A DNA stretch of 41,067 bases, taken from assembly GCA_015272155.1 (NCBI GenBank), contig JACYME010000062.1:1-41067 (forward strand). Reading direction: 5' to 3'. Made by a program: the position numbers and the translations under genes. The stretch's first letter is position 1. Every line of letters begins with the position of its first letter. Positions 1-41,067 of this stretch are shown here, in pieces. This stretch comes from Leptolyngbyaceae cyanobacterium T60_A2020_046 (GTDB lineage: Bacteria > Cyanobacteriota > Cyanobacteriia > Phormidesmidales > Phormidesmidaceae). Below the pieces are notes generated by a model. The model ran no database searches, was not told the origin of the DNA, and saw nothing but the letters and a program-made list of their open reading frames with translations.

Positions 1-155
1 AGAAATAACTCTCCATTTGTCATGGCCCTTTGCCCTCACCCCTGCCCCTCTCCCTTAGGGAGAGGGGTTCTGAATCCGGCTCCCCTCCTTGGGAAGAAGG
101 GGTTGGGGCATGAGGGCCTAGTTTGGATGCTGAATGAGTTGGCGTACTCTAAGCC
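1..155 (-). repeat. Interspersed repeat, copy A
   Basis: This is a GC-rich repeat with a hairpin made of CCCCTCTCCCT and its complement AGGGAGAGGGG at about 46-68. The whole stretch matches the reverse complement of about 36493-36655 with only scattered differences, including the outer ends near 'actctccatttgtcat' and 'ttggcgtactcta'. It probably continues past the left window edge. No coding capacity is supported, since the open frame at 22-456 runs through the repeat into unrelated DNA. Similar CCCTCACCCCTGCCCCTCTCC-type repeats are common in cyanobacterial intergenic regions; that last point is general knowledge. Confidence 0.8.
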
Positions 156-849
156 ACAGGTTTGTCAGTCCCAGAGGGGGGTGAAGCGTCCACGTCATTG
201 CAGCCCATCAACCATCAAGCCGTTATCCCAGGCCATTGCCTGTCCCCCATCCACTCTCCTGACGGAATCCATCGTGGGGTTTCCAGAAATTGGAATGACG
301 CCGAAAACACCGCCTCAGTTAAAAGGTCTATCTCTAGATAGTGGTAAGCAGTACCCCACCAGCCCATATGGTAAAAAGACTCGCTGGGTGTGTGATTCAA
401 GACCAGAAAAACTCAATTCACTTCGGCCTGCCATGGGTTCACCGCCACGGGATTAAGGCGCGATCGCTGGCGAAGGCGGACAGATCAACCACAGAGCCTG
501 TCACACAAGGGTTTGAGGCGTCCAGGCTGTTTTGTCTTGCCAGGATTGGGGCGATCGCGGGGATGCCAGCAGCACGGGATCGCCCCAACGATACGCAGTG
601 GTGCACGATTTGATGGGATGCGATACCCTGCGTTTTGCAGCCAGAGTCTCCGTCGAGATGTCGTGGGTTCCTGGTTGGGAGGCAGACGTGCTGAAGTCAT
701 CCTTCAGCAGGATCTCGATTGACAACCGCGCGATCGCGGCAGGGATCAAAGCGACCCAGGCGACCGACGCCCCAGCATCCCCTTGGCTCCATTCAGCCAC
801 CGCCCTGCATTGTGTGTGTTGTCTCGTTGAGTTGAGAACTGTCCCCGTG
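156..849. other. Long intergenic region without a supported gene
   Basis: About 690 bases separate repeat copy A from the receiver-kinase gene. Several short open frames exist on both strands, but none has a recognisable domain or a convincing ribosome binding site, and they overlap one another. The region contains HIP1 sites and HIP1-like variants. The kinase frame stays open upstream to 532, but that extension has no similarity to a receiver domain. I see no RNA gene here. Confidence 0.6.
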
Positions 850-1965
850 ATGATGACCCCAGCTCCACAGCTTTTAGTTGTCGATGACTCCCTAGACAAT
901 CGCTTTCTGCTCCAAACCCTGCTGGAAGAGGAGGGGTATCAGGTCAATGTCCTTGAGAATGGGCAGGCCACGCTGGACTATTTGGAGCATCAGCTTCCTG
1001 ACCTGATTCTGCTGGACGTGATGATGCCAGGGCTCAGCGGGTATGAAGTCACCCGCCACATTCGCGAACAGGCGCACATTCCGTTCATTCCCATTCTGTT
1101 GATTACGGCCCACGAGCGATCGGATGTCGTGGAAGGGCTTGACGCCGGAGCCGACGACTTTATTCGTAAACCCTTTGATGTGGATGAGCTGCTCGCCCGG
1201 GTGCGCGCCCTGCTGCGGCTGAAACACAGCGTCGATGCTGAGCGAGAAATGGCCCAGCAGCGGGATGATTTTGTGTCTCGCCTCACCCATGATCTGCGCA
1301 CGCCCCTTGTTGCTGCAAATCGTATGTTGACTCTGGTGAATCAGGGGGCGTTTGGGGAGATAACACCGGACGCAAAAACCGCGATCGCCCAGACGATTCG
1401 CAACAACGAAAATCTGCTTTCCATGGTCAACACGCTATTAGAGGTTTATCGTCATGAGGCTGGGCGAAAAACGATGTCTTTTGCGCCCTTTAACCTCATC
1501 ACGCTGTTAGAAGAAGTGATGGCAGAACTCCGTCCTCTCGCAGAGGAAAAGCATCTGGAACTGAAACAAGATGTGCACCTGATGGCGGATCAGCCGACGA
1601 CATTAGTGGGCGATCGCTTGGAACTGCGGCGAGTTTTTATCAACTTGATTGGCAACGCCATTAAGTTCACCGACGCAGGATTTGTGCGCGTTCAGGTGAC
1701 GCAAACCTACGATGCGCACCCAGCCCCCCAATGGCAGATTGACATCCAAGATACGGGGGCAGGCATTGCTCCGGCAGAGCAGCGAGAAATTTTTGCCTGG
1801 TTTCGCTCGGGCAATCATCGGCGCTCGGGCAGTGGGTTGGGGCTGCACCTTGCCCAGCGCATTGTTACTGCCCATGCTGGCACGCTGACTGTGCAGTCTG
1901 CCCTGGGCGAAGGCAGCACCTTTACCGTGTGCTTGCCTGTGATGGCCTCTGAGTCGGCGGGGTGA
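850..1965 (+). CDS. Receiver-histidine kinase hybrid (response regulator fused to kinase)
   Basis: This is a soluble two-component protein of 371 residues. The N-terminal half is a receiver domain: acidic pair D12-D13, phospho-acceptor D56 in LLDVMMPG, and the conserved lysine in IRKPF near 107. It is followed by a HisKA dimerisation helix with phospho-acceptor H147 in THDLRTPL, then a HATPase domain with an N box (NLIGNAIKF), a G1 box (DTGAGI) and a G2 box (GSGLGLHLAQ). No membrane segment or sensor domain is visible, so the receiver is likely the input and a separate kinase may feed it. The start at 850 was chosen because the receiver fold begins right there; ATG 853 and GTG 847 are alternatives. 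Such receiver-first hybrids are common in cyanobacteria. The target is unknown. It converges on the oxidoreductase gene. Confidence 0.88.
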   Translation: MMTPAPQLLVVDDSLDNRFLLQTLLEEEGYQVNVLENGQATLDYLEHQLPDLILLDVMMPGLSGYEVTRHIREQAHIPFIPILLITAHERSDVVEGLDAGADDFIRKPFDVDELLARVRALLRLKHSVDAEREMAQQRDDFVSRLTHDLRTPLVAANRMLTLVNQGAFGEITPDAKTAIAQTIRNNENLLSMVNTLLEVYRHEAGRKTMSFAPFNLITLLEEVMAELRPLAEEKHLELKQDVHLMADQPTTLVGDRLELRRVFINLIGNAIKFTDAGFVRVQVTQTYDAHPAPQWQIDIQDTGAGIAPAEQREIFAWFRSGNHRRSGSGLGLHLAQRIVTAHAGTLTVQSALGEGSTFTVCLPVMASESAG

Positions 1966-2023
1966 GTCATCTCCCTTGGCGGACAATTCACAACCTGGAC
2001 GGTTCAGATCGCAGCCTGCTGAA

Positions 2024-3079
2024 TCATTGGGGCGCAGCCACAGTGACGCGGGTGCCACCCTGGTTTAAGGACTGGGATAACGCGACCAATACCCGCACGA
2101 GAGCTGTGCCGACGCGCCCGGACGATCGCGATGAGGGAGTTTGTGTTTCGACGCACGCTAAAAAATGTTGGCATACCTGCTTCAGCGGTTCCCCGGCAGG
2201 TACCGCCAGGGGAGTCGTGTTGAGGCCGATGGGTTGGAAGCGATCGCCGACGGTTTCAAAGGTTCCAGCTTGCAGGGTTAGCATCTCTTGGGGGCGCATT
2301 TCGTCAAAAATCAGTGCGCCGCGATCGCCCACGACACAGAGACGGCGCTGCTTGTCTGGATTCGCCCAGCACAGGTGGATCGTGGCCCGAAAGCCGCTGG
2401 GATAGTACAGCGTCACCCACACTACGTCAGACAGTCCCTTGGGAAACAGGTCAGGCGCGATCGCGGGCGATTTCGGTTGTAGCCAAGTTTGCCCCTGAGC
2501 CGAGACAGCGACAGGCATTTCCCCCAACCAGTGATTAAAAATAGCAATGTCGTGGATTGCTAAATCCCACAGCGCATCGACATCCTGGCGCACGGGGCCG
2601 AGGTGGGTGCGGGTGGCATATCCGTAGCGCAACGGCCCCACCCCGCGATCGGCCAAGGCGCGCTGGCCTGCTTCCACAGCGGGGTGAAATAGATAGGTAT
2701 GGTCGATCACCAGTTGGCGCTGCTGGCGATCGGCGAGGTCACACAGGGCGTCACACTCCGCCGGGTCAAGGGTGAGGGGTTTCTCGGCGAGGACGTGTTT
2801 GCCCTGGGTCAGGGCGGTTTTGATCAGCGGATAGTGGGTCGCGGCGGGGGTCGCAATCACCACTCCGTCAATCTCCGGCTGGTGTAGGACGGTCTGCCAA
2901 TCGTCGGTGAGCTGGGTCACGGGATCGAGGTTGAAGCGATCGCGCAGTTGGCCCAGTTGTTCGGGGCGCGGGTCTACCACCGCAGCGATGGACACCCCAG
3001 GCAACGCCAGAAAATTGCGCAGGAGGTGAACGCCCCACCGTCCCACGCCAAAGAGCGCCAGTTGCTTGCGATTGCCCAT
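2024..3079 (-). CDS. Gfo/Idh/MocA-family NAD(P)-dependent oxidoreductase
   Basis: The predicted protein has 351 residues. It has an N-terminal Rossmann fold with the dinucleotide-binding glycines GVGRWG at 11-16, an acidic-end second strand (VVDPRPE), and the family motif EKPL at 99-102, followed by the IDHTYLFHPA segment and a C-terminal alpha/beta dimerisation domain. Such enzymes oxidise or reduce sugars, inositols, sugar-nucleotides or related carbonyls; the substrate cannot be told from sequence. The ATG at 3079 fits the family start; an upstream open extension to 3184 would overlap the end of the RNase III gene and looks non-native. The gene lies 19 bases downstream of rnc on the same strand, so the two are probably co-transcribed. 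Confidence 0.85.
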   Translation of the reverse strand: MGNRKQLALFGVGRWGVHLLRNFLALPGVSIAAVVDPRPEQLGQLRDRFNLDPVTQLTDDWQTVLHQPEIDGVVIATPAATHYPLIKTALTQGKHVLAEKPLTLDPAECDALCDLADRQQRQLVIDHTYLFHPAVEAGQRALADRGVGPLRYGYATRTHLGPVRQDVDALWDLAIHDIAIFNHWLGEMPVAVSAQGQTWLQPKSPAIAPDLFPKGLSDVVWVTLYYPSGFRATIHLCWANPDKQRRLCVVGDRGALIFDEMRPQEMLTLQAGTFETVGDRFQPIGLNTTPLAVPAGEPLKQVCQHFLACVETQTPSSRSSGRVGTALVRVLVALSQSLNQGGTRVTVAAPQ

Positions 3080-3098
3080 AACCTGTTCCAATCTGTTC

Positions 3099-3899
3099 CT
3101 ACGCGCTGTCTCGAAAGTTGAGCGGGGTGCGCGGCGGCGCGTTATTGCCACCGGGGGGCTGCACCACAGGCGGCGGCGACTCAAGCACCACCATTTTGAG
3201 CTGCATCGCCTGATAGGCTTCCTGGGCTGCGGCCTGCTCAGCCATCTTACGCGATCGCCCCAGACCCACGCCCCAGCACTGATCCTGAAACCAGACTTCG
3301 GCCCGGTATCGATTTGGGTCGCCGTGCAGTCGGCTCACTTCCTGAAGCCGATATTCGGGCAGTGCTTTGTGGAGTTTTTGGGTCAGTTCTTGCAGCGCGG
3401 TCTTGGGATTGGATTGGGCGGGGTTTTGGCGAATGGTTTCCGCCAGTCGCTCTAGGTGCGGATCTAGCCAAGGTCGCACAAGGCTCAAATCTTTGCGGCT
3501 GAGGTACAGTACCGCCAAAATGGCTTCCACCATATCGGCAAGGCGGGAGGGGCGGGCAGCGCGATCGCCCGCTGCGCTATTCGAGATCTGGAGAAACGGC
3601 TCTAGCCCGAGCCGTTCGGCAATGCTGGTCAAGGTGCGATCGCTGACCAGATGCGATCGCACCGCCGACAATTCACCCACCATGGCCTCGGGATAGCGCT
3701 CCATCAAAAATTCCGCTGCCGCCAAACGCAGCACCGCATCGCCTAAAAATTCAAGCTGTTCATTGTTGCGTCGGGCAACCGACGAATGGGTCAGCGCTAA
3801 TTCCAATAACTCCCAATTCAGCGCCACCGTTTCGGGTAGACCTAGCCGAGCCACACAACGACGCAAGTGAAGGGGGGGAAGAGAAGGAGTATCTTGCAT
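3099..3899 (-). CDS. rnc: Ribonuclease III
   Basis: This is the double-stranded RNA endonuclease that processes rRNA and other structured transcripts. The 266-residue protein has the RNase III signature NEQLEFLGDAVL at 46-57 (with D54), and the second catalytic pair D122 and E125 in ADMVEAILAV. A C-terminal double-stranded RNA-binding domain starts near 165 (NPKTALQELTQ) and holds the late lysine-rich helix start GRSRKMAEQAAA. The tail after about 235 is proline-rich and low complexity. Length and domain order are normal for full-length bacterial RNase III rather than the Mini-III form. Cyanobacteria often carry more than one RNase III paralogue, so this may not be the only copy. Confidence 0.93.
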   Translation of the reverse strand: MQDTPSLPPLHLRRCVARLGLPETVALNWELLELALTHSSVARRNNEQLEFLGDAVLRLAAAEFLMERYPEAMVGELSAVRSHLVSDRTLTSIAERLGLEPFLQISNSAAGDRAARPSRLADMVEAILAVLYLSRKDLSLVRPWLDPHLERLAETIRQNPAQSNPKTALQELTQKLHKALPEYRLQEVSRLHGDPNRYRAEVWFQDQCWGVGLGRSRKMAEQAAAQEAYQAMQLKMVVLESPPPVVQPPGGNNAPPRTPLNFRDSA

Positions 3900-3961
3900 A
3901 CGGATTGAAACATCACACGTAGAAAAAAGGGAACTTCACCGACCGGAAACACGTCGTGAGG

Positions 3962-4000
3962 ATTTGTGCAATTGCACAAATTCCCACAGAAAAATCATTA
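3962..4000 (+). promoter_or_regulatory. Perfect 20-bp palindrome overlapping a putative cop23 promoter
   Basis: ATTTGTGCAATTGCACAAAT at 3962-3981 is perfectly self-complementary. Its right half contains TTGCAC (3972-3977), which with a 17-base spacer precedes TCATTA (3995-4000); together these could be the -35 and -10 of the COP23-like gene starting at 4055. A palindrome over a -35 element is the usual place for a repressor operator. The half-site spacing does not match the CRP (TGTGA-N6-TCACA) or NtcA (GTA-N8-TAC) consensus. The regulator is unknown. Confidence 0.5.
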
Positions 4001-4054
4001 AGCTAAGGACTAGCGCAACCCATGACCAGTCAGCCGAGCGGCAAGGAGATCAAA

Positions 4055-4768
4055 ATGTTGCGAAGCGCACTGCTATTGGTGAGCACCCTAGGGATTTTGG
4101 GTGGGTCACAAGCCGCCTCATGGTCTTTAAATACTCAGTCTAATCGGGCTGCCACCCATGATGTGCAAACTTTTGCCACAAAAAATTCCATGGTTTCCCA
4201 AGGTTTAGAGGTTGCCCAAGATCGCAACGCGCCTCGCTTTTTTTGTGACCAAAGCACCGGAGAGCCGACAGTGATGTACTCGCCACGGGGGCAACAACAG
4301 GCCTATGCCTGGGCAGTACCTGGCAACATGGGCAGCGAATGGCCAGCAGAGCGCCGCTGTGAAGAAATTAGCCGCCGCCTAGAGTCCTATCGTCCCGATG
4401 GGTTGTTAGAACTGCAAACCAGCGTTGAAAACGGCTACGATATTGTGTGTGCCACAACGGAGGCGGTTTCGCAGTGTCGCATTGTCTTTACCGTGCCGCC
4501 GGGGCAAGATCCTATCGCTACTCGCGATCGCGTGTTCAATAATCTCCTCGTCGCCGATCAGGGGCAATCTACAGAAGGTGTCGTGACCTTCAGCGAGGGC
4601 GGCAACAGCGTGCTCGACCAAATTGGTAACGTCCTGGGCTTACCCAGCACTGGCCGCAATCGCCCCAGCGGCATTTCCCTCAAGCCTTTCCTGGCCCCAG
4701 CGGACGGCGGCACGGGTGAACGCCTCGGGGGAAGCGGACGCCGCCTCAACCCGGACAACTTCCGTTAG
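4055..4768 (+). CDS. COP23-domain secreted protein
   Basis: The 237-residue protein has an N-terminal signal peptide (LRSALLLVSTLGILGG, likely cleaved near SQA-A at about 20). The mature part shows the pattern of the cyanobacterial COP23 (circadian oscillating protein) domain: FFCDQSTGEPTVMY, AWAVPGNMGSEWPAERRCEEISRRL, a central YDIVCATTEAVSQCRIVFTV segment, and four regularly spaced cysteines. The C-terminal 50 residues are glycine-rich and look disordered. I chose ATG 4055 because GGAG at 4045-4048 sits 6 bases upstream and the signal peptide begins there; an ATG at 4022 would add 11 hydrophilic residues. The domain's molecular function is not known. The original COP23 is a membrane-associated protein with circadian abundance. 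Confidence 0.8.
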   Translation: MLRSALLLVSTLGILGGSQAASWSLNTQSNRAATHDVQTFATKNSMVSQGLEVAQDRNAPRFFCDQSTGEPTVMYSPRGQQQAYAWAVPGNMGSEWPAERRCEEISRRLESYRPDGLLELQTSVENGYDIVCATTEAVSQCRIVFTVPPGQDPIATRDRVFNNLLVADQGQSTEGVVTFSEGGNSVLDQIGNVLGLPSTGRNRPSGISLKPFLAPADGGTGERLGGSGRRLNPDNFR

Positions 4769-4858
4769 AGACATCCCGCGATCGCGATAGACTCGACGCC
4801 AAAAGCAGTGTCTTTAGGGGGAAGACGCCGCTTTTTAGTTTTGTCCGCGTTGCTTGCT

Positions 4859-5000
4859 GGGGCGCGTCATCAATTGATGTTGAAACGCTTGCCCAGACAG
4901 GATTCTCGCGCCTGCTCTGACAATCCTGCCCTCACAACCGTGCTCGGGGCTGTAACCCAGCCGTGGTAAGGACTCTGGATTAATTGGATGACGCCCCCTA
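4859..5000. mobile_element. MITE-like element, copy 1
   Basis: A 142-bp non-coding segment is bounded by imperfect inverted ends: GGGGCGCGTCATCAATT at 4859-4875, and at 4982-5000 the complement of TAGGGGGCGTCATCCAATT. The 20-base left end is repeated, inverted, at 39981-40001, where a second element of similar size has the same kind of ends. Both also share an internal GGGGCTG-AACCC block. There is no open frame, so it would move only with a transposase supplied in trans. The last bases of the right end coincide with the flv3 stop codon. Confidence 0.6.
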
Positions 5001-6725
5001 GTAATAGGTGCCGACCTTGCGGTGGTGAACTGCGGTCATCCCATCGGGGTTAGATACCTTGCCATCCTCAACAGTGCAATACACCAGCCAGTGGTCGCTG
5101 AGTTCCATGCGGCTGGCAACGGTACATTCCAAGTAGGCCAAGGCGTCGGCCAAAATCGGGGAGCCGTTTTGGGCAGGGCGAGTGCGAATTCCAGCAAAGC
5201 GATCGGCACCGGGAGCAAACCGCTTCAGGAAGTGACGCATCAACTCGGCATAGTTGCCCTCTTCCAAGACATTGAGCACAAAGCGATCGCCCACCTGCAT
5301 CAATGACTCAATAGCCCGATCCTTTGCGACAGATACCGTAAACCCAAGGGGCTGGAAGCTTGCTTGGGACACCCAGGAAGCCACCATCGCGCTGGTCATT
5401 TCGCCCTTTTTCGCGGTGATAATGTACAAGCCGCTGCTGATGCGCCCTAGTGCTTTTTCGAGGTCAGCATCCAGGGACTTGAGCTTTTTGAGCTTGTCGG
5501 CTTGGCTCAGCAGTTGGCCCACGTCTACCCCTGTTTCTTCGCACAACTGATAGGTGCTTGCGTCGGGGATATCTTTGATGCGGATGGGGTCGAAGGCGCG
5601 CTTGAGGCCCAAATCCACAAACTTATTGACGAGGGGATCAATGGGCTCGTCGTCGCCACCGTAGGACTCAAACAGACCCACGACTTGCTTGTCTTTCACG
5701 GCGGCCAACACCGTCCCTAGGGTGGTCTGGGCTGCTTTGGCTCCGGTGCCGCTGGAGGGTGGCATCCCAATCACCAGGGCTTTGGCGCGGCTTACGAGTT
5801 CATTTACCTCGTGGGGGTCTGCCGATCGCAGATCCATCATTTCCACCGCCACGTCGGTTTTGGTGATGCCGTGGGCGATCGCTTGGGAGAGGCGATCGCT
5901 GTAGCCATAGTCCGACATGTAGAAAACCGCGACCAAGGTTTCTGACTGGCCCTTGGTTTGGCTCCAGGTGCGGTAGCGATCGGTCAACTCTTGCAGGTTG
6001 TGGCGCAGCAGTGGCCCGTGGCCCGTCGCAATGGTCGTAATCGGCGGCAGGGCATCCATCCGCTTCATGGCAGACAGCACCGACCGCGCATTCGGAGCCA
6101 TCAAGCACTCGTAATAAAAGCGATAGTCTGGCGAAATGGCAGACAAGTCTTCGTCATAGGTGTCATCGCTGCAATAGTGCATCCCAAAGGCATCGCAGGT
6201 GAAGAGAATCTGCGTGCCATGGTCGTAGGTGAAGATGGTGTCGGGCCAGTGCAGGTTGGGGGCGCTGACGAACTCTAGCAGGTGCCCGTTGCCGAGGTTG
6301 AGGGTGTCGCCATTTTTCACAAGGAGGCGCTCGAAGGGGCGATGTACCAGGTCTTCTAGGAAAGCGATCGCGACCTTGGCCCCAACCACCGTTGCGTTGG
6401 GAGCCAGATCCAACACATCAGCCACGAGACCGCTGTGATCAGGCTCAGTGTGGCTAATGACCAGATAGTCAATGGTGGCGGGGTCGATTTCGCCCTTCAA
6501 AATTTCCAGATAAAGGGCGCGAAACTTGGCGTGGGAGGTGTCCACCAGGGCAACCTTGTCGCCCCGGATGATGTAAGAGTTGTAGGTCGTGCCGTTTTGT
6601 AGACCAAACTCAATGTCGAAGCGATCGCGATCCCAATCCAACGAGCGAATGGTTGTCGTGTCGGGGGCGATGTTTTCGACCTGTAGGGTGAGGCGTGTCT
6701 GCGTTTGGGGTGCGGCTGCGACCAT
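4998..6725 (-). CDS. flv3: Flavodiiron protein Flv3 (A-type, O2-reducing)
   Basis: In cyanobacteria Flv3, usually with Flv1, reduces O2 to water with electrons from the photosynthetic chain on the acceptor side of photosystem I. The 575-residue protein has the complete three-module order: a metallo-beta-lactamase-like diiron domain (about 1-260), a flavodoxin domain (about 265-410) and a C-terminal flavin reductase domain (about 430-575). All diiron ligands are present: H92, E94, D96, H97 in HTEPDHSG, H159, D178 and H236. Intact ligands argue for the Flv3/Flv4 class over Flv1/Flv2, and segments such as RSLDWDRDRFDIEFGLQNGT and the HHRKVG-Y end resemble Flv3. Flv1 is not in this window. AGGAG lies just upstream of the start. 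The stop codon lies in the end of a MITE-like element. Confidence 0.88.
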   Translation of the reverse strand: MVAAAPQTQTRLTLQVENIAPDTTTIRSLDWDRDRFDIEFGLQNGTTYNSYIIRGDKVALVDTSHAKFRALYLEILKGEIDPATIDYLVISHTEPDHSGLVADVLDLAPNATVVGAKVAIAFLEDLVHRPFERLLVKNGDTLNLGNGHLLEFVSAPNLHWPDTIFTYDHGTQILFTCDAFGMHYCSDDTYDEDLSAISPDYRFYYECLMAPNARSVLSAMKRMDALPPITTIATGHGPLLRHNLQELTDRYRTWSQTKGQSETLVAVFYMSDYGYSDRLSQAIAHGITKTDVAVEMMDLRSADPHEVNELVSRAKALVIGMPPSSGTGAKAAQTTLGTVLAAVKDKQVVGLFESYGGDDEPIDPLVNKFVDLGLKRAFDPIRIKDIPDASTYQLCEETGVDVGQLLSQADKLKKLKSLDADLEKALGRISSGLYIITAKKGEMTSAMVASWVSQASFQPLGFTVSVAKDRAIESLMQVGDRFVLNVLEEGNYAELMRHFLKRFAPGADRFAGIRTRPAQNGSPILADALAYLECTVASRMELSDHWLVYCTVEDGKVSNPDGMTAVHHRKVGTYY

Positions 6726-6856
6726 CGGAACTCTCCTGAGTGCCTAAACTTTCACAACTAAAATGTTTTTTAACGTATTTCCATTGTGCCCCATTCACCC
6801 GCCCTGGGGGGTTACGATCCGTTATCGATGTGCGCGGGTTTACTAAAGGGTGGGTA

Positions 6857-7744
6857 ATGAGTCAGGCAGAATTTCCCATTGAGCCAACGGCAGATGGCAG
6901 CCAGACCTTTTATTCCGAGGCCTTTGGGGAATGGTTTCACAGCCGTGAAGGAGCCTATGCCGAAGCTCACCACACCTATGTTGAGGCGACGGGATTAGTG
7001 GCGAGATCGCGACAGCAACCCTGCATCACCCTCCTCGACGTTTGCTATGGCTTGGGATACAACACTGCTGCGGCCCTCGCGGCCCTCTGGCACGAGCAGC
7101 CCGACTATCCGGTTGAGGTCATTGGGTTAGAGCTGGATGCTACCGTACCCCAGGCCGCGATCGCCCAAGGGCTAACCCAGGGCTGGCCCGCCCCCGTGCA
7201 AGCTGCCTTGCACGCCCTAGCCCAAGGACAGCCACCCCCACCGCCCTTGCAGGGAAAACTCCTCATTGGCGACGCCCGTCACCACATCCAAATCCTGGCC
7301 CAATCGGGCTGGCAGGCAGACGTGATTTTCTTCGACCCGTTTTCTCCGCCCCGCTGCCCACAATTGTGGACGGTAGAGTTTATTCGCTGTGTTGCCCAAT
7401 GCCTAAAACCCGACGGCTATCTGGCGACCTATTCTTGCGCAGCGGCGGTGCGATCGGCCCTGAGCGAGGCGGGTTTGAACATTGGCGCGCTGCGGGTGGC
7501 GGGGCGACGCTGGCCCAGCACGATCGCCAGCCCCACCGACACAGCCCTGCCCCCCTTGTCTCGCCAAGAAATTGAGCATCTTGAAACCCGTGCCGCCGTG
7601 CCCTATCGCGATCCCAGCCTCAGCGACGGGGCAGAGGTTATTCACCAGCGCCGCAGTCAAGAACAACGCACCTCACCACTTCAGCCCACCGGGGCATGGC
7701 GCAAACGGTGGTTGAGCGGACTTTCCAGCACCTCAATGGAATAA
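6857..7744 (+). CDS. MnmC-like tRNA methyltransferase (methyltransferase domain only)
   Basis: The 295-residue protein matches the MnmC methyltransferase family, which finishes 5-methylaminomethyl-uridine at the tRNA wobble base. Features are SQTFYSEAFGEWFHSREGAYAEA near the start, the SAM-binding loop DVCYGLGYNTAAAL, and DPFSPPRCPQLWT, equivalent to the DxFxPxxNPxLW motif of MnmC. The FAD-dependent oxidase half of enterobacterial MnmC is absent, which is usual in cyanobacteria. ATG 6857 is preceded by TAAAGGG; the open frame upstream to 6740 overlaps the flv3 promoter region and lacks family character. It is divergent from flv3. Confidence 0.8.
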   Translation: MSQAEFPIEPTADGSQTFYSEAFGEWFHSREGAYAEAHHTYVEATGLVARSRQQPCITLLDVCYGLGYNTAAALAALWHEQPDYPVEVIGLELDATVPQAAIAQGLTQGWPAPVQAALHALAQGQPPPPPLQGKLLIGDARHHIQILAQSGWQADVIFFDPFSPPRCPQLWTVEFIRCVAQCLKPDGYLATYSCAAAVRSALSEAGLNIGALRVAGRRWPSTIASPTDTALPPLSRQEIEHLETRAAVPYRDPSLSDGAEVIHQRRSQEQRTSPLQPTGAWRKRWLSGLSSTSME

Positions 7745-7842
7745 CCGCGATCGCGTAGCCTCGTACACAATTTCATCCTTAGCAGCGCCGTATAGAGCCC
7801 ATTTGAGATCTTTCGGTATCTGCATCTGCGTCAACGTCATGC

Positions 7843-8248
7843 ATGACCTCTACTTCTTCCGTAACCAGAGCTTATTCCAGCAGCTTGACGGATGCCGAAT
7901 GGAAACTCCTTGAACGCTTATTGCCCGAGATCTTGCCCCCCAAACAACAGACTCGTCCCCTCGAATGGAGCTATCGCGAGATGATCGACAGCATCCTTTA
8001 TCGCCTCAAGAATGGTTGTCATTGGGCCAACCTGCCCAAAGACTTGCCGCCTATTCGACGGTGTATTGGTACTACACGCAGTGGCGCGCCGACGGTACCC
8101 TGGAGCGGCTGATGACGGCACTGCATGAGCGGGTGCGGGGCCAAGTTGGCAAACAGCCCCAATGGACGACCTTGATATAATGGACTCGCAGGCGGTGAAA
8201 AATACGTGTGATGGGAGGGTTGAGACGAAGGGGTTCTGCTTTAACACT
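7843..8248 (+). pseudogene. IS5-family transposase remnant, frameshifted and truncated
   Basis: The first frame (7843 to about 8050) encodes the N-terminus of an IS5-type transposase: LTDAEWKLLERLLP, then REMIDSILYRLKNGCHWANLPKDLPP. The match then jumps to another frame at about 8045 (YSTVYWYYTQWRADGTLERL) and again near 8180 (MDSQAVKNT, then VETKGF). It stops before the DDE catalytic domain is complete. There are at least two frameshifts plus loss of the 3' half, so no active enzyme can be made. Terminal inverted repeats are not recognisable around it. It sits just upstream of a kinase fragment that has lost its 5' part, which suggests that this insertion truncated the kinase. Confidence 0.82.
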
Positions 8249-8341
8249 GCCCCCTTCCGCGACTCGCTCTCGGTAGATTAGCTCGCCAAGTTTGAGAAGA
8301 TTCGGAATTAAAGTCGTGGCCGCCTAAATTGGCCGGAGTGT

Positions 8342-9196
8342 TGGCAAAACGAAAAAATGTCTTCCCTCGGGCAGCTTGTCGCTGGGGTCGCCCATGAAAT
8401 TAATAGCCCCATCAACTTCATTTATGGCAACTTGCAGCCCGCCTCTAACTACATGCAAGACCTGCTCACCTTAGTGGAGCAGTATCAGACCCACGTCTCC
8501 AATCCACCCGCGCCGGTACAAGAGTGCATCGAAGAAATCGACCTTACATTTTTATAATCCGATTGGCCCCAGCTCATTGAGTCAATGAAACTCGGGGCAG
8601 ACCGCATTCGCCAGATTGTTCTCTCTCTACGAAACTTCTCGCGCCTGGATGAATCGGCGATTAAGTCCGTTGATCTTCACGGGGGCATCGACAGCACTCT
8701 GCTGATCTTGCAGCATCGCCTCAAGCAACACGATGCAGCCCGTCCTCCCATTCAAATTGTGAAAACCTACGGCGACCTGCCCCTCGTTGAGTGCTACGCC
8801 AGCCAGCTCAACCAGGTCTTTGTGAATCTGCTGAGTAACGCCATTGACGCACTAGAGGATCAGCCCCATCAGGATCATCTGGTGGCCCCGGCAATCCAGA
8901 TCAAAACCAACCGGGTGAATGAGGATTGGGTTGCCATCCACATTGCAGATAATGGCCCAGGCATTCCTGAACATTTCCGCGATCGCGTCTTTGACGCCTT
9001 CTTCACCACCAAAACCATTGGCAAAGGCACCGGCCTCGGCCTCTCAATTAGCCAACAAATCATCATCGATCGCCACCAAGGACGGATGCGGTGTCACTCG
9101 GATCCCGGCCAAGGCACCGAGTTCATCATCGAGCTACCTGTCGGGCAAAGTGCTTCAACAACACAACCCGCCGCTGCCCTGCACTCCGTGGCCTAG
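8342..9196 (+). pseudogene. Histidine kinase remnant (HisKA + HATPase), 5'-truncated, internal stop
   Basis: The recognisable coding starts with a dimerisation helix, KMSSLGQLVAGVAHEIN (phospho-acceptor histidine in the H box), with no sensor domain before it. The same frame then hits TAA at about 8555 inside a normally continuous segment (IEEIDLTFL, stop, then DWPQLIESMKLGADRIRQIV). Downstream of the stop the HATPase domain is complete: NQVFVNLLSNAIDAL, DNGPGIPEHF, GTGLGLSISQQI. The downstream part could be translated separately from ATG 8585 (203 residues) but would lack the phosphorylatable histidine. It resembles the kinase ends of large cyanobacterial multi-sensor kinases. Degradation probably followed the adjacent transposase insertion. 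Confidence 0.78.
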
Positions 9197-9251
9197 CCCC
9201 GCAGCCATCGGCAACTGACAACGGTTACGAAAACCCATCCCATCCCATCCC

Positions 9252-9289
9252 GGAAATTGTGAGCCATGCACGAATGGCTCACAATTTCC
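9252..9289. terminator. Strong hairpin, likely terminator
   Basis: A perfect 16-bp stem (9252-9267 with 9274-9289) encloses a 6-base loop GCACGA. It lies 55 bases after the kinase pseudogene stop. The trailing sequence is TTTGG and the leading complement is GGGATGGG, so the U-tract is weak for an intrinsic terminator. It could be the old terminator of the kinase transcript, or a repeat of another kind. Confidence 0.5.
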
Positions 9290-9586
9290 TTTGGAACATT
9301 CCTTAACATCGCTAAAACGAAGTCGGGGCAATCGATAGGATAATTATTAGTGCTTGTCATCAGGCTGAGCAGTCCGTGACAAACCGCGTCGCAGATTCGG
9401 CCCATCTCGGCTTACGGTCCACCCCCTGAGAACCTCAAAAACCGGGCTAAAGCCTGTGTCAATCCTGGACGCGCATGGTCTCAACCGGGTCTGTGACCGA
9501 GCCCTGATGACACAGGAGCGGCGATCGCCCTCCTGTTCACCCTGGCGTGTTTTGTCGTAGCGATCGGTATCTAAGAGGAAAAAATT
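9290..9586 (+). promoter_or_regulatory. Upstream region of hemL
   Basis: About 300 non-coding bases precede hemL. They contain GATAGGATAAT near 9336, a plausible -10 region without a clear -35, which would give a long leader. A hairpin with arms ACAGGAG (9512-9518) and CTCCTGT (9530-9536) surrounds a palindromic HIP1 core at 9520-9529. AGAGG at 9575-9579 is the likely ribosome binding site of the TTG start at 9587. I do not recognise a riboswitch. Confidence 0.4.
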
Positions 9587-10888
9587 TTGGTTAGCACCGC
9601 ACCTTTGAAAACCAGCAAATCACAAGAGATCTTTGCCGCGGCTCAGCACCTCATGCCCGGCGGCGTCAACTCTCCTGTGCGCGCCTTCAAATCCGTCGGC
9701 GGCCAGCCTATCGTCTTTGATCGCGTCAAAGGCGCACACATTTGGGACGTAGACGGCAACCAATACATCGACTATGTGGGCACCTGGGGGCCAGCCATCT
9801 GCGGCCACGCCCACCCCGAAGTCTTGCAAGCGCTCTCCGCCGCACTGGAAAAAGGCACCAGCTTTGGCGCGCCCTGCGCCCTCGAAAACGTGCTGGCAGA
9901 AATGGTCATTGATGCCGTCCCCAGCATCGAAATGGTGCGCTTTGTCAACTCCGGCACCGAAGCCTGCATGGCCGTCCTGCGCTTGATGCGGGCCTTTACC
10001 GGGCGCGATAAAATCATCAAATTTGAAGGCAACTACCACGGCCACGCTGACATGTTTTTGGTCAAGGCCGGATCCGGCGTTGCAACCCTGGGCCTGCCCG
10101 ACTCCCCCGGCGTCCCCAAAGCTGTCACCAGCAGCACCCTCACCGCACCCTACAACGATCTTGAAGCCGTCAAAGCTCTATTTGCAGAACATCCCGGTGA
10201 AATTGCGGGCGTCATCCTAGAGCCCGTCGTCGGCAACGCGGGCTTTATCGTCCCTGACCAAAGCTTCCTGACGGGGCTACGCGAAGTCACTCGTGACAAC
10301 GGCGCACTGTTGGTTTTTGATGAAGTGATGACCGGGTTCCGCATCGCCTACGGCGGAGCCCAGGAGAAGTTTGGCATCATCCCCGACCTCACCACCCTGG
10401 GCAAAATTATCGGCGGCGGGCTCCCCGTCGGAGCCTACGGGGGGCGTCGCGACATTATGGAAATGATTGCCCCCGCTGGCCCGGTGTACCAAGCCGGAAC
10501 CTTGTCTGGCAACCCTCTGGCGATGACCGCAGGCATCAAAACTCTGGAGATTTTGAAGCGCCCCGGCACCTACGAACAGCTTGAAGCCACCACCCACAAA
10601 TTGATTCAAGGGTTGCTGGCCGTTGCCCATGAAACGGGGCACGCTGCCTGTGGGGGCAACATCAGCGGGATGTTTGGGCTATTTTTCACGGCGGGGCCAG
10701 TGTCCAACTACGAAGATGCAAAGCAGGCGGACACCACGAAGTTCAGTCGATTCCATCGTGGCATGTTGGAGCAAGGGGTTTATCTTGCCCCGTCGCAGTT
10801 TGAGGCGGGCTTTACGTCTCTGGCTCACACCGATGCAGACGTGGAGCAGACGATCGCGGCGGCGCGTACAGTGCTCGCCAATCTGTAG
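9587..10888 (+). CDS. hemL: Glutamate-1-semialdehyde 2,1-aminomutase
   Basis: HemL converts glutamate-1-semialdehyde to 5-aminolevulinate, the committed precursor of chlorophyll, haem and phycobilins in cyanobacteria. The 433-residue protein is full length. It has the N-terminal [20 protein letters not shown], the PLP-binding FDEVMTGFR segment, and the Schiff-base lysine K273 in [18 protein letters not shown]. The start is a TTG at 9587 with AGAGG 8 bases upstream; the next in-frame ATG is inside the conserved LMPGGVNSP, so the TTG is needed. It is a single-gene unit, convergent with argF. Confidence 0.95.
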
Positions 10889-10938
10889 GCGATCGCGGCG
10901 CATCGAGTAGACATCCGTATCCTCGCTTCCCACAAAAA

Positions 10939-10970
10939 GGAGGGTTACGTCCCAGACGCAACCCTCTTTA
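10939..10970. terminator. Bidirectional terminator between hemL and argF
   Basis: A 7-bp stem, GAGGGTT (10940-10946) with AACCCTC (10960-10966), closes a 13-base loop. On the plus strand it is followed by TTTACTT, and on the minus strand by CTTTTTGTG. It lies between two convergent genes, so it can end both transcripts. The minus-strand (argF) side has the better U-tract. Confidence 0.75.
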
Positions 10971-11007
10971 CTTCGTGTCGTTTCTCTTGCGCCCATTCAC
11001 GGCGGCA

Positions 11008-11928
11008 TTATTCACCCAACAGGCTTACCAGCAGTGCCTTTTGGGCGTGCATTCGATTTTCTGCCTGATCCCACACCTTGGACTGTGGCCCTTCCATCAC
11101 ATCATCGGTGATTTCTTCCCCCCGATGGGCCGGTAAGCAGTGCAGCACAATCGCCTGGCGGTCGGCCCGGGCGAGGAGTTGATTGTTGATTTGATAGGGT
11201 TCAAAAATGGGAATCCGGCTCTCGGCGGAGTCTTCTTGGCCCATGCTGGCCCAGACATCGGTATACAGTACCTGTGCGCCTTCTACCGCTTCTTGGGGAT
11301 TGTCGATGATGATAACTTCGCTGCGATCGCCCGCGATCGCCCTTGCCTTGAGGACAATATCGCCATCGGGCACATAGTCGGGCGGGGTCGCCACCCGAAT
11401 GTTGACCCCTGCCAAGGCGCAGCCCAGCAACAGTGAATGGGCAATATTATTGCCATCCCCCAGGTAGGTGAGCGTCAACCCTTCAAGACCGCCAAACACT
11501 TCAGACACCGTGAGGAGATCGGCCAGAATTTGGCAGGGATGTTCTTGATCCGTCAGGGCGTTGATGATGGGAATATCAGCATAGTGGGCGAACTCGACTA
11601 CCTCAGCCTGATCGAAGGTGCGGATGGCGAGGACATCCAGATAGCGATCAAGCACACGGGCCGTGTCTTTGACAGGCTCTCCCCGGCTGACTTGGGTGAG
11701 CTGCACGTTCAAATCCAACACTTGCCCGCCAATTTGCCACATTGCAGAGGAAAAGCTGACGCGGGTGCGGGTTGAAGCCTTGCGGAACAGTAGGCCGAGA
11801 ATCTTGCGCGGGCGATCGCTTTGAACTTTGCCAGACTTGAGATCTGCCGCTAGGGTCAACAATTGGCTGAGTTCTTCGGAAGTAAGATCTGCAAGACTCA
11901 GAAAGTCTCGCCCTGTCAAAGCCGCCAT
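11008..11928 (-). CDS. argF: Ornithine carbamoyltransferase
   Basis: ArgF transfers the carbamoyl group from carbamoyl phosphate to ornithine, giving citrulline in arginine biosynthesis. The 306-residue protein has the carbamoyl-phosphate motif STRTR at 52-56, the HPCQ motif at 130-133, an FGGLEGLTLTYLGDGNNIAHS segment that binds ornithine, and HCLPAHRGEE near the C-terminus. The length is typical of the anabolic enzyme. The ATG at 11928 begins the conserved LTGRDFLSLADLT. It is transcribed away from the methyltransferase gene at 12028, leaving 99 bases for both promoters. Confidence 0.95.
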   Translation of the reverse strand: MAALTGRDFLSLADLTSEELSQLLTLAADLKSGKVQSDRPRKILGLLFRKASTRTRVSFSSAMWQIGGQVLDLNVQLTQVSRGEPVKDTARVLDRYLDVLAIRTFDQAEVVEFAHYADIPIINALTDQEHPCQILADLLTVSEVFGGLEGLTLTYLGDGNNIAHSLLLGCALAGVNIRVATPPDYVPDGDIVLKARAIAGDRSEVIIIDNPQEAVEGAQVLYTDVWASMGQEDSAESRIPIFEPYQINNQLLARADRQAIVLHCLPAHRGEEITDDVMEGPQSKVWDQAENRMHAQKALLVSLLGE

Positions 11929-12027
11929 ACCCGCTTTCTCCGATCAAATGCTGAGACTAAGAAGACTATTACGCTATCAGATTTTGAGTCCTCAATCGCG
12001 GTCTATGCTCAAGACAGCAGCGCACTC

Positions 12028-12660
12028 ATGGAGTATGGCAACCCCGTGAACTGGTATCGCGATCGCCTCTTTCCCCGACTTTTGGATTGGGCCATGACCG
12101 GCGAATCCTTTGCGACCTATCGGCGACAGGTTTTGGCTGGGGTCAGCGGCAACGTGTTAGAGGTTGGGTTTGGGACGGGCCTGAACCTGGCTTACTATCC
12201 AGAGACGGTGACATCGCTCACCGTCATTGACCCGAATCCTGGCATGGGCGCTATCGCTCAGCCCCGCATTGCAGCATCGCCTTTGCCGATTGAGAGTCAA
12301 TCTCTGCGGGGCGAACATCTCCCAATGGCTGACAACACCTTTGATTGGGTCGTCAGCACCTGGACGCTGTGCAGTATTGCCGAACCTGAGCAGGCCTTGC
12401 GCGAAATTCGGCGGGTGCTCAAACCCGGCGGCAGGTTTGTGTTCATTGAGCATGGGCTGAGCCCGGAGCGATCGCTACAAACCTGGCAAAATCGCCTCAC
12501 TCCGGTGCAAAAACGTATCGCCGACGGCTGCCACCTCAACCGCCCCATCGATATCCTCGTGTCGGCCGTGATGCCCCTTGAAAGCCTGGAATGCTTTTAT
12601 GCAGATGGATTTCCCAAGGTGGCGGGATACTTCTATCGAGGTGTTGCCGTCAAACCCTAA
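12028..12660 (+). CDS. Class I SAM-dependent methyltransferase
   Basis: The 210-residue protein has a UbiE/Methyltransf_11-type fold: SAM-binding motif I LEVGFGTGLNLAYYP, motif II VIDPNP, the acidic FDWVVSTWTLCSI strand, and REIRRVLKPGGRFVFIEHG. This subgroup often acts on small molecules or lipids, but the substrate is not predictable. ATG 12028 was chosen because the upstream open frame overlaps the argF start and shows no family character. It converges on the conserved gene at 12698-13174, only 37 bases away. Confidence 0.82.
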   Translation: MEYGNPVNWYRDRLFPRLLDWAMTGESFATYRRQVLAGVSGNVLEVGFGTGLNLAYYPETVTSLTVIDPNPGMGAIAQPRIAASPLPIESQSLRGEHLPMADNTFDWVVSTWTLCSIAEPEQALREIRRVLKPGGRFVFIEHGLSPERSLQTWQNRLTPVQKRIADGCHLNRPIDILVSAVMPLESLECFYADGFPKVAGYFYRGVAVKP

Positions 12661-12697
12661 TCGTCAATCGTCTCGTGCGCCCTGGCAAATCTTGGCG

Positions 12698-13174
12698 CTA
12701 AGGAGCCAGCGCCGCGTTGAGCACCTGGCGGGCCGCTTCGGCCTGCGATCGCGCCTCACGAAACTTCAAGTTTGTCTGGGCAAACCCCTTCAGCACCTTA
12801 AAGCCATCCTTAAGGCGATTTAACTGATCTTCGGTGATTGGCTCATCAGAAAACAGCAAGTCCACCAGTTCCCGCACGGCGAGCGCCTCTTCGCGGGAGG
12901 ACTGCATCTTCATCTTGAGGGTTGCAAGGTGGCTGAGCACTTGCACCGCGTCCACCACCGCGTCCTCGTGTTGTTGAATATCGGGAGAGGATTCAGGCAC
13001 TTTCACTTCAATAAATTGGGTCGGGCTAAAGCCATCGGCAAGGGCCGTCGGCAGCTTGCCATCATCCATTAAATCAACCAACTGATCCATGGCGCGGTCG
13101 CGGGCTTTTTTAGAATCCTTGCCTGGCACCTCAAGGATCACTTCCGGGCTTTGGGCCAGCGTGTACTGAACCAT
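12698..13174 (-). CDS. Conserved cyanobacterial protein of unknown function
   Basis: The 158-residue soluble protein has no signal peptide or membrane segment. It is rich in Lys, Glu and Ala, with long predicted helices in the C-terminal half (REARSQAEAARQVLNAAL). The N-terminal part (VQYTLAQSPEVILEVPGKDS, then AMDQLVDLMDDGKLP) looks like a compact conserved domain that I associate from memory with cyanobacteria only, but I cannot name a function. No catalytic motif is visible. The coding bias matches the neighbours, and the start has about 120 bases of upstream non-coding DNA before the sulfurtransferase 3' end. Confidence 0.7.
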   Translation of the reverse strand: MVQYTLAQSPEVILEVPGKDSKKARDRAMDQLVDLMDDGKLPTALADGFSPTQFIEVKVPESSPDIQQHEDAVVDAVQVLSHLATLKMKMQSSREEALAVRELVDLLFSDEPITEDQLNRLKDGFKVLKGFAQTNLKFREARSQAEAARQVLNAALAP

Positions 13175-13292
13175 GACAACACCTATAGTACGTTTGAATT
13201 AATTGGATTGTACACGCTGATTCCGGTGCAGAGCATCACTGTCGAGAAATGTTACCGTGCGTTTTCGCGATCGCGCCTCCCTTTGCCCAAGT

Positions 13293-14159
13293 TCAGGCAT
13301 CTGCCTTGCCATCTGTATCCGCCGCCTTTGTCAACGTCGTACACCAGTCGCTCCAGCCGCCAACGTAGAGCGGTGAGAGGGGGTAGCCCGCGATCGCCTG
13401 AGCCAGCAAATTGACACAGGCCGTCACCCCTGAGCCGCAAAACACAATGGGATCTTGCACGACCCAGGTTGCCCATCGTTCTCGCAAGGCGTCGGGACTC
13501 AGGAAGCAACCGTGGTCATCGAGCATGGTTTTCCAAAACACATTCGCAGCTCCGGGTATCGTCCCGGCAATCGGGTCAATGGGCTCAACCTCGCCCCGAA
13601 ACCGTTCTGGCGCACGGGAGTCAATCAACACCCGACCTTGGGCGCGCTGGTGCTGTACGGTCGTGCGATCGACCACCCACCCCGGCTGCACCTGCATCTG
13701 AAACTGCCCGGGCAAGCGCGGCATCACCGTTGTTGTTGTGGGCAGCCCCGCCCGCTGCCAAGCCTGCCAGCCCCCATCTAGCACTGCTACGGAAGTGTGC
13801 CCCACATAGCGCAACAACCACCACAGCCGCGCTGCAAATGCCCCCTGGGCGTCGTCATAGGCCACTACTACCGTCGCTGGATGGGAAGAAATACCGCACG
13901 CGGCCAAGCGCTGCGCCAAGGCAGACAGATCCGGCAGAGGATGACGCCCTCCTTGGGCCTGAACTGGACTCGACAGATCACGGTTGAGATCCAAATACTG
14001 CGCCGTGGGGAGGTGCCCGGCGTCGTAGGCGCGACGGCCCTGGGTTGGGTCTGCCAGGGAAAATCGACAGTCCACAATCACAACCTGTGGGTCATGCAGG
14101 TGTTGAGACAGCCAGTCAACGGAAACAATGGGGCCGGGAAGGGTGAGTTCAGGAGTCAT
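13293..14159 (-). CDS. Thiosulfate/3-mercaptopyruvate sulfurtransferase (two-domain rhodanese)
   Basis: The 288-residue protein has two tandem rhodanese domains. The C-terminal one carries the active-site loop CGSGVTA with C241. A CGSGVTA-type loop favours 3-mercaptopyruvate sulfurtransferase, while classical thiosulfate rhodanese usually has CRKGVT; the assignment is by family knowledge. The N-terminal domain holds DCRFSLADPTQGRRAYDAGHLP and LDGGWQAW and is inactive, as usual. ATG 14159 lies 7 bases after the rsmD stop; upstream in-frame starts would lie inside rsmD. It is the third gene of the hisH-rsmD-sulfurtransferase operon. Confidence 0.87.
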   Translation of the reverse strand: MTPELTLPGPIVSVDWLSQHLHDPQVVIVDCRFSLADPTQGRRAYDAGHLPTAQYLDLNRDLSSPVQAQGGRHPLPDLSALAQRLAACGISSHPATVVVAYDDAQGAFAARLWWLLRYVGHTSVAVLDGGWQAWQRAGLPTTTTVMPRLPGQFQMQVQPGWVVDRTTVQHQRAQGRVLIDSRAPERFRGEVEPIDPIAGTIPGAANVFWKTMLDDHGCFLSPDALRERWATWVVQDPIVFCGSGVTACVNLLAQAIAGYPLSPLYVGGWSDWCTTLTKAADTDGKADA

Positions 14160-14166
14160 CGGGTCA

Positions 14167-14790
14167 TTACAGGGGTGGGGTGACATCATCAAAGGGCACG
14201 ATCGCGCGATTATCCACCGCACCCTTGTCCATCGCTGCATCATCAGGAGCAACTGGACGATAGAAGGCAAGGGAGGTGTGGCCGTAGCGGCGGGACTCAA
14301 TCCACTGTAAGCCCGCGATCGCGATCGGTTGCCATGCTGCCTCGGTATACTCCACGGCCATTTCCCCCGTTGGAGCTAGGAGGTGATGGGTCGCGATCGC
14401 CTGCAATACGGGCTCATACAACCCGCTGTGGTAAGGCGGGTCAAAATAAATGCGATCGAATGCCTGCCCCGCCAGACGCGGCAACTGCGCCACCACATCC
14501 CCTTGCAGCACGTCATAGCGCTGATTGGCCTGGGCCACATGGGCCCAGTTTTGGCGAATCGTGCGACAGGCCAGCCCCGATCGCTCAATGCCCACAACGG
14601 CTGATGCCTGACGACACAGCGCCTCCGCCCCCATCACCCCATTGCCAGCACAGAGGTCGAGCCAACGACAGCCCGCCACCTGCCCCTGCCAAATGTTGAA
14701 CAAGGCCTCACGCACACGCCCCGTAGTCGGGCGGGTTTGCTGCCCTGGCACGGTTTTGAGTGCCCGATTGCCATAAATCCGCAGCGCCAT
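14167..14790 (-). CDS. rsmD: 16S rRNA (guanine-966-N2)-methyltransferase
   Basis: RsmD methylates G966 of 16S rRNA during 30S assembly. The 207-residue protein has the family start LRIYGNRALKTVPG, then RPTTGRVREALFNIW, SAM motif I LDLCAGNGVMGAEAL, and the catalytic DPPY motif in YFDPPYHSG. The C-terminal ~25 residues (VAPDDAAMDKGAVDNRAIV) extend beyond the usual end. ATG 14790 overlaps the hisH stop as TGATG, which fixes the start and indicates translational coupling. A longer open frame to 15072 lies inside hisH and was not used. Confidence 0.9.
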   Translation of the reverse strand: MALRIYGNRALKTVPGQQTRPTTGRVREALFNIWQGQVAGCRWLDLCAGNGVMGAEALCRQASAVVGIERSGLACRTIRQNWAHVAQANQRYDVLQGDVVAQLPRLAGQAFDRIYFDPPYHSGLYEPVLQAIATHHLLAPTGEMAVEYTEAAWQPIAIAGLQWIESRRYGHTSLAFYRPVAPDDAAMDKGAVDNRAIVPFDDVTPPL

Positions 14791-15434
14791 CACCAGGCCA
14801 GGGCAAGGGATTGCTGAGCCACAGCGGTCACAAAATTCGACAAAATGCGGAGGCCCACCGTGGCTGATTTTTCGGGGTGGAATTGGACGGCCATGACGTT
14901 GTTGCGGGCGATCGCGGCGGTCACGGTTTGCGTCCCGTGGGTAATCGTCGCCGCCGTCCAACTGGGGTCGCGAGGCTCTGCATAGTAAGAGTGCACAAAG
15001 TACACCCAATCTCCCGAAGTCACCCCACGCCACAGGGCTGAGTCTGGCTGGGTCAACTGCAACTGGTTCCATCCCATGTGGGGAATGGTGATGCCCGGTT
15101 CTGGCTGAAACTCGCGGATCCGCCCCGGTATGATGCCAAGCCCCGGCTCCTGACCTTCTTCGCTGGACTCAAACAGCACTTGCAGCCCCAGGCAAATCCC
15201 CAGAAACGGCTTGCCGCTGGCGATGATGTCTTGAATCGGACGCACCAAATCGCGATCGCGCAGGTGTTGCATGGCTGGGTCAAAGGCTCCAACCCCCGGC
15301 AACACCACCGCATCCGCCGCCGCTAGCACCGCTGCATCCTCAGTCACAATGGGCTGTGCGCCTGCCTTTTCCAGTCCTTTGCAGGCCGAGTGTAGGTTGC
15401 CCATGTCGTAATCAATGACGGCGATACGAGTCAT
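14790..15434 (-). CDS. hisH: Imidazole glycerol phosphate synthase, glutaminase subunit
   Basis: HisH releases ammonia from glutamine and passes it to HisF to make IGP and AICAR in histidine biosynthesis. The 214-residue class I glutamine amidotransferase has an N-terminal VIDYDMGNLHSACKGLEKAG, the nucleophile cysteine in GICLGLQVLF, PHMGWNQL, and the His-Glu pair in VQFHPEKS. GGAGG lies 6-10 bases before ATG 15434. It is first in a tightly linked three-gene operon with rsmD and a sulfurtransferase; HisF is not nearby, as is usual in cyanobacteria where his genes are scattered. Confidence 0.95.
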   Translation of the reverse strand: MTRIAVIDYDMGNLHSACKGLEKAGAQPIVTEDAAVLAAADAVVLPGVGAFDPAMQHLRDRDLVRPIQDIIASGKPFLGICLGLQVLFESSEEGQEPGLGIIPGRIREFQPEPGITIPHMGWNQLQLTQPDSALWRGVTSGDWVYFVHSYYAEPRDPSWTAATITHGTQTVTAAIARNNVMAVQFHPEKSATVGLRILSNFVTAVAQQSLALAW

Positions 15435-15469
15435 GGTGAACCTCCAAATTTCAGCCTGAACATTTCAAT

Positions 15470-15518
15470 AGTATACGGAGTGCTCTGGGTTCTGATGAAT
15501 GGTGAACCTAGAGCACTC
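15470..15518 (-). promoter_or_regulatory. Dyad and promoter-like element upstream of hisH
   Basis: On the minus strand TATACT (15475-15470) is a good -10, but there is no strong -35. Immediately upstream is a 15-bp inverted repeat with one mismatch (15478-15492 with 15504-15518, 11-base loop), covering where the -35 should be. The 11-mer ATGGTGAACCT occurs at 15499-15509 and again at 15433-15443 over the hisH start. The arrangement fits an operator, or a hairpin transcribed rightwards. Confidence 0.4.
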
Positions 15519-15787
15519 GCGATCGTGGCCCTACAGCAGGGCTGCGATCGCACTGTGGCCACAGGCGATGTCCTGGGCTTGTCTCACCATCAGGCGTCAT
15601 TCCGCGATTGCGCATCAACAGCCTTGCATCCCCATAGCCAGAAGAGATGCGCTGCCCGGCACCGCATCGGAGCATGGGCACACATCGCCCTCATCCCGAA
15701 TCCTGTTGCCTACCCAGGTCAAAGTTGATCGCAATCGATCATTTCAGCGTTTGTCGTCATTTCCCGTCGTGCAGACGGCCCACCTCA
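15519..15787. other. Intergenic region before the peptidase-like gene
   Basis: About 270 bases of non-coding DNA lie between the hisH dyad and the plus-strand peptidase-like gene. Short open frames here have no recognisable domain and no ribosome binding site. I see no RNA gene and no clear promoter for the plus-strand gene. Confidence 0.45.
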
Positions 15788-16330
15788 ATGACTGCCCCCC
15801 TCCTGCTGACCTCCTTTTCCCCGTGGCGCGCCCACCAGCGATCCAACTCCTCTGATGACTTACTCGCCGGGCTCCACGCCGCGAAAAAATTGCCCGCTAA
15901 TGTCACGCTATTGCGCCAGTTGCCCGTCAACACCCAGCTTGCGGCCTGTCAGGTTATGGCCAAAATTGTCGAAGTTCGGCCAGCGGCAATCATCTGCTGC
16001 GGAATGGCGGAACGGCGATCGCTCCTCAACTTAGAACAGCGCGCCCACCGAGGCAAACAGTTCCTCGACACGGCCCTCGATCTCCCCAGCATCCTGCCCC
16101 ACACCCGCTGGACAACCATCAGCCATGATGCGGGTAGCTTCGTGTGCAACGCCCTCTACTACGCCCTGCTTGATTTTCTCAATACTCAAAGATGGCAAAG
16201 TCAAGGGCTCTTTATCCATGTCCCAGTGCTCCACGCGGGCAACATTCCCTGGATAGAAGATGACTTTTTGCAGGTTCTAGCCCAAATCCAACATCAGACC
16301 CAAGGCTCATCCTTAGCTGTTGCGGCATAG
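15788..16330 (+). CDS. Peptidase C15 (pyroglutamyl-peptidase I)-like protein
   Basis: Pyroglutamyl peptidases remove N-terminal pyroglutamate. The 180-residue protein keeps the family layout: LLTSFSPWRAHQRSNSSDDLL at the start, RQLPVNT, IICCGMAERRSLLNLEQRA, AGSFVCNALYYALLDFL and GLFIHVPVL. The triad equivalents are all present: E83, C120 and H144 (E81, C144, H168 in Bacillus enzymes). It is shorter than the classical enzyme (about 215 residues), with shorter loops between the triad blocks, so substrate range may differ. ATG 15788 begins the conserved block; longer in-frame starts add non-family sequence. No obvious partner genes. Confidence 0.75.
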   Translation: MTAPLLLTSFSPWRAHQRSNSSDDLLAGLHAAKKLPANVTLLRQLPVNTQLAACQVMAKIVEVRPAAIICCGMAERRSLLNLEQRAHRGKQFLDTALDLPSILPHTRWTTISHDAGSFVCNALYYALLDFLNTQRWQSQGLFIHVPVLHAGNIPWIEDDFLQVLAQIQHQTQGSSLAVAA

Positions 16331-16427
16331 CCTGGAGCCATTGCCACAACGATGTCTTGGGCGTTGCCGGGGGATGGGAGTATTCATCCCTGAATTCAGC
16401 GCCGCTTCATGCCTCACCCCATGCACA

Positions 16428-16483
16428 AAAAACGCCCCCCTCCAACGAGAGAGACGTTTCGGCGCGATCGCAGGTTGGAGGGG
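16428..16483 (-). terminator. Terminator of the RRM protein gene
   Basis: A 10-bp perfect stem, CCCCTCCAAC (16437-16446) with GTTGGAGGGG (16474-16483), encloses a 27-base loop. On the minus strand it is followed by GGCGTTTTTTG, a good U-tract. It lies 15 bases beyond the RRM gene stop. Confidence 0.7.
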
Positions 16484-16497
16484 AGTCCAGGCAACCC

Positions 16498-16932
16498 CTA
16501 CGATGACGTCGCTTGAGCGGCCAGCAGCTCTTTTAGCTTGGCCAGATCCTGAGCCCAGCGCGGATCAGGTTGGGCTGCTTCGCTTTCCTGCGTCACAGAC
16601 TTACCCCGATTGCCAGTGTTGCCCTTTGCCTTGCGACGGTTGGAACCATTGTCAGATTCAGGGGCATCCCCCTTTGCCTTCGCACGAGGAAGCGCCTTTT
16701 CAACCTTGAGCTCGCTTTCCTCAAGCTGATAACCGCTGAATTTTTCCACAATGGCATCAGCTTGCTCGTCGGTTTTCACCGTGACGAAACCAAACCCGCG
16801 ACACTTGCCGGTCTTGCGATCAGAGATTAGCTTGATGGAAACGATGTCTTCAGAATGCTCTGAAAATAGCGTTTCCAGCTCACCGCGCTCCATCTCTTTG
16901 GGCAGGTTGCCGACGTAAATGCGTACAGACAT
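16498..16932 (-). CDS. Cyanobacterial RRM RNA-binding protein
   Basis: The 144-residue protein has one RNA recognition motif at about 3-82: RNP2 IYVGNL at 5-10 and RNP1 RGFGFVTV at 45-52. The rest is a charged, glycine/asparagine-rich linker ending in a conserved-looking short helix (DPRWAQDLAKLKELL). This is the cyanobacterial Rbp family, whose members are often cold-induced or target mRNAs to membranes; longer-tailed types such as this one are known, but the specific role here is inference. GAGG lies 9 bases before ATG 16932. Confidence 0.9.
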   Translation of the reverse strand: MSVRIYVGNLPKEMERGELETLFSEHSEDIVSIKLISDRKTGKCRGFGFVTVKTDEQADAIVEKFSGYQLEESELKVEKALPRAKAKGDAPESDNGSNRRKAKGNTGNRGKSVTQESEAAQPDPRWAQDLAKLKELLAAQATSS

Positions 16933-17320
16933 TATAGATACCTCTAACTCAGCGTTTTGTTATCGACGTGGTCTGGGTTTCGACACTGTCATTGAGCGAT
17001 TGGCCCAACGAAAACCCTGGGGCAGCCCGGCGTTGTGCTCAACACGATAACCGGAAAGACTCAGCATCCACAGCCTCTGGCTGACCGAGTGCATCCCTGA
17101 ACCCTTTGTGACTGAAAGCTTTTTGCACTGCCCTCAACTTAACAAAGCTCACCCACAACCTGACTGGCATCGCACGGGGAGGATAACCCCTGAAGCTGAC
17201 CCATGCACCTCGGGGAGACTGAAACCCAAGCCCTGAAATTCAGAGACCATTAACTAAAGTAACACGCACGTTCCGCAAGAACAGTCGAATCCAGATTTTC
17301 CTGAACTCTTGTCACACACA
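16933..17320 (-). other. Upstream region of the RRM gene
   Basis: About 390 non-coding bases lie between the RRM gene start and the terminator at 17321-17355. A possible minus-strand promoter is TTGCGG (near 17276) with TAGTTA 16 bases on, which would give a leader of over 300 bases. Cyanobacterial rbp genes are known for long 5' leaders, but I cannot confirm a leader here. No tRNA, tmRNA or RNase P RNA is recognisable. Confidence 0.35.
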
Positions 17321-17355
17321 AGACAATAAAAACCAGCCGACCTAGGGACGGCTGG
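17321..17355 (-). terminator. Intrinsic terminator
   Basis: On the minus strand, stem CCAGCCG (17355-17349) pairs with CGGCTGG (17339-17333) over a 9-base loop containing CCTAGG, and is followed by TTTTTATTG. It is about 215 bases beyond the M48-like gene stop at 17569, which leaves room for either a long 3' UTR or a separate small transcript. Confidence 0.8.
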
Positions 17356-17466
17356 CGCAACTTGCTGTGTTGAGAGTAGGAGAACCCGATACCTAGGACC
17401 CGTAGGGCCGAAGTGACCGAACTGTACCTGTAGGAATCAGTCACGCTTAGGTGCACTGGAACTCTG
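17322..17466 (-). ncRNA. Candidate small RNA of about 145 nt
   Basis: On the minus strand a promoter-like pair, TTGCAG (17501-17496), 17 bases, TACCTT (17478-17473), is followed by an RNA that would begin near 17466 and end at the terminator at 17321-17355. In between is a hairpin with an 8-bp stem (17413-17444), a small CCC-UAC-GGG hairpin, and a pyrimidine-rich single-stranded stretch at 17382-17365 (CUCCUACUCUCAACACAG). The design of 5' stem-loop, open CU-rich stretch and terminator is like that of Yfr1, but the Yfr1 core ACUCCUCACAC is absent. It could instead be the 3' UTR of the upstream gene. Confidence 0.38.
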
Positions 17467-17568
17467 TTAAGAAAGGTAACATTTTGTCTCGAAGTCTGCA
17501 ACATCGGGGATGGGGTCGAGTAGCCAGTGCGGGTGTCTTTGGGCGATCGCGAGGGCGGGCGATCGCCC

Positions 17569-20121
17569 CTAACCCCGCAGCAGCACCATCATGCCCCACG
17601 CACAAAAGAACACCCCAAGCAGCACTGCAAGCAGGGGATGATTGCTGCGAGCCAGGGTTTTGCCCGATCGCGCCATCACCTCGACATCTATCCACGGGGT
17701 TGCGCCGCGCCGAAACCAGCCTGCGATCGCCAACGGTTGCCCCACGGCATTTGCTGGGTGAGCCGGGTGAGTCAAGAGATTGCCCACTGCCCCCAAAATC
17801 GACAAAAAGTGCAGCTTGACCAGCCCGGTTGAAGTTTGGAGTATCAGGTCTTGCCCCATCCAATTTGCAATGCCACGTCGCCCGAGTAGCGTTCCTTTTA
17901 GACGCACGGGCGTGCTGCTGCTGGGTAGCGTTTGGGGATTCTGAAGCAGGGCAAGGAGGGGCACCTCCCGAAAGAGGTGGGCGGGGGGGATATCGGGAAA
18001 ATAGCGGTTAATGCGGATGAAAATTCCCATCCCCGTCCCCAAGAGCACAGCCCCCCTCAAGACCATTGGGTCGCCATAAAAGGCTCCAAGCTGCCAAATC
18101 CCAAAGGGCGTGGCAATGCCCCCCAGGAACCACAGTAATAGGGCAAAGGCGGCTCCAACGGCTGGGCCTAGGTAGGGGCTGATTTGTAGCAAAAAGAGTC
18201 GAAGCTGAGAGCGATGGCGGGCGGTGACGGTTTCTGGCAATGGCATTTCAGGCTCTAGCCCCCACTGATGGGCAAGTCGGGACAGGGTTAAAAGGCGATC
18301 GCCGAGCAACGGATGGGCATTGTTCACCGTGAGCCAGTGGCGATAGGGGTTGTGGCGTTCCCAACTCAACACTTGAAGGAGATCAGCCTGGCCGTACAGG
18401 CTTCCGGGAGTCAGCGCCGAGGTATGTCCCAGGGGCATCAGCACGTCTAAACTTTCGATCGCGGGATGGGTATGGCCGCTGTGGCTCACGTCTTCAGCCG
18501 TGGCGATCGCAAACTTCAGCAAGGCCCGCACCAAGGCATTGGGGTTGCCCGTCCATGCTGCAGCGTAGCGATCGCTCAAGGGCACCCGCACCCGCGCCAA
18601 GGTGATAGTCACCTTGTGCAGCAGCCAATACAAACTGTAGGCCAGGGCTGAAATCGTCGCCGCGATCGCCCGTAGCCCGCCTGCCCGTCGGCGATCGCCC
18701 CAGGCTGCCCCCTGCCAATAGACCTGATACACCAGTTGAAGTAGCGCCCCCATGCCCGACATCAGCGGCAAGGTGCCCGTTGTGCTGTGGGCCCAGTCGT
18801 AGGCCACGAGTGTTGCCAACTCATCATCCTCAAGCCGATCCAACACGCCGCGACTGACAACCAGCCGCTGCACCTGGGGCAACCAGCCGTAGCTCAACAC
18901 CACCGGAGCTTGAGTCGGCAACACCTTCAGGCTCGGAATGAGGGCCCCCCGCCGCTGGCTCAGTTGGCGTAACAGGCGCACCGTCTCGGGGTGAGTTGTT
19001 TTCAGCGTGTTAACCGACAGCGGCGTTTGTCCGTAGGCACGAGCCAGCAGAATATCCAGCAGCCACGGCGAGGCCAACAGCAGCCCCATGAGGCTAAGGG
19101 CAATCGGCCAGCGATAGTCGCCATACAGCATCCCTGGGTAGGGCAGGGGCAAGAGCGGCTGACGGACGATCAGCCATCCCAGGGCCGACAGTCCGCTATG
19201 AACCAGGCGTTGAATGACCCAAAACAGCGCGATCGCGCTGCCAAGCTGTAGTACCCCGAGCCCCGCAATGGTCACCGCTGGCAGCGCAAAGGCACGGGGT
19301 CGGGGCAGGCGGCCCTGGTTCCGAAAGGCCCAAAACTCTGCCGCAGTCAGCAGATCGGCGGGGGCGGGCTCAGTGGATTCTGATTCGGGGGGGGAATGGG
19401 GGGCAGGCGCGATCGCGGAATTTGGACTATCCCCAGCACTGTCCTTGATGTCTTCGACAGGGGCCGAATCTGCCACCGTCGCATTCAACTGCTCATCGTG
19501 AAAAAGGGAGCTCAGCGCCGGAGTTTCAGCTTCGTTGGCCTGGGGGGATGCCTCTCCTGCGGGTGATTCCTCTGGAGGGGGTTGAGGCATGGGCTCAGGA
19601 CTCGACGCGCGATCGCGGGGTGACTTCAGCGTCAGACTTTCTTGCGGTGGATCCTGCGCTTTCTTGCTGGGCGGCGTTGTCTCCAAGGGGGAAGACGCTG
19701 GCTCAAGGGGCACAAAACCACTGGCATTTTGCACTGCCCCCGTCGCCTCGGGAGCCAAGGGCTGAAAACCCGTCGAAGGTTTTGCCGACGGGGCCGGGAA
19801 AGCTTGAACAGCAGTGAGCTGTGTCAACATCTTTTGTGCCCACTGCCGCACCTGTGTCGAAGAAGACTGACTCAGCGAGCGGCAGTGGTGAATCGCTTCC
19901 GTCGTTTGGCCTTGTTTGGCGTAGGCGCGCACTAGCCCCATCGTGGCTTTCACCTGAATGGTTTTGGGCAATCCCGGACGGTGCTGTAGCGTAGAAAGGG
20001 TGGCGATCGCGTCGGCGTAGGATCTTTGCTGCAACGCATCAAGCCCCGCTGCAAGCTGCGCTTCGGGCGCAGGGCTCGTATCGACAGAGGACGGATCGAA
20101 GCGAGGAGACGACTCTGACAT
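17569..20121 (-). CDS. Large membrane M48-like protein with degenerate zinc motif
   Basis: The 850-residue protein has a helical TPR-like N-terminus (LAAGLDALQQRSYADAIATL), a Pro/Ser/Glu-rich disordered stretch at about 110-260, two hydrophobic blocks at about 280-370, then an M48/HtpX-like region: LRQLSQRRG, APVVLSYGW, VVSRGVLDRLEDDELATLV. Where active M48 enzymes have HExxH this has YDWAH in LVAYDWAHSTTG, and the usual downstream glutamate of ExxxD is serine in PLSDRYAAAWTGNP. A C-terminal domain (RLKGTLLGRRGIANWMGQDL) looks like a small beta-barrel and is followed by a last membrane helix. It is probably not a working zinc protease. ATG 20121 starts the hydrophilic N-terminus; a longer frame to 20223 overlaps the divergent gene. 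Confidence 0.75.
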   Translation of the reverse strand: MSESSPRFDPSSVDTSPAPEAQLAAGLDALQQRSYADAIATLSTLQHRPGLPKTIQVKATMGLVRAYAKQGQTTEAIHHCRSLSQSSSTQVRQWAQKMLTQLTAVQAFPAPSAKPSTGFQPLAPEATGAVQNASGFVPLEPASSPLETTPPSKKAQDPPQESLTLKSPRDRASSPEPMPQPPPEESPAGEASPQANEAETPALSSLFHDEQLNATVADSAPVEDIKDSAGDSPNSAIAPAPHSPPESESTEPAPADLLTAAEFWAFRNQGRLPRPRAFALPAVTIAGLGVLQLGSAIALFWVIQRLVHSGLSALGWLIVRQPLLPLPYPGMLYGDYRWPIALSLMGLLLASPWLLDILLARAYGQTPLSVNTLKTTHPETVRLLRQLSQRRGALIPSLKVLPTQAPVVLSYGWLPQVQRLVVSRGVLDRLEDDELATLVAYDWAHSTTGTLPLMSGMGALLQLVYQVYWQGAAWGDRRRAGGLRAIAATISALAYSLYWLLHKVTITLARVRVPLSDRYAAAWTGNPNALVRALLKFAIATAEDVSHSGHTHPAIESLDVLMPLGHTSALTPGSLYGQADLLQVLSWERHNPYRHWLTVNNAHPLLGDRLLTLSRLAHQWGLEPEMPLPETVTARHRSQLRLFLLQISPYLGPAVGAAFALLLWFLGGIATPFGIWQLGAFYGDPMVLRGAVLLGTGMGIFIRINRYFPDIPPAHLFREVPLLALLQNPQTLPSSSTPVRLKGTLLGRRGIANWMGQDLILQTSTGLVKLHFLSILGAVGNLLTHPAHPANAVGQPLAIAGWFRRGATPWIDVEVMARSGKTLARSNHPLLAVLLGVFFCAWGMMVLLRG

Positions 20122-20164
20122 ACCGCTGACAACCAACGTTGTTTCAAGTCCAGGGTACGCAACT

Positions 20165-21637
20165 TTGCCAGAATTTCGATCTTCTGTGGGCAACAGCATC
20201 GCCCACCATGACAACGCCAGCATTGAGTGGGAAGCCGTTTGGGGACGCTATGGGGCACTCATGGATGACCTGCCCGCCGCGATCGCCGCCGCCCAGCGCC
20301 CCCTTCCCGTCGGGTTTTGGGTCAACCCCCTCAAGGCTCCTGTCGTCCCAGAGACCCTCGCTGCTCTCCGGGCTCTTGGCGTAGACTGCACCTCCATTCC
20401 GTGGATGCCCGGTGCGTTTCGCAGTCTGCACTGGGTAGCTCCGGGGCACACCCTGCCCTTCTTTGCAGGCTGGTGCTATGTCCAAGAGGAAATTGCCATG
20501 ACCGCGATCGCGGCCCTCGATCCACAACCGGGCGATCGCGTACTGGATTTGTGCGCGGCCCCTGGCGGCAAAACCGCCCAAATTGCCCTGCGCGTTGGCG
20601 ATACGGGGTGTGTGCTCGCCAACGAACGCAACCCAGGGCGGATGGCAAGCCTCACCGCAACCATTGCTCGCCTCGGGCTCACCAACGTTATCACCACCCA
20701 GGCCGATGGACGCGAACTGGCTTTGTTACCCGGCAGTTTTGACCGCATTTTGGTAGATGCCCCCTGCTCTGGAGAAGGCACCCTACGGCGACGCAAACAG
20801 CCCAAACCCTGGAACTCGACCCACAGCCAGCGCATTGCTGCTGTCCAGCGGCGTCTCCTTGATCGTGCCCTCACCCTAGTCAAACCCGGCGGCGTGGTGG
20901 TGTATAGCACCTGCACCTTTGCCCCCGAAGAAAATGAAGCCGTCATTGATGCTGTGTTGGGCGATCGCGGCGGGCTCGAATCCTTTGACCTGCCAACCCT
21001 GCATGGACAACCCGGACAAGACCACTGGCAGGGCCAAACCTACCGTGGCGATCTCCGCCATGCCCAGCGCTATTGGCCCCACCTCAACGACACCGGCGGC
21101 TTTTTTGTGGCGCGCATCCGCCGCGCCGATACCCAGATCCCCAACTCGCCGCCCGCACAATCCATTGCCGACCCGCTGGCGATGCCCTGGACACCAACCT
21201 CTCCCCTGCAAGAACTCAGCCGCCGATTTGGTCTGCCCGTCTCCCAGCTCGAAGCGAATAGCCTGTGCTGGACAACCGGACAGCGGCGTCAATGGCTCAC
21301 CTCAGCGCACTGTATTCCCCCCGCAACTCTCGCGCCGCAAACCTTAGGAATTCCCCTCGCGACCCAAACTCCGCGCGGACTTAAGCCCACCACTGCGTTC
21401 TTGCAACGGTTTGGCCCACACATTCAACAAAATCGGGTGATGCTCGATACCCTGACTCAGGTTGAAACCTTTCTCCAGGGGCGATCGCAGGCCCTCGCAT
21501 CCACCGCGATCGCGACGGAGGGCTACGTCCATGTGGGTTACGGCCCGTATCATCTGGGCTGCGGGTGGTATCAGCACAACAGACTCCAGTCTCAAATTCC
21601 CAAAACTCTCCAGTGGGTCAAACCCCAGAAATCGTGA
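20165..21637 (+). CDS. RsmB/RsmF-family RNA 5-methylcytosine methyltransferase
   Basis: The protein, up to 490 residues, belongs to the NOL1/NOP2/Sun family that makes 5-methylcytosine in rRNA or tRNA. It has the SAM loop VLDLCAAPGGKTAQIA (about 127-141), the first conserved cysteine C201 in VDAPCSGEG and the catalytic C250 in YSTCTFAPEENE, then a C-terminal RNA-binding extension as in RsmF/YebU. The order of these domains favours RsmF-like over RsmB, which has an N-terminal NusB domain; the exact target is not known. The start is uncertain: no ATG lies before the conserved RYGALMDD and FWVNPLK, so TTG 20165 or GTG 20186 must be used. Confidence 0.85.
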   Translation: MPEFRSSVGNSIAHHDNASIEWEAVWGRYGALMDDLPAAIAAAQRPLPVGFWVNPLKAPVVPETLAALRALGVDCTSIPWMPGAFRSLHWVAPGHTLPFFAGWCYVQEEIAMTAIAALDPQPGDRVLDLCAAPGGKTAQIALRVGDTGCVLANERNPGRMASLTATIARLGLTNVITTQADGRELALLPGSFDRILVDAPCSGEGTLRRRKQPKPWNSTHSQRIAAVQRRLLDRALTLVKPGGVVVYSTCTFAPEENEAVIDAVLGDRGGLESFDLPTLHGQPGQDHWQGQTYRGDLRHAQRYWPHLNDTGGFFVARIRRADTQIPNSPPAQSIADPLAMPWTPTSPLQELSRRFGLPVSQLEANSLCWTTGQRRQWLTSAHCIPPATLAPQTLGIPLATQTPRGLKPTTAFLQRFGPHIQQNRVMLDTLTQVETFLQGRSQALASTAIATEGYVHVGYGPYHLGCGWYQHNRLQSQIPKTLQWVKPQKS

Positions 21638-21737
21638 ACGATTGAGCTCCCATATCTCCCAAATCCATCGATTAAGATAAGTAAAGTGTAGCGATCGCGA
21701 TCTCATCTCCTCCCACCTCCCAAGAGCACTGAACTCA

Positions 21738-22541
21738 GTGACTGAGCTAACCCACCTTCTTGGCAGCTTTGACGGTACCCTGTGGCTTGGCCTGGGAACC
21801 GTGAGCTTTGTGGCCTGGTTTTTTAGCATGTTAGCTGGGGGTGGCAGTCCGCTCTTGCTCATCCCAGCTCTGACCCTTGCGATCGGCGCAGCGGGCGTGG
21901 CCCCCACCCTCACCACGGGGTTGCTGGTCGGCAACGGCCAGCGCAGTCTCTTCTTTTGGAAGCATATTGATTGGCAGGTCACCGCTTGGTACGTTCCCGG
22001 CAGCATTAGCGGTGCCCTTCTCGGAGCCTATGCCTTCACCCAATTTCGCGCTGAGTGGCTGCAAGTCTTCTTGGGAGGTGCATTGCTCATCATGGTGCTC
22101 GACCACTGCCTTCAGGGCCGGTGGCAACAAAGCTCAACTCGATTCACCATTCGTGCCTGGCACTTTCTGCCCGCAGCCTTTTTAAACGCGGTGGGCTCTG
22201 GCCTGATCGGCAGCACCGGCCCCGTCATGAATCCGATGTACCTGGCCTACGGCCTGGAAAAAGAGACGATGATCGCCACGAAGTCTCTCAACAAAACCTT
22301 TTTACACGTTGTCAAACTGGCAAGCTACGGTGTACTGGGGGCAATCGATGGCTCGATGTTGGGATATGGCTTGCTGATTGGGCTCGCTGCGATTCCCGCT
22401 AACTGGCTCGGGAAGTGGGTCTTGGCGAGGATGAGCAGCCAGCAGTTTCGGCAGGTGGTGTTTGCGTTTGTGGCCTTCAGTGGGGTGCTCATGATTTGGG
22501 GGCAGCGCGATTGGCTCGGCTTTGCGGTTGGGGGCATTTAA
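21738..22541 (+). CDS. TauE/SafE-family membrane transporter
   Basis: The 267-residue protein has about eight membrane helices. It matches the TauE/SafE (DUF81) family: GTVSFVAWFFSMLAGGGSPLLLIP in the first repeat, TGLLVGNGQR, and NAVGSGLIGSTGPVMNP in the second. Family members export or take up sulfite, sulfonates and related anions; the substrate here is unknown. The GTG start at 21738 is used because the first helix follows at once and no ATG lies upstream in frame. It is 100 bases after the methyltransferase gene and convergent with sbcD. Confidence 0.85.
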   Translation: MTELTHLLGSFDGTLWLGLGTVSFVAWFFSMLAGGGSPLLLIPALTLAIGAAGVAPTLTTGLLVGNGQRSLFFWKHIDWQVTAWYVPGSISGALLGAYAFTQFRAEWLQVFLGGALLIMVLDHCLQGRWQQSSTRFTIRAWHFLPAAFLNAVGSGLIGSTGPVMNPMYLAYGLEKETMIATKSLNKTFLHVVKLASYGVLGAIDGSMLGYGLLIGLAAIPANWLGKWVLARMSSQQFRQVVFAFVAFSGVLMIWGQRDWLGFAVGGI

Positions 22542-22592
22542 GCATGCCAGAAATGGCGCATTGATGCCCTGGGTAGGCTCAGGGTGCTGATC

Positions 22593-23876
22593 TTAAGCGT
22601 CATCGGCGGTGAGCGAAGCGGTGCCGTTCAGCAGGTTGTCTACAAACGCATACAGATCGCGATCGTCTTGGTGAGCAAGGCTCCGATCCTTCAGGTCGAT
22701 GAGCCCTTGGGCTAGTTCTGCGGCTCGTTTTTTGTAGTCGCGGTGGCCTGTCAGCACATCGAGAAAGGTGCTGTGCTCGATCGCTTGGCGACTGGCATCA
22801 TCAGCCACAGGCGAGTTGTACATCACATCTTCCACGTCGTAGCGCAGCAGAAAGATCAGGGCGTTGCTGAGAGCCTGAAGTTGCTGTTGGAGCTGGCGGG
22901 TATCGAGGGAAAGCCGTTCAAATCCGACTTGGCCTTCAAGGCGAAGCTCGACAATGGGCTGAGTGTGGGGGTGGAGTTTGCCCTGTTGAATTGCGGCCTC
23001 GAGGATGGCGATCGCGGCTGCAATCACCTCATCCTCGCTCTGCTCGCTGGTGACGGTGTACCCGAGGCGCACAATGGGTCGTTGCTGATAGTCTTGTCGG
23101 AGTTCCGCATGGATGCCCGTTGCGGTGAATTCCACCAGATATGCCCCGCGATCGTAGGCTCCCTCCTCAACGTTATTGGCCTCAATCGAGCCTGGGTTAA
23201 AAATCCAATCCTCGACGGCATAGGCCTTATGGATATGTCCCAAGGCCAAGTAGTCCACGCCTGCGTGCTTCAACGGCAATAGGTCTTGATAGCGCAGGGC
23301 TCCGCTATAGCGCGCAATTTGGCCCTCTAAGCCATGATGAAAGAGCAGTACCGTGTGGGCCGGGCCGGGCGGCAGGGCTTGAATGGCTGTAGCGAGGCGC
23401 GCGATCGCTTGGGGGGCCGTCGCCCCGTACCACTGAGAACCCAACACGCGCACGCCGCAGGGTAAATCCACATATCCCCCCGAGCGACTTTCGGTATCCC
23501 AGGGCCGATAGGTCACCTCCCCACCGCTTTCAACGGTTGGCTCCAGGAGGGTCAGGAGTTGCCACTGGGAGAGATACTTTAGCCAACTCGTTTGCGTGCC
23601 ATAGGGACGATTGTCATGATTACCCTCAATGGCCAACACAGGAATGCCCGCCTCCTTGAGTCGCTGGAGGCAAAGCTGGGCCTGATTGAGAATGGCAGGC
23701 TGCACCAGACGATGCTCGAATAAATCTCCGGCAATCACCACAAAATCGACCTGGGCCGCGATCGCGTGGCGTTCAATGACATCCCTCAGCGCGTAATAAA
23801 AATCTCGGGTGCGATCGCGACTGTCATAGCGATCAAACCCGAGGTGTATATCTGCAAGGTGCAAGAACCGCGCCAT
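22593..23876 (-). CDS. sbcD: SbcD/Mre11-type DNA repair exonuclease
   Basis: The 427-residue metallophosphoesterase has all nuclease motifs: DIHLG (from residue 9), GDLFE with D51, GNHD at 85-88, HHG and GHIH. The capping region and the C-terminal helical part are present. In the SbcCD/Mre11-Rad50 complex this subunit cuts DNA hairpins and double-strand ends. No SbcC/Rad50 ATPase gene lies in the window, so the partner is elsewhere or the protein acts alone. It begins 36 bases after the prfA stop on the same strand and may be read through from the ribosomal cluster. Confidence 0.85.
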   Translation of the reverse strand: MARFLHLADIHLGFDRYDSRDRTRDFYYALRDVIERHAIAAQVDFVVIAGDLFEHRLVQPAILNQAQLCLQRLKEAGIPVLAIEGNHDNRPYGTQTSWLKYLSQWQLLTLLEPTVESGGEVTYRPWDTESRSGGYVDLPCGVRVLGSQWYGATAPQAIARLATAIQALPPGPAHTVLLFHHGLEGQIARYSGALRYQDLLPLKHAGVDYLALGHIHKAYAVEDWIFNPGSIEANNVEEGAYDRGAYLVEFTATGIHAELRQDYQQRPIVRLGYTVTSEQSEDEVIAAAIAILEAAIQQGKLHPHTQPIVELRLEGQVGFERLSLDTRQLQQQLQALSNALIFLLRYDVEDVMYNSPVADDASRQAIEHSTFLDVLTGHRDYKKRAAELAQGLIDLKDRSLAHQDDRDLYAFVDNLLNGTASLTADDA

Positions 23877-23912
23877 TGATTAACTGAAACTCCGAGGACA
23901 ATGCCTCTCAGT

Positions 23913-25013
23913 TTAAGCGGCAGAGGTTGAGGCGGCTAGTTCTTCCAGTTGTTCCTGCTGGTCTTGGGTAATACAAGACTGGATCATGTCTTCAATGTCT
24001 CCCTCAAGCACGGGGGACAGGGTAAAGTTTGTGCCGAGGCGATGATCGGTCACGCGGTTGTCCTTGTAGTTGTAGGTGCGAATCTTTTCAGAGCGCGCCC
24101 CTGTTCCTACCTGCGATCGCCGCATCGAAGTTACCGCCTGCTGCTGCTCCCGGAGTTTGACGTCGTACAACTTCGCCCGTAGGATCTGCATCGCCCGCTC
24201 TCGGTTCTTGAGCTGCGATCGCTCCTCCGTACAGAACACACGAATTCCTGTGGGTTTATGCAGCAGATCAACCGCCGTCTCTACCTTGTTAACGTTTTGA
24301 CCACCTGCTCCGCCAGAGCGCGCTGTGGAGATCTCCAAGTCGCCCGGATCAATCTCAACTTCCACCGCGTCCACCTCAGGCATGACCGCCACCGTTGCCG
24401 TTGAAGTGTGGACTCGTCCCCCAGCTTCCGTCACAGGCACCCGCTGGACTCGGTGAACGCCTGCCTCGTACTTCAACTTGCTGTAGACGCGATCGCCCTG
24501 AATCTCCAGGATGGCTTCTTTAAATCCGCCCATATCCGCAAGAGACTCACTCACTAAGCGAACCTGCCACCCCTGTGTCTCTGCATAGCGAGAATACATG
24601 CGCACTAGGTCGCCTGCCCAGATGCTGGCCTCATCTCCGCCAGTCCCAGCGCGAATCTCCAACATGATGTTCTTGTCATCATTGGGATCTTGCGGCAGGA
24701 GCAACACCTTAAGCTGATACTCCAGCTCTTTCTGCCGAGCCTCCAAGGCTTCAACCTCCTGAGCGGCCATGTCCCGCAAATCTGGGTCACTGCTTGCCTC
24801 GCGGTACACATCTCGCGCGCCGTTCAGCTCCTCGACGACCTGTTTCCATGCCTCGTAGACATTGACCGTCTCCTCCAAAGAAGAGCGCACTTTTGCAATG
24901 TGCTGAAACTCATCTGGATCCTTCGCCACATCTGGATCAGCCAAACGTCGCGTCAGTTCGTGGAAAGTCTGCTCAACAGAATTGAGCTTGTCTAACAGAT
25001 AAGCTTCGGCCAT
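23913..25013 (-). CDS. prfA: Peptide chain release factor 1
   Basis: RF1 reads the stop codons UAA and UAG and triggers peptide release. The 366-residue protein has the codon-recognition tripeptide PVT in [18 protein letters not shown] and the peptidyl-hydrolysis GGQ in [16 protein letters not shown]. The PVT form (PxT class) identifies RF1; RF2 would have SPF. The length is normal. It is the last member of the ribosomal cluster, 293 bases downstream of rpmE, as in other cyanobacteria. Confidence 0.96.
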
Positions 25014-25306
25014 AACTTTTAGAAAAAAGTGCGTAAGATTCAGTCAACCAATGCGGCTTTTCGCAAGGTGAAGTCTCCTAAAGTGTGCCTAATATGAAGC
25101 CCTGCTAATCACCCGCAATAATGATGCCAACTCTGTAAAGGTTCCAGGAATTCTATTTATGGGTAAGCAACCGGACTTGATATAAGTGTTAGACATCACG
25201 ATTTAAGCAAGGGATCTCCAATGGCTTGCATCACTGGCCGCAAAGTTTATGGCGCAAGGACTCAGAACTCGCTTCACGACGATCCGAGATTACCTGCGCC
25301 TTACTT

Positions 25307-25540
25307 TCAATCTCCACCACCCTGGTCACTGGTATCAGACATCCCATACTTACGCAGGAAACGCTCAACACGCCCCTCGGTATCAATAATCTTTTGGGTT
25401 CCCGTGTAGAAGGGATGATTGCCAGACCACACATCAACGTGCAGCTCAGGCTTGGTAGAGCCTACCGTCATGACCAACTTGCCATCACAATAGACCTTGG
25501 CCTCAGGGTACCACTCAGGATGAATCTCAGACTTTGGCAT
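25307..25540 (-). CDS. rpmE: Ribosomal protein L31 (zinc-free type)
   Basis: The 77-residue protein has the L31 pattern: IHPEWYPEAKVYCDGKLVMTVGS, then DVWSGNHPFYTGTQKIIDTEGRVERF. Only one cysteine is visible and the CxxC zinc pairs of the zinc-binding form are missing, so this is the C-minus form. That is common in cyanobacteria and plastids. It sits between rpsI and prfA. Confidence 0.94.
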   Translation of the reverse strand: MPKSEIHPEWYPEAKVYCDGKLVMTVGSTKPELHVDVWSGNHPFYTGTQKIIDTEGRVERFLRKYGMSDTSDQGGGD

Positions 25541-25639
25541 CGAACCGCTCCAAAACAGTAGGATTGTTCAACTTAACTTCTATCAAAGGGCCGCGTAACC
25601 CTGGCCTAATCCTCAAACATTATCCAAACCAAACATAGA

Positions 25640-26053
25640 TTAACGCTTGGAGAACTGAGGTGCCTTACGCGCTTTTTTCAAACCGTATTTCTTCCGCTCC
25701 TTACGGCGAGCGTCGCGGGTTAGGTAACCCTCAATTTTCAACGGCTTGCGATTCTCGGGATCAAGCTGACACAGTGCCCGAGCAACGCCCATCTTGATTG
25801 CATCGGCGTGTCCAGTCAGACCGCCACCGCGCACGTTTACCAAGATGTCGTAGTCACTTTCCAAACCCAAGGTTTCCAAGGGTAGGCGCACAGCAGATAA
25901 ATAGGAAGGATTACCCTGCAGATGAACCTCGCCTGGACGCCCGTTAATAGTCAATTGACCGCTCCCTGGAACGAGACGAACGCGAGCAACAGCAGTCTTG
26001 CGACGCCCGGTTCCCCAGTAAACAACTCGATCGTTCCGATCCGTAGCTTGCAT
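25640..26053 (-). CDS. rpsI: Ribosomal protein S9
   Basis: The 137-residue protein has the S9 signature [17 protein letters not shown] near the start, [19 protein letters not shown], and the basic C-terminal tail ending in SKR (FSKR) that reaches the P-site tRNA. Its start lies 4 bases after the rplM stop, so the two are translated together. The product is a small-subunit head protein. Confidence 0.96.
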
Positions 26054-26057
26054 GATG

Positions 26058-26507
26058 TTATTCTCCCGGTTTGGTATTCAGAACAAGGGCTTCGGGCTGC
26101 TGAGCTTGGTGGGGATGCTCAGGGCCAGCGTAGACCTTAAGCTTCGTAAATAGCTTGCGCCCTAGGGCATTTTTCGGCAACATTCCTTTGACCGCTTTCT
26201 CGACAATCCGCTCTGGCACTCGCGCCTGGAGCTGGGAAAAGGTTTCGGTTTTCATGCCACCAGGACGACCAGAGTGACGACGATACAGCTTCTGATCAGC
26301 TTTTCGGCCCGTCACTGCGATCTTGTCTGCATTTACGACAATCACAAAATCGCCTGTGTCCATATTCGGAGTATAGGTCGGCTTGTTTTTGCCCCGCAAA
26401 ACCCGGGCTACTTCGCTGGCTAAACGACCAAGGCGCTGATCCGCCGCATCTACGACGTACCATTTGCGCTCGATCGCGTCTACTGGAGGTACGTAGGTCT
26501 TAGTCAT
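26058..26507 (-). CDS. rplM: Ribosomal protein L13
   Basis: The 149-residue protein has the conserved [33 protein letters not shown] and [21 protein letters not shown] segments. L13 binds early during 50S assembly. It precedes rpsI by 4 bases and follows truA on the same strand. Confidence 0.96.
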
Positions 26508-26569
26508 GGGTGTTCTCTGTAAATCACGTCAAGGAGTAAGCAAACACAGTCGGCAAATCAGCGACTCTT

Positions 26570-27481
26570 CTACAGGGCAGTGGGCAAGGCCGCACTAGAT
26601 AAGACGAGATGGGGTAAGGTGTCGTACCAAACATCCGGGGGAAACGGAAAATGCTGGTAGCCAACTCGTAGTAAGCAAAGCCCTTGGGCGGGCGCGGCGT
26701 ACTTGACGCGATCGCGCTGCTGGGTCTGCCAGAGATGCGTAAAGTCCCCCACCCCCATCAGCCCCCGCCCAACCTCCACCAACAAACCGATGATGAGGCG
26801 CACCATCCCGTACAAGAACCCACTGGCCTGTAGCTCAACGATGCAAAAGGGCGATCGGCGATAGCATTTCGCCTCCCAAACATTCACCCAGGAATGCGCC
26901 CGACCAGAACCCGCCCGGTGAAAGGCTGTCAATTCATGGTGACCCACAAGGGGAGACAGGGCATCTTGCATGGCGACCTCATCTAGCGGCTCATAATAGT
27001 AGTGCCAGGCGTAAGGACGCACAAACAAGTTCGGAAGTGGATCCGTGTAGATGGTGTACCGATAACGACGCCACTCGGCAGAAAACTGAGCGTGCCACTG
27101 ATCGGGTACAGCAGCCGAAGAACGAATCACAATGTCTGGAGGCAACCGATGATTCAAAATCGCAGCCCATCGGTAGGCTGGAATGATGGCAGGAGCATCA
27201 AAGTGAGCAACTTGAGCTGCGGCGTGAACACCGGCATCGGTTCGTCCTGCCCCATGCAGGGTCACAAACGTTCCGAGAACTTGACGAATCACTGCTTCGA
27301 TCTCACCCTGGACGGTTCGCTCCCTCGCTTGCCGCTGCCAGCCATGAAATCGAGTGCCCACATACTGAATGACTAAGGCAATGCGTTGGCGGTCTTTCCA
27401 TTGGCCCGTTGAGTCAGCACTGATCTGATCGATAAGCGTAGAAGGCTCCTTTACCATTGCACTGAATGCCCCTAGTACCAT
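26570..27481 (-). CDS. truA: tRNA pseudouridine38-40 synthase
   Basis: TruA makes pseudouridine at positions 38-40 of the tRNA anticodon arm. The 303-residue protein has the catalytic aspartate in GAGRTDAGVHA and family segments YVGTRFHGWQRQ, EIEAVIRQVLGT and LPPDIVIRSS. The start is ambiguous because a 24-bp tandem duplication repeats the ATG and its upstream AGGGGC: the ATG may be 27481 or 27457, differing by eight residues (VLGAFSAM). The gene begins 15 bases after the rplQ stop. Confidence 0.93.
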   Translation of the reverse strand: MVLGAFSAMVKEPSTLIDQISADSTGQWKDRQRIALVIQYVGTRFHGWQRQARERTVQGEIEAVIRQVLGTFVTLHGAGRTDAGVHAAAQVAHFDAPAIIPAYRWAAILNHRLPPDIVIRSSAAVPDQWHAQFSAEWRRYRYTIYTDPLPNLFVRPYAWHYYYEPLDEVAMQDALSPLVGHHELTAFHRAGSGRAHSWVNVWEAKCYRRSPFCIVELQASGFLYGMVRLIIGLLVEVGRGLMGVGDFTHLWQTQQRDRVKYAAPAQGLCLLRVGYQHFPFPPDVWYDTLPHLVLSSAALPTAL

Positions 27482-27499
27482 TGCACTGAATGCCCCTAG
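27452..27499. repeat. 24-bp exact tandem duplication at the rplQ-truA junction
   Basis: Two identical 24-base units lie head to tail at 27452-27475 and 27476-27499. On the minus strand each unit holds CTAGGGGC and an ATG, so the first truA start codon and its possible ribosome binding site are duplicated. The TAG stop of rplQ falls in the upstream unit. Confidence 0.92.
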
Positions 27500-27846
27500 G
27501 TCAACTCAATGATGGCCATTTCAGCATTATCACCCCGACGACTGACCGTACGCACAATACGGGTATAGCCGCCGTTGCGATCGCCATAGCGTTCATTTGC
27601 CTGTTCAAACAAGGCATGGACAAGCTGCTTGTCGTACAAATAGCCCATCGCCCGTCGTCGGGCAGCCAACGACCCATCCTTCGCCAAGGTAATCATGTGC
27701 TCTGCTTCAGAGCGCACTGCCTTTGCGCGGGTTTTGGTCGTAGTGATGCGGCCATGCCGAATCAGCTCAGTGGTCAAGGCCCGAAGTAGGGCTCGACGCT
27801 GATCAGCAGGCTTGCCTAATTGAGGTATGCGGCGACCGTGGCGCAT
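27496..27846 (-). CDS. rplQ: Ribosomal protein L17
   Basis: The 116-residue protein has the L17 hallmarks: [34 protein letters not shown] and [23 protein letters not shown]. It follows rpoA by 96 bases and precedes truA by 15 bases, as is standard in cyanobacteria. Confidence 0.96.
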
Positions 27847-27913
27847 TTCAAACGTTCCCCCTTAAAACACATCGACAACAAAAATCCGAAGCTAGCCAGC
27901 CTCGGAAGTTGCT

Positions 27914-27930
27914 CCTCAGAACATCTGAGG
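27914..27930 (-). other. Hairpin in the rpoA-rplQ gap
   Basis: A perfect 7-bp stem, CCTCAGA (27914-27920) with TCTGAGG (27924-27930), closes a 3-base loop in the 96-base rpoA-rplQ spacer. A second pairing, CCGA..TCGG, lies just beside it at about 27886-27905. There is no U-tract, so it is more likely an RNA processing or stability element than a terminator. Confidence 0.35.
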
Positions 27931-27942
27931 AAGACACCAAAC

Positions 27943-28890
27943 CTAAGAAGGCTTGGCAGACTTTTCAGCCGGAAGTGTAATGCCAAGCCGTTGCTGCAGC
28001 GCTTCAATGACTTCCTCGGCTGACTTTTGCCCAAAATTCTTGATCTCCAGGAGATCCTCTTGGGTGTAATCCAATAAGTCAGACACAGAATTAATTTGAG
28101 CCCGCTTCAGACAGTTGTAGGCACGCACCGAAAGCTGAAGTTCTTCAATCGGGATCTGGTTCGCAGGATCCTCTTCCCGAGACTCCTCATCGGGTTTGGG
28201 CTCTAGCGTGACATCCTTCAGCGGGCTGAAGAGATCCACCAGAATCGCAGCGGCCTCACTCATCGCCTGCTGGGGCGTGATGCTTCCATTTGTCCAAACT
28301 TCCAGTAAGAGACGATCCTTCGTCAACGCACCGCCTTCTAGCACATCCTCAACGGTGTAATTTACCTTACGGACAGGCATAAACACCGCGTCAATTTGCA
28401 TAAAGTCGAGGGCAGCGGTTTCATCACGGCCCCGATCAACAGCACGATACCCCTCGCCAACTTCAATACGGAACTCCATCTCTAACGTATGGCCTTCCGC
28501 GACTGAAGCGATGTACTGATTGGGGTTAACCACTTCAACCTCCGAGGGCAAATCAAAGTGGCCTGAGGTTACTTTGGCAGGGCCTTGAACCACTAGACGC
28601 CCAATCTGCGGTTGCGATGAATAGCTCTTGAGGACGATCTCCTTCATGTTGAGGAGGATGTCAAGAACATCTTCTCTCACGCCCGGAACCGTGGAAAACT
28701 CGTGGGTCGCCCCTGCGATACGAACAGAGGTGACCGCTGCCCCGCTCAAGTTTGATAGCAATACCCGACGAAGGGCATTGCCCACCGTAATACCCTGGCT
28801 GCGCTCTAACGGCTCGATCGCAAATCGACTGTAGTGATTTTGATCGGCGTCAACGGATGACTCGACACATTCAACCTGGAACTGCGCCAC
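27943..28890 (-). CDS. rpoA: RNA polymerase alpha subunit
   Basis: The 315-residue protein has a complete alpha N-terminal domain for dimerisation and assembly (RFAIEPLERSQGITVGNALRRVLLSNLSGAAVTSVRI) and the C-terminal domain that binds UP elements and regulators (LSVRAYNCLKRAQINSVSDLLDY then IKNFGQKSAEEVIEAL). The linker at about 232-245 is acidic. It lies between rpsK and rplQ. Confidence 0.97.
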   Translation of the reverse strand: MAQFQVECVESSVDADQNHYSRFAIEPLERSQGITVGNALRRVLLSNLSGAAVTSVRIAGATHEFSTVPGVREDVLDILLNMKEIVLKSYSSQPQIGRLVVQGPAKVTSGHFDLPSEVEVVNPNQYIASVAEGHTLEMEFRIEVGEGYRAVDRGRDETAALDFMQIDAVFMPVRKVNYTVEDVLEGGALTKDRLLLEVWTNGSITPQQAMSEAAAILVDLFSPLKDVTLEPKPDEESREEDPANQIPIEELQLSVRAYNCLKRAQINSVSDLLDYTQEDLLEIKNFGQKSAEEVIEALQQRLGITLPAEKSAKPS

Positions 28891-28934
28891 AATGTGACCT
28901 CCCTAAACCTCACAAACGTGCATGTATCGGTGCC

Positions 28935-29327
28935 TTAAACGCGACGCCGCTTGGGCGGACGACAACCGTTGTGTGGGATAGGGGTCACATCGCGAATTAG
29001 CGTGATTTCCAGGCCAGCACCTTGCAGGGCCCGGATTGCTGTCTCACGACCAGCACCAGGGCCGCTGACCATCACCTCGATTTGCCGCATTCCCTGATCC
29101 ATCGCCCGACGGGCAGCGTTGTCTGCGGCGGTTTGGGCTGCAAAGGGAGTTCCTTTCTTTGCGCCTTTAAACCCACTTGCTCCAGCAGATGACCATGAAA
29201 TCGTCTCACCGTTAACATCTGAGATGGTCACGATGGTGTTATTAAAGGTTGACTGGATGTGTGCAACGCCGCTGGGGACATTCTTTTTGGGCTTCCGCCC
29301 CCCGGTTTTTCTGCTTGGTTTAGCCAT
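28935..29327 (-). CDS. rpsK: Ribosomal protein S11
   Basis: The 130-residue protein has [44 protein letters not shown], and the C-terminal [18 protein letters not shown] typical of S11. It lies in the order rpsM-rpsK-rpoA, 119 bases after rpsM. Confidence 0.97.
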
Positions 29328-29446
29328 AGCCTGCCTATCTATCCGACGACTCTAATCTCTCTGTACAAATTCAAGAACATGCCACACTAAAGTGTTCAAA
29401 AAGCGGCCACCTTCGGGGCTCTACCTTCTTAAACCTGAGCGACAGT

Positions 29447-29827
29447 CTATTTCTTAGGAGCTTTCTTCTTACCTGCGACAGTGCGACGACCCCCTCGCCG
29501 AGTCCGGGCGTTGGTGCGTGTCCGCTGCCCTCGAACGGGAAGACCGGCACGGTGGCGACGTCCCCGGTAGCATCCGATATCCATCAGGCGCTTGATGTTC
29601 ATTCCTTCCCAACGACGCAGATCACCTTCGACCTGATAGTCGTTTTCAACGGAGTCGCGCAACTTGGCAACATCTTCGTCAGTTAGGTCACGCACTCGAA
29701 CATCAGGATTGACGCCTGTTTTGTCGAGTATCGCTTTAGACCGACTCAAGCCAATGCCGTAAATATAGGTCAGACCAATCTCAACCCGCTTGTCTCTGGG
29801 CAGGTCAACGCCAGCAATCCGTGCCAC
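29447..29827 (-). CDS. rpsM: Ribosomal protein S13
   Basis: The 126-residue protein has [26 protein letters not shown], the helix-hairpin-helix region, and the basic C-terminal [21 protein letters not shown] that contacts tRNA. It is 108 bases downstream of rpmJ on the same strand. Confidence 0.97.
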
Positions 29828-29935
29828 TGCCTACTTCTCCCCTAGTCTTTCTCTGGATTCTTGCTACTTTTGATATGTCGCTGATGCGCTTGCTTTACTC
29901 AGACGCGCGATCGCATCTCAGCCGCCCCTCGATCG

Positions 29936-30049
29936 CTAGCCTTGACGCTGCTTATGCTTAGGGTTTGAGCAAATCACCATCACTCGCCCCTTGCGGCGAA
30001 TGACGCGACATTTGTCACACATTTTGCGAACGGATGCGCGGACTTTCAT
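29936..30049 (-). CDS. rpmJ: Ribosomal protein L36
   Basis: The small 37-residue protein starts [20 protein letters not shown] and ends KHKQRQG. It carries the zinc ligands C11, C14, C27 and H32. It is first in the minus-strand ribosomal operon. The start at 30049 is the canonical L36 start, with the promoter about 30 bases further upstream. Confidence 0.95.
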
Positions 30050-30084
30050 GTCCCTATTTTTTTGCACTCCACTACAGAATTGCA

Positions 30085-30114
30085 ATCCTAGCAAAAGAGT
30101 GCAAGGTCAGTCAA
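30085..30114 (-). promoter_or_regulatory. Promoter of the rpmJ-rpoA operon
   Basis: On the minus strand TTGACT (30114-30109), an 18-base spacer and TAGGAT (30090-30085) form a good sigma70-type promoter. Transcription would start near 30078, about 30 bases before the rpmJ ATG. The 8-bp inverted repeat TTGCACTC (30062-30069) and GAGTGCAA (30097-30104) flanks the -10. Confidence 0.65.
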
Positions 30115-30267
30115 ACAGATGTTGTGAAATTGTGAAACCCTAGATGCTGCCCTGGATGACTTGCTGAAGCGATGTCAAGTATCCATTTGTTCTCTATCGA
30201 TTTCCAAGCGCCTGTAGGCTGAGCCAATGATTGGCTGCTGCGAACTCATTCTAAGACTAGCTTCCCA
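30115..30267. other. Spacer between psb27 terminator and rpmJ promoter
   Basis: About 150 bases with no open frame of interest and no RNA gene that I recognise. The infA, adk and secY genes often found upstream of rpmJ are absent. Confidence 0.4.
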
Positions 30268-30332
30268 AAGAAAAACCGCCAACTTTTACCTGGGGAATCG
30301 TTAGCGGTCTACCTGGGGAATCGTTAGCGGTC
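30268..30332 (-). terminator. psb27 terminator with a duplicated arm
   Basis: On the minus strand ACCGCTAAC (30308-30300) pairs with GTTGGCGGT (30283-30275) as nine base pairs with one G-U, followed by TTTTTCTTT. The 5' arm lies in a 23-bp exact tandem duplication (30287-30309 and 30310-30332), so a second copy of the arm (30331-30323) is available upstream. Confidence 0.68.
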
Positions 30333-30338
30333 GTATGG

Positions 30339-30360
30339 ATGATCAAAGCATGATCAAAGC
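30339..30360. repeat. 11-bp exact tandem duplication
   Basis: ATGATCAAAGC occurs twice head to tail, at 30339-30349 and 30350-30360, between the psb27 stop codon and its terminator. It lies next to the separate 23-bp duplication at 30287-30332. Confidence 0.9.
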
Positions 30361-30376
30361 AACGAGAAGCCGATGG

Positions 30377-30781
30377 TTATGCCCCGCGTTTCAGGGCTGC
30401 CTCGACCTGCTTAAATTCTTGCTCGAGGCGGTTCTTGAGCTTTTCTGGCACTGGCCGGTTCGGATAAGAGCTATAGTGCCCCGCCAGGGCATTCAGCGCG
30501 GTGCGAATGGTGGTGAATGAGCTTAGGGTCGCGACGCTGGTGTTGCGGCGGTAGCGCGACGCAAAATCGTTGATGAGATTCCGCGCTTCAGCTTCGGCGG
30601 CTTTTTTGCCTGGATCGTCATCGGGGAGGTTAATGGCGGTGCGGAGACTATCGATAACGGTCAGGGTGTCTTGGCTATAGTTACCCGTCATTTGTCCGCT
30701 AACGCCGCCACTGCTACACCCAGTCAGCCCGATCATGGCAACCAGAACAATGGCAATTAAGCGTGTAAAAAGCTGTCTCAT
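30377..30781 (-). CDS. psb27: Photosystem II assembly lipoprotein Psb27
   Basis: Psb27 binds CP43 on the lumenal side of photosystem II during assembly and repair, before the manganese cluster is made. The 134-residue precursor has a lipoprotein signal peptide with lipobox LTGC, the modified cysteine being C22. The mature part is a four-helix bundle pattern with the family segments NYSQDTLTVIDSLRTAINLP, DFASRYRRNTSV, SSFTTIRTALNALAGHYSSY and PVPEKLKNRLEQEF. It stands as a single gene with its own terminator. Confidence 0.95.
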   Translation of the reverse strand: MRQLFTRLIAIVLVAMIGLTGCSSGGVSGQMTGNYSQDTLTVIDSLRTAINLPDDDPGKKAAEAEARNLINDFASRYRRNTSVATLSSFTTIRTALNALAGHYSSYPNRPVPEKLKNRLEQEFKQVEAALKRGA

Positions 30782-31052
30782 GGATATCTCAAAGAACGAA
30801 GGAGCAAAGCGAACGTGCTAACCAGTGCAAAGCAATTCTAATGAAGCCATCTTACCGCGTTGCGGAAGGCGCTTCACAAGATCGTTCTGGATGTACGCTG
30901 CCCAGCATTTCAACCGATTCTATTGTGTCCACACGCTTGGTTTTCTGTGGCGGAAGTCTCTCTGCCCGGTTGAAGGATGCCCCTTGACCCTTGACCCTGT
31001 ACACCCTGCGCCCTAGCTATCGCTGAAATGGAGATCGTGACGCCGCCCGCGA

Positions 31053-32885
31053 TTAGGCAGGATAGATACGGATCCGGCGATTGGGCTCGTCTCCAAAGCT
31101 GAGGGATTTCAGGCGATAGTGTTCGGCCAGTTCGTGCTGCATTTTGCGAATGCGGGCAGAGCGGGGTAATAACTCAACGGGTTGTCCCTTGGGGATCACA
31201 ATCTGCTCTACTGCGAGTCGAGCCTCTTCCAAGGCCTCGATTTCGTCGGTGTCGCTGTTGCTGTGGGTGAAGAGATCGAGATGTTGTCCTGCTTTGAGGC
31301 TGTCGTCATCAATTTCGAGCAATCTCTGGAGCGATCGCGCAATTTGCGTCATGCTGTTGGATTTGACGGTGTGGATGGGAATTTGCCGAGCCTTCGCGAC
31401 CTGGCGCAGTTTCGAATGGTGCTGCACATGCGATCGCAGGGCCAGCACTGCATCTGCCATATCCAGATCCTTCGTCAACATCACGGGCAGCTTTAGCGTT
31501 TGAATCACCTGATCCAATTGGTGGCGACTAATGCCATAGGGATAAAGCCGCAGGAGGTCTTCACCATTGGGGCCAACCCAGCGATCGCCAGCCTCCGCTG
31601 CATCTGCCAGTGGCGACAGGACCGGAGTTTCTTCCGTCAGGGTGCGATCGAGCAAGGTTTGAAACGTATGTTGCTCTGCCGACAGCGGCACCACCTCAGC
31701 CGATTTAGTCGTACTTCGACTTGGCGGGGTCATGCGCCCAGAGGCACGCCAGCCCCCAGAGCCAAAGGAACCCTGCACCTTACCGCCTAGGCTTGAGGGT
31801 TGCGCAGCATCTGGCAATTCGTGGGTAATCAATACGCGGCCATTTTCGCCCACAGTGCGAATTTGAGAACTGGGTTGCCGTCCTCGCAGCAGGTGATCCA
31901 CGGTTTCGGACACGTTTTCGTGGATGATCCACCGCTGCCGTTCCAACATTTCCACCGCGATATCAAAGGTTGGTGGAGCCTTACGTTCCAGCACGCTCTT
32001 TTGGCTGCCGCGCCGCCGGGCCTCGTCATCCCCTAGGGTGACCGATTGAATGCCGCCGACTAAATCCGAAAGGGTCGGGTTTTTAATCAGGTTTTCCAGG
32101 CGATTGCCGTGGGCGGTGCCAATGAGCTGCACGCCACGCTCTGCGATCGTCCGGGCGGCGGTTGCTTCTAGTTCGGTGCCAATTTCATCAATCACAATCA
32201 CCTCGGGCATGTGATTTTCCACCGCCTCGACCATGACTTGGTGTTGCAGTTCTGGCTTCGCGACCTGCATGCGACGGGCTCGCCCAATCGCGGGATGGGG
32301 AATATCGCCGTCCCCTGCGATTTCGTTTGAGGTGTCAATAATCACCACCCGTTTTTGCAGATCATCGGCCAAAACTCGGGCAATCTCACGGAGGGCCGTA
32401 GTCTTGCCCACACCGGGGCGGCCCAACATCAGGATCGACTGGCCCCGTTCGACCAAATCTTGAATCAGGCCAATGGTGCCGAAGACGGCTCGCCCAACCC
32501 GACAGGTTAGACCAATGACATCGCCCGAGCGGTTTCGAATGGCGCTGATGCGGTGCAGCGTCTTCTCAATTCCGGCTCGGTTATCGCCCCCAAAGTAGCC
32601 CACCCGATCGATACAGTGATTTAGTTCATCGCGGCTGACGGGCTCATCTGCAAGATATTCTGCGCCTCCCGGGAAGCGGGCTTCGGGGCGTCGCCCGAGG
32701 TCGAGGACAACTTCGATAAGCTGGGCGCGCTGAGGATGATTGACCAACAACGCACGGAGGTTGTGGGGCAAGATTGCCAAAAGTCTATCAAGGTCGTCAT
32801 TCACTGCGGGGGATGGGGAGGTCACCTCTGGATTGGGGGTGGGCTGGGGACTCGAAGCCGAGGATGCGCCGTTGGAATTGACCAT
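31053..32885 (-). CDS. ycf45: Ycf45-like AAA ATPase with R3H domain
   Basis: The 610-residue protein has an N-terminal helical domain, an ATPase core with Walker A GRPGVGKTT at 155-163 and Walker B VIVIDEIGTE at 229-238, and a C-terminal R3H-type segment (RKMQHELAEHYRLKSLSFG) expected to bind single-stranded nucleic acid. The ATPase core resembles the sporulation ATPase SpoIIIAA. Homologues are encoded in red-lineage plastids as Ycf45 and in all cyanobacteria I know of. The biochemical role is not settled. ATG 32885 fits; the longer frame to 32975 overlaps ldpA. It lies 47 bases downstream of ldpA. Confidence 0.85.
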   Translation of the reverse strand: MVNSNGASSASSPQPTPNPEVTSPSPAVNDDLDRLLAILPHNLRALLVNHPQRAQLIEVVLDLGRRPEARFPGGAEYLADEPVSRDELNHCIDRVGYFGGDNRAGIEKTLHRISAIRNRSGDVIGLTCRVGRAVFGTIGLIQDLVERGQSILMLGRPGVGKTTALREIARVLADDLQKRVVIIDTSNEIAGDGDIPHPAIGRARRMQVAKPELQHQVMVEAVENHMPEVIVIDEIGTELEATAARTIAERGVQLIGTAHGNRLENLIKNPTLSDLVGGIQSVTLGDDEARRRGSQKSVLERKAPPTFDIAVEMLERQRWIIHENVSETVDHLLRGRQPSSQIRTVGENGRVLITHELPDAAQPSSLGGKVQGSFGSGGWRASGRMTPPSRSTTKSAEVVPLSAEQHTFQTLLDRTLTEETPVLSPLADAAEAGDRWVGPNGEDLLRLYPYGISRHQLDQVIQTLKLPVMLTKDLDMADAVLALRSHVQHHSKLRQVAKARQIPIHTVKSNSMTQIARSLQRLLEIDDDSLKAGQHLDLFTHSNSDTDEIEALEEARLAVEQIVIPKGQPVELLPRSARIRKMQHELAEHYRLKSLSFGDEPNRRIRIYPA

Positions 32886-32932
32886 AGCCGACTGGTGCAC
32901 TAAATAAACCAAGACTGACAGACGAAACTGCG

Positions 32933-34117
32933 TTACCCGTGGGGCAGCGGGGGGCCGATGCCCCGCACCGGGCACTCAACTGGGAAACGTGCCAGGAATT
33001 CTGCGGGGCGTTTGAGCGGAAGCATGAGGTGTTGCGCGATCGCGATCGCGTGCTGTAACTGATCAGGATGTTCTTCTAGCTTGAAGGGGCGGCGATTGCC
33101 CGGTGCCGTTGCGGAGGAGTTCGTCGCGTCTGCTTCCAATACTTCACTCAAGAGACGGCGGGCATAACTCCCATAGGCCACGCCCCCAAATCGGGGCCGA
33201 GAACCCTGCGCGATCGCGGTCTCCTGGGCAATCTTCGTCTTTTGCCGCAACCAGCCAAGCTGATGGAGTTTCGGTACGGTATACCCGTTGGTGCCTCCAG
33301 CCAGTTGCACAAATCCTGGTGGCCCTTGGGCCAACACCTTTTGACCCAAGCGCATGGTGGCGTGGGTTGTACCGTCGCCAATGTCCCCACTCATGGGGCG
33401 GCCATCGGTTTGCCAAATGAGCGGAATTGGTAGCGGCTGCAAGGCTTCATACAACCGCCAGAGGTAGGGAATCACGCCCTCGCCGTCGGGGCAGCTAATC
33501 GCCAATAGCTTGAGGTGCCCCACCCAAGGCTGTAGCTGGTGCCACAGGGCGAGAAAGGCTTCTTCGCGGTTGATTTGGGTATGAATTTCAATGGCGTCTA
33601 CCTGGGGTAGCAACTCAGGGGCGATCGCTGCTGGGCTCACTGCCGTGGATCGCGTGTGAATGGTTTGAATCGGGCAAACGGGCAGGCAGCGCCCACAACC
33701 GTAGCACCGAGATTCGAGCACGCCGATGGCCACAGGTGTCATCGCGATCGCGTCAGCCGGGCAGATCAGCTCACAGGGACGAGGACAATCCGCTGGGCAA
33801 TGTGCCGGATCAAACACCGCCTTACGAAAGTGCGGATCTTCACCATCGCAAAAGCTCACCATTAGCCACGGATCCCCTCCCGTTTCCCCATCCCCACGGG
33901 ATTGATGCTTGCGCCACTGGGCTGCACCTTGAAACGCCTCTTGCACCGCAGCAACGACAGCAGGATCGGCGGCAACATCAACGCAATCTGCACCCGCCAA
34001 GGTATAGGCAAGCGCTAGGTTACGAATGGCAGGAAGGTTTTGATAACTGGCTCCGCAGATGAGCTTAAACCAGCGACCCTCCTTTAGGGATAAGAAAGGA
34101 TGGTTTGTTTGAGTCAC
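32933..34117 (-). CDS. ldpA: LdpA-like iron-sulfur protein (circadian input)
   Basis: LdpA in Synechococcus elongatus is an iron-sulfur protein that senses redox state and adjusts the circadian period with light. The 394-residue protein has the N-terminal FKLICGASYQNLPAIRNLALAYTLAGADCVDVAADP, a first cysteine cluster in HCPADCPRPCELICPADAI and a second in CYGCGRCLPVCPIQTIHTRS, which fit two 4Fe-4S centres, then FVQLAGGTNGYTV and a C-terminal family segment. It is somewhat longer than the S. elongatus protein as I remember it (about 350). It lies 147 bases after ndhN, an arrangement seen in other cyanobacteria. Confidence 0.88.
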   Translation of the reverse strand: MTQTNHPFLSLKEGRWFKLICGASYQNLPAIRNLALAYTLAGADCVDVAADPAVVAAVQEAFQGAAQWRKHQSRGDGETGGDPWLMVSFCDGEDPHFRKAVFDPAHCPADCPRPCELICPADAIAMTPVAIGVLESRCYGCGRCLPVCPIQTIHTRSTAVSPAAIAPELLPQVDAIEIHTQINREEAFLALWHQLQPWVGHLKLLAISCPDGEGVIPYLWRLYEALQPLPIPLIWQTDGRPMSGDIGDGTTHATMRLGQKVLAQGPPGFVQLAGGTNGYTVPKLHQLGWLRQKTKIAQETAIAQGSRPRFGGVAYGSYARRLLSEVLEADATNSSATAPGNRRPFKLEEHPDQLQHAIAIAQHLMLPLKRPAEFLARFPVECPVRGIGPPLPHG

Positions 34118-34264
34118 CCTTTTATGCTAGCGCTTCCTTTGAAAATGACGAGATCACACTCGAAACTTTCTGGAGAGGCTTGCTTTCGCAGGCTTCTCGC
34201 CCGGTTTTCTTAACTGAGCTATTCCCTGATCCTCGGGGTCTAAGTATTCTCAAAAGTTGGGGGC

Positions 34265-34741
34265 TTAGGCCGTCGCTAACAGATTTGTCAACGGTGTCCA
34301 GCTAAATTGGCGATCGCCGCCCACTTCTAACACTACCTTGACCTGGGGCAGTTCTTGGGGAAGCTGGGCCAAATAGCTCAGCTCTTGGCGGCTCAATATA
34401 TTTGCCTCTAGTACCCACAGCACCAGACCCTTCGCCTTGGGAGACAGGGACTCTAGGCGGTAGGACAAAATCGGCGGCACAAAATACACATCCCCCACAG
34501 CGGCGGAAGACCCGACCGTTTTTTTGCCCAAGTGAGGGGGGCGAACGCCATGCACATCTGTCAGATAGGCGGAGAGGTCGCCGAGCCCCCGCGCAGTCAG
34601 GTTAATGCTTTCATATCCTGCGGCTCGCAAGCGTCGCTGATAGCGTCCTTCAAAGCCACCTTCGAGGGGCATTCGCACCGCGAGGGCCCCTGCCGACTCC
34701 AGATCTTTGATGAATTGCTTGCCTGTGATGAGTAGTGCCAT
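34265..34741 (-). CDS. ndhN: NAD(P)H-quinone oxidoreductase subunit N
   Basis: NdhN is a cyanobacteria- and plant-specific subunit of the hydrophilic arm of the thylakoid NDH-1 complex, which works in respiration and cyclic electron flow. The 158-residue protein starts MALLITGKQFIKDLESAGALAV and has the family segments EGGFEGRYQRRLRAAGY and DVHGVRPPHLGKK. It has no membrane helix. A promoter-like pair lies about 90 bases upstream. Confidence 0.95.
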   Translation of the reverse strand: MALLITGKQFIKDLESAGALAVRMPLEGGFEGRYQRRLRAAGYESINLTARGLGDLSAYLTDVHGVRPPHLGKKTVGSSAAVGDVYFVPPILSYRLESLSPKAKGLVLWVLEANILSRQELSYLAQLPQELPQVKVVLEVGGDRQFSWTPLTNLLATA

Positions 34742-34806
34742 GTTTCCTCACTAAACCAGCCAACTGTGCAACCTTAGGGCCGTCGGGCGGTGAGAACCGA
34801 CGATGC

Positions 34807-34859
34807 AGCCCTGCGCGAGGGCTCTTGTCATTATCGGCATCAACCCGCTTCTCTGACAA
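34807..34859 (-). promoter_or_regulatory. ndhN promoter and 5' hairpins
   Basis: On the minus strand TTGTCA (34859-34854), an 18-base spacer and GATAAT (34835-34830) form a good promoter. The RNA would start near 34823, right at a hairpin AGCCCT/AGGGCT (34807-34823). A second hairpin, CGTCGG/CCGACG, lies at 34781-34802. The leader is about 80 bases. Confidence 0.6.
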
Positions 34860-34920
34860 ATGAAATCTGCGGAATTAAGCCATTGCCGCCAGTTATCGGG
34901 CAAGGGCGATCGCGGTTGAC

Positions 34921-35067
34921 CTATCCCAACACCGCCCCCAGCCAACCCACCGGGGCCGGCAACATTTCACCCCGAAAGTCGAGTAATTGCACCAGCAGCA
35001 AATAGCCCACCGCCAGCAGCAGCGACACTGCTCCAGTCAAGATGGCAACGACTTTTGAACGATCCAT
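34921..35067 (-). CDS. 48-residue single-helix membrane protein
   Basis: The 48-residue peptide has one membrane helix (VVAILTGAVSLLLAVGYLLLVQLL) followed by a short conserved-looking tail, DFRGEMLPAPVG. Small proteins with this layout occur in many cyanobacteria, as I recall, but I know no function. I chose ATG 35067; an in-frame ATG at 35115 would add 16 unrelated residues. It stands alone upstream of ndhN on the same strand. Confidence 0.65.
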   Translation of the reverse strand: MDRSKVVAILTGAVSLLLAVGYLLLVQLLDFRGEMLPAPVGWLGAVLG

Positions 35068-35408
35068 CGTCTTACACGTCTCCAGTGCGTGAACAACATT
35101 GCATGAGATGGGCACTTCTAGGACAGAACGGCGGGGGTTGGGCCAAGGGGCTGGCCTCGGAAAGCTGAGATAAACCGCGCATCGTTTTCACTCCTGCCTC
35201 GAAGCTTGACGTCCCGAGTTTCAGCCCTGAGATTTGCACGTCCAAAACCGTGCTGCGCGGTAGGATGTGCCGGGGCAGGCTTTAATCTGTGATTCGCAAG
35301 CTGTCAATCATCACTCAGATTGCCTTACCCTAAAGGACGCAGGTCAATTGTCCTTTGAATTCACCTTAGTTCATCACGTTCTCGCCTGACACACAACGGT
35401 ATCGACCC
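35068..35408 (+). promoter_or_regulatory. Upstream region of the ABC ATPase gene, with a dyad
   Basis: The 340-base gap lies between divergent genes. AAAGGAC (35332-35338) and GTCCTTT (35350-35356) form an inverted repeat with an 11-base spacer, 53 bases before the ATPase start, and may be an operator. A clear -35/-10 pair is not evident. Nothing else is recognised. Confidence 0.35.
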
Positions 35409-36422
35409 ATGAGCGCAGCAGTTTCCCATGCCGCAGTGGAACCCCCGATAACGCCGCCCATTGTGGTGCAGACCTATGGCTTGAGCAAAACCTATCGCAC
35501 GGGGTTCTGGCTCAACCAGACCCTGACCCCCCTGCGCACCTGTGACCTCACCGTCTACCAGGGCGAAACCTTTGGGCTCCTTGGCCCTAATGGTGCGGGT
35601 AAAACCACCCTCCTCAAAACCTTGCTGGGCATTGTGCGGCCAACGCAGGGCCGCGCTATGTTGCTGAATTGTCCGATTGGCGATCGCGGGGTCAAGCGGC
35701 GCATCGGCTACCTGCCAGAGAATCCCTACTTTTACGATTACCTTACGGGGTGGGAGTTTTTGGAGTATACGGCGGGGCTGTTTGGCCTCTCAGCCGCCGT
35801 GAAGCGGCAGCGCATCCCAGACTTGATCGACCGGGTTGGATTGAGCCGTCAGGCGGCTCGCCAAAAGAAGCTGAAGGAATATTCTAAGGGCATGTTGCAG
35901 CGAGTCGGGCTTGCCCAAGCCTTGGTGAATGATCCTGATGTCATTTTCCTGGATGAACCGATGTCGGGCCTCGATCCCACGGGGCGCTATATGGTGCGCG
36001 AGGTGATTTTGTCGCTGAAGGAAGCGGGCAAGACCATTTTCTTCAACAGCCATGTGTTGTCGGATGTGGAGGCGATTTGCGATCGCATCGCCATTCTCGA
36101 CCAGGGCGAAATCATTTGTATAGGCAGCATTGATGAACTGTTGGGTCGGCAAGATCAATACTTGGTCAAAGGGCGCGGCGGCACCCTGGAAGTTCTGGAA
36201 CGCTGGGTGCAGTCTCTCACCTTTCAACATGGACTATGGCAGGGCTATCTCAAGGGAGACGCCTACGATTTTATGTCGAGCGTGCGGGGCATGGGCGGCA
36301 CTATTGTGAGCCTGGAACTGGCGCGTCCATCCCTGGAAGAATTCTTTATGGAACAGATTCAGACTCGGCGGGAGGGGGATCCCCCGGTGGATGCGCCGCG
36401 AAAATCCCGCCGCTGGTTTTGA
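35409..36422 (+). CDS. ABC transporter ATP-binding protein (orphan)
   Basis: The 337-residue ATPase has Walker A GPNGAGKTT at 59-67, a Q-loop region LPENPYFYDYL, the signature YSKGMLQRV at 158-166, Walker B VIFLDEP at 178-184 and the H-loop NSHVLSD. It has a C-terminal extension of about 110 residues as in CcmA/NatA-type exporters of the DUF4162 kind. No permease gene follows: a repeat and a convergent exporter gene come next, so the membrane partner must be elsewhere. The substrate is unknown. Confidence 0.88.
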   Translation: MSAAVSHAAVEPPITPPIVVQTYGLSKTYRTGFWLNQTLTPLRTCDLTVYQGETFGLLGPNGAGKTTLLKTLLGIVRPTQGRAMLLNCPIGDRGVKRRIGYLPENPYFYDYLTGWEFLEYTAGLFGLSAAVKRQRIPDLIDRVGLSRQAARQKKLKEYSKGMLQRVGLAQALVNDPDVIFLDEPMSGLDPTGRYMVREVILSLKEAGKTIFFNSHVLSDVEAICDRIAILDQGEIICIGSIDELLGRQDQYLVKGRGGTLEVLERWVQSLTFQHGLWQGYLKGDAYDFMSSVRGMGGTIVSLELARPSLEEFFMEQIQTRREGDPPVDAPRKSRRWF

Positions 36423-36492
36423 GGGGTTCTACCAGTGCCCTAGCGCGCTAGGGGAGTGCTCTGTTGAGGCAAAGTCGCGGGTTCTTTCTGTC

Positions 36493-36655
36493 GGGTTAGA
36501 GTACGCCAACGAATTCAGCATCCAAACTAGGCCTTCATCCCCCAATCCCTTCTCCCTAGGGAAAAGGGGAACCGGATTCAGACCCCCTCTCCCTGAGGGA
36601 GAGGGGCAGGGGTGAGGGCAAAGGGTCATGACAAATGGAGAGTTCTTTCTATGGA
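36493..36655 (+). repeat. Interspersed repeat, copy B
   Basis: Reverse-complement partner of 1-155. The hairpin CCCTCTCCCT/AGGGAGAGGG lies at about 36584-36605. It sits in the gap between two convergent genes (ABC ATPase and RND exporter), so it may also act as a bidirectional terminator. The two copies differ at scattered bases and in the length of the central CCCC/TTT run. Confidence 0.8.
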
Positions 36656-36683
36656 ACACTCTTAGGGACATTCAGGCTGTGGC

Positions 36684-39545
36684 TTATTGGCCCTTGATGG
36701 GTTTAGCGATCGCCGTTGCCAAGATAGCCCAGCTATCTTCAAGCAAGGTGTACAGCACCGGCACAACGATCAGGCTCAACAGCGTCGAGGTTGCCAATCC
36801 ACCGATGATGGCCACGGCCATGGGCTGCCGTAGCTCAGAGCCTGCGCCCCAGCCAAAGGCGATCGGTAGCATCCCCAAAATGGTCGAGGCCGTGGTCATG
36901 AGAATTGGGCGCATTCTAACCAAGCCCGTTTTGAGGACGGCTTCGGTGCGATCGATGCCCGCCCACCGGAGCTGGTTGGCATAGTCCATCATCAGCAGCG
37001 CATTTTTATCGAGCAAACCCAGCAAAAACAGCAGACCAATCACCGACACCATGCCAAAGTCGCTCTGGGTCACGAGCAGCGCCAGCATGGCCCCGACGAT
37101 CGCGAGGGGCAGCGATAACCCGACCACGGCGGGCTCTAATAGCCGCCCAAAGGGAATAAACAGCACCACCATCATGCAGACGATTGCCAGAGCGAGGGTT
37201 ACGGCAAAGCTTCCCAGCACTTCCAAAATTCGCTCGGAATCCCCCGCCACCCCCAACCGCACGGACTCGGGGATGGTGGATTCGGCCAGGGTAATGACCT
37301 GCTGGGTTGCCGTGCCCAGGGCTTGATCTTCGCTGAGGTTGGCGCTGATGTAGGCCACCCGTGCCTGATCGAGGTGTTCAATTTCGCGAATGTCTTCGGC
37401 AGTATTGGCTTCGCCGGATACGCTCACATCCACAAAGCCCGGCAATGCTTCCACCTCATCGCGAATGGTTTGCGCGGCTTGGTTTAGGGCCACGAGGTCA
37501 TCGCTGGAAAGGGTGACCTGGAGCGGCTTTTCGCCGCCCACATCCACAAACTGAATGTCTTCCACGCTGACGCGCACCCCGGTCAGATCGGGCAAGTCTT
37601 GCCGCATTTGGTCTTGGACTTCGGCGGTGGTGCGATCGCGATCGGGGCGCAGCTTGACGTAAATCTGGCCTTGGTTGGGCTGGCCTTGACTGCCGACGAT
37701 GGTAAAGACGGAGTCTACCGCTGGGTTGGCCAGTACGACGGCTTCGAGTTCTGTCGCGATCGCTTGGGTATTATCCAAAATCAGCGCGAGGGGGTTGGGG
37801 CGCTGTGCCGATGAAGCCGATGGATCGGCGTTGGGTGCGGCCCCCGTCGGCGAATCGGGCACTAAATCCGGCACCTGAATGTTCACCGAGTTCTCGGGCA
37901 GCGACAGGCCATCTTCAACGGGCAGATCGGCAGGATTTGGCGTGGAACCTTCGGCACTGGGCGGGGCTGTTCCGCTAGACTGGCCGGCACCGGGCACAGC
38001 CGGAATGTTCGGCAGCGGGGCGGTAAAGGTGATGTTGAATTCTCCGCGATCGAGCTTGGGGATAAACCCCTGGGGAATCAGCGGAATCAGCGCGACCCCG
38101 ATCGCAAAGCTGACGATCGCGATCGCGACCACAATACGGCGATGGTGCAAGGCCCAATGGAGCACCCGCTCGTATCCCAGGGTCAGCCAGGTTTCGTCTG
38201 GCGTCTCCATCAGCACCGCTTCTGGCCCCACTGTTGTTGGTGTAGGGCGATCTGTCCCTGGTCGGTGGTGCGATCGCAGCCAATACACTGCCAACACGGG
38301 CACCAGCGTCCGCGCCGTTAGCAAGGAGGCCAAGACTGCCACGGACACCGTAAGCCCAAAGGGTTTGAAAAACTGCCCGACTGTTCCGCCCATAAAGGCC
38401 ACGGGCACAAAGACCGCCACAATGGTCAGGGTGGAGGCGGAAACCGTTAGGCCGATTTCCGCTGAGGCGTTGAGGGCCGCGCGGCGCGGCGATTCTCCCG
38501 CTTCGAGGTGGCGAATGATGTTTTCCACCTCCACGATCGCGTCGTCCACAATAATGCCGATGACGAGGGCGAGCGCCAGCAGCGTGATGGTTTCGAGGTT
38601 GAAGCCTACCGTCGCCATCACAATGAAGGTTGCTAGCAGGGAAAGGGGAATTGAGAGGGCAGTAATAAGCGTGGCGCGCCAGTTTCGCAAAAAGGCGAAG
38701 ATCACCAGCACGGCCAGGGCGATCGCTTGCACCAAGGCGCTAATGGTCGCTTGCGTGGCTTCGCGAATATAGTCGGCCTGGGTAGTGGCAACCCCAATGT
38801 CTACGGTGTCGTCAAAATCGGCCCGGAGATCGGCGATCGCCGCTTCCGTCTGGCTCACGACCTCTAGGGTGTTGGCGGCGGCTTCCTTGATCACCTGCAC
38901 ACCTAGGGCAGGCTCCCCAGACCGTTGCACCAGGGTTGCCAAAGCTAGGGCGGAAGCACTGTGGTCTACTGTGGGTGTTGCGGGCGCACCCGTGCCTAAC
39001 AGATCCACCCGCAGCACCCCTGGCAGCGCTTCTAGCGCCGGAATTATCGTCGATTCAACTTGATCGGCTAGGGCAGTGAGGTCACCATTGCCCCCTACGA
39101 TCGCGTAGCTAATCGCTACCGACTCGTTGAGGTTGAAGGGCAAAATCTCAATTTCAGTTTCGGCGGGTAACGTCTCCAATTCGTCCACTGCCGCCCGCAC
39201 GGCATCGGCACTTTCGGTGAGATCGCGTCCGACCTTGTAGCGCACAGACACCAGCGATCGCCCCGCTATTGTTGTCGATCGCAAGCGTCCGAGCCCTTCT
39301 AAATCCGCGATCGCCGCCTCTAGGGGATTCGTCAACTGGGTTTCAGTATCCAGCGCTGTTTCTAGGGGCGCACTGGCATTCACCACCACCACTGGGAAGG
39401 TAACATCGGGAAACAGTGCATATTTCAACGCACTAAAGGCAAACAGCCCCGCCACAGAGATGGCCAGCCAGAACCCAATGGTCAACCGCGGAGCCCGGAT
39501 CGCCCATCGCGAAACGTTGAGTTGATGACGCAGGGAAAAACGCAA
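36684..39545 (-). CDS. RND-family efflux transporter (HAE1/AcrB-like)
   Basis: The 953-residue protein has the RND layout: a first membrane helix (LTIGFWLAISVAGLFAF), a periplasmic porter domain, a helix bundle with the proton-relay pair D334-D335 in IIVDDAIVEVEN, a second porter domain and a second bundle with the conserved lysine in GLLDKNALLMMDYAN. It is a little shorter than AcrB (about 1040). A Pro/Ser/Ala-rich insertion of about 70 residues sits in the second porter domain near 513-583. No membrane fusion protein or outer membrane channel is adjacent, so a partner must come from elsewhere. The substrate is unknown. Confidence 0.9.
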   Translation of the reverse strand: MRFSLRHQLNVSRWAIRAPRLTIGFWLAISVAGLFAFSALKYALFPDVTFPVVVVNASAPLETALDTETQLTNPLEAAIADLEGLGRLRSTTIAGRSLVSVRYKVGRDLTESADAVRAAVDELETLPAETEIEILPFNLNESVAISYAIVGGNGDLTALADQVESTIIPALEALPGVLRVDLLGTGAPATPTVDHSASALALATLVQRSGEPALGVQVIKEAAANTLEVVSQTEAAIADLRADFDDTVDIGVATTQADYIREATQATISALVQAIALAVLVIFAFLRNWRATLITALSIPLSLLATFIVMATVGFNLETITLLALALVIGIIVDDAIVEVENIIRHLEAGESPRRAALNASAEIGLTVSASTLTIVAVFVPVAFMGGTVGQFFKPFGLTVSVAVLASLLTARTLVPVLAVYWLRSHHRPGTDRPTPTTVGPEAVLMETPDETWLTLGYERVLHWALHHRRIVVAIAIVSFAIGVALIPLIPQGFIPKLDRGEFNITFTAPLPNIPAVPGAGQSSGTAPPSAEGSTPNPADLPVEDGLSLPENSVNIQVPDLVPDSPTGAAPNADPSASSAQRPNPLALILDNTQAIATELEAVVLANPAVDSVFTIVGSQGQPNQGQIYVKLRPDRDRTTAEVQDQMRQDLPDLTGVRVSVEDIQFVDVGGEKPLQVTLSSDDLVALNQAAQTIRDEVEALPGFVDVSVSGEANTAEDIREIEHLDQARVAYISANLSEDQALGTATQQVITLAESTIPESVRLGVAGDSERILEVLGSFAVTLALAIVCMMVVLFIPFGRLLEPAVVGLSLPLAIVGAMLALLVTQSDFGMVSVIGLLFLLGLLDKNALLMMDYANQLRWAGIDRTEAVLKTGLVRMRPILMTTASTILGMLPIAFGWGAGSELRQPMAVAIIGGLATSTLLSLIVVPVLYTLLEDSWAILATAIAKPIKGQ

Positions 39546-39869
39546 CGAAACACTCCTTTCGGAACGGGGCAGTCATAGGTTGTGCGAAGGCGTGCGATCG
39601 CGCAACGCTGCCACAAGATGCCGATCAGGCTCCAGTTTACATCCCCAAGTTTTGCCCAATTCCCTGAATCTCCGATTGATTTGCAACATCTTGATTCGCA
39701 GTAGCCCCCGTGGCCATTCGCCCATACCAGTTACTCGCGACAGCCCGCGCTCTGCCACTCTGGCCGAGTGGAGCGTCAATCAAGGAATGGCGGGTTGACC
39801 AAAATTCTGAAGGGGAGCTGGGATTGAATTTTGACGGTCTTCGACCTGTCAGAATTTTCCTGACGGAAC
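39546..39869. other. Intergenic region upstream of the RND gene
   Basis: About 320 bases with no supported gene. AAAATTCTGA (39801-39810) and its complement TCAGAATTTT (39849-39858) form an inverted repeat with a 38-base spacer. No promoter is clear. Confidence 0.35.
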
Positions 39870-40001
39870 CCTAGGGGCTGTCATCAACCGGTTCAGGTCT
39901 AGAGATGGCAAGGGGTTCAGCCCCTAGGCTGTTTGCTTGAGGCGGGCGCGGCAATGCTTATCCCTCAAGGTTTCTGACATCAATTGATGACGCGCCCTAG
40001 G
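39870..40001. mobile_element. MITE-like element, copy 2
   Basis: This 132-bp segment is bounded by inverted ends: CCTAGGGGCTGTCATCAA (39870-39887) and the complement of CCTAGGGCGCGTCATCAA (39984-40001), matching at 15 of 18 positions. The right end is the same 20-mer as the left end of copy 1 at 4860-4879, inverted. There is no open frame. The ends carry CTAG, which might be part of the target site. Confidence 0.65.
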
Positions 40002-40064
40002 TTTCACGGGGGGATGACGACCCGTAGGGGTAGGATTTGAAGGTCTTTTCCCAATTCGACCATC

Positions 40065-41067
40065 GTGGGTGCCCAACACCGCATCAAGCATCTTTCCATG
40101 CTCAGCTTTATCGTCGGCGTCGGGATGCTGACGGTGCTGGTTCTGTGGCAGGGAATTGAGGGGCTATCGGCAATTTTTCAGCAGGCGGGCTACCGGATCT
40201 GGTGGATTCCGGTGTTTTACGCCCTGCCGCTGGGCTGTGCCACGGTCTCCTGGCATTACCTCTTGATGGGCGATCGCCCGCCCTCTTGGCGATTCAAACT
40301 CTACGCGACGTGGATTGGGCTGGGGGTGAACTGGCTGCTGCCCGTCGCCCAAATCGGCGGCGAACTGGCGCGGGCGCGGCTGTTGATCAAGCGTCAATAT
40401 GCCATTGGCCCTGCGATCGCGAGCGTCGTCGGCGATAAAACTCTCCAAGTTGCGACTCAAGCCCTCTATACCTTGACGGGGCTAGTGTTGCTGGCAGCCA
40501 CACGCACCCAAAACATCCTGGGTCGCGGCGCACTCATCAGCGTTTTGGTGATGGGGTTTGTGACGGTCATGTTCTATCGGCTCCAACGAGGCGGCCTGTT
40601 CCAGCGCTTTGCCCAGGTGGCTCAGCGGTTTGTGAGCGCCACCTCCGGCGAGGCCATCGACGCGATCGCCCTTCAGGTTGACCAAGCCCTCCAGCAACTC
40701 TACGACGCGCGCAGACGACTGGCGATCGCCCTCGCCCTGCGCAGCCTCTATCGGCTCGTGATGGCGGGGGAAGTCTGGCTGGCCCTGTGGATCTTGGGAT
40801 ATCCCGTCTCGTGGGTGGATGCGATGATTTTAGAAAGTCTGGGGCAAGGGGTGCGATCGGCGGCTTTTGCCGTCCCTGGTGGCCTTGGTGCCCAGGAAGG
40901 CGGCTTTATTCTCATCGGCGCGGCACTAGGTCTGCCGCCCCAAGTTTCCCTGGCGCTGTCGCTGTGCAAGCGTTTTCGAGAACTCACCTTGGGCGTCCCC
41001 GGTCTGATCGCCTGGCAGATTGAGGAAGGACGACACCTGCTGCCTTGGGGAAAACGGCGCGATCGCC
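40065..41067 (+). CDS. HpnL/YbhN-like integral membrane protein (partial)
   Basis: The reading frame is open to the window edge, so the C-terminus is missing. At least seven membrane helices are visible. The C-terminal part has the HpnL hallmark VPGGLGAQEGGFILIGAALGLPP, then LALSLCKRFRELTLGVPGLIAWQ. HpnL-type proteins belong to the lysylphosphatidylglycerol synthase membrane-domain family and are linked to hopanoid lipid export or synthesis; the link here is inferred from sequence pattern only. The start is GTG 40065 or ATG 40098; neither has a strong ribosome binding site. Confidence 0.78.
   Translation, partial: MGAQHRIKHLSMLSFIVGVGMLTVLVLWQGIEGLSAIFQQAGYRIWWIPVFYALPLGCATVSWHYLLMGDRPPSWRFKLYATWIGLGVNWLLPVAQIGGELARARLLIKRQYAIGPAIASVVGDKTLQVATQALYTLTGLVLLAATRTQNILGRGALISVLVMGFVTVMFYRLQRGGLFQRFAQVAQRFVSATSGEAIDAIALQVDQALQQLYDARRRLAIALALRSLYRLVMAGEVWLALWILGYPVSWVDAMILESLGQGVRSAAFAVPGGLGAQEGGFILIGAALGLPPQVSLALSLCKRFRELTLGVPGLIAWQIEEGRHLLPWGKRRDR

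Follow-up and report, generated by a model that had tools for sequence, protein, structure and literature searches.

A predicted M48-type pseudopeptidase family of cyanobacteria, frequently encoded beside an Rbp3/RbpG-type RNA-binding protein

We describe a family of cyanobacterial proteins related to M48 zinc metallopeptidases whose members, to judge from the residues aligned with the metal site, are almost certainly catalytically dead. The genes of this family are linked to those of Rbp3/RbpG-type RNA-binding proteins, and this linkage is a new result of the present analysis. The member studied here is encoded in a stretch of DNA of 41,067 nucleotides (the window), which is one contig (G000:C237) of the 4.2 Mb genome of Leptolyngbyaceae cyanobacterium T60_A2020_046. 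We name the pseudopeptidase family of this protein PSE, and we name ACT the active paralogues of the same architecture that have the HExxH motif. Among the papers listed by full-text searches of the open-licence literature, none treats a pseudo-M48 protein in cyanobacteria. Tentatively, we propose for PSE the role of a non-proteolytic membrane scaffold that serves, in one pathway with Rbp3/RbpG, the biogenesis of photosynthetic membrane proteins.

The PSE gene of the window lies on the minus strand (17569..20121) and is open for 850 codons from an ATG at 20121, in agreement with the more than 800 residues announced by an earlier sequence-only reading of this DNA; an opening at 20223 is also possible. 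On the other strand, the divergent neighbour encodes an RsmB/F-type 16S rRNA methyltransferase (20165..21637, plus). The parts recognised in the protein, all with minus-strand coordinates, are: an N-terminal TPR-like region (residues about 20-105; 19807..20064), a long and poorly conserved linker rich in proline and serine (residues 106-264; 19330..19806), an M48/HtpX-like region (residues about 345-625; 18247..19089), and a conserved C-terminal domain that includes the last hydrophobic segment (residues 726-850; 17572..17946). Pfam reports only weak matches for the window protein. The best of them is to TPR (E 6e-4), which gives little backing to the TPR-like domain proposed by the sequence-only reading; the family profile backs it well, with a match to a designed TPR protein at E 1.1e-17. 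Pfam M48 models match six other places in the host genome, and 19 of 22 PSE family members at E 0.01, but not the window protein. The NCBIfam models for the HtpX zinc protease match its residues 375-537 (best E 1.6e-12), at 47 bits for a cut-off of 341. In profile-profile comparison, PSE matches the active paralogues with E 5e-101, and the PSE family profile matches the solved HtpX fragment 3cqb with E 2.3e-6. By these three lines (NCBIfam, profile-profile and 3cqb), the central region of PSE is homologous to the catalytic domain of M48 zinc metallopeptidases. The family-mean hydropathy has about seven hydrophobic segments, and the two inside the peptidase-like region are weak. In the window protein, the segments of the M48-like region are near residues 339-354, with weaker ones at 452-462 and 491-498. 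This hydropathy suggests that PSE is inserted in the membrane. A search against a library of defence systems gives no match.

At the place of HExxH the window protein reads YDWAH (residues 441-445; 18787..18801, minus), as the sequence-only reading had seen. The sequences that we compare are stop-to-stop frames from related genomes, and the first alignment leaves out duplicate loci and fragments (L003, L007, the second frame of L030, L075 and L076). Aligned to the active paralogue of the host genome (G000:C235, 608 aa, with HELGH) and to 11 other active paralogues, Y441 and H445 fall on the two zinc histidines. The window protein reads VAYDWAH and ARVRVPLSDRY where all 12 active paralogues read YAHELGH and, typically, SRTREYFADHF. 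The first histidine is replaced by Y441 and the base glutamate by D442, the second histidine is kept as H445, and V513 (18583..18585, minus) takes the place of the third-ligand glutamate, which is E in 12/12 active rows. Here the sequence-only reading needs correction, as it took a serine for the replacement of the lost second-motif glutamate; that serine, S516, stands where the 12 active rows have an alanine. The aspartate of ExxxD is retained as D517.

The same loss is found throughout a larger alignment with 129 rows, obtained from 141 matches after removal of named fragments and identical sequences, in which 103 rows are classed as PSE, 25 as ACT-like, and one is HtpX. Among the 103 PSE rows, none has H at the first histidine and none has E at the third-ligand glutamate. 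Thus neither the HExxH motif nor the glutamate of ExxxD that characterise M48 zinc metallopeptidases is present at the aligned site in any of them, and chance is not an issue given that all 103 agree. A sequence error at 18780-18830, raised in the sequence-only reading as something that could undo its claim, is ruled out because relatives in other genomes show the same loss. That reading also allowed for an intact HExxH elsewhere in the protein. There is no second HExxH in the window protein, and stray HExxH strings occur in two of the 103 relatives, away from the aligned site.

We built two trees by a quick method, both rooted on HtpX. The first has 67 rows, with the motif columns omitted and without four other M48 rows of the host genome (L001, L004, L005, L006). 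In this tree, 51 of the 54 rows labelled PSE cluster together with an SH-aLRT of 100. The 12 active rows make a second cluster (99), and the other three motif-less rows (L054, L056, L071) branch within the active side or from its base. The larger tree has ten PSE rows with long branches that fall outside the main group, unplaced at its base, and the remaining 93 PSE rows group together with a support of only 88. The distribution of intact and lost motifs in the larger tree needs four changes, three of them forced by starred branches. On the active side, too, the motif is partly or wholly gone in two rows, L144 and L146. A single loss can explain most PSE rows, and the ten long rows may perhaps have had separate losses. 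Read from these trees, catalysis is lost more than once among cyanobacterial M48 proteins. The best explanation for PSE itself is descent from an active M48 peptidase, at an old date within cyanobacteria. The sequence-only reading had left undecided whether the loss is specific to one lineage or general; the 103 rows and the trees place it as common to the cyanobacterial orthologous group.

The PSE family is under purifying selection. In 14 pairs of closely related proteins, a few pairs having a row in common, NG86 dN/dS is 0.10-0.29 over the full length; the peptidase-like region taken by itself gives 0.06-0.26 and the linker 0.17-0.71. PSE therefore combines a lost motif with a gene maintained under selection, as a non-peptidase homologue does. 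The peptidase-like region of ACT has lower values (0.02-0.04 in three of three pairs, with dS saturated), so that the active paralogue is more tightly constrained than PSE.

The C-terminal domain is conserved. Of the 70 columns with at least 90% identity in PSE rows, 21 fall in the last 122 residues (729-850); examples are G743, N753, Q757, G801, W802, R804, R805, G806 and D812, and the overall pattern is GxLLGRxGxxNxxGQDLxLQT...GWxRRGxxPWxD. In the 14 genomes searched, the domain is found only in PSE and ACT-like frames (14/14 matches, in 10 of these genomes). Nothing among the PDB sequences matches it at E 10, and the Pfam matches of 22 members are weak: bPH_6 in three (best E 0.025), DUF5818 in two (0.0092) and PEP-CTERM in one. 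The sequence-only reading had described this domain as beta-rich. That there is a conserved domain holds; its beta-rich character comes from a low-confidence AlphaFold model of two sequences (pLDDT 47.1), with the order strand-strand-strand-helix-strand-strand. This order of elements would suit an OB fold, which we do not claim at such a low pLDDT. An AlphaFold model of residues 260-850, also from two sequences (the second being L007), has a pLDDT of 33.6 and was set aside.

Our survey of the phylum covers 244 genomes with a completeness of 90% or more. At E 1e-30, 72 of them are matched by the PSE profile, all in the window's own class. PSE is found in 61 genomes, ACT-like proteins in 33, and both in 22; these are hand counts in which a protein is called PSE or ACT by its place in the tree or its relative score (by score alone for G167), and a broken ACT fragment in G116 is left out of the ACT count. 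In the window's family, PSE is present in 35 of 36 genomes, with a single copy reduced to a fragment of 126 residues, and the exception is a genome 78% complete.

The commonest neighbour of PSE is an RRM protein. When the neighbours at 22 loci of 10-22 kb are clustered, this protein appears in 17 loci, followed by prfC (release factor 3) in 10, with any other neighbour in at most seven. The prfC gene is upstream of PSE on the same strand in its 10 loci, about 2 kb away centre to centre in eight of them; one copy is identified by name and the remaining copies by clustering. In the window, the RRM protein (144 aa; 16498..16932, minus) combines a single RRM with a long C-terminal region that carries the PDPRWA motif. 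This motif defines the type II Rbps such as Rbp3 (PMC9333190). The window Rbp has the RRM and the C-terminal PDPRWA motif in common with Rbp3 of Synechocystis and RbpG of Anabaena, and we see no difference from them. A profile of this Rbp at E 1e-22 gives one match per genome, in 116/244 genomes and in 56/59.

We compared adjacency by coordinates in 103 genomes with PSE, a set different from the 103 rows of the alignment. The Rbp gene is directly downstream of PSE on the same strand in 74 of them, that is in 74 of the 95 genomes and 15 of the 23 families that can be judged, and the gap between adjacent genes is 195-1263 bp. The window's family contributes 33 of the 74 and one other family 22. 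For the rest of the genomes with PSE, the Rbp gene is near without being adjacent in five, apart in 16, cut off by a contig break in six, and without a match in two. The link to Rbp is not unique, since of the 14 loci from other families than the window's, 10 have prfC near PSE and nine have Rbp there. The arrangement prfC-PSE-Rbp would be an ancestral block that is being lost slowly. In none of 20 genomes lacking PSE is prfC found beside Rbp (one prfC query; 6.6-8.5 kb around rbp, mostly upstream), so that these loci do not show a simple deletion of PSE from an intact block.

The gap between PSE and Rbp contains a further conserved element that we call PsrR1-like (17328..17395, minus). It consists of a box (GGTTCTCCTACTCTCAACACAGCAA in the window's family) followed by a stem and a T run like those of an intrinsic terminator, and the stem has changes on both sides at four of its eight pairs. 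Searched for by pattern, the element is present at 41 of the 70 PSE loci with enough flank and absent at 29; at 36 further loci the flank is too short or cut. A covariance model made from 28 such loci, which match it by construction, finds the element at E 0.001 once each in 50 of the 244 genomes: 44 in the class, and six weak matches outside it. In genomes where PSE and Rbp are not directly adjacent, the element is beside Rbp in G053, G095 and G136, and beside PSE in G078, G120 and G215. It is away from both in G050, G101, G108 and G281, and it is away from Rbp in five genomes without PSE (G105, G129, G165, G238, G252). Being found apart from its neighbours, the element behaves as a gene of its own. 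A protein-coding reading was dropped, as the reading frames differ between genomes.

The element may resemble PsrR1, a small RNA of 131 nt that responds to high light, is controlled by RpaB and has psaL among its targets (PMC6202907, PMC12850537, PMC6091082). An HLR1-like (RpaB-type) site with at most two mismatches to the consensus is found upstream of the element in 28 of 55 cases where base shuffling expects 0.4, counted over non-independent cases in a post hoc search. The window's own site (17463..17480, minus) has three mismatches to that consensus. Upstream of PSE there is no excess of such sites (2/73 for 0.85 expected), and so no evidence that PSE shares the control of the small RNA. 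The box is predicted to pair with the start region of psaL, where the ribosome binds, at -35.9 (the host), -42.9 and -32.0 kcal/mol in three genomes, all of the window's family, with 0/300 controls as good in each; the best psaL start is compared here with one start per control. In G052, also with the best of several psaL starts, the pairing is -28.2 kcal/mol and five of 300 controls reach it. The pairing is not seen in seven of the 11 genomes tried, with one psaL copy per genome. A sigma-70 consensus scan of 16850-17700 finds no promoter. The consensus scan of the gap lists two other terminator-like sites; it does not list the terminator of the element, whose loop of 9 exceeds the limit of 8. 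Rfam gives one match in 16300-20400, far below cut-off, to a miRNA family. Neither the locus nor the box occurs in the published cyanobacterial small-RNA work that we searched.

Several known systems help to place PSE. Like HtpX, PSE has hydrophobic segments before and within a homologous catalytic-domain region. Unlike HtpX and the other M48B membrane zinc proteases, PSE lacks HExxH and the third-ligand glutamate, and it adds the TPR region, the linker, further hydrophobic segments and the C-terminal domain. The host's active paralogue is like PSE in the last two thirds of its length, a stretch that takes in the undescribed C-terminal domain; active paralogues differ in keeping HELGH and the glutamate of ExxxD, and only some of them have Pfam TPR matches. 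BepA also has a TPR domain, in a domain order unlike that of PSE, and it is an active, soluble periplasmic protein. BepA shares with PSE an M48 fold, and it is reported to act in the assembly as well as the degradation of a membrane protein (PMC7950410, PMC8423444). The pseudo-orthocaspases are another case in which cyanobacteria retain protease homologues that are presumably inactive; the title of the paper gives them a putative role in photosynthesis (PMC6426788), but they belong to an unrelated protease family.

In the scaffold mechanism that we propose, PSE would act at the membrane without cutting. The TPR region and the linker would recruit cytosolic partners, the inactive M48 region would bind or detect segments of nascent membrane proteins, and the conserved C-terminal domain would have an additional task on the membrane side. 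PSE and Rbp3/RbpG would thereby act in the same pathway, in which photosynthetic membrane proteins are made, and it is gene order that points to Rbp3 as the partner. Synechocystis Rbp3 is implicated in the binding of photosynthesis mRNAs and in their placement at the thylakoid (PMC11500504). Part of the psbA mRNA is reported to stay at the thylakoid under puromycin, from which a ribosome-independent factor that targets it to the thylakoid surface is suggested (PMC11500504). For an Anabaena rbpG null, the same source describes decreased psbA, psaA and cpcAB mRNA, a lower number of thylakoid layers and a loss of efficiency in PSII repair. It also describes the location of the mRNAs as unchanged in that null, which counts against an explanation by the Rbp3 pathway, as does the fact that the gene order of the block is generally slow to change. 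We give the scaffold mechanism somewhat less than even odds, in part because an Rbp3-type gene occurs in 116 of 244 genomes but PSE in just 61. The 55 genomes with Rbp and without PSE argue against a required partnership.

Those 55 genomes, and the conservation of prfC upstream, would also fit an explanation that we consider possible if somewhat doubtful, in which PSE is a quality-control chaperone for envelope or membrane proteins, unrelated to Rbp3. The gene order would then be kept by the small RNA in the gap and its promoter, or by slow rearrangement. The small RNA has an HLR1-like site upstream in about half of the cases and sometimes accompanies just one neighbour, as this explanation would have it. 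However, the small RNA can stand apart from both genes, as in the four genomes listed above, and so is not bound to its neighbours, and PSE stays beside Rbp in 15 families, at 34-51% protein identity where given.

Inactive ClpR and FtsHi subunits act as partners of active proteases, and PSE could similarly regulate an active M48 protease of the same cell or serve as its decoy, in a hetero-complex with the active paralogue or HtpX. We find this unlikely. The active paralogue has the same architecture, the C-terminal domain occurs only in PSE and ACT-like proteins in the 14 genomes searched, and the host genome encodes an active paralogue and other M48 proteins with an intact HExxH, all of which would suit such a partnership. 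The idea is weakened by 39 of the 61 genomes with PSE, in which no ACT-like protein of the same architecture is detected at E 1e-30, and no M48 enzyme is known to be an obligate oligomer. The sequence-only reading had proposed a pseudopeptidase kept for another purpose, as a scaffold or a regulator. The retention for another purpose is borne out by the loss in 103/103 rows, the dN/dS values and the conserved C-terminal domain, and the part of a regulator of the active paralogue becomes the less likely one.

A more specific role has only a slim chance in our view. PSE would be the membrane-side docking factor for photosynthesis mRNAs bound by Rbp3/RbpG, that is a receptor for mRNA or ribosomes at the thylakoid, with the intervening high-light small RNA in the same unit.

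It is very improbable that PSE is still an enzyme, with an altered metal site or another chemistry in the M48 fold. Some residues of the site do persist in the 103 PSE rows: the base glutamate in 65, the second histidine in 54, D517 in all 103, and R518 as R in 95. Against this, the leftover residues vary by lineage, all three metal ligands are gone in 49 of the 103 rows, and the window protein has D442 for the base. That the window's PSE is a decaying gene on its way out of its lineage, as its extra E442D change (seen in one of 103 rows) and its end branch of 0.5 in the larger tree (median 0.21) might hint, is hardly credible, given 850 open codons, the presence of PSE in 35 of 36 genomes of the family (one a fragment), and purifying selection in relatives.

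For the delivery of photosynthesis mRNAs to the cyanobacterial thylakoid, the account in PMC11500504 suggests a ribosome-independent factor. Encoded beside an RNA-binding protein that belongs to this pathway, PSE, a conserved membrane-type protein, makes a concrete candidate for a pathway partner. Automatic annotation would be likely to name it a zinc protease or to leave it nameless. The family would be a pseudoprotease of old date, and a quarter of the genomes sampled from the phylum have it (61/244).

Only one gene for a type II RNA-binding protein (Rbp3/RbpG) was detected in the window's genome, at 16498-16932 on the minus strand, and the Rbp gene adjoins the pseudopeptidase gene in 74 of the 95 pseudopeptidase-bearing genomes in which this can be judged. 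Between the two genes, also on the minus strand, we find a conserved small-RNA gene (17328-17395) for which an Rfam search returned no family match. This gene has traits like those of the high-light small RNA PsrR1: an HLR1-like site upstream (17463-17480, minus strand), a terminator-like stem and, for the window's family, a predicted pairing with the start of psaL. Beyond the Rbp gene, the phytoene synthase gene crtB follows on the opposite strand at seven loci (L177, L191-L194, L211 and L212), with phytoene desaturase further on, past crtB, in L177, L191, L211 and L212; L211 and L212 are from small genomes that do not have the pseudopeptidase.

On the other side, the upstream neighbour of the pseudopeptidase is release factor 3 (prfC; one copy named, the others assigned by clustering) in 8/14 loci outside the window's own family (L177-L180, L182 and L185-L187). 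Elsewhere in the window's genome, a distinct frame of 435 residues (L076, contig G000:C145) includes two stretches that resemble the TPR-like start of the pseudopeptidase.

Five rows that the larger tree places on the side of the active (ACT-like) paralogues have likewise lost HExxH/ExxxD wholly or in part: L054 (G054), L056 (G039), L071 (G057), L144 (G126) and L146 (G155). These are apparently additional, separate losses among cyanobacterial M48 proteins.
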